Source: an uncultured Bacteroidales bacterium (GTDB lineage Bacteria > Bacteroidota > Bacteroidia > Bacteroidales > FEN-979). Taken from it: 49,708 nucleotides of DNA. The position numbers and the translations under genes were made by a program. The stretch is taken from assembly GCA_903916595.1 (NCBI GenBank), contig CAIWXI010000111.1, positions 1-49,708 on the forward strand, given 5' to 3'. Below, one piece after another: positions 1 through 49,708 of this stretch. The first letter of the stretch is position 1; every line of letters begins with the position of its first letter. The notes under the pieces are model-generated. The model saw only the letters and a program-made list of their open reading frames with translations. It ran no database searches and had not been told where the DNA came from.

Positions 1-126
1 ACAAAATATTAATGAAAAGATCTTATTACTACCTTGAACGGTTTTAGTAACTTTTCTGCCTAAAAAATTTCCGTTATTTCCAACGATCATCTGGGAACAT
101 CAGTAAAATCAATTAGTCTGAAAAGC

Positions 127-150
127 GGTTCGAATCCCTCACATCCCACA
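127..150 (+). other. tRNA 3'-end remnant, probable attachment site
   Basis: The stretch reads as the 3' end of a tRNA: GG, the T-loop TTCGAAT (129-135), CC, then an acceptor-like tail ending in CATCCCACA. The 5' side of the T-stem (AGCGG, 124-128) pairs with the 3' side (CCCTC, 136-140) only at the two GG/CC positions, and no anticodon or D arm can be folded upstream, so this is not a complete tRNA gene. tRNA identity starts abruptly at 127. A terminator follows at 186-207, as expected for the original tRNA flank. Elements that integrate into tRNA 3' ends leave exactly this arrangement at the end away from the restored tRNA. A degenerate tRNA pseudogene is the alternative. Bases 1-126 hold no gene I can recognise. 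Confidence 0.55.
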
Positions 151-185
151 ACAAAAATCCAGAAAATCACTGAAAATCAATGAAG

Positions 186-207
186 ACCGCCACTCCAGGC
201 GGTTTTT
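186..207 (+). terminator. Rho-independent terminator
   Basis: Six-base-pair GC-rich stem ACCGCC (186-191) / GGCGGT (198-203), loop ACTCCA, followed by a T-rich tract. The T run is on the plus strand, so it would end a transcript coming from the tRNA remnant side and not the convergent cupin gene. Confidence 0.7.
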
Positions 208-228
208 CTTTTACAGACGTTTACCTTA

Positions 229-567
229 CTACAAATAATCCTGTCTTGGCGGAGTAAAGAAATCAATTATATTTCCTTTCTCAATTACTTCCAAAGCATG
301 ATCGGTGTTTTCCGGAATTGAATATGAGTCTCCCGGCGTCAAAATATGGTTGTTCTCTGGCAGTTTGAGCAAATATTTTCCTGAAATTACATACCCGCTT
401 TGCTCATTTGGGTGCGAATGGAAAGGAACAATGTTTCCGACTTCAAAGTTCATTTTGGTCACCATTGATTTTTGTCCAATTGCAAGTACATCAAAGTCAA
501 CTCCTTTAAATTGTCGTTTTATTGCACTACCTTTCTTTGTAATCATTTTCGTGTGATTATAAAACAT
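229..567 (-). CDS. Small single-domain cupin protein
   Basis: About 112 residues. The cupin 1 motif is visible as HSHPNEQ..GYVISG and the second half as PGDSYSIPENTDHALEV, giving the His/Glu metal ligands typical of small conserved cupins. No signal peptide, so cytoplasmic. The reaction cannot be read from sequence; such proteins range from isomerases to sensors. An ATG at 606 also opens the frame, but a perfect -7 box (TATCTTTG, minus strand, 572-579) lies downstream of it, favouring the ATG at 567 (essentially leaderless) or the one at 546 (short leader). The gene and its flanks are AT-richer than the M16 gene that follows, which fits a position next to a possible integration boundary. Confidence 0.75.
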   Translation of the reverse strand: MFYNHTKMITKKGSAIKRQFKGVDFDVLAIGQKSMVTKMNFEVGNIVPFHSHPNEQSGYVISGKYLLKLPENNHILTPGDSYSIPENTDHALEVIEKGNIIDFFTPPRQDYL

Positions 568-571
568 AACC

Positions 572-579
572 CAAAGATA
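572..579 (-). promoter_or_regulatory. TAnnTTTG -7 box, cupin gene
   Basis: Minus strand reads TATCTTTG, a perfect match to the Bacteroidota -7 consensus, 4 nt before the ATG at 567. I could not place a convincing -33 TTTG at the usual spacing. Confidence 0.4.
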
Positions 580-728
580 ACCTCTTTTGTCGGCAAACCT
601 GTCCATTTCGTCTATTTTATTGCAACCTACTGTTTCATCAGGAAATTTATCAATATATTTACATCTTGACAGGGAGAAGTAAAGGAGGTCTCAAGACATC
701 CACTCCGTCATCCTAAAAAATAAAAAAT

Positions 729-3539
729 ATGAAAAAGACATTATCAAACCTTGTGCTGATTATTACTCTGATGATGGCCTCGACGTCGTTAGTCCTGGCC
801 CAGAATTACAACCTGAAAGACATGCCGCCTCTCGATCCTAAAGTAAGGGCGGGCGTCTTGCCTAACGGCATGCATTATTTCATCCGGGCAAACAACCTGC
901 CGGAAAAAAGAGGTGAATTTTATATTGCAAATAACATCGGAGCAATACAGGAAAACGACGACCAGAACGGCCTCGCTCATTTTACAGAGCATATGTCGTT
1001 CAACGGTACGGTCCATTTCCCTAAAAAAGGTATCCTGGATTACCTTGCAAGCATTGGGGTTAAATTCGGAACTAATGTAAACGCATCGACCGGGCTTGAA
1101 CAAACGGTATTCAATCTCTCGAATGTACCTCTTTCGCGGCAGGGGATTACTGACTCCTGTCTGATGATTCTTCGTGACTGGGCGCATTACGTGGCATTCG
1201 AGGACAAGGAAATTGACCTTGAAAGAGGTGTGATTCTTGAAGAATGGAGAATGTATGGCACGGCTTCTGAAAGGATGAGCAACAAACTCGCTCCGGTGAT
1301 TTATAAAGGCTCGAAATATGCCGACCGAAATGTGATTGGTGACACGGCAGTCCTCAAACATTTTAAATACCAGACCATTAAAGACTTCTACAACACATGG
1401 TATCGCACCGACCTTCAGGCTATCATTCTTGTTGGCGACTTTGATGTAAATGCCATTGAAGCCAAAGTCAAAGATCTGTTCAGCGGAATTTCGGCGGTAG
1501 CTTCCCCGAAAGCGAAAGAACTTTACCCCATGCCCGATAATATGGAACCTCTTATCGGTCTGGCTACTGATAAAGAAGCCACAAATACTATCGTCAGGGT
1601 CAGTTACAAGCATGATGCCATAGCTGATGCCGACAAGAACCTGGGTTATATGAGGACACAGCTTGTAAGGACATTTGTGAATATCATGCTCAGCTTACGT
1701 TTGAATGAGCTTGCCCGAAGCGAAAATTCCCCGTTTATTTTTGCCGGAAGCAATTACGGAAGGTATTCTGCGACCAAGGACGCTTTCAACGGCATGGCCC
1801 AGGCTTCCGACAACAACGTTCCGAAAGCCCTGGCTGCGTTGCTCACCGAGATGCAGCGCATGAAACTGTATGGTTTCACCGCAGGAGAATACGAACGTGC
1901 CAAAGCCGAGTTGATACGGGGTCTTGATTCACGCTATATGGACCGCGACAAGCGCAAGAACCGCGAGCTGGTGCGACCGATAACCAGCTACTTTCTTACG
2001 AACTCACCCAACCCTGGCATTGAGTACGAATATGCTTTCGACAAGGCCGAGATCCCCGGAATAAGCCTTGATGAGATCAATGCAACAGCCAAAACCTTTG
2101 TTACCAGCAATAATATTGTTATATCAGTAACCGGGCCTGAGAAGGAAGGGGTTAAGCTGCCCACGGCAGCCGAGATCCAGAGTGTGATGGCCAGCTGCGC
2201 AGCCGCTAAAATCAGCCCCTATGTCGACAATATGGCCGGAAAAAAGCTTCTGGAGAAGGATCCGGTTCCGGGAAAAGTTACTTCCACGGCTGCCAATGCT
2301 GTGTTCGGGACTACTGAATGGACTCTTTCGAATGGCATGAAAATTATTTTCAAACCAACCGACATCAAGGAAGATGAGCTTTCGATTACGGGCTGGGAAG
2401 ATGACGGAGCATCTGCATTGAAGGATGAGGAGCTTACAGCAGCTGATTTTCTTGGCGACGCTCTTTCAGCCATGGGCCTTGCGAATTACTCACGCAATGA
2501 TCTCACCAAACTGCTTGCAGGCAAGCGCGCGAATGTTTCGTTCATGATATCAGATGAACATGATATGGTCTCGGTACGTACATCCCCCAAAGATCTTGAA
2601 ACAGCCCTTCAGCTTGTTTACCTGGGTTTCACCAGCCCACGCTGGAACGAAACGGACTATAAGACATGGTTTGATAAGATCAAGGCTGCCCTCATCAATG
2701 CTGATGCGGAACCACGTAAAGCATTTTCCGATACGATCGGGGTTATGATGGCAAACCACAACAAACGCAGTCAGCCCACAACCTACAAATCCCTTGATGA
2801 AATATCCTTTGATCTTTTGCAGAAAGTCTTCAGGCAAAGGTTCAATGAACCGGGGAATTTTACCCTTTTGTTTACCGGTAAAGTCAATCCCGAAACTGTA
2901 AAGCCTTTGTTGGAGAAGTACCTTGCCTCCCTTCCTGCAGTTGCCCAAAAGGATCAGTATATCGATCGTGGGATAAGGCCTCCGAAGGGTCATGCAAAGC
3001 GTGACTTCCAGAGAAAAAGCACGACTCCAAGGACAGCTATTTATGTGAATTATAATGGCAGCTGCGATTACACAGCCGACAACAGGCTGCTCGGAGCTGC
3101 AATGCGGCATATCCTTGAGCTAAAGTATATTGAAAGGATACGCGAAGACGAAGGCGGTGCTTACAGCGTTCGCGTCTCCTTTGCAACATCGAAACTTCCT
3201 GTTCCATCGTTTGGCTTTGTGGTAACTTTCGAGACCGATCCTGCCAAAGCTGATAAACTGCTTGGCATTGTGCATAGCGAAGCAGATAAATTTCTGAAAA
3301 GCGGTCCGTCCGATGCCGACCTTCAGAAATTCAAGGAATATGCCCTGAAGCAAAGGCCTGAAGACATGAAGGAAAACAACTGGTGGAATTCCATCGTACA
3401 GGAATATTATCAGAACAATCTGGATTACCTGAGTGGTTTTGAAGCCAAAGTAAAAGCGCTTGACGTCAAAGCAGTTCAGGAGTTTGCAAAAAAAGCCCTT
3501 GGCCAGGATAATGTAGTTGAAGTGATCATGAGACCATAA
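729..3539 (+). CDS. M16 family zinc protease (insulinase/PqqL-like), secreted
   Basis: 936 residues with an N-terminal signal peptide ending near LVLAQ. The inverted zinc motif HFTEH (H84, E87, H88) sits in the first M16 domain, with the third ligand probably E165 in DLERGVI, at the family spacing. Two tandem M16 modules follow: residues about 40-260 plus an inactive partner, then about 530-930 with an R/Y-rich inactive-half motif (EDEGGAYSVRVS). Full length for the PqqL/zinc-protease type that forms a clam-shell around peptide substrates; acts in the periplasm. First gene of a plus-strand run, only 3 nt before the next gene. The specific substrate is unknown. Confidence 0.92.
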   Translation: MKKTLSNLVLIITLMMASTSLVLAQNYNLKDMPPLDPKVRAGVLPNGMHYFIRANNLPEKRGEFYIANNIGAIQENDDQNGLAHFTEHMSFNGTVHFPKKGILDYLASIGVKFGTNVNASTGLEQTVFNLSNVPLSRQGITDSCLMILRDWAHYVAFEDKEIDLERGVILEEWRMYGTASERMSNKLAPVIYKGSKYADRNVIGDTAVLKHFKYQTIKDFYNTWYRTDLQAIILVGDFDVNAIEAKVKDLFSGISAVASPKAKELYPMPDNMEPLIGLATDKEATNTIVRVSYKHDAIADADKNLGYMRTQLVRTFVNIMLSLRLNELARSENSPFIFAGSNYGRYSATKDAFNGMAQASDNNVPKALAALLTEMQRMKLYGFTAGEYERAKAELIRGLDSRYMDRDKRKNRELVRPITSYFLTNSPNPGIEYEYAFDKAEIPGISLDEINATAKTFVTSNNIVISVTGPEKEGVKLPTAAEIQSVMASCAAAKISPYVDNMAGKKLLEKDPVPGKVTSTAANAVFGTTEWTLSNGMKIIFKPTDIKEDELSITGWEDDGASALKDEELTAADFLGDALSAMGLANYSRNDLTKLLAGKRANVSFMISDEHDMVSVRTSPKDLETALQLVYLGFTSPRWNETDYKTWFDKIKAALINADAEPRKAFSDTIGVMMANHNKRSQPTTYKSLDEISFDLLQKVFRQRFNEPGNFTLLFTGKVNPETVKPLLEKYLASLPAVAQKDQYIDRGIRPPKGHAKRDFQRKSTTPRTAIYVNYNGSCDYTADNRLLGAAMRHILELKYIERIREDEGGAYSVRVSFATSKLPVPSFGFVVTFETDPAKADKLLGIVHSEADKFLKSGPSDADLQKFKEYALKQRPEDMKENNWWNSIVQEYYQNNLDYLSGFEAKVKALDVKAVQEFAKKALGQDNVVEVIMRP

Positions 3540-3542
3540 AAT

Positions 3543-4934
3543 ATGAAAATAAAAGTACTTGGAGCCGGTGGCGGAGAAGTCACCGGTTCCGCTTATCTGG
3601 TAGAAACCGACAAGGCAAGAGTTCTTGTCGATTGCGGTATTTTCCAGGGAGGGAGAGAGGCTGAAGCCATGAACCGGTTTGACCCAAAAGATGTTTCTTC
3701 CCTTGATGCGGTAGTGGTAACACATGCCCATCTGGACCATACCGGACGGCTTCCCCTGCTCAGCAAAATGGGAGTTCCTGCACCCGTGTTCTGCACTCAG
3801 GCAACCCTTGAGCTCACCTCACTCATACTTCGCGATTCGGCACATGTGCAGGAAATGGATACTATGAGGCTGAACAGGAAAAGGCAAAGGGCCGGGATGA
3901 AACCCCTTAAACCCATGGTGTCGCTCGAAGACACGGAAGATATCATTGGCAGGCTGATCGCTCTTCCTTACGATCAGGACTTTCAGGTGGCAGCAGGCGT
4001 TAAGGCTTATTTTGCCGAGGCCGGACACATGCTGGGATCATCATGCATCCAGCTAAGCATTGAAGAAAACGGGCTGGTGAAAAAAGTGGTTTTCTCTGGT
4101 GACCTTGGCCCGAAGGGAGCTCCAATCTTAAAAGATTTTGAGGAGCTTCACACGGCTGATGCAGTTTTCATGGAGACCACTTATGGCGACCGTGATCACA
4201 AACCCCTGGATGAGACCGTTAATGAATTTGTTTCTATTGTAAAGGCCGTGGTGGCGGATAAGGGAAAAATTCTCATCCCGACCTTCGCTGTTGGCAGGGC
4301 CCAGCTGATGATCTCAATACTGGCTTCGATGTTCAGGGCTAAACTTGTGCCCCCCTTCCCTATTTTCCTCGACAGTCCGATGGCTATCGAAGCCTCAAAG
4401 ATCTATTTCAGTCATAAAGAGCTGTATGATGAAGAACTGCTTGAGTTTATCAGAGTAAAACCTCTGATGGATGACCTCAAGTCGTTGAAAATGTGTCCGA
4501 CTGCCGAAGATTCAATTGCCATCAATGATGTCCCTGGCCCGATGATGGTACTTGCCGGTGCGGGGATGTGCAATGCGGGCCGCATCATGCATCATCTCAA
4601 ATATAATCTCTGGAAACCCGAGACCCATGTGATCATCGTGGGATACCAGGGTTCGGGTACACTCGGAAGAAGGCTGGTCGACGGCGCTTCACAGGTGAGG
4701 ATTTACGGAGATGACATAGCCGTGAAAGCCACCATCCATACCCTGGGGGGCTTCAGCGCTCACGCCGGTCAGAAAGACCTGCTCAACTGGTTCTCACATC
4801 TTGCTCCGGCCAGGCCGAAACTTTTTCTGATACACGGGGAAGACAGGCCCAGGGAAACACTTGGTGCAATAATAAAAGAGCGTTATGGCATTGAAGCAGC
4901 CTATCCCGAATTAAACGAAACAATCATTCTCTGA
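3543..4934 (+). CDS. Metallo-beta-lactamase / beta-CASP RNase
   Basis: 463 residues. MBL motif 2 is THAHLDHTG (H61, H63, D65, H66); further metal ligands are in AEAGHMLGSS and FSGDLG, and ETTYGDR is the start of the beta-CASP insert. C-terminal motifs TLGGFSAHAGQKD and FLIHGE are those of the CPSF73-like RMMBL domain. The protein therefore belongs to the RNA-processing exo/endonuclease branch of the MBL superfamily (YSH1-type), acting in the cytoplasm. It lacks a signal peptide although it follows a secreted protease with 3 nt spacing, so the pair is likely co-transcribed without an obvious shared function. An intact, full-length gene. Confidence 0.9.
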   Translation: MKIKVLGAGGGEVTGSAYLVETDKARVLVDCGIFQGGREAEAMNRFDPKDVSSLDAVVVTHAHLDHTGRLPLLSKMGVPAPVFCTQATLELTSLILRDSAHVQEMDTMRLNRKRQRAGMKPLKPMVSLEDTEDIIGRLIALPYDQDFQVAAGVKAYFAEAGHMLGSSCIQLSIEENGLVKKVVFSGDLGPKGAPILKDFEELHTADAVFMETTYGDRDHKPLDETVNEFVSIVKAVVADKGKILIPTFAVGRAQLMISILASMFRAKLVPPFPIFLDSPMAIEASKIYFSHKELYDEELLEFIRVKPLMDDLKSLKMCPTAEDSIAINDVPGPMMVLAGAGMCNAGRIMHHLKYNLWKPETHVIIVGYQGSGTLGRRLVDGASQVRIYGDDIAVKATIHTLGGFSAHAGQKDLLNWFSHLAPARPKLFLIHGEDRPRETLGAIIKERYGIEAAYPELNETIIL

Positions 4935-4953
4935 TACTTTATAGCATATTACA

Positions 4954-6369
4954 ATGAATAATGCCATCCGCAGGACTAAAATCGTAGCAACCATAGGACC
5001 TGCCAGCAATTCACCAGAAATGATCGGCAAGCTGATCAAAGCCGGGATGAATGTAGCCCGTTTGAATTTTTCCCATGGAAGCTATGATGACCATGCCCGG
5101 GTAATCAAGTGTATCAGAGAGATCTCTGATGAAATGGATACTCCCGTTACACTGCTTCAGGACCTTCAGGGACCGAAAATACGGGTCGGGAAGCTTAAAG
5201 ACGACCAGATTCTGCTCACCAAGGGCCAGGTCTTCAGTATCATACCCATGGAGGAATATAAAGGTGAACCCGATTGTATACCCATTGACTACCCCCATGC
5301 CGCGGAAGAGGCCCAACCCGGCATGCTTATTCTCCTTGACGACGGGCTCCTTTCATTTACGATTACCGGCATAACAGGGAAAGCCCTGGTTTGCAGAGTT
5401 GAGGACGGAGGTGTTCTTAAGAACAGGAAAGGGGTTAATTTCCCCAATCTGACCCTGAACCTACCGTCACTCACCGATAAAGACAAGCAGGATCTAACTT
5501 TCGGACTGGAGCAGGGAGTTGACTGGGTATCGCTGAGTTTTGTACGTTCCGCGGCCGATATTATTGAACTCCGAGATTTCATAAGCAAAGCAGGATACAG
5601 CAAGCCTCTGATCGCCAAGATCGAAAAGCCTCAGGCCATAGACCATCTCGATCAGATCATCGAAGTTTCCGATGGCCTGATGGTTGCCAGAGGCGACCTG
5701 GGCGTTGAGATGAGCCCCGAGAAAGTTCCCTTGCTGCAGAAGCATATCATAGAACAATGCAACAGGAAGAGTAAACCGGTGATTACGGCCACCCAGATGC
5801 TCGAGTCGATGATTCATGAGCCCAGGCCTACCAGGGCTGAAGCCAATGATGTGGCCAATGCCATAATCGACGGAACTGATTGTACTATGCTTTCGGGCGA
5901 ATCGGCGGTGGGTGAATACCCTGTCAAAGCCGTTGAGATGATGGACCGTATTGCGATCGAAGTGGAATCGAAGATCGAATTCAGGACCTACCCCTCCAGT
6001 GAGCATACAGAGATCGGGGCTATCTGCGAAGCGGTAAACCGTATAGAAAAAGTGATAGGCGTGGCGGCGATTGCCGTTCTTACTTCAAGCGGAAGAAGTG
6101 CCAAATTCATTGCTTCGGGCCGGCCTAAAGCGCCAATCTATGCGCTGACCGACAATCACGTGGTATATCATGGACTGAACCTGCTCTGGGGCATACACCC
6201 CATACTCATCCGCCAGAAATGCAATTCGTTTGATGAAATGATCCTGCTTGCCGAAGCAAACATCAAAGAACATCAGCCAACAATAAAAGGTGAAAAAATA
6301 ATCGTGATCGCCGGGATCCCGTCAAATGTCGCCGGGGGAACAAACTGCTTAAAAATCCATACTCTATAA
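4954..6369 (+). CDS. pyk: Pyruvate kinase
   Basis: 471 residues, the length of bacterial type I enzymes. It converts phosphoenolpyruvate and ADP to pyruvate and ATP. Seen: N-terminal TKIVATIGPAS, substrate motif RLNFSHG (R36, N38, S40), the B domain around residues 70-170, the signature IAKIEKPQA with the catalytic Lys and metal-binding Glu, VARGDLGVEM, and ITATQMLESM. The C-terminal allosteric domain is present (VLTSSGRSAKFIASGRP). It starts 19 nt after the RNase gene, so probably in the same transcript, and is followed by a hairpin separating it from the convergent membrane-protein gene. Confidence 0.97.
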   Translation: MNNAIRRTKIVATIGPASNSPEMIGKLIKAGMNVARLNFSHGSYDDHARVIKCIREISDEMDTPVTLLQDLQGPKIRVGKLKDDQILLTKGQVFSIIPMEEYKGEPDCIPIDYPHAAEEAQPGMLILLDDGLLSFTITGITGKALVCRVEDGGVLKNRKGVNFPNLTLNLPSLTDKDKQDLTFGLEQGVDWVSLSFVRSAADIIELRDFISKAGYSKPLIAKIEKPQAIDHLDQIIEVSDGLMVARGDLGVEMSPEKVPLLQKHIIEQCNRKSKPVITATQMLESMIHEPRPTRAEANDVANAIIDGTDCTMLSGESAVGEYPVKAVEMMDRIAIEVESKIEFRTYPSSEHTEIGAICEAVNRIEKVIGVAAIAVLTSSGRSAKFIASGRPKAPIYALTDNHVVYHGLNLLWGIHPILIRQKCNSFDEMILLAEANIKEHQPTIKGEKIIVIAGIPSNVAGGTNCLKIHTL

Positions 6370-6375
6370 GCAAAC

Positions 6376-6406
6376 AGAGGCCGCCCCGTTTACCAGGGCA
6401 GCCTCT
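6376..6406. terminator. Hairpin between convergent genes
   Basis: AGAGGC (6376-6381) pairs with GCCTCT (6401-6406), and inside it GCCC (6383-6386) with GGGC (6396-6399), with one mismatch between. It lies between the pyruvate kinase stop and the end of the convergent barrel gene. Neither side has a strong T run, so it may serve both directions weakly. Confidence 0.55.
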
Positions 6407-6426
6407 TCTGTTAAAAACCAGTTAGT

Positions 6427-7074
6427 TTACCTCAGCAGGTATGTCAAACCGATATTAAAATTCAGCCCCTGCATGGTACTGTATGACCTGACGTCGGTAA
6501 AACTGAAAGAATTCGTATTGAACCAGTACTGAGCGCTTACATTAGCCCCCCAATGGGAATACCGTCCGAATTTAACCAAAACGCCGAGTTCAGGCGACAT
6601 GGTAAAACCCCATTGTGTATCGTAAATATCATAATCCTGAATGAGTATATGCTCTTCCATATAATCGCCTCCAAGCGATAATCCCACGTAGGGACTGGCT
6701 ATAGCTGAAGGCAGAAAATAATAGTAAGCGCCAACCTTCCAGGGAACAATAAAAACATAGTTATAATGAATGGCGGTGAGTGCAGTGCCATCATCTCCAT
6801 AGAAGGTCATCCTTGGATTTTTTTTATAAAAATTATTCCAGCCGAATTCAAATCCCACAGCCAGTCCGTTCGTAAGAAAATAACGGCCTGAAAAAGTTCC
6901 GCCGGCCGGGCTTACAGTATTAATAAAAGCATTGAGATTCCCCAGCGGAATGCTGTTGGTCCAGGATAGGGTATAAAGAGAAGTTGGGCTGTAACCCGAA
7001 GCAGCTTTTTCCTGAGCCTGAACCGTTATCGTCAGAAGCAGCGCCGCTATGATTGCAAAAAATATCTTTTTCAT
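6427..7074 (-). CDS. Outer-membrane beta-barrel protein
   Basis: 216 residues counted from the ATG at 7074; a TTG 6 nt upstream in frame is less likely. Signal peptide MKKIFFAIIAALLLTITVQA followed by Q. The mature part alternates aromatic and polar residues in short strands (for example WGANVSAQYWFN, GLNFNIGLTYLLR) and ends in a strand with a terminal aliphatic-Arg, as in small porin-like barrels of about 8 strands. Predicted location is the outer membrane; no ligand can be inferred. It follows the DUF4136 lipoprotein gene on the same strand with a 57-nt gap and may be co-expressed with it. Confidence 0.8.
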   Translation of the reverse strand: MKKIFFAIIAALLLTITVQAQEKAASGYSPTSLYTLSWTNSIPLGNLNAFINTVSPAGGTFSGRYFLTNGLAVGFEFGWNNFYKKNPRMTFYGDDGTALTAIHYNYVFIVPWKVGAYYYFLPSAIASPYVGLSLGGDYMEEHILIQDYDIYDTQWGFTMSPELGVLVKFGRYSHWGANVSAQYWFNTNSFSFTDVRSYSTMQGLNFNIGLTYLLR

Positions 7075-7131
7075 TGTCAATTCGTTATTAATGGATGAAC
7101 TGTTTGTTGTTTCATTTGTTGAAGCATCTGC

Positions 7132-7776
7132 TTAATTGGCCGTGATCTGCGGGGTTTGTGCAAAGCACTGGTCAACATTGGTAAGGATGTCCTCGGTATT
7201 GTGGTAACCCGTAAGCAGGCCCCTGATAACTGCAATCCATACAACATAAAGTTTGTTATTATGATCCTTGGCGTTTTTCAGGTCCAGCATGTCGATGATC
7301 ACAGTTCCGCTGCTATAGGTAGTCACTGCGGGAGGATAATACGGGTACCAGTAGTTGTAGCCAGAATATCCCCAATAGTATGGATCGTAATTTCCATAAT
7401 AATCCCAATACCATCCCGGATAGTAATATGAAACGTTGGTTATTTCTATAAGCGAAACATTAAGACCAAGGTCAGGGTTTCCTGTTTTGTGGTCAACCCT
7501 GGTATACCCTCTTACCTGCATATTACCAACAATCTGGTTCAGCAAAAGCTGGGCCTGGGGAGTCAATACCCTCTTGCCGGTTTTGCTGTCTTTAATAGCA
7601 AATACGGAGTCGACTATTGAAAATGTCTTAAACTGTTTAAAATTAGTACCCTTGTCATATTTCGTAAGGTCCACGAGATCTTCCGCGAGCCGCGAATCTA
7701 TGCCCGGGTAAGTAGCGCAGGACATCACAAAAATGAGAGCCGGCAGCAGGGCCAGTAAATTGATTTTTCTTTTCAT
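7132..7776 (-). CDS. DUF4136 lipoprotein
   Basis: 214 residues. Signal peptide with lipobox VMSC, so the mature protein begins at the Cys near residue 19 and is probably anchored in the outer membrane facing the periplasm. The region LTKYDKGTNFKQFKTFSI and the later GTVIIDMLDLKN match the DUF4136 pattern. A Tyr/Trp/Pro-rich stretch (YYYPGWYWDYYGNYDPYYW and following) in the middle is typical of the Bacteroidota members. The function of the family is unknown. It sits between the GH13 gene (27 nt upstream) and the barrel gene on the same strand. Confidence 0.82.
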   Translation of the reverse strand: MKRKINLLALLPALIFVMSCATYPGIDSRLAEDLVDLTKYDKGTNFKQFKTFSIVDSVFAIKDSKTGKRVLTPQAQLLLNQIVGNMQVRGYTRVDHKTGNPDLGLNVSLIEITNVSYYYPGWYWDYYGNYDPYYWGYSGYNYWYPYYPPAVTTYSSGTVIIDMLDLKNAKDHNNKLYVVWIAVIRGLLTGYHNTEDILTNVDQCFAQTPQITAN

Positions 7777-7803
7777 ACTTAAAAGTTTTAAAATTAACAG
7801 AAT

Positions 7804-9291
7804 CTATTGAATTATCATTTTATATATTTTGAAAAAATGAAAGCCCCAGGGTTCGAGCCCCACATATAGTCCGCTACCAGCCAGTTCATCGCCGATGCGG
7901 ATATAATGTGCCTGGGTAAACTGATCTACCAGCCTTAATGAATGACCCGAAAAATCAACACCCGGAAGATAAACAAATCCCTGGGATGGTCTTGGGCAAT
8001 AATTCACTGCAATAAGGCATACGTTCTGTTCAAATTTCCAGGACCATGCCAGTATGTGCCTGCAACTCTGGTTATCATCCCATCCGCTTACAGGGCAAAG
8101 CGACCACTCTCCCATGTGCAACTCTGCCATGGATGTGATCTCCAGCAGGTTTTCATAAAATTTTCTGAGATCCGCATCAGGATTCTCATCAGGTCTTCTC
8201 CTGAGAAAAACAGGTAACTTTACCGATCGGCCATCCAGCTGACCTTCATGCAGAAGCTTAGCTCCCGGAAGTGTCATACTGATGAGTGCAGCGGCTTTTT
8301 CTTTGGCATTATAAAAGACCGATGAAGCCCTGTCCTCATCATGGTTCTCGATGAATCTTACCAGCTTTGACTGGTAGCTAAAGGCCGACATCAGGTGATG
8401 TCGGATAGCATCTGCATCTTCACCTTTTAACCTGTCGTAAAGCCGTTTATCATAACAATAGTCGAAGCCGTTTTGCTGCAGGATAAATTCCATATCCCAG
8501 TATACTTCGGCAATGAACTTAAAATCAGGAAATTCTTTTTTAACTTCGCCAATAATAACTTTCCAGTATTCTTCTGCCGGGACTTCTCCGGCCAACGCAC
8601 CCCAGGTATGAGTAAAAACATTATTCAGCATCAGCATGGCCATATCGCAGCGAACGCCATCACACATACCTGCAATTTCTTTCACAGCACGTAACGCCTC
8701 AAGCCGTAAAAGAGGGTTAAAGGCATTCACCTGAACCACATCTTCCCAGGCAGGATAATATGGATCTTTACCACAGGCGAAGATATTTTTTCCGAAATTC
8801 TTAAAGGTTGCCGGATCCCGGGCCATGTCATCCTCCGTACCATGAATAAAAAAATCAGGATTTGATGTCACCCAGGGATGATCAAACGCAAGATGGTTTG
8901 GTACAAAATCAAGAATGAGTGCTATGTTTCTTTCCGACAATTTTTCCCGTGCGATGGCCAATCCGGCGTTACCTCCGAAATTCCGGTCAACTGAATAGTT
9001 TTTCACGCAATAGGGAGACCCGTTGTTATCGGTTAAGGAAAAATCACTCAGGGCTCTTTTAAAATCGGAAAGATTACCTGGATCAGCATTAGAAATTGTA
9101 ACACAGACCGGGCTTCTCTCCCATACCCCCATGAACCATACAGCCTGTACTTTGAGAAATGCCAACTCATCCCAGATTGCTAAAGGAACGTTAGCAAGAG
9201 TTATGGTAGCGCCAGACTCCCGGCTAAGCTCTCCAAGCCACACCAGGGTGTTGATTTCATAGATGACCGGATTTGTGGCGAGAGCTTTCAA
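7804..9291 (-). CDS. GH13 alpha-amylase family enzyme, cytoplasmic
   Basis: 495 residues. The GH13 conserved regions are in order: DFVPNH (region I), GVRCDMAML with nucleophile Asp (region II), IAEVYWDM with the acid/base Glu (region III), and ENHDEDRA with the transition-state-stabilising Asp (region IV), all in a TIM barrel that starts with VIYEINTLVWLGEL. The C-terminal 90 residues form the usual small beta domain. No signal peptide is visible, so it should act on internal alpha-glucans such as glycogen or maltodextrin. The start codon is TTG; I see no better in-frame ATG near the conserved N-terminus. Exact specificity cannot be told from sequence. Confidence 0.88.
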   Translation of the reverse strand: MKALATNPVIYEINTLVWLGELSRESGATITLANVPLAIWDELAFLKVQAVWFMGVWERSPVCVTISNADPGNLSDFKRALSDFSLTDNNGSPYCVKNYSVDRNFGGNAGLAIAREKLSERNIALILDFVPNHLAFDHPWVTSNPDFFIHGTEDDMARDPATFKNFGKNIFACGKDPYYPAWEDVVQVNAFNPLLRLEALRAVKEIAGMCDGVRCDMAMLMLNNVFTHTWGALAGEVPAEEYWKVIIGEVKKEFPDFKFIAEVYWDMEFILQQNGFDYCYDKRLYDRLKGEDADAIRHHLMSAFSYQSKLVRFIENHDEDRASSVFYNAKEKAAALISMTLPGAKLLHEGQLDGRSVKLPVFLRRRPDENPDADLRKFYENLLEITSMAELHMGEWSLCPVSGWDDNQSCRHILAWSWKFEQNVCLIAVNYCPRPSQGFVYLPGVDFSGHSLRLVDQFTQAHYIRIGDELAGSGLYVGLEPWGFHFFKIYKMIIQ

Positions 9292-9363
9292 TTGAAAAAC
9301 GTTATTGTCTGATGTAAATATAAGACAATTATCTGAAAAAAAAGTTGCAGGCGATAAAAAAAA

Positions 9364-10113
9364 TTACATATGCAAAACCTGTTTCAGCAGCTTGTACCCG
9401 CTGGAACTTGCTCTGAGGCTTGCCCCGTTCTTGAGAATCACTGAATAGCTTTCCTTGTCGTACAACTCAATTCTTTCAATTTTCTCGGCATTGACGATAA
9501 AGGAACGGTGGACGCGAATAAATTTTTCGGAATCAAGGTGCGATTCAAAATATTTCATCGTCTTTTCTTTGAGATATTTGCCTTCTTTGGTATGAATCAT
9601 CACGTAATCGCCTTCGGCCTCAAGAAAAATTATTTCGCTCACTCCCACAACATGTACCTTATGCCTTGTCTTTACGGCAATCCTCTGAAGCAATTCCTCT
9701 TTCTCATCCGCAGATTGAAGTATTTTCTGAATTTCCGGCTGAACTGAAAGCCCGCTCTGAAGCCTGGCAACCGCTTTCCCGACAGCCTGGGTGAACCTTT
9801 CCCTGGAGTAGGGTTTTAAGATGTAGTCAGCGGCATTCATCTCAAACGCCTTAATGGCATATTGATCGTATGCCGTGCTAAAAATAATAACCGGAGGGTT
9901 TTCGATAAGCTCCAGAACTTCGAAACCTGTTAGTTTAGGCATCTGGATATCCAGAAAGACCAGATCGGGTTTCAACTCCTGCACGGCCTTCAATCCTGAA
10001 AACCCATCAGAACATTCGGCAAGTACTTCTATTTCGGCGATATCGCGCAGGAAAGTCCTGATAATATCCCTGGCAGGCTTTTCATCATCAATGATTACTG
10101 CTTTATATGTCAT
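9364..10113 (-). CDS. LytTR-family response regulator
   Basis: 249 residues. N-terminal REC domain (about 1-120) with the acidic pair in IIDDEKPARD, the phospho-acceptor Asp in LVFLDIQMP and the Lys in YILKPYSRE. C-terminal LytTR DNA-binding domain (about 145-245) with IIFLEAEGDYVMIHT and FIRVHRSFIVN. The start overlaps the stop of the kinase gene as ATGA (10110-10113), so translation is coupled and the two form a pair. Expected to bind promoters as a dimer after phosphorylation; its targets probably include this operon, but no operator is evident. Confidence 0.94.
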   Translation of the reverse strand: MTYKAVIIDDEKPARDIIRTFLRDIAEIEVLAECSDGFSGLKAVQELKPDLVFLDIQMPKLTGFEVLELIENPPVIIFSTAYDQYAIKAFEMNAADYILKPYSRERFTQAVGKAVARLQSGLSVQPEIQKILQSADEKEELLQRIAVKTRHKVHVVGVSEIIFLEAEGDYVMIHTKEGKYLKEKTMKYFESHLDSEKFIRVHRSFIVNAEKIERIELYDKESYSVILKNGASLRASSSGYKLLKQVLHM

Positions 10114-11183
10114 TGTTTAAGATAGTTTTCAATTGGTTTATTTGGAATTGTTAATACCACCCGGTATACATTATTCTCTGCTTTGGTTTTCAGTAAAGAA
10201 TCATTCTTGTACATGAGCCGCAAGCGTTCTCTGATGTTTTTCAGGCCAATTCCTGAGCCCTTCCTTGCAGGTGCCGAGGGATCGAAATCATTACTGATCC
10301 TGATCTCGAAATAATCGTTGAAAATCCTACAGCTTGTAATCACTTTAACCGGTTCGGTGCTTTCATAAACTCCGTGTTTTATAGCGTTTTCAAACAACGG
10401 CTGAAGGATCATAACCGGGATAATCCTGCTAGAGAATCCAGGCTCCATAGAGAATTCAAAAATGAGCTTTTCCCCGAAACGGATCTTTTCAATGTCCAGA
10501 TACCTGTGAATATTCTGCATCTCTTTTTCGAGGGTTGTAAACGTATTGATATTCGAGGAAACGTTATAACGAAGAAATTCAGACAAATGTACTACCATCT
10601 CCTGTGCTTTTGAGGGATCGGTAATAGTGAGTGAACTAATCGAATTGAGGCTGTTAAAGAGAAAATGTGGATTGATCTGAGATTTGAGCATGTTCAGTTC
10701 CGATTCTTTCAGGAGTTCATTCAGACGGGTTTCCGTCCTGGCTTTATCCTGAAGGTCGCGGTACATAATGATAAGATAATAGGCCAGGGAAATGAAAGCG
10801 TAAAGAGAAATCCCTACTACAAAACGGTAGGGTATTGAAAGGCCAAGGAAGTTCATGAATACTGTTTCATGCCTGAAGAGCAGATTTAGAATAGCATAGC
10901 CTGTTCCCAACCAAAGTACCAGAAGCAGCAGCAGAGAAGTAAAATGATTGAAAATAAAGCTGAAACCTGCATGGTTCCCCGGCATGGAGTACCGTATCAC
11001 ATACCACATGGAGATCCCTATCGCACACAAAATGCTATTGTAGATAATGCTGTCGGCTAAGGAAATGTTCAACGGAATGCGAAACTGAAAGAATAAAATG
11101 GAAAAGTGGATCCCTGCCAGAAGGATCCACGCTCCAAAGTACACGCATATGGACCTGAGATTTTGAAAAACCGGATGTATCAT
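10110..11183 (-). CDS. LytS/YehU-type sensor histidine kinase
   Basis: 357 residues. Four hydrophobic segments cover about residues 10-150, with only short loops and no periplasmic sensor domain. The His_kinase domain follows with the phospho-accepting His in LKSQINPHFLFNSLN, then a GHKL ATPase domain with QPLFENAIKHGV (N box) and GSGIGLKNIRERL (G box). Partner of the downstream LytTR regulator through the ATGA overlap, and 20 nt downstream of the LiaF-like gene. The lack of an extracytoplasmic sensor suggests that the signal comes through the membrane or from the LiaF-like partner; that part is inference. Confidence 0.93.
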   Translation of the reverse strand: MIHPVFQNLRSICVYFGAWILLAGIHFSILFFQFRIPLNISLADSIIYNSILCAIGISMWYVIRYSMPGNHAGFSFIFNHFTSLLLLLVLWLGTGYAILNLLFRHETVFMNFLGLSIPYRFVVGISLYAFISLAYYLIIMYRDLQDKARTETRLNELLKESELNMLKSQINPHFLFNSLNSISSLTITDPSKAQEMVVHLSEFLRYNVSSNINTFTTLEKEMQNIHRYLDIEKIRFGEKLIFEFSMEPGFSSRIIPVMILQPLFENAIKHGVYESTEPVKVITSCRIFNDYFEIRISNDFDPSAPARKGSGIGLKNIRERLRLMYKNDSLLKTKAENNVYRVVLTIPNKPIENYLKQ

Positions 11184-11203
11184 TCTCTTGCCCCGGGTTT
11201 TAT

Positions 11204-11953
11204 TTAATATGTTTTTATTTCACCCCCGCCAAAAATTGCAGATGCTTTGATGACCAGAACCCTGGTAGGATCGAGAGATTCCTTTATACAAAAACGCTTA
11301 TCTGAGAACCCTCCAAATATACTTGTGTTTTTTAGCTGAACCTTCCATTCACAGGGGATGATAATAGTAGCCCCTCCAAACATAACGTTCACCTCAAGTT
11401 CATTTGCGCCTTCAGCCAGGCCGGCCTGAGAAAGATCCAGTTTTACGCCCCCAAAGATCACATTGATCCTGCCACCTTTAAAATCTTTGGTGACAATTCT
11501 TTTTTCGGTCCCGCTGAAAATATGGTCTTCGAAAATAAAGCCCTGGTCGCTGGCAGCCGCTGCATTCTCAGGAGCAGTACCCATACGGTGCTTCCATTTT
11601 CCGGGATGAGGAAATCTGCGGAAAAGAATAAGTACCCCGACGCAGATAAGAATCAAGGGCCAGAAAAGATGACCAAAATTGATATCCATATCAAATATCC
11701 TTGGAAAAAGGAAAAAACCTCCGATCAGAATAAGTATGATTCCCGGTATCCTGTTTTCTGCGCCAACAAGACTTACTATTCCAATCACAAGCAGTAACAT
11801 GGGCCATGAAATAATAACATGTCGCAAGGTCTCAGGGACAAGTCCGGTATTGAAAAGCAGCAAAGCGAGTCCTGCAAGGATTACAATCATTCCCAGAATT
11901 CCTTTTTTCCGGGGGCTCTCGTAATGCGTTTTATGTTCGTGTGTCGGTTCCAT
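11204..11953 (-). CDS. LiaF-like membrane protein
   Basis: 249 residues. Four hydrophobic helices (about residues 17-110: GILGMIVILAGLALLLF, MLLLVIGIVSLVG, and two more) are followed by a basic linker and a C-terminal repetitive beta domain in which FGG recurs four times (FGGVKLDLS, FGGATIIIP, FGGFSDKR, FGGGEIKTY), the pattern of LiaF/toast-rack domains. In Firmicutes LiaF restrains the LiaSR kinase under no stress; here it heads an operon with a LytS kinase and LytTR regulator, so a similar sensing or inhibitory role is inferred. It has its own -7 box (11988-11995) and is divergent from dapF. Confidence 0.8.
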   Translation of the reverse strand: MEPTHEHKTHYESPRKKGILGMIVILAGLALLLFNTGLVPETLRHVIISWPMLLLVIGIVSLVGAENRIPGIILILIGGFFLFPRIFDMDINFGHLFWPLILICVGVLILFRRFPHPGKWKHRMGTAPENAAAASDQGFIFEDHIFSGTEKRIVTKDFKGGRINVIFGGVKLDLSQAGLAEGANELEVNVMFGGATIIIPCEWKVQLKNTSIFGGFSDKRFCIKESLDPTRVLVIKASAIFGGGEIKTY

Positions 11954-11987
11954 GGTATGAGAGTTTAAAATTAGTAATTTTCTTCAA

Positions 11988-11995
11988 CAAAAGTA
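11988..11995 (-). promoter_or_regulatory. TAnnTTTG -7 box, LiaF-like/kinase/regulator operon
   Basis: Minus strand TACTTTTG, a perfect -7 match, 34 nt before the LiaF-like ATG. A TTTA lies about 19-20 nt upstream as a weak -33 candidate. Confidence 0.5.
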
Positions 11996-12091
11996 TTGTC
12001 ATAATAAAGCAGATTAAAGAGGAAATCGATAAAGAACAGAAAAGCCCCGATGAATTCAGGCAAAGATACTTTTAAAATGAATATTTGTTCA

Positions 12092-12099
12092 TAGCTTTG
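12092..12099 (+). promoter_or_regulatory. TAnnTTTG -7 box, dapF operon
   Basis: TAGCTTTG, a perfect -7 match, 17 nt before the TTG start of dapF. CTTTT near 12069-12073 sits at about the right distance for a weak -33 element. It drives a run of seven plus-strand genes. Confidence 0.45.
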
Positions 12100-12116
12100 C
12101 GACATAATGAACTCTG

Positions 12117-12905
12117 TTGAAAACCAGTTTCTATAAATACCAGGGCAACGGGAATGATTTTGTCATCCTGGACCATCGCACGATTCATCCATCGCTGAGC
12201 AGCGAACAGATACAATTTTTATGCGACAGGCATTTCGGAATCGGAGCCGATGGTTTGATGCTGTTTGAGACTCACGACAGTTTGGACTTCTCTCTGAAAT
12301 ACTTTAACTCCGACGGGAATGAAAGTACTATGTGCGGAAATGGCGGCCGGTGTATGACAGCCCTTGCCCATGAGCTTGGGATCATTAAACATAAGGCAAC
12401 TTTTCAGGCGGTTGATGGCCTGCATGAGGCAGAGATATTGTCGCAAAATGACAGACAATACACGATCAAACTTAAAATGAAAGACACCAGGCCGGGGCAG
12501 GTATTCGAAGACGGATATTGGATTGACACCGGTTCACCTCATTTCGTAACATTTGTACCTTCGGCGGATGAGGTTGATGTGTTTGCCCGGGGCAGGGCCC
12601 TGAGGACTGACCGGAGGTTTGCCCCGGACGGGTGCAATGTGAATTTCGTGCAACATACTCCTTCCGGAATTTATGTCAGGACTTATGAACGCGGTGTGGA
12701 AAACGAAACCCTCTCTTGCGGTACAGGTGTTACTGCCTCCGCTCTTATCTCTGCTTTTCTGAGGCAACACGGCCAGGGCTGTTACAGGGTAATGACTCGG
12801 GGAGGAGAGTTTAAAGTTCATTTTCATCAGTCGGGCCAGGAATTTTCAGAAGTGTATCTTGAAGGACCGGCAGTATTTGTTTTTGAAGGACAGATAACAA
12901 TCTGA
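12117..12905 (+). CDS. dapF: Diaminopimelate epimerase
   Basis: 262 residues. It converts LL- to meso-diaminopimelate for peptidoglycan and lysine. The two catalytic Cys are C73 in NESTMCGNGGRC and C201 in ETLSCGTGVTA, and the N-terminal motif YKYQGNGNDFV is diagnostic. The start codon is TTG: the ATG at 12107 is out of frame, and the family N-terminus begins at this TTG. First gene of a cell-envelope-flavoured operon; the acetyltransferase gene follows after 7 nt. Confidence 0.95.
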   Translation: MKTSFYKYQGNGNDFVILDHRTIHPSLSSEQIQFLCDRHFGIGADGLMLFETHDSLDFSLKYFNSDGNESTMCGNGGRCMTALAHELGIIKHKATFQAVDGLHEAEILSQNDRQYTIKLKMKDTRPGQVFEDGYWIDTGSPHFVTFVPSADEVDVFARGRALRTDRRFAPDGCNVNFVQHTPSGIYVRTYERGVENETLSCGTGVTASALISAFLRQHGQGCYRVMTRGGEFKVHFHQSGQEFSEVYLEGPAVFVFEGQITI

Positions 12906-12912
12906 TTGGGCA

Positions 12913-13458
12913 ATGAAAAACGACATGCTAACCAGTAAAAGATTGCAGCTCAGAGCTGTAGAGCCAGGTGATATCGATATACTTTATCGGTGGGAGAATG
13001 ATCCTGCTATATGGATGGTGAGCAATACACTGACCCCTTATTCCCGTTTTCAGATAGAAGAATATGTGATGAATGCCCGGAACGACATCTATACGACCCG
13101 GCAACTGAGGCTGATGATCGTTGGCCACAAAGGGAATATTAAAGGAAAAGCGATCGGGGCTATAGATCTCTTCGATTTCGACCCCGTTCATCTCAGGGCA
13201 GGGACCGGCATCATGGTGAGGGAGGAATTCAGGGGCGGAGGATATGCATCAGAAGCGCTTGATGTGCTTGTGAGTTATGCATTTGAAGTCTTGAACCTAA
13301 GGCAATTGTACAGCAATATTATGCCCCACAACATAGCCAGCATCTCCCTGTTTGAGAAGTTTGGTTTTGAACGCTGCGGAATAAAAAAAGACTGGATCCG
13401 AATCGGTGACAGCTGGCAGGAAGAATGGATGTTTCAGCTGATCCGCCATAATGTATAA
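12913..13458 (+). CDS. GNAT acetyltransferase (RimJ/SpeG-like)
   Basis: 181 residues of GNAT fold. Acetyl-CoA binding motif A is seen in IMVREEFRGGGYASEAL and motif B in NIASISLFEKFGFERCG. The N-terminal LTSKRLQLRAVEPGDIDILYRWEND is the pattern of the ribosomal-protein/diamine acetyltransferase branch. The substrate (an amine, amino-sugar or protein N-terminus) cannot be told. Cytoplasmic. It lies 7 nt after dapF and 21 nt before mltG, clearly in the same operon. Confidence 0.85.
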   Translation: MKNDMLTSKRLQLRAVEPGDIDILYRWENDPAIWMVSNTLTPYSRFQIEEYVMNARNDIYTTRQLRLMIVGHKGNIKGKAIGAIDLFDFDPVHLRAGTGIMVREEFRGGGYASEALDVLVSYAFEVLNLRQLYSNIMPHNIASISLFEKFGFERCGIKKDWIRIGDSWQEEWMFQLIRHNV

Positions 13459-13479
13459 TTTACTTTAGTCATTTTATTG

Positions 13480-14550
13480 ATGAAGCTTGCAAATCATGAG
13501 CATCTGAGCCATCGAGGTCTGAGTTACATAGCTCCTTTTACTGTAATTCTCATAACCTTTCTTCTTCTGAGTCTGCTTTCTTTAAGGTTTTACTATTTCA
13601 TCTCGTCGCCGAATGTAGATCTGAAAGGGAAAAGATCAACCTACCTGTTGATTCCAACGGGCACTGATTTTAATGGCCTCATTAGTATCCTGAAGAACAA
13701 TTCTATCCTTAAAAATGAAAAAAGTTTTGTTCTTATTGCCGAAAGAAAACATTATACAAACAAGGTTAAAGCCGGAAAATACAGGATACGAAACGGAATG
13801 AGCAATAACGAATTCGTTAACCATCTGAGGTCAGGGCTTCAGGAGCCGGTTAGGCTCAGTGTGCAGAATGCAAGGAATCTGGCCGAACTGGCCGGAAAGC
13901 TGGGGCGGCAGGTTGAGGCTGATTCAGCAAGCCTCATGAAATTGTTTCTCGACAATTCGTATCTGAAGCAGTTCGAAGTAAATACAGAGAATGTGTTTGT
14001 TCTTTTCATCCCCAATACTTATGAAATCTTATGGAACACATCTGCCACCCAGCTGATCAGTAAAATGAGCCGGGAGCAGAAAACATTCTGGAACAACGAG
14101 CGGCTTGGCCGCCTGAATTCGATTTCAATGAACAAACAGCAGGTGGTCACGATTGCATCTATCATTGAAAAAGAGACGAATAAGGACGATGAAAAGCCTG
14201 TGATGGCAGGGGTTTACATAAACAGGCTTCACAAAAACTGGCCCTTGCAGGCCGATCCCACCATCATCTTTGCCTGCCAGGATTACAGCATAAAACGGGT
14301 ATTGTTGAGGCATCTGAGTATAAAATCCCCTTACAATACTTACATTCATGCAGGGCTGCCTCCAGGGCCGATCTGCATTCCTTCGGTCGGCTCCATCGAT
14401 GCTGTTTTGAATTACAGTCAGCATGGATACATGTATTTCTGTGCAAAGGAAGACTTCTCCGGGTATCATAACTTTGCTGTCAATAATGCCGGGCATTCCA
14501 GGAATGCAAAGAAATACCAGAATGCCCTGGATCAAAAAAACGTTAAATAA
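13480..14550 (+). CDS. mltG: Endolytic murein transglycosylase MltG
   Basis: 356 residues from the ATG at 13480; a TTG 3 nt upstream is in frame but unlikely. One N-terminal membrane helix (about 18-40), then a periplasmic LysM-like subdomain, then the YceG catalytic domain with the Glu in IASIIEKET, the LQADPTIIFA motif, and SPYNTYIHAGLPPGPI. MltG cleaves nascent glycan strands and so sets their length. Full length. Fits the peptidoglycan setting with dapF upstream. Confidence 0.94.
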   Translation: MKLANHEHLSHRGLSYIAPFTVILITFLLLSLLSLRFYYFISSPNVDLKGKRSTYLLIPTGTDFNGLISILKNNSILKNEKSFVLIAERKHYTNKVKAGKYRIRNGMSNNEFVNHLRSGLQEPVRLSVQNARNLAELAGKLGRQVEADSASLMKLFLDNSYLKQFEVNTENVFVLFIPNTYEILWNTSATQLISKMSREQKTFWNNERLGRLNSISMNKQQVVTIASIIEKETNKDDEKPVMAGVYINRLHKNWPLQADPTIIFACQDYSIKRVLLRHLSIKSPYNTYIHAGLPPGPICIPSVGSIDAVLNYSQHGYMYFCAKEDFSGYHNFAVNNAGHSRNAKKYQNALDQKNVK

Positions 14551-14573
14551 ATGGCCCCTGAAACGTTCCGGAT

Positions 14574-15488
14574 ATGAGGTTACTTCTGCTGATCATCGGG
14601 TTAATTATATTAAACGGGGCAGAATGCCAGAACAGCGCTGCATACCATTCAGTGAGGACCGATTCGGGTGGTATTAATAAAGGCAGACTCATCGGAGTTC
14701 TTTCAGTACAAGGGACCCTTTATTTCGGAAGCCTTTCGGGACTTTATTATGCGTGGTACAAGGACTATCCCCAGTCATCTTTCCATTTTTTCAACGATAA
14801 CAACGAATGGCTTCAAATGGATAAATTTGGTCATGCCACCTCGGCTTATTATGAAAGCATGATATTCTATTATTCCTACCGCTGGGCCGGGCTTGGGAAC
14901 ACTGCATCGGCCTGGTACGGGGGTCTGCTTGCCCTGGCCTACCAGCTGAACATAGAGATACTCGACGGTTTCTCGTCTGGATGGGGATTTTCGATCGGGG
15001 ATTTCACAGCGAACACCGTGGGGGCAACCTTGTTTGTAAGCCAGCAGCTGATCTGGAAAGAGCAGAGGGTGAGGCTGAAATATTCATTCCACCAGACTTC
15101 TTACCCTGTGTACAGACCTGATCTGCTTGGAACCAATGTTGCATACCAGATTCTTAAAGACTATAACGGAATGAGTTTCTGGCTTTCCGGCAATATAAGC
15201 AGCTTCCTTCCAAAAGGGAAAAGATTCCCCAGGTGGTTGAATATTGCCATCGGTTATGGAGGCGGCGGAATGACGGGAGCCTATGTAAATGCCAGCAATC
15301 CTTCTGCCCCTGGCCCGGAAAGATACCGCAGGTTCATGCTTTCAGTAGATGTGGACCTTACCCGTATACCAACACACTCAAAAGTATTGAAAGTTGTTTT
15401 CACGGTACTAAGCATCATCAAAATACCAGCCCCTGCCATAGAATACAATTCTCTCGGAAACTTCAGGTTCTACCCCCTGTACTATTAA
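14574..15488 (+). CDS. DUF2279 (YfiM-like) envelope protein
   Basis: 304 residues with an N-terminal signal peptide (LLLLIIGLIILNGAECQ). The segment around WLQMDKFGHATSAYYES carries the conserved His of the DUF2279 family, followed by Gly- and aromatic-rich hydrophobic stretches (GWGFSIGDFTANTVGA). The C-terminal half has strand-like alternation and may associate with the outer membrane. Function is not known. It starts 23 nt after mltG and belongs to the same transcript. Confidence 0.8.
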   Translation: MRLLLLIIGLIILNGAECQNSAAYHSVRTDSGGINKGRLIGVLSVQGTLYFGSLSGLYYAWYKDYPQSSFHFFNDNNEWLQMDKFGHATSAYYESMIFYYSYRWAGLGNTASAWYGGLLALAYQLNIEILDGFSSGWGFSIGDFTANTVGATLFVSQQLIWKEQRVRLKYSFHQTSYPVYRPDLLGTNVAYQILKDYNGMSFWLSGNISSFLPKGKRFPRWLNIAIGYGGGGMTGAYVNASNPSAPGPERYRRFMLSVDVDLTRIPTHSKVLKVVFTVLSIIKIPAPAIEYNSLGNFRFYPLYY

Positions 15489-15534
15489 TTGGATTTTTTC
15501 GTAACTTTACTCTTTGATAAAAACCCATATTGTT

Positions 15535-15903
15535 ATGGAAGAACAAACTTTCAATTCCAAGCCACAAGGAGATTCTTTGAACAACCCATTTCTTCAGCAA
15601 AATCTTCCGAATTCAACCACCATATTGGTTTTAGGAATACTCTCGATCGTATTCTGCTGGTGGCATTTGGTTTCTTTCATTGGAATCGTGCTGGGAATAA
15701 GCACCCTGGTACTTTCAAAGAAAGAGATCGCAGTGTATCAGGCAGCCCCGCAGAAATTTACGATCAGCTCACTGAATAATGTTAAAACAGGCAGAACCTG
15801 TGCAATAATAGGACTGATCATCTCGGTAGTGGTTTTTTTTCTGGTCACTTTGTTTTTGATCGGGCTACTTGCAACACTTCCATTCTGGGGAATGATCAGA
15901 TGA
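15535..15903 (+). CDS. DUF4190-type small membrane protein
   Basis: 122 residues from the ATG at 15535; a TTG at 15514 is in frame but the preferred start is the ATG. Two membrane segments (about 28-60 and 90-117) flank a polar loop containing LSKKEIAVYQ and VKTGRTCAIIG, the pattern of Bacteroidota DUF4190/CCC-motif proteins. Role unknown. A near-match -7 box (TAACTTTA, 15502-15509) precedes it, so it may have a secondary promoter within the operon. The next gene starts 3 nt after its stop. Confidence 0.7.
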   Translation: MEEQTFNSKPQGDSLNNPFLQQNLPNSTTILVLGILSIVFCWWHLVSFIGIVLGISTLVLSKKEIAVYQAAPQKFTISSLNNVKTGRTCAIIGLIISVVVFFLVTLFLIGLLATLPFWGMIR

Positions 15904-15906
15904 TAT

Positions 15907-17427
15907 ATGAAAATACTTTCTGTTGAAAAAATACGTGAGGCCGACGCATACACCATTGCCCATGAGCCTATAGCCGGCATCGACCTGATGGAACGTGCTG
16001 CCATAGCGTGTTTCTTGTGGATTGCCGGGAAATTGACAGTAAAAAAAGCAGTTTATGTTTTCGCTGGCACTGGAAACAACGGAGGGGATGGTCTTGCCAT
16101 CGCCAGAATGTTGCAGCAGAAACACTTCCCGGTTCAGGTTTATCTGATAGGCTCAGAAGAAACACTTTCTCCTTCCTGTTCCACCAATTTCGAACGCTTC
16201 AGAAACATTGCCCGAAATAATGTAAGGTTTCTTAAAGAAAGTGAACCTCTGCCAGAGATTCACCCAGGCGATGTTGTTATTGACAGCCTGTTTGGCAGTG
16301 GACTGACCCGCCCGGTGAGTGGTTTCAGTGCAACGTTAATAAGGCATATCAATGAAGCAAGGGCAATGACCATTTCAATAGACATGCCTTCGGGCCTATT
16401 TTGCGACAGTTCATATAAAACCGGCGAAAACCCGGTTGTCGTTAAAGCAGATTATACACTCTCGTTCTCACCTCCTAAGCTGGCCTTATTCTTGCCCGAA
16501 AACGATGTTTTCCTGGGTAAAATTCAGTTGCTGGATATCGGCATTTCGAGGGAGTTTATTGATCAGACTTCTGTAAAAAATTATTTTCCCGACAGGGAGA
16601 TGCTTGCCCCCAGATTAAAAATAAGGAATAAGTATGATCATAAAGGCACATTCGGGCATGCCCTGCTGATCTGCGGTAGTTACGGCAAAATGGGAGCTGC
16701 AGTCCTTGCTGCACATGCCGCCCTGCGCTCAGGTTCAGGCCTGGTAAGCATACATGCACCATCTTCAGGTGTTAGCATTTTGCAGTCGGCCATCCCGGAA
16801 GCTATGATGAGTATAGATAAAAACGAAAAGGTTGTAAGCGCTTTACCAGATCTTTCGCCATTTACTGCTATTGGTACTGGCTGCGGTCTGGGAATGGACG
16901 AACAAACACAAAAGGCTATCAAACTTCTGATCCAGGAAGCAGGACAACCTATCGTTTTTGACGCAGATGCCATAAATTGTTTAGCTGAAAACAAAACCTG
17001 GCTTGGTTTTTTACCCAAACACTGTATTTTCACGCCTCATCCGAAAGAATTTCACCGGCTGGTTGGCAAACACTCAAACGACTATGACCGTGTTCAGATG
17101 CAGCTCGACTTTTCATTCCGTTATCAGGCATATGTAATTCTTAAAGGCGCCCATACCGTAATTACAACTCCTGAAGGGGAATGTTATTATAATTCTACCG
17201 GGAACCCTGGGATGGCAACAGCCGGCAGCGGAGATGTTTTAACGGGTATGATCACAAGTTTATTGGCTCAGGGATATTCCCCGCTTGATGCCTGCATCCT
17301 TGGGGTTTACTTACATGGGCTTTCGGGTGATCTGGCTTGTGAGGAAACCGGTCAGGAAGCCCTCATTGCAGGCGATATTATAAAATATATTGGTAAAGCA
17401 TTTCAAACACTATATGGAAAATTTTGA
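15907..17427 (+). CDS. nnr: Bifunctional NAD(P)H-hydrate epimerase/dehydratase
   Basis: 506 residues. N-terminal YjeF_N epimerase domain (about 1-215) with GTGNNGGDGLAIARML and the GSGLTRPVSG loop; C-terminal carbohydrate-kinase-like dehydratase (about 225-500) with HKGTFGHALLICGS, DADAINCLA, TPHPKEFHRL and the ATP/ADP site GNPGMATAGSGDVLTG. It repairs damaged NADHX/NADPHX. Both domains are complete. Its last 14 nt overlap the downstream HD gene. Confidence 0.96.
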   Translation: MKILSVEKIREADAYTIAHEPIAGIDLMERAAIACFLWIAGKLTVKKAVYVFAGTGNNGGDGLAIARMLQQKHFPVQVYLIGSEETLSPSCSTNFERFRNIARNNVRFLKESEPLPEIHPGDVVIDSLFGSGLTRPVSGFSATLIRHINEARAMTISIDMPSGLFCDSSYKTGENPVVVKADYTLSFSPPKLALFLPENDVFLGKIQLLDIGISREFIDQTSVKNYFPDREMLAPRLKIRNKYDHKGTFGHALLICGSYGKMGAAVLAAHAALRSGSGLVSIHAPSSGVSILQSAIPEAMMSIDKNEKVVSALPDLSPFTAIGTGCGLGMDEQTQKAIKLLIQEAGQPIVFDADAINCLAENKTWLGFLPKHCIFTPHPKEFHRLVGKHSNDYDRVQMQLDFSFRYQAYVILKGAHTVITTPEGECYYNSTGNPGMATAGSGDVLTGMITSLLAQGYSPLDACILGVYLHGLSGDLACEETGQEALIAGDIIKYIGKAFQTLYGKF

Positions 17428-17995
17428 GAGAGAAGAATTAGTGAACATGGTTATTGCACCCTATGTTCAGAAAGCCACCGCTCTTTGCGGCATTAAGCGC
17501 CATGTAGGTGGCAACCAATTCAGGCATGCTCTGAGCACATATGCTATACTGATCGATTATCACTATGTTGACCAGGTGTTGCTGAAGGCCTCTGTGATCC
17601 ATGACCTTTTTGAGGATGTAAAATGTGTTTCTTATGATGAGATCCGAAACCTCGATAGAGATGGAGCCAATGTGCTGCTGCTGGTCCTTGAAGTTACAAA
17701 GAAGAAAGAAGAGAGTAAGGATTCTTACCTTCAGAGACTACTTGAAAAAGGCAGTGAGAATGCCAAAACCCTGAAATGTGCAGACCGTATCAGTAATCTC
17801 ACCGATCTTCATCCCGATATATTCCACAAAGATTTTATCCGCAGATATCTTGAAGAGACAAAGAGATGGGTAATTCCTATGGCAGAAGAAGTTAACAGGA
17901 ACATGCTATATGAATTGCAGGACCTTCTTCACAGGAGAGAAGCACTCCTGAAATTCACGGCAACAATCTGGCCATTCCAAAAAAAGCATAATTAA
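17414..17995 (+). CDS. HD-domain protein, (p)ppGpp-hydrolase-like
   Basis: 193 residues from the ATG at 17414, which lies inside the end of nnr. The HD metal site is complete: H38 (FRHALST), H63-D64 and E67-D68 (HDLFED), D124 and N128 (KCADRISN). This set matches the hydrolase half of RelA/SpoT and the small MESH1/SAH enzymes; no synthetase or TGS domain is present, and the length fits a stand-alone small alarmone hydrolase. Other HD phosphohydrolase substrates are possible. Its TAA shares the tetranucleotide TTAA with the stop of the convergent parE. Confidence 0.78.
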
Positions 17996-19848
17996 GCAAC
18001 AGCGGCACTGTGGAGTAAATCTTCCTCTACCCTCAGGTTATCGATGATAAAACTCTGACGTTCAGGCGTATTTTTGCCCATATAAAAGGTTAAAACTTCC
18101 TGCACAGCCGAGTCTTTTGTAAGAATCACGGGATCCAGACGCATTTTCGCCCCTATAAAATATTTAAATTCATCGGGGGAAATCTCTCCCAGGCCTTTGA
18201 AACGAGTGATTTCCGGGTTGCTGCCAAGTTTTTCAATCGCTGAACGTTTCTCTTCTTCAGAATAACAATAAATTGTTTTCTGTTTGTTCCTCACCCTGAA
18301 AAGAGGTGTTTGCAGGATGAAAAGGTGATTGTTCCTTACCAGGTCGGGGTAGAATTGAAGAAAAAACGTAAGTAGCAAAAGCCGTATATGCATGCCATCA
18401 ACATCTGCATCAGTTGCTATTACGACATAATTGTAACGAAGGTTTTCAAGCCCGTCTTCAATATTCAGAGCCGACTGAAGGAGGTTGAACTCATCATTCT
18501 CGTATACGACCCTTTTACTTAAGGCAAAACAGTTCAGGGGTTTTCCTTTCAGACTGAATACGGCTTGTGTATTTACATCCCTGGCTTTAGTGATTGAACC
18601 ACTTGCCGAATCTCCTTCGGTGATAAAAATGCTCGACTCATATCTGCGGTCATCATGATTATTATAATGAATACGGCAATCCCTGAGCTTTTTGTTATGC
18701 AGGCTAACCTTTTTAACGCTTTCTTTGGCGATTTTTTTAATGTTCGCCCATTCCTTTCGTTCTTTCTCTGACTGGAGTATCTTTCTGAGCAGGGCTTCGG
18801 CCGTATCCGGATTCATATACAGGAAATTGTCGAGATGTTTTTTAACAATATCCATGATATAATTCCTGATGGTCTGTCCGTCGGATTCCATGTAAACCGA
18901 CCCGAGTTTGGTCTTGGTCTGGGACTCGAATACAGGATCCTGTACTTTAATACTTAATGCCACTATCAGCGAGGCTTTGATATCATTGGTATCAAAGTCC
19001 TTTTTATAAAATTCACGTATTGTTTTTACCAGGGCTTCGCGGAAGGCGTTCTGGTGTGTACCTCCCTGGGTGGTATGCTGCCCGTTAACGAAGGAATAAT
19101 ACTCCTCTCCGTACATCTCGCAATGAGTAAATGCAAACTCAAAATCCCCATCTTTCAGATGAACAACGGGATACACCTTCGGTGTGTCGATATAGGAATT
19201 GAGAAGGTCGAGTAGGCCGTTCTGGGAGTAATAGCGTTCCCCGTTGAAGATCATAGTAAGGCCATTGTTCAGGAACACATTATTCCAGAGCATTTTCTGG
19301 ATGTAATCCGGTATAAAATGATAATCTCCGAACAGATCTTCATCGGGGGTGAAAGTCACAATAGTCCCTGTTCTGAGATCGCAGGGTTTATCTTTTTCAT
19401 CACCGATCAGGTCGCCCCTGCTGAATTCAATGATCCTTGTAAGGCCATCACGGATAGCCTGGACCTTAAAAAAGGAAGAAAGGCCATTCACCGCCTTGGC
19501 TCCCACGCCGTTCAGGCCCACGGCTTTTTTAAATACCCTGGAATCATATTTAGCGCCTGTATTGATACGTGAAACGCATTCAACCAGCTTGCCAAGCGGG
19601 ATACCGCGCCCGTAATCGCGAACACAAACCTGCTGGTCTTTGATCGTGATCTCGATGGTCTTGCCATATCCCATCACATATTCATCGATGGCATTATCAA
19701 CGATTTCCTTGATCAGTACATAAATTCCGTCGTCGGGAGAAGAGCCGTCGCCCAGTTTACCGATATACATACCCGGGCGAAGGCGGATGTGTTCCTTCCA
19801 CTCCAGGGACCGTATACTATCTTCATTATAGACTTCTTCCTTGAACAT
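17992..19848 (-). CDS. parE: Type IIA topoisomerase B subunit (topoisomerase IV ParE)
   Basis: 618 residues. GHKL ATPase domain with [19 protein letters not shown] and [11 protein letters not shown], then the transducer domain, then the Toprim domain with ITEGDSASG and [10 protein letters not shown], ending with the short GyrB-C domain ([13 protein letters not shown]). The ATG at 19848 is preferred over one at 19890 because a perfect -7 box (19871-19878) lies between them. It works with a ParC-type subunit, whose gene often follows parE in Bacteroidota but does not here: the downstream neighbour is convergent and overlapping. Confidence 0.92.
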
Positions 19849-19870
19849 TTTGATTTTCTCCAGACCGCCG

Positions 19871-19878
19871 CAAAGATA
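19871..19878 (-). promoter_or_regulatory. TAnnTTTG -7 box, parE
   Basis: Minus strand TATCTTTG, a perfect match 22 nt before the ATG at 19848. It decides the start, because the alternative ATG at 19890 would lie upstream of the transcript. Confidence 0.5.
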
Positions 19879-19991
19879 AATGAATCTCATGGCCGGCTTT
19901 GACGGATTTACCGAATATTACGGGAAAGTTATTCACAGGTTCAGATATTTCATTTAATTTGCGATGGTTTAGATCTAATGACAGCCATCAT

Positions 19992-20771
19992 ATGGAACTT
20001 GTAAAACAGGAAATGAAAGGATTGATCGGTTGGATCACCCTCAATCACGATGCAAAACGCAATGCTTTGAGTTTTGATTTACTGACTCAGCTACTCTCGG
20101 CACTGAACGAGATGGAAAAACAAAAGGCAAGAGTGATCATCATTCGCGCAAACCAGGGGGCAAAAGTCTGGTCAGCGGGATTTAACATTGATGAACTTCC
20201 CCGCGACGGCAGCGACCCCCTTGCCTATGACAACCCCCTTCAGAAAGTAATCCGCACAATCATGCGCGTTCCGGTACCGGTGATCACCATGGCCGAAGGC
20301 AGTATATGGGGAGGAGCCTGCAACATTGCATTCGTATGCGATTTGATTATTGGCACGAAAGACACGTCGCTTGCGATCACACCCGCTAAGATAGGCGTGC
20401 CATACAACACTTCGGGGATATTGCAATTCCTGGATATCATCGGATCGCATATTGCCAAGGAGATGTTTTTTACTGCAGACCCTATTTCAGCAGAAAGAGC
20501 TCACAACCTCGGAATTATCAATCATGTTGTGGCTGCTGAAGAACTGGAAAACTTCACTACAGCCATTGCCACCAGAATCATATCCAATTCCCCTCTGAGC
20601 ATACAGGTCATCAAGGAGCAACTGAACATCCTCGGGAACTCCCTCCCGATTTCCCCGACAACGTTTGAGCATATCGATATGCTCCGGAGGATTGCAGGCA
20701 CGAGCAAGGACTATCTGGAAGGACTTAAGGCGTTTTACGAAAAACGTAAGCCGGAGTTCAGAGGAGAGTGA
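19992..20771 (+). CDS. scpB: Crotonase-fold methylmalonyl-CoA decarboxylase-like protein
   Basis: 259 residues from the ATG at 19992, which aligns with the family N-terminus. It resembles E. coli YgfG/ScpB along its length: IIIRANQGAKVWSAG, PLAYDNPLQ, GSIWGGA, KIGVPYN, and the tail AFYEKRKPEF. The enzyme decarboxylates methylmalonyl-CoA to propionyl-CoA. Y138 and the oxyanion-hole Gly (G108) are kept, but the His that is H66 in YgfG is replaced by Phe (F64 in SAGFNIDE). That may change specificity, so another decarboxylase or hydratase activity is possible. No other propionate-pathway gene is adjacent. Confidence 0.75.
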   Translation: MELVKQEMKGLIGWITLNHDAKRNALSFDLLTQLLSALNEMEKQKARVIIIRANQGAKVWSAGFNIDELPRDGSDPLAYDNPLQKVIRTIMRVPVPVITMAEGSIWGGACNIAFVCDLIIGTKDTSLAITPAKIGVPYNTSGILQFLDIIGSHIAKEMFFTADPISAERAHNLGIINHVVAAEELENFTTAIATRIISNSPLSIQVIKEQLNILGNSLPISPTTFEHIDMLRRIAGTSKDYLEGLKAFYEKRKPEFRGE

Positions 20772-20824
20772 AAGAACTTTATAAAAATTTTATAACAGAT
20801 TTTCTCTCAAAGGTTTTTTTCACA

Positions 20825-20832
20825 TATTTTTG
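20825..20832 (+). promoter_or_regulatory. TAnnTTTG -7 box, beta-helix gene
   Basis: TATTTTTG, a perfect match 18 nt before the ATG at 20851, in a strongly AT-rich intergenic stretch. Confidence 0.5.
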
Positions 20833-20850
20833 GAATAAATTTTATTCAAC

Positions 20851-22284
20851 ATGAAAAAAACCTTACTTATCGGTATTTGTCTGACTGCAGGTTTTCCCCT
20901 TGTAAATGCTTCGAGGCTTCTCGTGCCTCAGCAATACAGCAGCATTCAGAGCGCGATCAACGCTGCTTCAACCCATGATACTGTTTTGGTTTCGCCAGGG
21001 ATTTATTACGAGAATATCAATTTTAGGGCAAAGGGCATTGTTGTCGCCAGCACCTTCATCCTCACTCATGATACGGCTACCATTGATGCCACGGTAATTA
21101 ACGGAAGTCAGCCTGCTGATCCTGATTCTGCAAGTTGTGTGATCATCGCCAGCAAAGTTGCTACGACATCACTTGATACCAATGCTGCAATCACAGGATT
21201 CAAAATAACGGGTGGTACCGGTACAAAATGGAATGACGAACATAACCCGGGGTCAATTTACCGTGAAGGCGGAGGTATTCTGGTTCAGTATTTATCACCC
21301 AGGATCCTTCACAATCACATAACAAACAATGCAGCTGCTGATATGAGCGGAGGAATGGCCAGCGCGGGAGGCGGGGGTGTCCGCTGCGGTGACAGCAATC
21401 CACTTATCCAGAATAATGTAATCGATAATAATCAGGGCAGATATGGTGCTGGTATTGTCTTTAATTACTGCGGAGGTACTATCAGGAATAACCTGATAGC
21501 CCATAATACCGGGGGGCAGGATTATGGCGGAAGCGGACTATGGATTTTGGGAGTGAATTCACAAGGTTCACCGCGATGGGTGATCAACAATACCATCATA
21601 TACAATTATTCGTCAGGCCCGGGAGGCGGAATCAGGGCCTGGAGTACAACGATGACCGTTATAAATAATATCCTCTGGGGGAATACGGCAACGCTCGGGA
21701 AACAGATATTCTCGGCCCCGGCAGCAATAACCGTATTATATAACGATATACAAGACGGGTACCAGGGAGCCGGCAACATAAACATTGATCCTGAATTTGA
21801 TATCATCAACTATTATCTTTCGGGTATTTCTCCATGTACCGACAAGGGCGATTCCACTGCTGTAAACAATGACCTGCCGGATCCCGTAAATCCTTCATCA
21901 GCAAAGTTTCCTTCGAAAGGCAACATCAGGAATGACATGGGTGCTTACGGAGGGCCATACTGCAGATTGCTTTCATCACTGAGCACTGTATGGACAAGTT
22001 CTGGCCCTGAAACAAATATGGGGCCGGCTCCCGGGATACTGATCATGCCAAATCCTGTCAGGGAGGAAGCTGATATTGTGATGCATCTTGGTAAAAATAA
22101 TACTGTCAGAACCGAACTTATTGATGTCAACGGCCGAAGTGTGCGACATTTTCAGGTAAATAATGTTTCTGATGGCAACTGCAGGATTAAGTTTTCACGC
22201 GGAAATCTTTCGCCGGGAAAATACATACTTGTGATGACTACTGACAAGAAGATCCTGGCCACACAATCAGTAATCATTGATTAA
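20851..22284 (+). CDS. Secreted right-handed beta-helix protein with T9SS sorting domain
   Basis: 477 residues. Signal peptide to about residue 20 (PLVNAS). The body has a right-handed parallel beta-helix: an N-terminal cap RLLVPQQYSSIQSAIN typical of pectin-lyase-like folds, then coils with repeated N.I..N motifs (IRNNLIAHNTGG, VINNTIIYNYSSG, TVINNILWGNTA). The last 80 residues (from ILIMPNPV to the end) form a type A C-terminal sorting domain, so it is exported by the type IX system and anchored or released at the surface. No catalytic residues can be assigned; it may be a polysaccharide lyase-like or adhesive protein. Confidence 0.88.
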   Translation: MKKTLLIGICLTAGFPLVNASRLLVPQQYSSIQSAINAASTHDTVLVSPGIYYENINFRAKGIVVASTFILTHDTATIDATVINGSQPADPDSASCVIIASKVATTSLDTNAAITGFKITGGTGTKWNDEHNPGSIYREGGGILVQYLSPRILHNHITNNAAADMSGGMASAGGGGVRCGDSNPLIQNNVIDNNQGRYGAGIVFNYCGGTIRNNLIAHNTGGQDYGGSGLWILGVNSQGSPRWVINNTIIYNYSSGPGGGIRAWSTTMTVINNILWGNTATLGKQIFSAPAAITVLYNDIQDGYQGAGNINIDPEFDIINYYLSGISPCTDKGDSTAVNNDLPDPVNPSSAKFPSKGNIRNDMGAYGGPYCRLLSSLSTVWTSSGPETNMGPAPGILIMPNPVREEADIVMHLGKNNTVRTELIDVNGRSVRHFQVNNVSDGNCRIKFSRGNLSPGKYILVMTTDKKILATQSVIID

Positions 22285-23605
22285 TTTCAGCAGGTTCGCC
22301 TCTTACGGTATAATTCCTGACCTCTGCAATAAGCAGCTTTATTTCTGCACGGGTAAGCAGAAAATCTCTGAGTTTCAGCCGGGTCATCCGGATGAAAACA
22401 ACCAGCTGGTAAATTGTTGAAATAGTATATGATACGGATGCGGTGATGGCCGCACCCGGAATTCCATAGCGTGGAACAATCAACAAACCGAGCCCTATTG
22501 TAAAAACCAGGCCTATTGCCGAGCTGATCATATTATGATATGGTTTGTTGATACCTGAAAAAAAATGGCTAAGGATCATTGAGAAACTCAGGGCGACAAT
22601 GCCAACTCCAAGGCAGGCAATTACTATCCTGACCTGTCCGAATTCATGATGGAAGTATATCAGCCTGTAAAAAGATTCGGGCAATGCCAGCAACAACATC
22701 AAGGCAACCGAGGTCACTACAAGGGATATCTTCGACAGGATCAGGGTAAGACGCACACTGTAGTTGAAATCCATGGCATTGGAAATGCGCGTGAACTGTA
22801 CCAGGGCCAGGCTGCGGCTAATGATCCAAAGGCCTTCGGCAATCTGGAAGCCGGTTGACATAACGCCAAGGGCAGCCCTGCCGAACCACACCTCAACCAT
22901 ATAATACCCTATACGGTAATTCATCAGCTGAAAAATGTTGCCAAACTGAGCATAAATCCCAAACTGCATCATTGAGTTAAAAATCGGTTTCAGGCCTTTC
23001 AATGGTTCCGCCTTAAAAAATTTCAGCAAGGGGAAGAGACTGAAAAAATAAGAAAAAAGGAATGAGATCAGTATGGCCCAGTAATAAGCCATCACAGTCC
23101 TTACATGAAATATGTAGACCGCTGCAAGCAGGCAGGCAATGAGAACGATTGTCTGAACGAGGGTTAAGATATTGAAGGTTTTGACTTTTTCCTTGCCGAG
23201 AAGCAGCATATAGTTTGCCGATGTAAATGACATCACCATGGCGAGAAAAAGGACCTCAATAAAATACCCCTTTGGAATTACTTCGAGCTGTGGAATTACC
23301 CCGAGCCGCTGTGCCAGGGTGCCTGAAATTTCAAAGAAGAATGTCGCCAGAATGGTAACACCCAGTATCCAGACATAGCTTAGGACAAATAGTTTGAAAA
23401 AGCCTGCCCTCGGCGTCATGTAGACCAGGGCACCCCCTCCAATAAAATTGTTGAACAGCTGAATAAATGTTACCGAGAGGATAATAAGTGAAATCGTTCC
23501 AACATTAGCTGTACCGAGTAAACGGGCATTAAGAACGCTGATCAGCAGTGTGAGGAAAGCGCTGATCACGCGGGTCCCGATAGTCCCAATGATCTTTCTG
23601 AACAT
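22274..23605 (-). CDS. Polysaccharide flippase (MATE/Wzx family)
   Basis: 443 residues with about 12-14 hydrophobic segments throughout, starting TRVISAFLTLLISVLNARLLG, the opening typical of Polysacc_synt flippases. It should move lipid-linked oligosaccharide across the inner membrane. It lies 8 nt after the formyltransferase fusion at the end of the five-gene minus-strand operon. Its 3' end overlaps the convergent beta-helix gene by 11 bp. Weakly conserved, but the topology and position support the call. Confidence 0.85.
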   Translation of the reverse strand: MFRKIIGTIGTRVISAFLTLLISVLNARLLGTANVGTISLIILSVTFIQLFNNFIGGGALVYMTPRAGFFKLFVLSYVWILGVTILATFFFEISGTLAQRLGVIPQLEVIPKGYFIEVLFLAMVMSFTSANYMLLLGKEKVKTFNILTLVQTIVLIACLLAAVYIFHVRTVMAYYWAILISFLFSYFFSLFPLLKFFKAEPLKGLKPIFNSMMQFGIYAQFGNIFQLMNYRIGYYMVEVWFGRAALGVMSTGFQIAEGLWIISRSLALVQFTRISNAMDFNYSVRLTLILSKISLVVTSVALMLLLALPESFYRLIYFHHEFGQVRIVIACLGVGIVALSFSMILSHFFSGINKPYHNMISSAIGLVFTIGLGLLIVPRYGIPGAAITASVSYTISTIYQLVVFIRMTRLKLRDFLLTRAEIKLLIAEVRNYTVRGEPAEINQ

Positions 23606-23613
23606 TCGTGAGC

Positions 23614-25284
23614 TTAGTGTTTCCTGAACTTATGACGGGTCTGTCGGCCGAAATGAGCAAAATTGAATTTGCTGCGTTTCGCATCGACCAGTGTAAACCG
23701 GCCCAGACCAAAGACGGTATGAAAACCTTTGGAATATCTGGAATTTTTCAAAGGTCCCAGATAAGTTACCAGTTCTTCCTCGAATTCCGTTTCTGTGAGT
23801 TTTACTATCCTGTTTATTGCAACTCTCCTTCCATAGGATTCAGAACAATCCTGGGCCGGCCTGTAGAGCTGCTCCTCATGAATAAACGGCAGGCCGGCAG
23901 GCCTTGAAGAGCGTACATCCATCTTGACCGGGTTAGCCGGATGAGGTTTGTATTTTCCATCAAGTTCATCGGCATAATAAATATAAAGATGCGTATTGGA
24001 ATACTTTCTCAGGGTAAGGAACAGCCACCATTTGTCGTTATGATTGATGAGGGTCGGATCAACCGCATCAATATGATCGATCAAAACATGGTCTTCAACG
24101 AAGATACCTTCAGAATAATTCCGTTTGTACAAGCCGATATAACCATAGCGGTAGGATTCGGGCAGGCAGTAGATGTTCTCGCCATGAACAAAGATAAACG
24201 GATAAGACAGATGTTCCTTGGTTTCAATTGACTTGAGAGGGGCTGAGAAACTATTTGAAAGCGGATCAAAAACAGCTTCTGAGATATGGGCCTTGTTTTC
24301 AGCGTAGGAATAGTCCTCCATCAAAATATGTACTTTATTTTCCTCAATAAATCCGGCAGGATCTGCAAAATAGTTGCGTGAACTTCTCTCCTTCATCCAC
24401 AACACGTCTCCTCTCAGAACTTCTTTATTTGAAAAAGCCAACTCCTGAACGGAACGGTTAATGATACCCACGTTCCATCTCTCGGCTCTAAACAAATCGT
24501 TCCAATAGAACAACATTCTGTTCTTAAGTAATTTGATAATGAAAATGATCATTTTGAAATTACCCGGAACTTTATATACAGGTGCTGAGGATGATGAAAT
24601 TTTTCCGGCGGCATAGCCTTTTTCAGCTATCTGATTAGCCATATCGGCAGGCCAGGCCGAAGATATCAGCAATAAGACGTCCAGGTTAGTCCTGTATGAA
24701 TGAAAAAGAGTCTTGAGCCAGGCTTTTTTCAAAATAATGCCAGCATCAAGCTTTTCGGTAAGCCGTTGCATCATTGCTCCACTTACCGGGTCATTGTTGT
24801 AAATTGGCCAGAAGCCCGGAGGCCCTCCGCGGTATTTCTCTTCATCATCGTGATGGAATGACCATATGCCATAAGTTGCGGCATTGAGTATTTCGCCCCT
24901 GACAATATTAAACCCGAAACGCAGAATAAAATCAAGGTTAGCAGATTTGATTGCTGTAAGATCATCGTCAGAAAAATATTCTGAGTATTTTGTTTCAGAC
25001 ACTGAACAGACTCTCCGGTTGATCTTCCTGAGTTCATGTTCCATGTCAACACTTGCTTTCTGTGAGTGTTTGAACAGCAGTTTAGCCGAGGCTCTCCAGA
25101 TGAAGGAGTACTTATGCTTTGGGTTGCCGGATTTTGGCACTGTCTGAGCCTGAGCAACCCGGGCATCAATTATAAGCAGGGTAAGTTGATGTTCGCTTTT
25201 AAGCAGAAGACGTATTGCCTCAGCCTGCCATCTCTGAAACACATTGCCGGAGCACATCACTCCAAATGTCAATCCTTTAGTCAT
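23614..25284 (-). CDS. Formyltransferase-fold domain fused to a beta-propeller-like domain
   Basis: 556 residues. The N-terminal part (about 1-230) has the formyl-transferase fold: the motif FHHDDEEKYRGGPPGFWPI and MMQRLTEKLDAGIIL align with the sugar and tRNA formyltransferases. The usual Asn of NxH reads Ser here (SFH), while His and the later Asp remain. The C-terminal 300 residues repeat W/Y..DPxxx blades (NYFADPAGFIEEN, HLSYPFIFVHGENIYCLPES, AVDPTLINHNDKWWLF, SRPAGLPFIHEEQLYRPAQDC), resembling the N-terminal domain of glucosamine inositolphosphorylceramide transferase (GINT1). Function unknown; a glycan-modifying role is inferred from the glycosyltransferase and flippase neighbours. Start overlaps the GT gene stop by ATGA. 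Confidence 0.72.
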   Translation of the reverse strand: MTKGLTFGVMCSGNVFQRWQAEAIRLLLKSEHQLTLLIIDARVAQAQTVPKSGNPKHKYSFIWRASAKLLFKHSQKASVDMEHELRKINRRVCSVSETKYSEYFSDDDLTAIKSANLDFILRFGFNIVRGEILNAATYGIWSFHHDDEEKYRGGPPGFWPIYNNDPVSGAMMQRLTEKLDAGIILKKAWLKTLFHSYRTNLDVLLLISSAWPADMANQIAEKGYAAGKISSSSAPVYKVPGNFKMIIFIIKLLKNRMLFYWNDLFRAERWNVGIINRSVQELAFSNKEVLRGDVLWMKERSSRNYFADPAGFIEENKVHILMEDYSYAENKAHISEAVFDPLSNSFSAPLKSIETKEHLSYPFIFVHGENIYCLPESYRYGYIGLYKRNYSEGIFVEDHVLIDHIDAVDPTLINHNDKWWLFLTLRKYSNTHLYIYYADELDGKYKPHPANPVKMDVRSSRPAGLPFIHEEQLYRPAQDCSESYGRRVAINRIVKLTETEFEEELVTYLGPLKNSRYSKGFHTVFGLGRFTLVDAKRSKFNFAHFGRQTRHKFRKH

Positions 25285-26498
25285 TTACTCAAAATTTCAC
25301 GGTAAATAGCTGTCAGTTTTTCCGCGATTTGATTCTCTGAAAAATCACGGGCAACGGATTCATGGAATTTACGCCATTCAAAGGTAGGATAAAAATTGAG
25401 CATCTGATCTATTGCTCTGGCCATTTCATAAACTGATGACTGTTGAATGATAATACCATTTCTGTTGCTAATGATTTCTGATGCCACGCCGGTATTTGTT
25501 GAAACAACCGGAGTTCCGCATGCAAGCGCCTCAATCACGACAGTGCCGAAGGTTTCGTAATTGCTCGACTGGACCAGGAAAGAGGCTGTCTGGTATAACC
25601 CGACGAGCTCAGTATTTTGTTTCAGCCCGGTGAATTTAACCTGTCCGTCGCTTAATCCCAGGCTGTCTGAATATTTTCGAATAGCTTGATAGTCGGGTCC
25701 TTCGCCAACCATAAGCACTCGAAAATCATTACGGCTCTGATATAGCTGCGTAATCGCATCCAGAAAGCCTGAAATATTTTTTGATTTATCTTCAAAGCAG
25801 GAAACATGTAAAATCACAGCCTTACTTTCAACAGGTTTTTCAGAAGGAGGAACAAATAAACCTGTATCAACCACATTTGGCACGACCCGTGTTGTTGGAT
25901 GTACAAGCTTAACCGATTTCATTGCCTGGGCAAGTGATTCGCTTACGGTGATAAGCCCGGAGGAATTTTTCAGGAGTAAGCGTGTAAGCCATTTTCTAAT
26001 GAGGCCTTTATACGTACCATTTCCCGGGTAATACCTTGACCAGTGTTCTGAAATGATATAAGGACACCCTTGTTTCCTGGCCATAAACCATGCAAAAAAA
26101 ATCTCGCGGGTAAGTATATGCCCGTGTATAATATCTACCGCAAATGGCATCAGGCTGTGATATCCAATATGATGCGCTTTAATATACCGGATTATACCCG
26201 TCAACTTAGAAAAAACCGACCGGGTCTGGTCGGCTTTATAGTAAACATGGCATGCCCTGACCGCGTTTTCAACTGAATTTACAATCTCATAGGTACCCTT
26301 GCAGTCGGGATCAGGATGAACAGAAAGAATCTGAACTGAATGTTTTTTTGCCAGGGCCCCGGCCTGCTTTTGAATAAAGAGCCCTGGCATAGGATCGATA
26401 CGGTTAGGATACCACCGGGGTACAAAAAGAATTTTCAAGCCCTTGTCCTGAGGATTCAACTCTACGTTTTGAATGTTATTTGATTTTAAAGTAGTCAT
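25281..26498 (-). CDS. GT4 family glycosyltransferase
   Basis: 405 residues, GT-B fold. N-terminal ILFVPRWYPNRIDPMPGLFIQKQ is the acceptor-side opening; the C-terminal nucleotide-sugar site includes ILHVSCFEDKSKNI and the E-x7-E type motif EALACGTPVVSTNTG. The sugar and acceptor cannot be assigned. Cytoplasmic or membrane-associated. Overlaps the NadR-like gene upstream by 23 nt and the formyltransferase fusion downstream by 4 nt (ATGA), so strongly coupled. The ATG at 26498 gives about 20 residues before the conserved core. Confidence 0.9.
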   Translation of the reverse strand: MTTLKSNNIQNVELNPQDKGLKILFVPRWYPNRIDPMPGLFIQKQAGALAKKHSVQILSVHPDPDCKGTYEIVNSVENAVRACHVYYKADQTRSVFSKLTGIIRYIKAHHIGYHSLMPFAVDIIHGHILTREIFFAWFMARKQGCPYIISEHWSRYYPGNGTYKGLIRKWLTRLLLKNSSGLITVSESLAQAMKSVKLVHPTTRVVPNVVDTGLFVPPSEKPVESKAVILHVSCFEDKSKNISGFLDAITQLYQSRNDFRVLMVGEGPDYQAIRKYSDSLGLSDGQVKFTGLKQNTELVGLYQTASFLVQSSNYETFGTVVIEALACGTPVVSTNTGVASEIISNRNGIIIQQSSVYEMARAIDQMLNFYPTFEWRKFHESVARDFSENQIAEKLTAIYREILSK

Positions 26499-27066
26499 CG
26501 ATTAGTGTGATCGCGTTGTTCAGCCTTTCGCTGTCAAATCCGCGGATTATAACAAACGGAAAATTCCGTGATGTTATTTCCCTGCAATATAGTTCAAAAA
26601 GTTCTTTCCTCATTTCAGGATGCTCCCTCAGTGGGTCATATTCCCATGGCAGATCGATATCGCAAAGAAGATAAAGATCGTAGCGATGCGTCTCTATCTG
26701 GTTAAGTATCCACTGATGGCATCGTTTGTATTTAACATCACTCCATATTTTTGTTACGATGAATTCCGTATCGCAAAACAAGAATCCTGCTGCCTTTGAC
26801 ATTACCTGCTGCTCGCTCTCAAGCTGACCTCTGGCGATTGCAAGGACATCCTCTTCCTTGTACGAAAATCCGTTCCGTTCGAGATATTCCCGGGCAAATT
26901 CCGGAACCCAGGCTGTTTTATAATGAGTTGCAAGCTGTTCAGCAAGCATTGATTTTCCCGTTGATTCGGGACCTGTTATCGCTATTTTCCTGAGCTTGTC
27001 CAGAAGGTCAATAAGTTTTTGTCCCCTTGACTTTATATTTCCATTCCATCCATCCCAGTGTAGCAA
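26476..27066 (-). CDS. NadR-like nicotinamide riboside kinase (AAA_28)
   Basis: 196 residues with Walker A GPESTGKSMLAEQL just after the N-terminus, a FCDTEFIVTKIW segment (Walker B region) and EYDPLREHPEMR, matching the ribosylnicotinamide-kinase domain of NadR. No helix-turn-helix or adenylyltransferase domain. It phosphorylates imported nicotinamide riboside to NMN, and the adjacent pnuC supports this. The first ATG (27066) overlaps pnuC by 59 bp; the conserved core would also tolerate a start nearer LRKIAITGPE, but no good ATG/GTG/TTG codon is there. Confidence 0.8.
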   Translation of the reverse strand: MLHWDGWNGNIKSRGQKLIDLLDKLRKIAITGPESTGKSMLAEQLATHYKTAWVPEFAREYLERNGFSYKEEDVLAIARGQLESEQQVMSKAAGFLFCDTEFIVTKIWSDVKYKRCHQWILNQIETHRYDLYLLCDIDLPWEYDPLREHPEMRKELFELYCREITSRNFPFVIIRGFDSERLNNAITLIDDYFKIK

Positions 27067-27601
27067 TCACGGTATACACCAAGTACTGGAAGCCGAGAAA
27101 ATACCATTTCAGAAAAATGCAGAGCGCAATCATGACCAAATCCCCTATAATCCAGAGAATCCAGTGCTGAATTTTTTTCCTGGCCATGAGCCACATGGCA
27201 ATTGCGTATAGCGCGGATGTAAAAGCATCGTAAAAGGCATATTGATTATGGGGCATTTTCCTAAGAAGGTACCACAGTACAAAAAATAAAAAAATAATTA
27301 GTCCCGTGTATAGCTTCATTTCCTTCCGGCTGCATGAAGTGATCATGATATGCTTGTCCCCGCCGGTTTTCCTGAGCCAGTTATACCAGCCGTAAATATT
27401 CATTATGAAGTAGAAAACGTTTATCCCTGCATTGGCGTATATATCGCCCTTAAAATAAATGGAGGCCGAAAACAGCACGCTGACTCCGCCGATTGGGAAT
27501 GCCCATACATTTTCTTTCTTGATAAGCCAAACACTGAGCAGGCCAGACAAAACAGCGACAAGTTCAACAACTGAGGTCTGAAAAATCCCGAAATTGATCA
27601 A
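27008..27601 (-). CDS. pnuC: PnuC-like nicotinamide riboside transporter
   Basis: About 198 residues and 7 predicted membrane helices. The YGWYNW motif (WxxW) is the substrate-binding signature of PnuC-type transporters. It facilitates uptake of nicotinamide riboside, trapped by the NadR-like kinase encoded next. Start is uncertain: the frame extends to a TTG at 27649, but the -7 box at 27621-27628 puts transcription initiation downstream of that, leaving TTG 27601 or a near-leaderless GTG at 27616. First gene of the operon that continues with glycan genes. Confidence 0.82.
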   Translation of the reverse strand: MINFGIFQTSVVELVAVLSGLLSVWLIKKENVWAFPIGGVSVLFSASIYFKGDIYANAGINVFYFIMNIYGWYNWLRKTGGDKHIMITSCSRKEMKLYTGLIIFLFFVLWYLLRKMPHNQYAFYDAFTSALYAIAMWLMARKKIQHWILWIIGDLVMIALCIFLKWYFLGFQYLVYTVIATLGWMEWKYKVKGTKTY

Positions 27602-27620
27602 TAAATCATAATCCACCCTG

Positions 27621-27628
27621 CAAAGGTA
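27621..27628 (-). promoter_or_regulatory. TAnnTTTG -7 box, pnuC operon
   Basis: Minus strand TACCTTTG, a perfect match. Faces away from the antiporter promoter at 27662-27669. The transcript begins almost on the coding sequence, so there is no room for a leader riboswitch. Confidence 0.5.
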
Positions 27629-27661
27629 AATTAATACCGTGGTTTGCAAATCAGAAAAGAC

Positions 27662-27669
27662 TAATTTTG
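27662..27669 (+). promoter_or_regulatory. TAnnTTTG -7 box, antiporter gene
   Basis: TAATTTTG, a perfect match 25 nt before the ATG at 27695. Confidence 0.45.
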
Positions 27670-27694
27670 TAGTCAGTAAGGTTCATGTTAGTTT

Positions 27695-28930
27695 ATGTTC
27701 CATCTTTTTCACTCACAGCTCCCGTTCATAGTTAATCTGCTGATCCTTTTACTGTCAGCCAAAATCCTGGGTGAAATCGCCGAACGCCTCGGTCAGCCTG
27801 CAATGATAGGCGAAGTTCTGGCCGGTGTGATTCTCGGACCTTCCCTGTTCAACATCATCCCAATAATAGGTGACATCAAACCCATTGGTGACCTGGGAGT
27901 TTTCCTTCTGATCTTAATGGCCGGGATGGAAATTGAGGCTGAGGAAATCAGAAATTCGATACGCGGAAAGAACCTGTGGATCGCCCTGTTGGGATTTTTA
28001 ATCCCAATGGGCAGTGGCCTGCTTATCGGACACCTTTTTCATTTCACAAATATCTTTACTATTTTTCTTAGTCTTTGTATTGCCATCACGGCTTTGCCGG
28101 TAAGCATCCGGATACTGATTGACCTGGGAAAGCTGAATTCGGATGTTGGCCAGAGAATAATTTCCGCTGCCATTTTCAACGACATCATATCACTGATGGT
28201 ACTAGGGATCATTCTTGATTACAACGGTACATCCGGTAAACTTGAAGATGTGACCTTTTCAATACTTATAACCGGATCTAAGTTGATCTTGTTTATTGCC
28301 ATTCTGGTCGTTGCCTACAGACTTATCGGCTTTTCCAAGACCAGGGTCAGTACTTTCAATCCTAAAATGGACCGTTTTCTGCATTATCTGAAAGGGAAGG
28401 AGTCAATGTTTGCCATTGTCATTCTGTTCGTGCTGATCTTTTCAAGCATTGCTGAGCTATTGGGTCTTCATTTCATAGTCGGGGCATTTTTCGGAGCCCT
28501 TCTGTTTCCCAGGACTATGTTTCAGAAATCTGAATTTGACCAGGTGAAACATTCCACCTCCAGTTTTACCATGGGTTTTCTTGCCCCTATTTTCTTTGCC
28601 ATCATGGGAGTTCAGTTTGATGCAAGCGCACTTACAAACGGACTTTTGCTTACCGTGGTTCTTATTGCTTCTTTCCTGAGTAAAATTCTGGGTGGTTACT
28701 TCGGCTCCAGGCTTGCAGGATTTAACAACATGAAATCCATCACAATCGGCCTGGGACTGAATGCCCGGGGGATAATGGAGCTGGTCATCGCGAACATTGC
28801 ACTGCAGAAAGGATTTATAGACGTTCCTTTTTTCTCTATTCTGGTCATGATGGCCCTTCTAACCACACTCATCACACCATTTCTGCTTAAAGATGCTTTT
28901 GTACGAATAGAGAAATCGGAACACGGTTAA
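27695..28930 (+). CDS. Cation/proton antiporter (CPA2/KefB-like)
   Basis: 411 residues, about 12 membrane helices with the Na_H_Exchanger pattern: GEIAERLGQPAMIGEVLAG at the start, and ITALPVSIRI then FNDIISLMVLG. The ion-binding pair reads Asn-Asp (ND) instead of Asp-Asp, as in electroneutral exchangers; Na+ or K+ for H+ is the likely exchange. No C-terminal RCK domain, so ligand gating as in Kef systems is not indicated. Inner membrane. Has its own promoter and is followed by DedA after 48 nt with a further promoter box. Confidence 0.9.
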   Translation: MFHLFHSQLPFIVNLLILLLSAKILGEIAERLGQPAMIGEVLAGVILGPSLFNIIPIIGDIKPIGDLGVFLLILMAGMEIEAEEIRNSIRGKNLWIALLGFLIPMGSGLLIGHLFHFTNIFTIFLSLCIAITALPVSIRILIDLGKLNSDVGQRIISAAIFNDIISLMVLGIILDYNGTSGKLEDVTFSILITGSKLILFIAILVVAYRLIGFSKTRVSTFNPKMDRFLHYLKGKESMFAIVILFVLIFSSIAELLGLHFIVGAFFGALLFPRTMFQKSEFDQVKHSTSSFTMGFLAPIFFAIMGVQFDASALTNGLLLTVVLIASFLSKILGGYFGSRLAGFNNMKSITIGLGLNARGIMELVIANIALQKGFIDVPFFSILVMMALLTTLITPFLLKDAFVRIEKSEHG

Positions 28931-28948
28931 CAACAACAAAAAAACGAC

Positions 28949-28956
28949 TACTTTTG
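28949..28956 (+). promoter_or_regulatory. TAnnTTTG -7 box, dedA
   Basis: TACTTTTG, a perfect match 22 nt before the ATG. The sequence after it (TCTCCCTTTAATAAA) resembles that after the DUF1573 box on the other strand near 46050. Confidence 0.5.
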
Positions 28957-28978
28957 TCTCCCTTTAATAAAGCCGGCT

Positions 28979-29626
28979 ATGGAAATCATCAGGTATTTAA
29001 TTGATTTTATACTGCATATCGACAAGCATCTGCTAGAGATTGTAAGCAATTATCAAACATGGACTTATCTTATCTTATTCCTGATTGTGTTCATGGAAAC
29101 AGGATTAGTAGTAACACCATTCCTGCCCGGTGATTCTTTACTGTTTGCTGCAGGTGCAATAGCTGCCTTACCCGGGGAGCCTTTACAGATGCTGCCCCTG
29201 GTAGTTCTCTTAATCGTTGCGGCTTTCACGGGCGACAACACTAATTATTTCATCGGGAAGTTCCTGGGTGAAAAAGTCTATGAAAAAAATTACCGCCTGA
29301 TCAAACGGGAATATCTTGACAAAACCCATGGATTTTATGAAAGGCATGGGGGAAAGACCCTCATCATTGCCAGATTTATGCCGATTATCAGGACTTTCGC
29401 CCCATTCGTGGCGGGAGTAGGAAAGATGACCTACATCAGGTTTATCAGCTTCAGCATCTTTGGAAATATACTCTGGGTAGTATTATTTACCCTGGCCGGA
29501 TATTTATTCGGTAATATATCCTTCATTAAAAACAATTTCACACTGGCCATTCTGGCTATCATCCTTATCTCGCTTTTACCTATGATCATTGCCTTTGTGC
29601 AAAATCTTTTCAAAAAGAGCGCTTAG
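28979..29626 (+). CDS. DedA family membrane protein
   Basis: 215 residues. DedA hallmarks are FLPGDSLLFAAGAIA and the FMPIIRTFAPFVAGVGKM segment, with re-entrant and transmembrane helices. DedA proteins act in phospholipid or undecaprenyl-phosphate translocation; the substrate of this one is not known. Inner membrane. Its TAG is only 2 bp from the convergent transketolase-C stop. Confidence 0.92.
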   Translation: MEIIRYLIDFILHIDKHLLEIVSNYQTWTYLILFLIVFMETGLVVTPFLPGDSLLFAAGAIAALPGEPLQMLPLVVLLIVAAFTGDNTNYFIGKFLGEKVYEKNYRLIKREYLDKTHGFYERHGGKTLIIARFMPIIRTFAPFVAGVGKMTYIRFISFSIFGNILWVVLFTLAGYLFGNISFIKNNFTLAILAIILISLLPMIIAFVQNLFKKSA

Positions 29627-29628
29627 AC

Positions 29629-30588
29629 TCAGGTTTTTTTTCTTGACAGGACGGCTTTTACAGCCTTAACCACGTCGATTGTTTCCAAACCGAATTTTTC
29701 CAGAAGTTCTTCGGGTGTTCCGCTTTCGCCAAAGACGTCATCAATAGCAACCATTTCAACCGGAACGGGAAATTTCCTCGACAGAAGCTGTGCGATGCTG
29801 TCGCCTAGCCCGCCATTTCTCTGATGTTCCTCGGCCGTGACCACGCAGCCAGTTTTTCCGGCAGATGCCAGAACAGCTTCTTCATCCAGAGGTTTTATGG
29901 TATGAATGTTAATGACTTCGGATGAGATCCCCTGTTCCTCTAAGATGCGGCATGCTTCAAGCGATTTCCATACCAGATGGCCCGTGGCAATTATAGTGAC
30001 ATCAACACCCTCGTTGAGAATCAGAGCCTTGCCTATTTCAAACTTTTGATCTGAAGATGTGAAATTGGGCACTTTGGGACGGCCGAACCTGAGATAAACC
30101 GGGCCTTCGTAGCTGGCAACCGCAAGGGTTGCAGCCTTGGTCTGATTGAAGTCGCAGGGATTGATTACAGTCATGTTCGGGAGCATCTTCATCATTCCAA
30201 GGTCTTCAATATTCTGGTGAGTAGCCCCGTCTTCACCCAGGGTAACTCCTGCATGAGAAGCACATATTTTTACATTTTTTTTGGAGTAGGCTACCGACTG
30301 CCTGATCTGGTCATACACTCTTCCGGTCGAGAAATTGGCGAAAGTCGCGGTAAATGGTATCTTCCCTCCTATCGTCAGACCGGCCGCAATACATATCATG
30401 TTTGCCTCAGCTATCCCTGTTTCGATAAATCTCTCAGGGTAATCCCTGGCAAAAGCCTCAAGTTTCATCGAAGGAGTGAGGTCAGCACATAGAGCAATCA
30501 CATCGGGATTCGATCTCCCGAGTTCATTCATCGCTTCTCCAAAACCCGAACGGGTATCCTTTGAACCGGAATCGATATAATCTTTCAT
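29629..30588 (-). CDS. Transketolase, C-terminal subunit
   Basis: 319 residues: pyrimidine-binding domain (about 1-175) with the TPP-activating Glu in ERFIETGIAEANM, followed by the transketolase C domain (about 190-310). Pairs with the N-terminal subunit encoded at 32145-32990 to form an active enzyme of the pentose phosphate pathway, as in archaeal and many bacterial split transketolases. The halves are separated here by the vWA gene and a 75-bp repeat, which lies 41 nt upstream of this start. A dehydrogenase/synthase relative (DXS-like) is less likely given the short subunits. Confidence 0.88.
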   Translation of the reverse strand: MKDYIDSGSKDTRSGFGEAMNELGRSNPDVIALCADLTPSMKLEAFARDYPERFIETGIAEANMICIAAGLTIGGKIPFTATFANFSTGRVYDQIRQSVAYSKKNVKICASHAGVTLGEDGATHQNIEDLGMMKMLPNMTVINPCDFNQTKAATLAVASYEGPVYLRFGRPKVPNFTSSDQKFEIGKALILNEGVDVTIIATGHLVWKSLEACRILEEQGISSEVINIHTIKPLDEEAVLASAGKTGCVVTAEEHQRNGGLGDSIAQLLSRKFPVPVEMVAIDDVFGESGTPEELLEKFGLETIDVVKAVKAVLSRKKT

Positions 30589-30629
30589 TCTTTCAATGTT
30601 TAATTTTTAATTCGGATATTCATTTCGCC

Positions 30630-30704
30630 ATTTCACCATTTATTCACGAATTGTCTATTTTATTTGTGTTCATTACGGCTTCGCCGAACACCAGTTCACC
30701 ATTT
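30630..30704 (-). repeat. 75-bp interspersed repeat, copy 1
   Basis: Read on the minus strand it starts within the vWA stop codon with AAATGGTGAACTGG, contains the hairpin GTGTTC...GAACAC with inner GGC-GAA-GCC, and ends AAATGGTGAAAT. It matches 44202-44276 on the plus strand over 75 bp with one mismatch (plus-strand base 30694). Octamer units ATGGTGAA occur at both ends. It fills most of the intergenic space before the transketolase C gene. Confidence 0.9.
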
Positions 30705-32136
30705 AATTCGCGTACATCTTCACATTGGTTGTCTGCCCTGATTCCACCTTGAACGACTTCTCCTCTGTATAGGAAGACGAGTTAGAATACTTGGGCCTGA
30801 ATACCACCCTGTAATTTCCCGGCTGAAGATATAGAGTTTCCTGCTGCTGCTGATTATCTTTCAGATTGTACAGCCAGGTGAGGCCTTTCTTTTCTTCGAT
30901 ATAAAGACTGCCGTATCCATTTGTCGCCCTTTGTATTACAGCAATACCCGGGGTAGGTATTTCAACAAAGGTGGTATGGCTTTGAGTAACATCAACGTCT
31001 TTTACTGTAATTCTGGGCATACATAGGATCTCAATGTCATATTTCCCGACAAGATACTTTTCGACCTGGTCAAACTGATGAACGTTCAGGGTCTGATTCT
31101 GGCCGGCTTTCCTGATAATGCAGGGGAGATACTTCAGGGTTGCATTTCCACTTGCTTTGAATGTAAGGTAACCCTGGGGTGCATCGATACCGACAACAGT
31201 ATGTTTGCCTGGAGTAAGTTTCACTGAATCTTTTCTCACCGGGGGTATAGTATGTACAACTACATCATATGAAACCAGCGGGTCAACATCGAGTGTATCA
31301 GGAAGGCCCTTCGCGTTAAGAGAGTGAATAAAATTGTATTTGATCAGCCCGCTCTTGTTGTCATAGAAGGTCATGGCTACATTTGTTTCGGTCGGATTAT
31401 GCTGCTGGTCGAGCAGATTCACCTGCATTGTAGTTGGGTTTAGTGTACGGCTGATGATGACTTTGAGGGCATTGGCAAATTCCTTTTCGTTGCTGGCATC
31501 AAAATACGTTCCAACGCAGTCGAACTGATCTTTGAAATTTTTACCGATCCCCACGATAAAAGGTTTCAGTGAAATCCCTTTTTCCTGGAGCTGGGCTGAT
31601 ACCGCACAGGGGTCGCCTCCACATTCCTCCAGGCCGTCGGTAATTAGAATTATTACGTTGCGGCAATGGTCACAGGGGGTGAAATCTTTTGCGGCAAGGG
31701 ATAGCGAATAGGCGATAGGTGTGGTTCCGCTGGGGCTGATGATTTTCAGCACATGCTTGATACGCGCAGTATTGTCCCTGGCAAAAGGGACTTCCAGCCT
31801 CGAATCGCTACAGTCCTGGGGAGGAAAAGGCTTCTGATGTCCATAAACCCTTAAAGCCAGTTCAAGGTCAGTGGTGTTCCGCAGGCTATCGAGCAGAGCT
31901 GAGAAAAGCCGGGTGGCAATATTGAATTTGGTATCGCTCTGCCATCTTCCGAACATACTCTGGGATGCATCAAACACGAAAAGGATACGCGTTACGGGTT
32001 TGGGTTTTTCAGGTTCCTTACGGGCTTGTCCATAAGCAGGAGCAATAAGAAAAAGCAATGATAAAAACAGTATCGGATGCCTTACTTTCCGATGCAGATA
32101 AATCAGGGTTGTATTTTTTATAACCTGGAACTTCAT
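30703..32136 (-). CDS. Secreted von Willebrand factor A domain protein
   Basis: 477 residues with a hydrophobic export signal after a long basic N-region (ILFLSLLFLIAPAYG). The vWA domain (about 45-235) has a complete MIDAS: DASQS, the Thr in SGTTPIAYS, and ITDGLEECGGD. The remaining 240 residues are beta-rich and end in NVKMYAN; no known enzymatic domain is seen. Likely periplasmic or outer-membrane-attached, binding a partner through Mg2+. It begins 8 nt after the transketolase N-subunit gene, so it is co-transcribed with a cytoplasmic enzyme although it is itself exported. Its stop is overlapped by the repeat. Confidence 0.83.
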   Translation of the reverse strand: MKFQVIKNTTLIYLHRKVRHPILFLSLLFLIAPAYGQARKEPEKPKPVTRILFVFDASQSMFGRWQSDTKFNIATRLFSALLDSLRNTTDLELALRVYGHQKPFPPQDCSDSRLEVPFARDNTARIKHVLKIISPSGTTPIAYSLSLAAKDFTPCDHCRNVIILITDGLEECGGDPCAVSAQLQEKGISLKPFIVGIGKNFKDQFDCVGTYFDASNEKEFANALKVIISRTLNPTTMQVNLLDQQHNPTETNVAMTFYDNKSGLIKYNFIHSLNAKGLPDTLDVDPLVSYDVVVHTIPPVRKDSVKLTPGKHTVVGIDAPQGYLTFKASGNATLKYLPCIIRKAGQNQTLNVHQFDQVEKYLVGKYDIEILCMPRITVKDVDVTQSHTTFVEIPTPGIAVIQRATNGYGSLYIEEKKGLTWLYNLKDNQQQQETLYLQPGNYRVVFRPKYSNSSSYTEEKSFKVESGQTTNVKMYAN

Positions 32137-32144
32137 ATCAGTGT

Positions 32145-32990
32145 TTAATAATCACCAAGGGTCTCCTGCAACTGTCCAAGAGCATTTAATGCCTGTTCGT
32201 TGGTTGGAGGAACCCCATGCCATTCGTGCTTATCCATCATAAAATCCACGCCAAACCCCATATGGGTATGCATTATGATCATATTGGGCTTTCCCTTGCC
32301 TGTCATAGATTTTACAGCATTCAGAACCCTCAGGATGTCAGGTATGTCATTCCCGTTCATGTCGGTTACTTCCCAGCCAAAAGCCTCAAACTTTGCCCGC
32401 AGGCTTCCCATGGGAAGAACTTTTTCGGTTGGGCCATCTATTTGTTTTCCGTTATAATCAATCACGGCAATAAGGTTATCAATCTTTTTTGCAGCAGCGA
32501 ACATCAGGGCTTCCCAGTTCTGGCCTTCCTGGAGTTCGCCATCACCGCAGAGAGTGTAAACAAGGTGCTTGTCTCCATTCATTTTTTTTGCAATTGCAGC
32601 CCCTATCGATACCGAAAGTCCCTGTCCGAGAGAACCTGAAGCGATTCGTATGCCCGGAAGATGTTCCATGGTTGAAGGATGCCCCTGGAGCCGGGCGCCA
32701 AGTTTGCGAAGCGTACCCAGTTCCGGCAGTGGAAAAAAGCCATATCTCGCGAGAACGCTATACCAGGCGGGACAGACATGCCCGTTTGAAAGAAAAAAAA
32801 TGTCCTCATTTTTTCCGTTCATGGTAAATTGTGCATGATCGGGGCGCATAATTGCAAAGTACAGCACCGTAAGAAAATCGGCAACTCCCAATGATCCGCC
32901 CGGATGCCCGGAAGCGGCCCCGTTGACCATTCTGATGACATCTCTCCTGACCTGAGTCGAAATTTTCTGCAATTCTTCTGGTGTAGGCAT
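32145..32990 (-). CDS. Transketolase, N-terminal subunit
   Basis: 281 residues: TPP-binding domain with ASGHPGGSLG and GDGELQEGQNWEA...VIDYNGKQIDG (the GDG-x-N cofactor motif). Complete as a stand-alone half. Works with the C-terminal subunit two genes downstream (29629-30588), separated by the vWA gene. Has a perfect -7 box at 33019-33026, so it heads the three-gene operon. Confidence 0.92.
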   Translation of the reverse strand: MPTPEELQKISTQVRRDVIRMVNGAASGHPGGSLGVADFLTVLYFAIMRPDHAQFTMNGKNEDIFFLSNGHVCPAWYSVLARYGFFPLPELGTLRKLGARLQGHPSTMEHLPGIRIASGSLGQGLSVSIGAAIAKKMNGDKHLVYTLCGDGELQEGQNWEALMFAAAKKIDNLIAVIDYNGKQIDGPTEKVLPMGSLRAKFEAFGWEVTDMNGNDIPDILRVLNAVKSMTGKGKPNMIIMHTHMGFGVDFMMDKHEWHGVPPTNEQALNALGQLQETLGDY

Positions 32991-33018
32991 TTCCTTGTTA
33001 TGATTTACGTGTATCGGT

Positions 33019-33026
33019 CAAAGATA
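33019..33026 (-). promoter_or_regulatory. TAnnTTTG -7 box, transketolase operon
   Basis: Minus strand TATCTTTG, a perfect match 28 nt before the ATG at 32990. Confidence 0.45.
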
Positions 33027-33138
33027 TAGGAATCCTATGGGCCAGCAGGACTGATGTTAATAACATTGGATAAGATTCTCGCAATCTCACTTCAATTTTA
33101 GCTTCTTTTGTTTGGGGTATACACACGTATATAATAGT

Positions 33139-36069
33139 ATGAACAATTCAGTAAAGCACAGAATCTTCCTGATTTCTTTTTTTCTTTTGTTTGGAGTTTT
33201 ATCATACTCCCAGGGAATCCAGCGAACCGACAGCCTCTGGGCCGATTCTGTGTTCAGGCTTCTCACACCGGAACAGAAAATAGCGCAGTTGTTCATGATC
33301 AGGGCCTTTTCTTACAAAGACGGGATTTATAAGGACAGCCTGGCCTCAGTGGTTGAGAAATATCAACCGGGGGGTATTTGTTTTTTCAAAGGCATGCCCT
33401 ATGCCCAGGCTGGCCTTACCAATAGGCTGCAGCAGTTAAGCAAAGTCCCGATGCTGGTAGCTATCGATGCCGAATGGGGCCTGGGAATGCGGCTCGACAG
33501 CGCCATTGCCTTTCCCAGACCAATAACCCTTGGGGCTATTTCTAACGATACCCTGATATATCAGATGGCAGCCAGGATTGCTGCTGACTGCCGGCGGCTT
33601 GGGATTCATATTAATTTCGCTCCCGTTGCCGACATCAACTGCAATCCCGACAATCCGGTGATCAACTTCAGGTCGTTCGGGGAAAATAAATTCCTGGTGG
33701 CGAAAAAAAGTCTGAGTTATGCAAAAGGCCTGCAGGACAATGGAGTAATGGCTGTGGCAAAACATTTCCCGGGGCATGGAGACACCGATTCCGACTCCCA
33801 TCTCACATTGCCTGTAATAAGACATTCGAAAGATAGAATGGATACGATGGAGCTTTATCCCTTCAAGTCTCTGATCAAAAACGATATACAGGGGATCATG
33901 ATCGCTCATCTTTACCTGCCGTGTTATGATTCTTCTGCCAATGCGGCCGCAACACTGTCGTACCCGGTTGTAAGTCAGCTATTAAAGGACAAACTGGGAT
34001 TCAAAGGATTTGTTTTTACCGATGCCCTTGACATGCAAGGTGTTGCAAAGTATTTCAAAGCCGGAGAGATTGAACTCAAAGCTCTGCAGGCCGGCAATGA
34101 CATTCTTCTTCTTCCCCAGCACATTCAGAAGGCGGTTCGGCTAATCAAAGCGGCCGCCGACAGCAGCCTGGTCGCCTGGACAATGATTGATGAAAAATGC
34201 TTCCGCATCCTGATGCTTAAAAGCGGGCTTGGGGTAACTAAAGCTCCCATCAATACTGCTAATCTCTACAATGACCTGAATTTAAGGTCATCGATTCTAT
34301 TGCAGAAAGAAGGATTTGCCTCGGCTCTCACTCTTGTTAAAAATGAACCAGGCCTGATCCCAGTTATCTCGCTTGAAAAAAAACATATTGCTTATCTGGG
34401 GATCGGGGATAAACCCGCAAACAAATTTTCGGAAATCCTGAACAAATATACCGCTGTAGCTCCTTTTTTTCTTCCTCTCAAGTTCAATAAAACACAGAAA
34501 GACAGCATAATAGCCAAGCTGAAGGAATTCGATATCCTTATTATCGGACTCCATTCGATGACCGGATATCCTGCCGACAGCTTCAATCTTTCCAAGCAGG
34601 CACTGCAATTGGCCGACACTCTTTCTGGAAGCATGAGAACAGCCCTGGTCGTGTTTGGCAATCCATACTCCCTGAAGCTTTTGAAAAAACCCGTGAATGC
34701 CGGATCAATTCTGGTTGCTTACCAGGATTTTCCCATTACGCAGCTTCTGGCCGCCGAGGTACTATTTGGTGGAATCCCTGCCCAGGGCCATCTGCCGGTA
34801 CGTTCTGCCAGTTTTCCATACGGGACAGGAGAAAAAACCGTTAAAACAAGATTCTCTTTCGTTATGCCCGAAGAAATAGGGCTCACCGACCAGTCGCTTG
34901 AAATCATCGATTCAATTGCCCAATCAGGAATAACACTGGGTGCGTATCCCGGCTGCCAGGTGCTTCTTGCCCGGGACGGGAAAGTTTTTTATCAAAAAGC
35001 ATTCGGACATCCGCAGTATACCGATACGGTTAAAGTGGCCAATAGCGATTTATACGATATTGCTTCAGTCACCAAGATCGCTGCAACTACTTTGGCTATC
35101 ATGAAACTTTACGATCAGGGGAAATTGACTTTGGATGACAGCCTGGGAAAATTCCTTCCTGTATTGGCGGCTTCCAACAAGTCGGCGTTAAGTATACGTG
35201 ATATCATGACCCACAGGGCAGGGCTGCACGCGTGGATTCCATTTTATAAATCGGTAATCAATGCCAATGGTTATGATAATACGGTTATCAGCAAAGATTC
35301 CACCGCTTTGTTCCCGGTAAAAGTTGCCGATAGTTTATTTATCAACGCTACATACCGCGATACTATTTTTTCCCGGATTATACATTCCTCCCTGGGTGAA
35401 AAGGGAAAATATCTTTATAGCGACCTGGGTTTTTATCTTCTCAGGCTGGTCGTTGAAAAAATCAGCGGAAAACCCTTTGATGTATACCTTGATGAAACTT
35501 TTTACAGCCCTCTGGGGCTGCATTATACAAGCTTCAATCCATATAAAAGATTCCCCTCTGCCATGATCATGCCAACGGAGAATGATACGGAATTCCGGAA
35601 ACAGCTTATCAGGGGAACCGTGCATGATCCCGGGGCCGCCATGCTGGGAGGCATTTCAGGCCATGCAGGCATTTTCACGAACTCGCTGGAGCTGGGCGTG
35701 ATCATGCAGATGCTACTGAACAAGGGCTGTTACGGGGGAATGACTTTTCTCTCCGCTTCTACTGTAAAAACCTTCACCAGCTGCCAGTTTCCCGGAAGCG
35801 GGAACCGCAGGGCCCTGGGTTTTGACAAGCCGTTGCAAAATTACAAAGCAGAAAGCCCCAGTTGTAAAAGCGCCTCAGCCGAAAGTTTTGGACATAGCGG
35901 ATTTACCGGTACCTATACCTGGGCCGACCCCTCAAATGGCCTGGTTTATGTGTTCCTTTCGAACCGGGTCTGCCCTTCGGCAGCCAACCAGAAACTCAGG
36001 GACCTGAACATCCGCACAAATATTCAGCAGGCTGTATATGATCTATTCGGGAAATTTGGCGTCAAATAA
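33139..36069 (+). CDS. GH3 beta-N-acetylglucosaminidase / class C beta-lactamase-like fusion
   Basis: 976 residues from the ATG at 33139; a TTG at 33112 opens the frame earlier but the signal peptide (IFLISFFLLFGVLSYSQG) fits the ATG. The GH3 NagZ-like domain (about 30-370) has KHFPGHGDTDSDSH near 207 and the nucleophile Asp in FTDALDMQG near 295. A middle region follows, then a serine beta-lactamase/esterase fold (about 600-976) with the SxxK motif in ASVTKIAA near 643, YSD in place of the usual YxN, and HSGFTGT. Periplasmic; likely trims N-acetylglucosamine from peptidoglycan fragments and hydrolyses a second bond. Similar fusions are known in Bacteroidota. Confidence 0.9.
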   Translation: MNNSVKHRIFLISFFLLFGVLSYSQGIQRTDSLWADSVFRLLTPEQKIAQLFMIRAFSYKDGIYKDSLASVVEKYQPGGICFFKGMPYAQAGLTNRLQQLSKVPMLVAIDAEWGLGMRLDSAIAFPRPITLGAISNDTLIYQMAARIAADCRRLGIHINFAPVADINCNPDNPVINFRSFGENKFLVAKKSLSYAKGLQDNGVMAVAKHFPGHGDTDSDSHLTLPVIRHSKDRMDTMELYPFKSLIKNDIQGIMIAHLYLPCYDSSANAAATLSYPVVSQLLKDKLGFKGFVFTDALDMQGVAKYFKAGEIELKALQAGNDILLLPQHIQKAVRLIKAAADSSLVAWTMIDEKCFRILMLKSGLGVTKAPINTANLYNDLNLRSSILLQKEGFASALTLVKNEPGLIPVISLEKKHIAYLGIGDKPANKFSEILNKYTAVAPFFLPLKFNKTQKDSIIAKLKEFDILIIGLHSMTGYPADSFNLSKQALQLADTLSGSMRTALVVFGNPYSLKLLKKPVNAGSILVAYQDFPITQLLAAEVLFGGIPAQGHLPVRSASFPYGTGEKTVKTRFSFVMPEEIGLTDQSLEIIDSIAQSGITLGAYPGCQVLLARDGKVFYQKAFGHPQYTDTVKVANSDLYDIASVTKIAATTLAIMKLYDQGKLTLDDSLGKFLPVLAASNKSALSIRDIMTHRAGLHAWIPFYKSVINANGYDNTVISKDSTALFPVKVADSLFINATYRDTIFSRIIHSSLGEKGKYLYSDLGFYLLRLVVEKISGKPFDVYLDETFYSPLGLHYTSFNPYKRFPSAMIMPTENDTEFRKQLIRGTVHDPGAAMLGGISGHAGIFTNSLELGVIMQMLLNKGCYGGMTFLSASTVKTFTSCQFPGSGNRRALGFDKPLQNYKAESPSCKSASAESFGHSGFTGTYTWADPSNGLVYVFLSNRVCPSAANQKLRDLNIRTNIQQAVYDLFGKFGVK

Positions 36070-36070
36070 T

Positions 36071-36078
36071 TACCTTTG
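36071..36078 (+). promoter_or_regulatory. TAnnTTTG -7 box, membrane-protein gene
   Basis: TACCTTTG, a perfect match directly after the GH3 fusion stop and 28 nt before the ATG at 36107. Confidence 0.45.
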
Positions 36079-36106
36079 CCGCCAAACCAAAAAATAACAC
36101 TGAAAC

Positions 36107-36931
36107 ATGAAGAAATATCAATCCGTTTTAATTTGGGTATTTGCCTTTCTTTTTACTGCTGGCCTGGCTTATTACCAGAGGACGACAGGACCTACTTACC
36201 CTGTGCGCAGTCATATCGATATCGGATTAACGAAAGTTTCTTACAAACTGCCTCGTTCAGCAGATTGCGGTAAGGATATGCCGGTAAAGATCAACATAGC
36301 CGACACTTCTGTTCATGGCTCTTTTTCATACAGGCGGTATAAAAGCAATGATGAGTGGACTACTGTTCCAATGCTCCGCCAGGGCGATGAGCTAGTATCG
36401 ATGATACCCATGCAGCCCGCAGCCGGAAAAGTCTCTTATAAAATATATCTGATAAAGGATGGGAACCAATACCCCCTGGCCGACAATCATGATGTTGTGC
36501 TGAGGTTCAAAGGCAGTGTTCCCCTGATCGTGCTTATATTCCACATTATCGCGATATTCGGGGCTATGCTGCTTTCTACCGTTACCTGCCTGCAGACAAT
36601 TTTTAAAGGCAAGTATGTTTTGCGGTATATCTGGCTGACTGTAATATTTTTCTTTGCAGGAGGGCTGATACTGGGACCCATTGTGCAGAAATATGCCTTT
36701 GACGCTTATTGGACCGGATGGCCTTTTGGTCATGATCTTACCGACAACAAGACCTTTGTAGGCCTGGTATTCTGGGTCATCGCTCTGGTTGTTCAGTACA
36801 GGAAACCAGGTAACCGCTCATGGCCTGTTATTGCAGGTATCGTTTTCCTGGCCGTATTCCTTATCCCTCACAGCGCCTTTGGTTCAGAGATCGATTATAC
36901 AAAGCAGGCTCCGGCGGAGCAGGGAAAGTAA
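36107..36931 (+). CDS. Unrecognised membrane protein
   Basis: 274 residues. I do not recognise the family. One N-terminal helix (VLIWVFAFLFTAGLAYY), then a roughly 110-residue extracytoplasmic beta-rich domain (HIDIGLTKVSYKLPRSADCGKDMPV at its start), then four helices from about residue 143. A short conserved-looking loop GWPFGHDLTDNKT carries His and Asp near residues 205-217. Five helices in all, with no enzymatic motif. Flanked by the GH3 fusion gene and, in the opposite direction, the acyl-CoA synthetase; a heptamer repeat begins at its stop codon. Confidence 0.7.
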   Translation: MKKYQSVLIWVFAFLFTAGLAYYQRTTGPTYPVRSHIDIGLTKVSYKLPRSADCGKDMPVKINIADTSVHGSFSYRRYKSNDEWTTVPMLRQGDELVSMIPMQPAAGKVSYKIYLIKDGNQYPLADNHDVVLRFKGSVPLIVLIFHIIAIFGAMLLSTVTCLQTIFKGKYVLRYIWLTVIFFFAGGLILGPIVQKYAFDAYWTGWPFGHDLTDNKTFVGLVFWVIALVVQYRKPGNRSWPVIAGIVFLAVFLIPHSAFGSEIDYTKQAPAEQGK

Positions 36932-36984
36932 TATCAGATATCAGATATCTGATTGCGGATGGCGGATGGCGGATGGCGGATGGC
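36931..36984. repeat. Tandem heptamer arrays
   Basis: Two arrays with the same 7-nt period lie back to back: ATATCAG, ATATCAG, ATATCTG (36931-36951), then, after three bases, GCGGATG four times (36955-36982) and GC. A perfect 14-bp palindrome ATCAGATATCTGAT spans 36940-36953. The stretch fills the whole gap between two convergent genes, from stop codon to stop codon. Confidence 0.85.
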
Positions 36985-39048
36985 TTAGGCCTTCTTTTCG
37001 ATACGGATTCTTGCATCAACGGCCAGGATTCTTTGTTCATTTCCAAGAAGAGGATTGAAATCCAGTTCAACGATCTCGGGGGCTTCCTTCAGCAAGGCTG
37101 AAAGCCTTACCAGGATATCGGCAAAAGCATCTTCACTAATGCCTTTCTGACCTCTTACGCCCTGGATGATCTTATAGCTTTTCAGGCCCCGGATCATTGC
37201 AAGGGATTCCTCCTTTGAAAGCGGGGCAAGTCCGGCTGCGACATCTTTAAAGACTTCAATAAATATCCCGCCCATTCCGCAAAGTATCATATGCCCGAAT
37301 GGAGGTTCGAACTTTGCTCCCGCGAACAGCTCGGTACCTGAAAGCATAGGCTGAATAAGAATTGCAGTAGTGTCCTTAAGGTTAATCATACGGTCAAATT
37401 CAGCCGTCACTGTTGCCTCGTTTTTTACATTCAGAACCACTCCGCCAACATCCGATTTGTGAACGGGACCTACCACTTTCATCACTACGGGGAATCCAAG
37501 CCGGGTAGCGGCAGCTGCCGCCTCTTGCCGGGTTTTTACAACCGCTTCTCCGGCCCTTGGGATTCCGCAGGCATCCATCAGTATCTGAATGGACGCCGGA
37601 GACAGGTATCCGTTCTCAGATTTGTCGATAACATTACGGATTTCAGTAGTATTTACCTGAGGTAGCTCAGGATTAGCAGAGGCGGGTGGCAATGTGTTGT
37701 ATATTTTTGACAGGGCATTTCCGAACATCACTTCATCAGGAAAAAAAGTTTGTCCCTTATGCAAAAACGCCGTGATCTCCTCATGAGCCGTCATCACCGA
37801 AGGAAGAATAGGAAAAATTGGTTTACAAGATTCCTTCATTTTCTCATCAAGGACATTATAGACATCGAAAATCTTTGTCAGTCCCGGTGTGCCAAAGATG
37901 ACTGCCATTCCGTCAATCTCACTGAATTTCTGATCACAGTAATCAATAATAGTCCCAAGTTGCCGGGCCGTACCGGTAGCCAGGAAATCAATAGGATTTC
38001 CCACTGATGAGCCTGGATAAAGCTGGGCTAATAATTCTTTTGCCGCTGGATGTTCAATATGGGGTACCGACATTCCTCCATTCGACAAGGCATCGGTTAG
38101 CATTACTGCAGGACCACCAGCATGTGTTATGATGGCCATGTTTTTTCCTCCCAGTCTCGGAAAGGTAAAGATAGATGCCACACTGATCAGATCTTCCCTT
38201 CCATAGCAACGGACGATACCGGCTTTTCTGAATAAGGCATCTACTGCTACATCAGGACTGGCCAGTGCACCGGTATGCGATGAAGCAGCCCGGCTTCCCG
38301 CTTCGGAAGACCCTGCTTTAATTGCAGCAATTCGGCAGCCTTTTCTGATCAGGGAGGAGGCATGTTTAAGAAGCATTTCGGGTTTTGAGATATTCTCCAG
38401 GTAAAGAAGTTTGACCGGAGAACTCGTATTTTCATCATAGTTTTCGTCGAGATAAGCCAGAATATCTTCCACGCCGATCTGGGCGCTGTTACCCACCGAA
38501 AAAACGTTTGCAAAAGAAAGACCATTAGGTATTCCTGCTTCCATTATAAAACAGGCTGTAGCGCCAGAGCCGGAGATGAAATCACAACCTTTGGGGTTTA
38601 GTTTGGGAACCGGATGAGTAAAAATCCCTGCATAGTCAGGTGTAAGAACCCCTACACAGTTTGGTCCGATAAGTGCACCATTTACACTATCTACAATATC
38701 CACAAGCACTTGTTCAAGTTCTTTCCCGATCTCGCTTTCTTCGCTGAAACCTGCTGAGAGGACGATAAAAGCCCTGGTGTTTTTCTGATGAGCGAGAAGT
38801 TCTACCGTTTCAGGAATACAATTTGCCGGGATCGCCAGGATCGCCAGGTCAGTGTCGGGGAGATCGGCCAGGTCCTGGTAACTCTTTATTCCCTGCACCT
38901 CAGCTTCTTTGAGGTTGGTCACATACAACCTGCCTTTAAATTTATTATTGATGAGGTTTCTCAGAATGGAACCACCTGGTTTCTGTGTATCGTTTGATCC
39001 TCCAACAACAACAATACTTTGAGGATGCAGCAGTGAATTGTTCAGCAT
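36985..39048 (-). CDS. Acyl-CoA synthetase, ADP-forming (acetate-CoA ligase type)
   Basis: 687 residues with alpha and beta parts fused: CoA-binding domain (SIVVVGGSNDTQKPGGSILRN), the ligase-CoA domains with the phospho-His in SSHTGALASPDVAV, and a C-terminal ATP-grasp domain (about 460-680, with FPVVMKVVGPVHKSDVGGV and MLCGMGG-like GHMILCGMGGIFIEV). Converts acyl-CoA, ADP and phosphate to acid, ATP and CoA, a substrate-level phosphorylation step in fermenting organisms. Acetate is the usual substrate but is not certain. Follows the DUF1295 gene by 8 nt and is the second gene of that operon. Confidence 0.92.
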   Translation of the reverse strand: MLNNSLLHPQSIVVVGGSNDTQKPGGSILRNLINNKFKGRLYVTNLKEAEVQGIKSYQDLADLPDTDLAILAIPANCIPETVELLAHQKNTRAFIVLSAGFSEESEIGKELEQVLVDIVDSVNGALIGPNCVGVLTPDYAGIFTHPVPKLNPKGCDFISGSGATACFIMEAGIPNGLSFANVFSVGNSAQIGVEDILAYLDENYDENTSSPVKLLYLENISKPEMLLKHASSLIRKGCRIAAIKAGSSEAGSRAASSHTGALASPDVAVDALFRKAGIVRCYGREDLISVASIFTFPRLGGKNMAIITHAGGPAVMLTDALSNGGMSVPHIEHPAAKELLAQLYPGSSVGNPIDFLATGTARQLGTIIDYCDQKFSEIDGMAVIFGTPGLTKIFDVYNVLDEKMKESCKPIFPILPSVMTAHEEITAFLHKGQTFFPDEVMFGNALSKIYNTLPPASANPELPQVNTTEIRNVIDKSENGYLSPASIQILMDACGIPRAGEAVVKTRQEAAAAATRLGFPVVMKVVGPVHKSDVGGVVLNVKNEATVTAEFDRMINLKDTTAILIQPMLSGTELFAGAKFEPPFGHMILCGMGGIFIEVFKDVAAGLAPLSKEESLAMIRGLKSYKIIQGVRGQKGISEDAFADILVRLSALLKEAPEIVELDFNPLLGNEQRILAVDARIRIEKKA

Positions 39049-39056
39049 AGGAAGGG

Positions 39057-39815
39057 TTATAGGAATTTGACAAAGGGGATAAAAGCGGGGGTCTTCCGTT
39101 TGTAGGCTTCCCAGTCGGGACGGCCCTTGTATTTTTTCTCAAGCATGGGGACACCAGAAACGAATCGCAAAAGCAAGGTAATAATTAACGGGCTGATAAG
39201 GGTCATCCAGCCGTTTGGCAGGTTCATGGCATAAAAACCAATACCCCACCAAACCAGGGCTTCCCCGAAATAATTCGGGTGGCGGCACATCTCCCAGAGC
39301 CCGGTAGTCATAATCTTTCCCTGGTTTTCAGATTTCTTCTTAAAATCGGCTAACTGAAAATCGGCCACGGCCTCAAAAAGAAAGCCTATTCCATATACAA
39401 CCAGCCCGAGAGTATCGAGGAAACCAAGGGGTTCCTTTGAATAAAAATTAATATAGTATACAGGGGAGGCAATGATGAACATGAATAATCCCTGCATCAT
39501 AAAGATCTGCACATAGCTGCGAACTATAAAAAATTTCCATGTTTCACGCCACTGTCTGTATCTGAAATCCTCACCACTTCCCCTGTTCCTCATAAACACA
39601 TGAACACTCAGCCTCAATCCCCACAAAGCTACCAGGAAAGTCACTATCCATTTTCTCAGATCAGGTTCTGTATCCTGTAATAAGGAGTATATTGCTATAA
39701 GGATAAAACCAGGTCCCCAGAAAATATCAACGATTGAATTATCCTTTACAATTTGTGCAAGGACAAAGACCAGCGACATATAAATAAATATCAGAAGCGT
39801 AATTTCCGCGAACAT
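39057..39815 (-). CDS. DUF1295 / steroid 5-alpha-reductase-like membrane protein
   Basis: 252 residues, about 6-7 helices. WEMCRHPNYFGEALVWWGIGFYAM is the NADPH-binding signature of the family, near the C-terminus. Reductase or isoprenylcysteine-methyltransferase-like chemistry is possible; the substrate is unknown. Inner membrane. First gene of a two-gene operon with the ADP-forming acyl-CoA synthetase and with its own -7 box at 39846-39853. Confidence 0.85.
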   Translation of the reverse strand: MFAEITLLIFIYMSLVFVLAQIVKDNSIVDIFWGPGFILIAIYSLLQDTEPDLRKWIVTFLVALWGLRLSVHVFMRNRGSGEDFRYRQWRETWKFFIVRSYVQIFMMQGLFMFIIASPVYYINFYSKEPLGFLDTLGLVVYGIGFLFEAVADFQLADFKKKSENQGKIMTTGLWEMCRHPNYFGEALVWWGIGFYAMNLPNGWMTLISPLIITLLLRFVSGVPMLEKKYKGRPDWEAYKRKTPAFIPFVKFL

Positions 39816-39845
39816 ATTTCATTTATTAAACAAAACAGGGTGAAC

Positions 39846-39853
39846 CAAAGATA
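39846..39853 (-). promoter_or_regulatory. TAnnTTTG -7 box, DUF1295/acyl-CoA synthetase operon
   Basis: Minus strand TATCTTTG, a perfect match 30 nt before the ATG at 39815, in the 44-bp gap after the DegV-fusion stop. Confidence 0.5.
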
Positions 39854-39859
39854 GAAAAA

Positions 39860-41650
39860 TTATTCGAGCAAATAGGAAACGCAAACCATGCCAGGGCCTG
39901 TGTTAGATACAAGCACGGGTGAAGCATGGTCGAGGTAAAGTGGTTTTTTCCCTGTAAGACGTTCCATTTCAGAAGCATAGAAATTTGCCGTTTCGAGATT
40001 GTCGGCATGCGTTATGGTATATTCCCATATTTTATTCTTTCTGACAATACGCTCGAAATCGCGGATTACCTTTCGGCTGCAACTTTTTTCGGTGAAAGAC
40101 TTGCTGTTCAGCATGGCTTTCCCCTGTTTATCAAGAGAAATGATAGGTTTGAGGTCAAGTGTACGTCCGATGAAACTTTTCATGGGGCTGACGCGGCCGC
40201 TGCGAATGATATATTTCAGGGTTTGAACACTTACCCTGATCCCCGCTTTGGGGATCCATTCCATTATTTTTGACGAAAGCTCATCAGCCTGCATTCCTTT
40301 TTCAAGTGCCCGGGCAGCACGCACAAGAAGAAGTCCGAGCGCACCAGATAGCACTTTAGAGTCAAAAACCTTGACGGGTTTACCAGTACGAGCAGACACT
40401 TCCCTTCCTGCAATTTCCGAGTGACCGAATGTCCCGCTCAGGCCACTTGAAAGGTGAATGCCAAAAATATTTTTATAATGAGTGCTCAGATATTCGAACT
40501 TGTTCTGAAAATCTTTTAAAGAAGGCTGAGATGTTGTAGGGCTTATATCTGATTGTTCAAGCCGCTCGTAAAATTTCTCAGGATTGATGGTAAGCCGGTC
40601 GAGAAAATATGTTTCCCCGAAATGCAGGTTCAAAGGCACCACATGGATCTGATACCGGTCGGTGAGCTCCTTCGGCAGGTCGCTGGTTGAGTCAGTCATC
40701 AGGGCGACATCAGATAAGCGTTCCAGAAGAATATTATTCTGGAATATCATATCATCGACTTTCTGATAAGTGATTTCACCAAAACGCTGGAGCTGCGACA
40801 TTACTTCAATAGGATAATCGGTATGAATATGTACTCTCAGCTTGGTTCTTGACCCGGCAACAACCAGTGAATCTCCGGAATGTTCAAGAATTGATCGTAA
40901 TTTCTTAGAATCCAGGTTCTGACCGTTAATCAGCGCTTCGGTACAGTACCGAAAAGTAATTACATCATGCTGAGCTTCAACCTGCTCTGAAGCTGATTGG
41001 TCGGCATGAGCTGTAATAGCAGTCATAGGCTGCCCCAGTGTGAAAAAATCTTTGATCCCTTCAAGAAAAAAAACAAAACCTTTTGCACCGGCATCTACAA
41101 CATGTGCCTTAGCAAGAACTTCAAGTTTTTTTGTTGTTGCGGCCAAAGACTCCAGCGCCTTATTGTAAGCTTCTACCAGTAGTTTTATAAAATCATCAAT
41201 CCTATCCTTGATCATGTCAAGATGTTCAGCCCATTCCTTGATCACCGTTAGAATTGTTCCTTCAACAGGATTCGCGATAGCATCATATGCATAGGCCACG
41301 GCTTTTTTCATGCTTTCTGCAAAAGACTTTATATCAAGAGTTTGTGCAGAACTAAGTTCATTACTGAAGCCATACAGAAACTGTGCAAAAATGATGCCTG
41401 AGTTTCCCCGTGCGCCACTAAGTGCAGCATCTGCCATAGCTACCGCAGTCTGTTTGAGATTATCGGTAGGGATAATAGCATCCATAATAGACCTCATGGT
41501 AGAAGCCAGGTTAGTGCCCGTATCGGCATCCGCAACAGGAAATACATTGATTTTGTTTAACAGCTTCTGCTGCTCGAATATTCGTTGGGCGCCTGCAAGA
41601 AAAGAGTAGTATAACTGCTTGCCGTCCAGTTCCTTTATTTTCTGAGTCAT
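39860..41650 (-). CDS. DhaL (FakA-like) kinase - DegV (FakB-like) fusion
   Basis: 596 residues from the ATG at 41650; a TTG at 41659 is in frame. N-terminal DhaL domain with the Asp-rich Mg2+/ATP site NVFPVADADTGTN and GARGNSGIIFAQFL; a middle domain (about 225-305, RTKLRVHIHTDYP) like that of FakA; and a C-terminal DegV domain (about 315-595) beginning VALMTDSTSDLP. FakA and FakB are separate proteins in Firmicutes and together phosphorylate exogenous fatty acids; here they are one chain, which implies lipid binding and phosphorylation in one protein. Cytoplasmic. Confidence 0.88.
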   Translation of the reverse strand: MTQKIKELDGKQLYYSFLAGAQRIFEQQKLLNKINVFPVADADTGTNLASTMRSIMDAIIPTDNLKQTAVAMADAALSGARGNSGIIFAQFLYGFSNELSSAQTLDIKSFAESMKKAVAYAYDAIANPVEGTILTVIKEWAEHLDMIKDRIDDFIKLLVEAYNKALESLAATTKKLEVLAKAHVVDAGAKGFVFFLEGIKDFFTLGQPMTAITAHADQSASEQVEAQHDVITFRYCTEALINGQNLDSKKLRSILEHSGDSLVVAGSRTKLRVHIHTDYPIEVMSQLQRFGEITYQKVDDMIFQNNILLERLSDVALMTDSTSDLPKELTDRYQIHVVPLNLHFGETYFLDRLTINPEKFYERLEQSDISPTTSQPSLKDFQNKFEYLSTHYKNIFGIHLSSGLSGTFGHSEIAGREVSARTGKPVKVFDSKVLSGALGLLLVRAARALEKGMQADELSSKIMEWIPKAGIRVSVQTLKYIIRSGRVSPMKSFIGRTLDLKPIISLDKQGKAMLNSKSFTEKSCSRKVIRDFERIVRKNKIWEYTITHADNLETANFYASEMERLTGKKPLYLDHASPVLVSNTGPGMVCVSYLLE

Positions 41651-41682
41651 TTCAGTCAATAGCGGAATTTTTTAAATTTATG

Positions 41683-41690
41683 CAAATGTA
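41683..41690 (-). promoter_or_regulatory. TAnnTTTG -7 box, DhaL-DegV gene
   Basis: Minus strand TACATTTG, a perfect match 32 nt before the ATG at 41650. Confidence 0.45.
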
Positions 41691-41758
41691 ATCAAAACGA
41701 AGTAACCAACTTTCAACATTCCGGGGTTAGAACCACATATAGACATTTTTAACATTTT

Positions 41759-42979
41759 TTATGAAAATCGTATTGCTTTTACCGGGTTTATCCGGGTGAT
41801 GATCAGCGAGGGTACAATCAGCATCAGGAAGCAGGCAGCAACTGATATCACATTGAGCACAAGTATATTAAAAAGATCGAGGTAAATAGGGACAACAGAA
41901 ACATAATAAGATTCCTGGGGTAAACCGATGATTCCCCATTTGAGTTGTGCAAAGCAGAGTGTAAACCCGGCCAGATTTCCGATGCCAACGCCCCATCCAA
42001 GAATATATAAAGCATGATAAACAAAGATCTTGCGTATTCGCTGGCTGGAAAGGCCAAGAGCTTTCAGCACTCCTATCATTGAGGTACGTTCAAGTATAAG
42101 TATAAGCAAGGTAGAGATCATTGTGATTGCCGAAACTGCTATCATCAGTGAAAGGATGATCACCACATTCATATCCTGCAGTTTGAGCCAGTCGAAGATC
42201 TGGGGATAGAGCTGGTAAATAGTGGAAGCATCCAGCTGGAATCCGATCTGGTGGTAGACATATTTCCCCATTTCTTCAGTATCACGAAAATCCTTAAGCT
42301 CGACCTCAAATCCGCCTACCTGGTTGTTGCTCCAGCCGTTGATCTTCTGTATATGAACAAGGTTACCGATTACATACAGTTTATCAAACTCCTCAAGACC
42401 TGTCTCGAATATCCCTGCAATTCTGAACTTGCGGCCCACTGTATGCTCACCCACTATGAAATACATCCGCAAGGGGTCGTAAAGTTTGAGGTTCAGCAGG
42501 TCGGCAAGAGTCCTGGAAATGATCACATCATTTTTTCGGGAAGTATCTGAAAAATCGGGGATATTCCCCGCGATCATCCTCTTACGGAAGAAGCCCCAGT
42601 TATAGTCCTCTCCCACTCCTTTCAAAACCACTCCCTGTATCTGATCGGAGGTTCGAATTATTCCTGCCTTGCTACCATAGGCCTGAATATGTTTTATCTT
42701 TGGATGAACAAGCAAGGCAGGAAGAAAAGTCTGTTGTTTATCGACGGGGTAAGGCACCAGGTTTGTGTTTTCCGAGAATCTGGTGATCTGGATATGACCG
42801 GTAAATCCAATAACTTTATCGCGGATTTCCTTCTGGAAGCCAGTGAGGATAGCGATAGAGACGAACATTATAGTAAGGCTCAGGGTGATTGCAAGGATAG
42901 ATAGCCTGATCACGGGACGGGAATAATGTCCCCTGCTGCCTTTTATCATCCGGTGGGCTATAAAGAGATCTGTGTTCAA
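41759..42979 (-). CDS. ABC transporter permease, LolC/E (FtsX) family
   Basis: 406 residues. One helix near the N-terminus (RLSILAITLSLTIMFVSIAILTGF), a periplasmic MacB_PCD-like domain (about 50-260), then three C-terminal helices of the FtsX core. The opening NTDLFIAHRMIKG is the LolE-type start, which supports the TTG start codon. It would release lipoproteins from the inner membrane together with a LolD ATPase, which is not adjacent. Divergent from the DUF1343 gene with overlapping promoter boxes. Confidence 0.88.
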   Translation of the reverse strand: MNTDLFIAHRMIKGSRGHYSRPVIRLSILAITLSLTIMFVSIAILTGFQKEIRDKVIGFTGHIQITRFSENTNLVPYPVDKQQTFLPALLVHPKIKHIQAYGSKAGIIRTSDQIQGVVLKGVGEDYNWGFFRKRMIAGNIPDFSDTSRKNDVIISRTLADLLNLKLYDPLRMYFIVGEHTVGRKFRIAGIFETGLEEFDKLYVIGNLVHIQKINGWSNNQVGGFEVELKDFRDTEEMGKYVYHQIGFQLDASTIYQLYPQIFDWLKLQDMNVVIILSLMIAVSAITMISTLLILILERTSMIGVLKALGLSSQRIRKIFVYHALYILGWGVGIGNLAGFTLCFAQLKWGIIGLPQESYYVSVVPIYLDLFNILVLNVISVAACFLMLIVPSLIITRINPVKAIRFS

Positions 42980-42991
42980 ATAAAAAGTCTT

Positions 42992-42999
42992 TATCTTTA
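42992..42999 (+). promoter_or_regulatory. -7-like box, DUF1343 gene
   Basis: TATCTTTA, 7 of 8 matches to TAnnTTTG, 21 nt before the ATG at 43021. It abuts the opposing box at 43000-43007. Confidence 0.4.
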
Positions 43000-43007
43000 C
43001 AAAAATA
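43000..43007 (-). promoter_or_regulatory. TAnnTTTG -7 box, lolE-like gene
   Basis: Minus strand TATTTTTG, a perfect match 20 nt before the TTG at 42979, with a TTG 21 nt upstream as -33 candidate inside the first codons of the divergent gene. Confidence 0.5.
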
Positions 43008-43020
43008 GAAAACTTATTCC

Positions 43021-44196
43021 ATGCTGAACAAAATCAAACTTCATCTTATCTTAACTGTATTGATTTTATCTGTCTGCAATCTCCTTGCATACTCTCAGGT
43101 AAAACCTGCGGCTTATCAGACAGAAAAATATTTCAAAATATTGCATGGCAAGAAGATAGGTATTGTAGCCAATGCATCTTCTCTTATAGGAAAGGTGAAT
43201 ATCGTTGACACTCTGATCCATTCCGGTATTGATATCAAAGTAGTCTTCACGCCCGAACACGGATATAAGCTGCAGGAAGATGCCGGGCAGATGTCGACAG
43301 ACTACACCGATCCGGATTCAGGCTTGCGTATCATTTCGCTTTACGGTATAAAGAAGAAGCCCGCCGCCATGGACCTCGCGGGCCTCGACATGGTAGTATT
43401 CGACATACAGGATGCAGGCGCCAGGTTTTATACTTATTTAAGCACGTTAAGTCTGGTGATGGAAGCCTGTGCGGAAAGCAACATCCCCGTATTAGTTCTG
43501 GACAGGCCCAATCCTAACGCATTTTATATTGACGGGCCTGTTTTGGAAATGAAATACAAATCATTTGCAGGCATGCATCCTGTACCCGTAGTTTATGGCA
43601 TGACGATAGGAGAATATGCGAAAATGGTCAACGGTGAGGGATGGCTAAAAGGAGGAGTGAGCTGTGACCTCAGTGTACTCCCTATAGAAAATTACAACCA
43701 TCGGACAAGCTGGTTTCCCGAGGCCAAACCATCTCCTAACCTGCCTACTGCGAATTCCATCCTTTTATATCCTTCACTTTGTTTTTTCGAAGGCACGGTA
43801 ATCAGCGTGGGACGGGGTACATCCACACCCTTCGAGGTTTACGGCCATCCCGGCCTTCAGGGTTACAGTTACAGTTTTACTCCTGAGGCAATAAAAGGAA
43901 TGGATTCAAAGCCCATGTACAAGGGCAAAATTTGTTACGGAGAAAATCTGAACCAGTATTACAGTGAACATACGGCCGACAAGGGAAGGATTAATCTCTC
44001 GTGGCTTATCAGGGCATATACAGGTCTTGGGAGCAAGCCTGATTTCTTTAACCCGTATTTTGATCAGCTGGCAGGAACGGCGACATTGCAGCAGCAGATC
44101 ATGAAAGGCATGAAAGCTGAAGACATCAGAAACAGCTGGAAAGCCGGAATTGAGGCGTTTAATAAGATTAGGGAGAGGTACCTGTTGTATCCCTGA
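43021..44196 (+). CDS. DUF1343 / GH171 NamZ-like exo-beta-N-acetylmuramidase
   Basis: 391 residues with a signal peptide (ILTVLILSVCNLLAYS). Family motifs include GIVANASSL, VVFTPEHGYKLQEDAGQ, VFDIQDAGARFYTY, VLDRPNP and PSPNLPTANSILLYPSLCFFEGT. The GH171 member NamZ of Bacillus subtilis cleaves N-acetylmuramic acid from the non-reducing end of glycan chains; the same reaction in the periplasm is likely here. Full length. The 75-bp repeat begins right after its TGA. The GH3 NagZ-like fusion at 33139 could act on the same fragments. Confidence 0.9.
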   Translation: MLNKIKLHLILTVLILSVCNLLAYSQVKPAAYQTEKYFKILHGKKIGIVANASSLIGKVNIVDTLIHSGIDIKVVFTPEHGYKLQEDAGQMSTDYTDPDSGLRIISLYGIKKKPAAMDLAGLDMVVFDIQDAGARFYTYLSTLSLVMEACAESNIPVLVLDRPNPNAFYIDGPVLEMKYKSFAGMHPVPVVYGMTIGEYAKMVNGEGWLKGGVSCDLSVLPIENYNHRTSWFPEAKPSPNLPTANSILLYPSLCFFEGTVISVGRGTSTPFEVYGHPGLQGYSYSFTPEAIKGMDSKPMYKGKICYGENLNQYYSEHTADKGRINLSWLIRAYTGLGSKPDFFNPYFDQLAGTATLQQQIMKGMKAEDIRNSWKAGIEAFNKIRERYLLYP

Positions 44197-44201
44197 TGGT
44201 G

Positions 44202-44276
44202 AAATGGTGAAATGGTGTTCGGCGAAGCCGTAATGAACACAAATAAAATAGACAATTCGTGAATAAATGGTGAAAT
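44202..44276 (+). repeat. 75-bp interspersed repeat, copy 2
   Basis: Matches 30630-30704 in inverted orientation with one mismatch. Octamers ATGGTGAA run from the DUF1343 stop (44196-44217, almost three units), then the hairpin GTGTTC (44215-44220), GGC-GAA-GCC, GAACAC (44235-44240), then an AT-rich segment, then AAATGGTGAAAT. It fills the gap between two convergent genes. Confidence 0.9.
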
Positions 44277-44278
44277 CC

Positions 44279-45478
44279 CTAACCCCTAACCCCCGGATAT
44301 ACCTTAAGCGCTTCTTCGAGGCATTTCATAGATTCACGCAGATCGTTCACATTCAGCACATAGCTTATGCGCACCTCGTCGATACCACGGCCCTTTGTTG
44401 AATAAAAACCTGTTGCAGGCGCCAGCATCACCGTTTTACCCTCATAATTGAAGTCCTCAAGAAGCCACTGGCAGAATTTATCAGAATCATCGATAGGCAG
44501 TTTAGCCATGGCATAAAAAGCGCCTCCTGGATTCGGGCAATAGCATCCTTTCATTTTATTTATAGATTCTACAACCAAATTACGGCGCTGCAGGTATTCG
44601 TCGAGCACATGGATCATATATGAAGGCGGTGTGTTGATCGCTTCTTCGCCAACGATTTGACCGAAGGTTGGAGGGCTAAGCCTGGCCTGGGCAAATTTCA
44701 TTGCTGTGGAAATGACTTCCTTGTTTTTCGAGATCATCACTCCTATCCTTGCTCCACAGGCGCTATAACGTTTTGAAATAGAGTCAAGCAGCACCACGTT
44801 CTGCTCAATTCCTTTCAGGTTCATCACCGAATAATGCTCTTTCCCGTCATAAACGAATTCACGGTAAACCTCATCAGCAAACAAAAAAAGATCGTGCTTC
44901 AGAACGATTTCCTTCAGCAGCTCAAGTTCCTCCCTCGAGTATAAATATCCGGTGGGGTTATTCGGGTTGCAGACCATGATCGCTTTGGTCTTAGGCGTAA
45001 TAGCCTGTTCAAAAGCGGGTATTGGTGGCAATGCGAAACCGCTTTCAATAAAGGAATCTATCGGCTTTACAGTAACGCCTGCTGCAACCGAGAAACCATT
45101 ATAATTTGCATAAAACGGTTCGGGGATGATGATTTCATCGCCAGGATTCATACATGAGAACATGGCAAACATAATAGCTTCGCTGCCGCCTGTAGTCACG
45201 ATCATTTCTTCGGGCTTAACCACAATCCCGCAACTGAGATAATATTCGGCCAGTTTCTTCCTGTATGATGGCATTCCGGCGGAATGGCTGTACTCAATCA
45301 CTTTAAGGTCGATATTCCTGATCTTATCCATCACATTTTCAGGAGTGGGGATATCAGGCTGCCCTATATTGAGGTGATATACTTTAATTCCTCTTTTTTT
45401 TGCTTCATCAGAGAACGGAACGAGTTTCCGTATGGGAGAGGGAGGACAAACCTGCCCTCTTGTCGAGATAGTTGGCAT
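44279..45478 (-). CDS. PLP-dependent aminotransferase, class I
   Basis: 399 residues of fold type I. Seen: KVYHLNIGQPDIPTP at the N-terminus, the cofactor-contacting NPNNPTG, FADEVYREFVYDG, and the PLP Lys in DSISKRYSACGARIG. Resembles aspartate aminotransferases of the AspC/AAT subgroup; donor and acceptor specificity cannot be fixed from sequence. Cytoplasmic. Convergent with DUF1343 across the 75-bp repeat. Confidence 0.92.
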   Translation of the reverse strand: MPTISTRGQVCPPSPIRKLVPFSDEAKKRGIKVYHLNIGQPDIPTPENVMDKIRNIDLKVIEYSHSAGMPSYRKKLAEYYLSCGIVVKPEEMIVTTGGSEAIMFAMFSCMNPGDEIIIPEPFYANYNGFSVAAGVTVKPIDSFIESGFALPPIPAFEQAITPKTKAIMVCNPNNPTGYLYSREELELLKEIVLKHDLFLFADEVYREFVYDGKEHYSVMNLKGIEQNVVLLDSISKRYSACGARIGVMISKNKEVISTAMKFAQARLSPPTFGQIVGEEAINTPPSYMIHVLDEYLQRRNLVVESINKMKGCYCPNPGGAFYAMAKLPIDDSDKFCQWLLEDFNYEGKTVMLAPATGFYSTKGRGIDEVRISYVLNVNDLRESMKCLEEALKVYPGVRG

Positions 45479-45506
45479 AGCGTAAAGATTTTTAATAAAG
45501 CAGTAA

Positions 45507-45525
45507 AGCCAGCTTTTGGCTGGCT
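45507..45525 (-). terminator. Hairpin after DUF1573 gene
   Basis: Perfect 7-bp stem AGCCAGC (45507-45513) / GCTGGCT (45519-45525) with a 5-nt loop, 25 nt past the DUF1573 stop. The T tract after it on the minus strand is interrupted (TTACTGCTTTATT), so termination may be partial and the aminotransferase could be read from the same promoter. Confidence 0.6.
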
Positions 45526-45549
45526 GCTGCGCAAAAAGATGATATTTAT

Positions 45550-46014
45550 TTACTTACTGACAGGGGTTGCTCCCTGTTCACTTTGTTTCTCTGGTGTTGT
45601 GGTTACAGGTTTTGCAACCACGGTTCCTTTAATCGACAGCCTCACACTGGAGGTCTTGCCATTGGAATTAACCGTGATGGTTTTGTTGATAGGGCCGATG
45701 TTATTTGTATTATAGGTCACTTTGATCACATCACTTTTTCCAGGAAGGACCGGTTCCTGAGGCCATGAAGAAGTTGTACATCCGCAGGATGTGATAGGCT
45801 TGGAAAGAATCAAAGGTTCTTTCCCTGAATTTGAGAATTTGAATTCGCAGCTACCGTCGGCACCCTGAGTGATCGTGCCATAATCGTGTACCAGCTTATC
45901 AAATGAAATTTCAGGAGCATTCGGATTTACCGGTGGCTGCTGGGCTGCATCCTGAGCATTTACTGCAAATGCAGCAAACATAACAAACAGGAATGAAAGC
46001 AAAATTTTCCGCAT
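45550..46014 (-). CDS. DUF1573 periplasmic protein
   Basis: 154 residues from the ATG at 46014; upstream in-frame codons precede the -7 box at 46050 and are not used. Signal peptide MRKILLSFLFVMFAAFAVNA, then an Ig-like beta sandwich with the family motif PITSCGCTTSSWP (paired Cys) and a C-terminal GTVV strand. Common in Bacteroidota; function not known. The tail is Gln/Pro/Thr-rich. Confidence 0.88.
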   Translation of the reverse strand: MRKILLSFLFVMFAAFAVNAQDAAQQPPVNPNAPEISFDKLVHDYGTITQGADGSCEFKFSNSGKEPLILSKPITSCGCTTSSWPQEPVLPGKSDVIKVTYNTNNIGPINKTITVNSNGKTSSVRLSIKGTVVAKPVTTTPEKQSEQGATPVSK

Positions 46015-46049
46015 ATTATCTCTATTTTTTAAGTTTATAAAAGGGAAGA

Positions 46050-46057
46050 CAAAAGTA
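46050..46057 (-). promoter_or_regulatory. TAnnTTTG -7 box, DUF1573 gene
   Basis: Minus strand TACTTTTG, a perfect match 35 nt before the ATG, followed by TCTTCCCTTTTATAAA, similar to the dedA leader. Confidence 0.5.
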
Positions 46058-46138
46058 CAGAAAAAAATCTTTCTCAGGAGAAACACCTCAATATTTTATA
46101 AATACATTATACGGACAGGATTTCAGGAACACGAAAAA

Positions 46139-48226
46139 TCAGCTTACATTGTCCAGGATATCCATCAGCTCTTCCAGTTTAAATGGTTTAGTAATATAAC
46201 TATCTACTCCGGCCTGGAAACATTTTTCCTCATCATCCTTATCTGCGTTGGCAGTAATAGCACATATATGGATCGCTTTTCTACCAATCCGCTTTTGTTC
46301 GATTTTCCTGATTTCCCTGGTTGCTTCAAGGCCGTCCAGCTCAGGCATAAAAATATCCATCAGAATGAGATCGTAGCTATTCTTTTTATACATCTCAACC
46401 ACAACAAGTCCGTTCTCGGCAATGTCGATCTGATGTCCAAGTTTACTCAGTGTAACCTTCGCAACTTTCTGACTGATTAGATTGTCTTCGGCAAGCAGTA
46501 TTCTCAGTTTTCTTAATTCGTGTTTTTTGACAGATTGTTCAGCGGTTCTTACGCCAGTCCCAGGGGCTTTTTGTGTGATGGAATTGAACATGGCCTGTAA
46601 AAGGTCAGTTGGAAGAAAGGGGCGTTTCAGAAAGTAACTGAATTTCATTTCAGCTAATGTCTCCGGGACATGCATCCCAGGTAAATATACCATTATCTTA
46701 TGTACTTCATTCCATCCACTACTTGTGGAAAAAGATCCCTGAGCCAGCTTTGCCGCATCAAAATCAACGATTACCAGGTCAAGCGGTCTTTTAATTTTAT
46801 GTCTGTGCGATATCTCCTTAAGCCCGTCGGTAAGAGTAAGAATGTTTTCAGCTTCACAATCCATCCTACTCAGATAATCTAAAAGTATCTTTGCCCTGAC
46901 TGGATAAGGATCAATCACCAATATTTTTAATCCCCTGATTTTCTGATCGATGGCAGGAGGTTCAGAACCTGGCACTTTCCCGAGCAGCACATTAAAAACA
47001 AAGGAGGAACCTTTTCCCGGGGAACTTTCCACATGAATGTCGCCTTTCATCTTTGTAATAAGATGTTTGGCAATGGCCAGACCGAGTCCGCTGCCCCCGT
47101 ATTTGCCTGTTGAGGGGGTTATCTTTGTAAATGAAGTGAATATCTTTTTCAAGGCTTCATCCGAGACACCAATACCCGTATCGGTGACATTGAACTGAAG
47201 ATTAACAGTATCTTCATCCCAGGTAAGAAAATAAGCCGAGATGGTGATTTCACCATTTTCGGTAAATTTCACACCGTTATCAGCAAATACCCTGAGCACC
47301 TGTTTTAATCGGGAAACGTCTCCCGTCACATGCTCTGGAATGTTAGGGTCAACGAATGAAAGAACTTCCAACTCTTTTTCCGTAGCCTCCGGAAGGATTA
47401 AAGAGATGACATCCTCCATCAGCTCATATACGCTAAAAACACTGTTTGTCAATTCTATCTGACCTGCCTCAATTTTCAGAAAGTCCATAATTGTATTAAA
47501 CACCGAAAGCAGATTAGTAGAAGAATCTACAATAATGTCAAGGTATTCCTTTTGCTCTGAAGTAAGCTTCGATTGCTTCAGGATATCGGCCATGCCAATT
47601 ACACCAGAGAGAGGAGTATAAATTTCATGTGCCATGGTGGCAAGGAATAAACTTTTTGCTCTGTTGGCCTCGTCGGCTTTCTCAAACTCGGCAAGCAGAC
47701 CAGTTTCATGCACTTTTTTTTGCTGAACATCCATCAGCACTCCAAGAAGCCGTGTGGGTTTGCCGAAAATATCCTTTTCAACAACCATTCCTTTGTCAAA
47801 CACCCATTTCCATTTTCCCGATCCCGCTTTAAGACGGTATTCCGATTCAAAAGCAGATGTAATGCCTTTGAGATGTTTCTCGAGATTTTCTTTTGCCTCC
47901 GCAACATCTTCAGGATGAATCAGTTCAAGAAAAGCCGAAAATGAAGTCGGTAAGGACTCTTTGTTGATCCCAAGCAGTGATTCCATGTTTGCACCGCATT
48001 CCAGCTTCCCGCTGTTAAAGTCCCAGTCCCACCATGCGAGCTGGCTGGCTTCGAAAGCCATTGCAAGACGGTCATTTACCTGACTCAACTCACTACACAC
48101 CAGCTGCAAACGGTCATTCGACTTCTGGTAAGTACGCTGAATCTCTTCCCATTGCATAGAAGCGAGTCTTACGACCTTCAGTTCAGTTTCCAGCTCCTGT
48201 ACTCGTTTTTTCAGATCTTCCGACAT
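46139..48226 (-). CDS. Soluble hybrid histidine kinase (PAS-HisKA-HATPase-REC-REC)
   Basis: 695 residues and no membrane helix. An N-terminal coiled coil (about 1-50), a PAS/PAC domain (about 52-175: FEASQLAWWDWD to LLGVLMDVQQKK), HisKA with the His in MAHEIYTPLSGVIG, a HATPase (about 295-415, FADNGVKFTENG and GGSGLGLAIAKHL), then two REC domains. The first REC is degenerate at the acidic pair (IDPYP) though it keeps VDFD and KRPF; the second is complete (AEDN, LMDIFMP, KPF). No output domain, so phosphate probably passes to a separate regulator. The gene lies 24 nt after the diiron MBL gene, which could supply a redox or oxygen signal. Confidence 0.92.
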   Translation of the reverse strand: MSEDLKKRVQELETELKVVRLASMQWEEIQRTYQKSNDRLQLVCSELSQVNDRLAMAFEASQLAWWDWDFNSGKLECGANMESLLGINKESLPTSFSAFLELIHPEDVAEAKENLEKHLKGITSAFESEYRLKAGSGKWKWVFDKGMVVEKDIFGKPTRLLGVLMDVQQKKVHETGLLAEFEKADEANRAKSLFLATMAHEIYTPLSGVIGMADILKQSKLTSEQKEYLDIIVDSSTNLLSVFNTIMDFLKIEAGQIELTNSVFSVYELMEDVISLILPEATEKELEVLSFVDPNIPEHVTGDVSRLKQVLRVFADNGVKFTENGEITISAYFLTWDEDTVNLQFNVTDTGIGVSDEALKKIFTSFTKITPSTGKYGGSGLGLAIAKHLITKMKGDIHVESSPGKGSSFVFNVLLGKVPGSEPPAIDQKIRGLKILVIDPYPVRAKILLDYLSRMDCEAENILTLTDGLKEISHRHKIKRPLDLVIVDFDAAKLAQGSFSTSSGWNEVHKIMVYLPGMHVPETLAEMKFSYFLKRPFLPTDLLQAMFNSITQKAPGTGVRTAEQSVKKHELRKLRILLAEDNLISQKVAKVTLSKLGHQIDIAENGLVVVEMYKKNSYDLILMDIFMPELDGLEATREIRKIEQKRIGRKAIHICAITANADKDDEEKCFQAGVDSYITKPFKLEELMDILDNVS

Positions 48227-48250
48227 ATATGAACAACATTAACAGATTTT

Positions 48251-49048
48251 TTATTTTCTTTTTCTATCCGGATAAAGGATGTCCAATCCGCAACGAAGGT
48301 TGAACAGGTAGCGGAATGCATCTTCGATAAAAGCTTTTGGGATCAACGAGCCATGCTGGGGTAGAATAGCACTGACAGGTATGCCCTTCAAACGATCAAG
48401 AAACCCCCTGGCTGCGACATTAGCCGCCATGTAATCAAGATGAAAGAGATTCATCTTGAATTCGTGAGTGCGAAAATCACTGATCACCAGTTGCCAGTCC
48501 ATATCAATAGCAGCCCAGATATCGCCCGAGAACAGAAATCCCGATGTCTCGTCATAGGTAGCGAAGGCACCCGGAAAATGAAGAAACGGAGCCTCGATAA
48601 ACCGCAAACAACGACCTGAAGAAAACGTGTAGGTTAAACCTTCGGCAATATTAAAAAAGTTATAATTATCACGACCGTAATGAGGGATAAGGACATTAGT
48701 CCGGGAACTTGTAATGACTTTCATTTCAGGATTGACATCCAGCCATTTCACCATGGAACCGGCCACATCGGGATCCTGGTGACAGAGAATCTGAGCAGAA
48801 ACAGTTTTGGGATCCATAATCTGCTCAACCCTGCCCCTGATATAATCGAACACCTCCGATCCTCCCGGATCAACCAGAATAGCTTCATCACCATCCTTTA
48901 TAAGGTATGTATTGCAGCGGAATGCAGAATCTTCGGGAGTTCCGAGCCAGTAAACGGCATGATGTTCATCCCTATACAAAAAAGTCGGTTGTTCCGGCCG
49001 GTCTTTAAAAGTCCTGCCTAAATCTGCAAGGTCAATCGAATTGCTCAT
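48251..49048 (-). CDS. MBL-fold diiron protein, ODP/flavodiiron-like
   Basis: 265 residues. The metal site is like flavodiiron proteins: H90-x-D92-x-D94 (CHQDPDVAGS), H157 (FLHFPG), D176 (FSGDIW) and H232 (LPQHGS). The second His of the usual HxExDH is Val95, and the C-terminal flavodoxin domain of flavodiiron reductases is absent, so a full NO/O2 reductase is unlikely. Stand-alone diiron proteins of this type (ODP) bind oxygen and act as sensors in some bacteria. It sits between APS reductase (5 nt upstream) and a soluble hybrid kinase (24 nt downstream). No signal peptide. Confidence 0.8.
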   Translation of the reverse strand: MSNSIDLADLGRTFKDRPEQPTFLYRDEHHAVYWLGTPEDSAFRCNTYLIKDGDEAILVDPGGSEVFDYIRGRVEQIMDPKTVSAQILCHQDPDVAGSMVKWLDVNPEMKVITSSRTNVLIPHYGRDNYNFFNIAEGLTYTFSSGRCLRFIEAPFLHFPGAFATYDETSGFLFSGDIWAAIDMDWQLVISDFRTHEFKMNLFHLDYMAANVAARGFLDRLKGIPVSAILPQHGSLIPKAFIEDAFRYLFNLRCGLDILYPDRKRK

Positions 49049-49053
49049 GTCAA

Positions 49054-49708
49054 TTATTCTTCGTTAAGATGTAGCCCGCATTCTTTTTTTGATCCGTTTT
49101 CCCACCACCACCTGCCGGCCCGGGAATCCTCGCCCGGCAACACGGCCCTTGTACATGGCCGGCAGCCTACACTGGGAAACCCCTTATCATGAAGGCTGCT
49201 GTATGGAATTTTTTTCGTGTGAATAGCTGACCAGATTTCCTGTTCGCTCCAGTCGATCAGAGGGTTCAGCTTTAATATAGAATGAGTGTTGTCCCAGTTC
49301 ACCAGGCATACACCCGCACGGGCCAGCGACTGTTCTTTGCGCAGGCCGGTGATCCAGACCTTGCTTCCTTTGAGTGCCCTGGTCAGTGGCTCAATTTTAC
49401 GGTTGTGGCAACATTCTTTCCTGTTATCCGCAGAATCGTAAAACAGATTGATGCCTTTAGAATTAACCATATTTTCGACCAGGGTATGATCCGGAAAATA
49501 AACTTCTATTTTAATTTTGTATTTCAATTCTGTTATGTGGATGAGTTCGTAGGTTTCTTCGAACAGCCTGCCCGTATCAAGAGTAACGATGCGGATGGTT
49601 GGAAATTCAGATGCAATAATCCTCGTTAAAACCTGATCTTCGACTCCAAGACTTGTAGAAAAAACGCACTGACCCGGGAACAGAGTGTTGAAATACTCTA
49701 TTGCCCTG
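49054..49708 (-). CDS. cysH: Adenylylsulfate (APS) reductase, partial
   Basis: About 217 residues of the C-terminal part; the frame stays open to the window edge, and TTG 49527 is not the true start because the upstream codons are also conserved (FSTSLGVEDQVLT, TLDTGRLFEETYEL). Reduces APS (or PAPS) to sulfite in assimilation. The 4Fe-4S Cys set is present: ECCHNRK and GCRPC, which marks the APS-type enzyme, and the catalytic Cys in ECGLH at the C-terminus. Followed by the MBL gene after 5 nt. Confidence 0.94.
   Translation of the reverse strand, partial: RAIEYFNTLFPGQCVFSTSLGVEDQVLTRIIASEFPTIRIVTLDTGRLFEETYELIHITELKYKIKIEVYFPDHTLVENMVNSKGINLFYDSADNRKECCHNRKIEPLTRALKGSKVWITGLRKEQSLARAGVCLVNWDNTHSILKLNPLIDWSEQEIWSAIHTKKIPYSSLHDKGFPSVGCRPCTRAVLPGEDSRAGRWWWENGSKKECGLHLNEE

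Follow-up and report, generated by a model that had tools for sequence, protein, structure and literature searches.

To our knowledge, mobile hairpins of about 50 nt are among the smallest mobile DNA. The SDRs of the cyanobacterium Nostoc, tiny mobile repeats of 21-27 nt, were reportedly found inside short tandem word arrays by Elhai in 2008. IS200/IS605 elements with Y1 transposases insert 3' of a short fixed target, create no long duplication and have hairpin ends. The order Bacteroidales includes the species Porphyromonas gingivalis. One genome of P. gingivalis contains 19 copies of the BrickBuilt MITE, an intergenic, tandem-repeat-linked element with a 23-nt minisatellite and inverted-repeat ends (PMC4596501). 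REP sequences are small hairpin repeats that occur in many copies, mostly downstream of genes and in some cases within them, and CGTC repeats have been reported in Bacteroidetes (both from PMC3733652). Rickettsia palindromic elements (RPEs), as portrayed in PMC10969869, are short mobile palindromes of about 150 bp, which may also be inserted in-frame in protein genes. Direct repeats of the heptamer TAACTGA are found in Beggiatoaceae, Cyanobacteria and Bacteroidetes, where they are intergenic and in some cases absent from close relatives (PMC4679880). Finally, Y1 proteins of subclass 1.2 are present in Cyanobacteria and Bacteroidetes at low copy number and generally without terminal IS200 structures, and the class 2 subclasses possess an NP form of the tyrosine motif (PMC6006769).

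The window analysed here is a stretch of 49,708 nt, contig C111 of a 3.79-Mb, 166-contig genome from an uncultured Bacteroidales bacterium. A sequence-only reading had noticed two copies of a 75-bp repeat, and these copies are real: positions 30630-30704 (minus strand) and 44202-44276 (plus strand) are 99% identical over 75 nt. The 75-bp unit itself was not borne out. It consists of a core of about 52 nt plus flanking octamers (AATGGTGA)n, which also match alone elsewhere. A blast search of the genome with the 75-mer yielded at least 70 matches (the best 40 of 200 candidates were scored), 42 of which were octamer-only (query 1-23). Since the genome matches split into core places and octamer-only ones, the 75-mer has to be regarded as composite, with the 52-nt core as its dispersed unit. 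Both copies directly follow a stop codon, as had been claimed, namely that of a vWA gene (30703-32136) upstream of copy 1 and that of a NamZ-type gene (43021-44196) upstream of copy 2; the NamZ_N domain is presumably the former DUF1343. The further claim that each copy begins at the stop codon needs correction, since the 75-mer of copy 2 begins 5 nt past the TGA, and only the octamer array has its start at the stop codon. The features of the two copies are as follows.

44215-44266, plus strand: core of copy 2, 52 nt, positions 1-56 of the R1 model, among 17 identical cores of the genome
30640-30691, minus strand: core of copy 1, 52 nt
44218-44233, plus strand: helix 1 of the core, covarying hairpin TTCGGC-GAA-GCCG(T)AA
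44234-44266, plus strand: conserved 3' half according to the alignments, with TGAACAC, an A-rich stretch and the right end CGTGAATAA
44196-44217, plus strand: octamer array ATGGTGAA x2.8, the host array of the element, from the NamZ-type stop codon
44267-44276, plus strand: octamer resuming to the right of the core, copy 2
30692-30704, minus strand: octamer-like unit between the core and the vWA stop codon, copy 1
30621-30641, minus strand: octamer array to the right of copy 1, period 8, reading CATTTCAC on the plus strand
44277-44293, plus strand: a second array, of the unrelated heptamer CCCTAAC, sharing the gap with copy 2

Across its copies the element measures about 48-56 nt and comprises a hairpin on the 5' side whose arms vary and largely retain their pairing, in most cases with a GAA loop, and a conserved 3' half with GTGAATAA, GTGAGTAA or GCGAATAA at its end; the right end GGTGCGAATAA may resemble the XerC arm of dif. 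In an alignment of 57 sequences, 91.4% of the pairing cells pair. The covariation score is 0.355, compared to 0.123 on average after shuffling and no more than 0.048 when the partners are slid, and 62 cells changed on both sides versus 18.6 after shuffling, where the counts represent sequences and not independent events. Changes on both sides affect 5 of 9 pairs versus 4.3 in shuffled alignments (a value reached by 171 of 500 shuffles), and 14 further pair types compare with 11.6 (reached by 21 of 500). One hairpin pair is realized as CG in 37 sequences, UA in 9, AU in 4, GC in 3, GU and UG in one each and unpaired in 2, and one pair of helix 2 is GC in 38 and AU in 19 sequences with no exception. 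Unpaired positions occur at the base of helix 1 in 20/57 sequences and at the third pair of helix 2 in 16/57. An alternative helix 2 fits some sequences by eye and was rejected; it pairs 56.8% of cells versus 90.1% for the chosen one.

The hairpin GTGTTC...GAACAC, which the sequence-only reading had recognized, is also predicted by folding: the window core is predicted to form this longer hairpin (RNA z -1.82), and helix 1 of copy 2, folded alone, would extend to 44215-44240. An A-type copy alone is predicted to fold into both modelled hairpins (z -2.89 as RNA, -3.19 as DNA), while the octamer-plus-core stretch has a z of 0.10, i.e., a predicted fold no better than shuffles. Among relatives, the predicted fold of L237 reaches z -2.21, and that of L338 (z -0.82) is no better than many shuffles. 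Pairing between the two ends of the element is absent from every computed fold, and terminal inverted repeats of 15-30 bp, as in MITEs, were not found.

Searching the whole genome for further copies, a check proposed along with the original observation, revealed at least 26 cores and thus more than the two in the window. These places carry the core GTGTTCGGCGAAGCCGTAATGAACAC...CGTGAATAA or a diverged form of it, as judged by blast and a covariance model; the pattern TTCGGCGAAGCCG occurs 24 times in the genome, compared to 0 occurrences of a reversed control. Identical cores account for 17 of the 26 and a second form is common to 4, which therefore indicates recent amplification. A place on contig C105 (L026, G000:C105:18592-18644) has the hairpin part only, and octamers, hairpin and reverse octamers form one palindrome without the 3' half. 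The R1 model, built from an alignment of 46 genus cores that share the 5' hairpin and the conserved 3' half, matched in 8/8 genus genomes. With the best 150 candidates scored per genome and all genome counts being lower bounds, it gave at least 26, 5, 4, 13, 37, 11, 16 and 49 matches, respectively, or at least 161 in total, of which the 150 listed were analysed for placement and site sharing.

Beyond the genus, weaker relatives are present in other genera of the family (e.g., GAATTGC-GAA-GCAATCACGAACACC...GTGAGTAA), and the alignments contain the conserved 3' half there as well. R2, a covariance model derived from the joint alignment of the 57 sequences, found matches in 23/43 family genomes (22/43 after dropping G063) and, at E<=1e-4 per genome, in 41/393 genomes and 32/206 genera of the order (40/393 genomes and 31 genera without G350); the E-values of the model are rough and the order-wide counts are lower bounds. 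G063 (family) and G350 (order) were left out of these counts, as their matching contigs proved 99.5-100% identical to G002 contigs; a transfer of the element to these two genomes was rejected, as the contigs are cross-binned. Cross-binning in public MAGs thus affects L149 in G063 as well as L196 and L197 in G350, all 99.5-100% identical to G002. By visual inspection, 28 order-wide loci mostly comprise hairpin and 3' half, with the exceptions of L229, which is devoid of a GAA-loop hairpin, and L235 and L240, the hairpins of which are imperfect. Named records with one exact pattern amounted to six contigs from three uncultured Bacteroidales MAGs. Carriage by plasmids or phages was considered and rejected, since blastn with one A-type core gave 0 matches in either collection; a single viral contig matched a 20-letter pattern and lacks the 3' half. 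No Rfam family matched the window at gathering scores or, at E<=1, the surroundings of copy 2; a literature search by letters retrieved only an 11-letter string in unrelated work among the matches listed, and neither the RNA-family library nor the literature searched yielded a description of the element family.

The sites of the element are mostly lineage-specific. The 3' site of the NamZ-type gene contains the element in 0/7 relatives, six of which have another word array and one of which (G007) is almost gapless, and the site upstream of the transketolase gene contains a copy in only one of 7 relatives (G002), of another subtype and among other words. In the window genome, 4/26 copies have a same-site partner by both flanks and one more by a single flank, among the copies listed. 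Across the genus, 49/150 copies share at least one flank with another genus genome and 101/150 share none, again among the copies listed. The mean core identity within 17 of the 20 both-flank pairs is 0.83, compared to 0.76 for random between-genome pairs, and therefore some sites were inherited and others look reused. The NamZ-type 3' gaps themselves (L163-L170) document a fast turnover of intergenic sequence: 7/8 hold different arrays of 7- or 8-mers (ATGGTGAA, GATGTAC, TTTCGCT, TTACGAT, GGGGACT, CGTGACT, GCAGTTT), and G007 has almost no gap. Elsewhere in the window, heptamer words (units of ATATCAG and GATGGCG) occupy the entire distance between the two stop codons of a convergent gene pair (36931-36984).

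Placement relative to genes was determined for the 150 genus copies with gene calls from a codon-usage script. The element lies outside gene calls in 142/150 cases and overlaps a gene call by at least 26 nt in the other 8. Among 134 intergenic copies with both neighbours called, 74 are co-directional in sense, 30 antisense, 15 convergent and 15 divergent, and the sense bias of 74 versus 30 in co-directional gaps has a two-sided binomial probability of 1.9e-5. Copies with an upstream sense gene (89) start at a median of 16 nt past the stop, 62/89 within 30 nt, and the 89 copies with a downstream sense gene end at a median of 63 nt before the start. In the window genome, the 23 copies with both neighbours called divide into 12 sense, 7 antisense, 3 convergent and 1 divergent. 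The window comprises 25 gaps of at least 20 nt (17 tandem, 5 divergent, 3 convergent), and therefore divergent gaps are open to the element as well. Hence, the proposed placement at gene 3' ends and in gene sense holds as a preference over 150 copies, not as a strict rule. Neither of the situations envisaged as fatal to the idea of a dispersed family, two copies only or a placement regardless of genes, was encountered; at least 26 copies exist, with a preference for 3' ends and the sense orientation.

Outside the genus, the element is also found within introns and genes. In genomes of three families (L151, L229, L235) it resides inside a group II intron domain at one identical position, with scores of 42.9, 37.1 and 48.9 bits, respectively, for Rfam group-II-D1D4-3 (gathering score 32). 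The same site is empty in plasmid introns of Persicobacter, Tenacibaculum and Adhaeribacter, where both sides align; these are 3 of the 8 plasmid records with a match, and the claim of an empty site applies to introns. We suspected that the element is itself a fragment of a group II intron, since the RT-side reading frame of L151 has its start within the 3' half. This candidate was dropped, as Rfam puts the element inside the intron model and the plasmid relatives are without it. The RT gene of L151 is apparently interrupted, and its upstream piece scores 86.8 bits with group_II_RT_mat, for which the whole-protein cut-off is 300. Rhs genes are apparently interrupted in L237-L239; in L237, the one examined by profile, the frame past the element aligns with Rhs_assc_core, starting at model position 12 (76.7 bits). 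An unnamed gene is apparently interrupted in L157, and the insertions in L157 and L151 shift or stop the frame. The single in-frame case is L222, where 48 nt form 16 in-frame codons in a Reg_prop propeller gene. For the six gene insertions the break was read from the protein, and empty relatives were compared for introns only. The trinucleotide GAA precedes the inserted 48-53 nt in 9/9 placed intron and gene insertions, the boundaries of which were set by hand at GAA, and there is no target duplication beyond a possible AA; these boundaries slide by 2 nt because AA is present in both the element ends and the targets.

In the genus, the element is closely associated with word arrays. A tandem array of 6-9 nt words is present within 60 nt on at least one side of 96/148 copies and on both sides of 24, compared to 49/1000 random 60-mers, and the array word often resumes on the other side of the core. 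Tandem core copies occur in L058, L107 and L332, and in the latter (G111) copies of the element follow one another head to tail as a tandem array. Unlike in the intron and gene insertions, the genus core is not directly preceded by GAA: the nearest GAA lies 4 or 5 nt upstream in 86/149 copies, and none is found within 12 nt in 39/149. The genus flanks show a perfect 4-nt match in 50/149 copies and a mean match of 2.84 versus 2.04 in flanks shuffled between loci, a procedure that does not keep word families, with no excess at 6 or 8 nt. With other boundaries, applied to 118 flank-distinct copies ending in AATAA, the repeats comprise 4-5 nt, or 6-7 nt counting the terminal AA. One reading is that the cut takes place at the GAA of the preceding array word and that part of the word travels with the core; alternatively, the 4-5 nt flank repeats, which look like target duplications, are true ones. 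By eye, some relatives (L098, L099, L175, L178) also contain a second, larger family of palindromic repeats, GCGAAGCATTTTGC...GATGCGAGCGAA and similar forms, and in L098 and L099 the small element seemingly lies inside the larger one.

Each of the 8/8 genus genomes encodes exactly one match to Y1_Tnp, in an apparently conserved locus 84-87% identical to that of the window genome. The protein carries the motifs DHIH and YILSQERLH, close to the signature of subclass 1.2 as given in PMC6006769. It scores 45.3 bits with the NCBIfam IS200 transposase model (cut-off 55) and 25.7 bits with REP_Tyr_transpos/RAYT (cut-off 80). No element was detected in the Y1 loci (about 3.3 kb, 8/8 genomes) by exact motifs or by R2 at E<=0.1. 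Accordingly, the linked RAYT that the initial observation had proposed to look for was not found; the one Y1 gene of the genome is without the element in its 3.3-kb locus. The co-occurrence of gene and element in 8/8 genomes suggests this IS200-like, single-copy Y1 gene as a candidate mobiliser.

The element resembles REPs as a short palindromic repeat with many copies that are mostly intergenic (142/150 outside gene calls in the genus), and differs from REP/RAYT systems by a long conserved 3' half and by having neither a constant tag nor a linked RAYT. With RPEs it shares an in-frame coding insertion (one case, L222), yet, compared by description only, it is about 50 nt long, mostly intergenic in the genus and found in Bacteroidales. 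The likeness to SDRs, again compared by description only, is that of a tiny repeat in word arrays, although SDRs are 21-27 nt long and cyanobacterial. The TAACTGA repeats (PMC4679880) are likewise intergenic heptamer arrays, but with another word and no hairpin element; BrickBuilt (PMC4596501) is likewise an intergenic, mobile-type element tied to tandem repeats, but with a 23-nt minisatellite and inverted-repeat ends. Finally, insertion 3' of a short fixed target without a long duplication is reminiscent of IS200/IS605, as are the hairpin ends, yet the element is devoid of a transposase gene, and the single Y1 gene found in the genus is most like subclass 1.2 (PMC6006769). The element thus behaves like REPs and RPEs, but it lacks the tag and the flanking RAYT of REP/RAYT systems as well as the terminal inverted repeats of MITEs.

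We conclude that the element is probably a very small, non-autonomous mobile DNA element of the Bacteroidales, similar to REPs and RPEs in its behaviour. The earlier proposal of a dispersed, REP- or MITE-like family is upheld by at least 26 copies, mostly lineage-specific sites and the copies inside introns and genes of relatives. A trans-acting enzyme would recognize both the hairpin and the conserved half, probably in single-stranded form, cut next to GAA and reinsert the unit 3' of another GAA, like IS200/IS605-type Y1 transposases. The bias for 3' ends and gene sense would then depend on which sites are tolerated and which strand is exposed, and some copies might be used afterwards as RNA hairpins. 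A different account, in which an RNA element at transcript 3' ends (a stabiliser, processing or attenuation hairpin) was spread and kept by selection, would explain the gene-sense preference (74 versus 30), the median distance of 16 nt from the upstream stop with 62/89 copies within 30 nt, and the compensatory changes in the hairpin. We nevertheless regard it as unlikely, and the RNA 3'-end role contemplated in the sequence-only reading fails as the main explanation: no terminator-like site (GC hairpin plus T-run) is present at either window element, although two lie elsewhere in the second stretch searched; 30 copies are antisense and 15 divergent; 22/26 genome copies are without a both-flank same-site copy in the genus among the copies listed; copies occur inside introns and genes of relatives; and the octamer-plus-core stretch is predicted to fold no better than shuffles (z 0.10). 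An intrinsic terminator in particular was rejected, as no T-run follows the hairpin at either element. A role at transcript ends is possible as a secondary one.

The abundance of word arrays (within 60 nt in 96/148 copies, on both sides in 24, versus 49/1000 random 60-mers), the words resuming across the core and the tandem cores in L058, L107 and L332 would also be expected of a passive passenger, a core spread by slippage and recombination between word arrays without a dedicated recombinase. This scenario appears improbable to us, because the insertions in introns and genes do not lie in word arrays, and the 3' half and right end have stayed conserved across matches from 40 order genomes. 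Still less probable is a REP of the classical type, moved by a RAYT of its own. In size, hairpin, dispersal, preference for gene ends and in-gene copies the element would agree with the REPs described in PMC3733652, and the Y1 protein weakly matches REP_Tyr_transpos (25.7 bits, cut-off 80). Yet, the left flanks of the copies vary (TAGC, TTAC, AAGC, TATC, TGGT and others) and display no constant GTAG or CGTC tag, the Y1 loci are free of the element in 8/8 genomes, and the tyrosine motif of the Y1 protein reads YILSQ rather than the NP form of the class 2 subclasses (PMC6006769).

Returning to the mobile element, a more far-reaching and rather unlikely extension is that it represents the missing mobile partner of the orphan, single-copy and vertically kept Y1 (HUH) proteins of Bacteroidota, which are subclass 1.2-like. 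One domesticated gene would then mobilise a 50-nt hairpin order-wide by cutting after GAA, and the word arrays, many words of which contain GAA, might be footprints of the same cut-and-rejoin activity.

The element adds a family of mobile hairpins of about 50 nt, distributed across an order of abundant, little-studied bacteria. Filled and empty sites, an apparently fixed GAA target and a single-copy candidate enzyme are at hand, and therefore the long-standing question of how elements of this size are mobilised is open to direct testing. Moreover, the element links the hairpins at gene ends to the fast-changing word arrays of these genomes.
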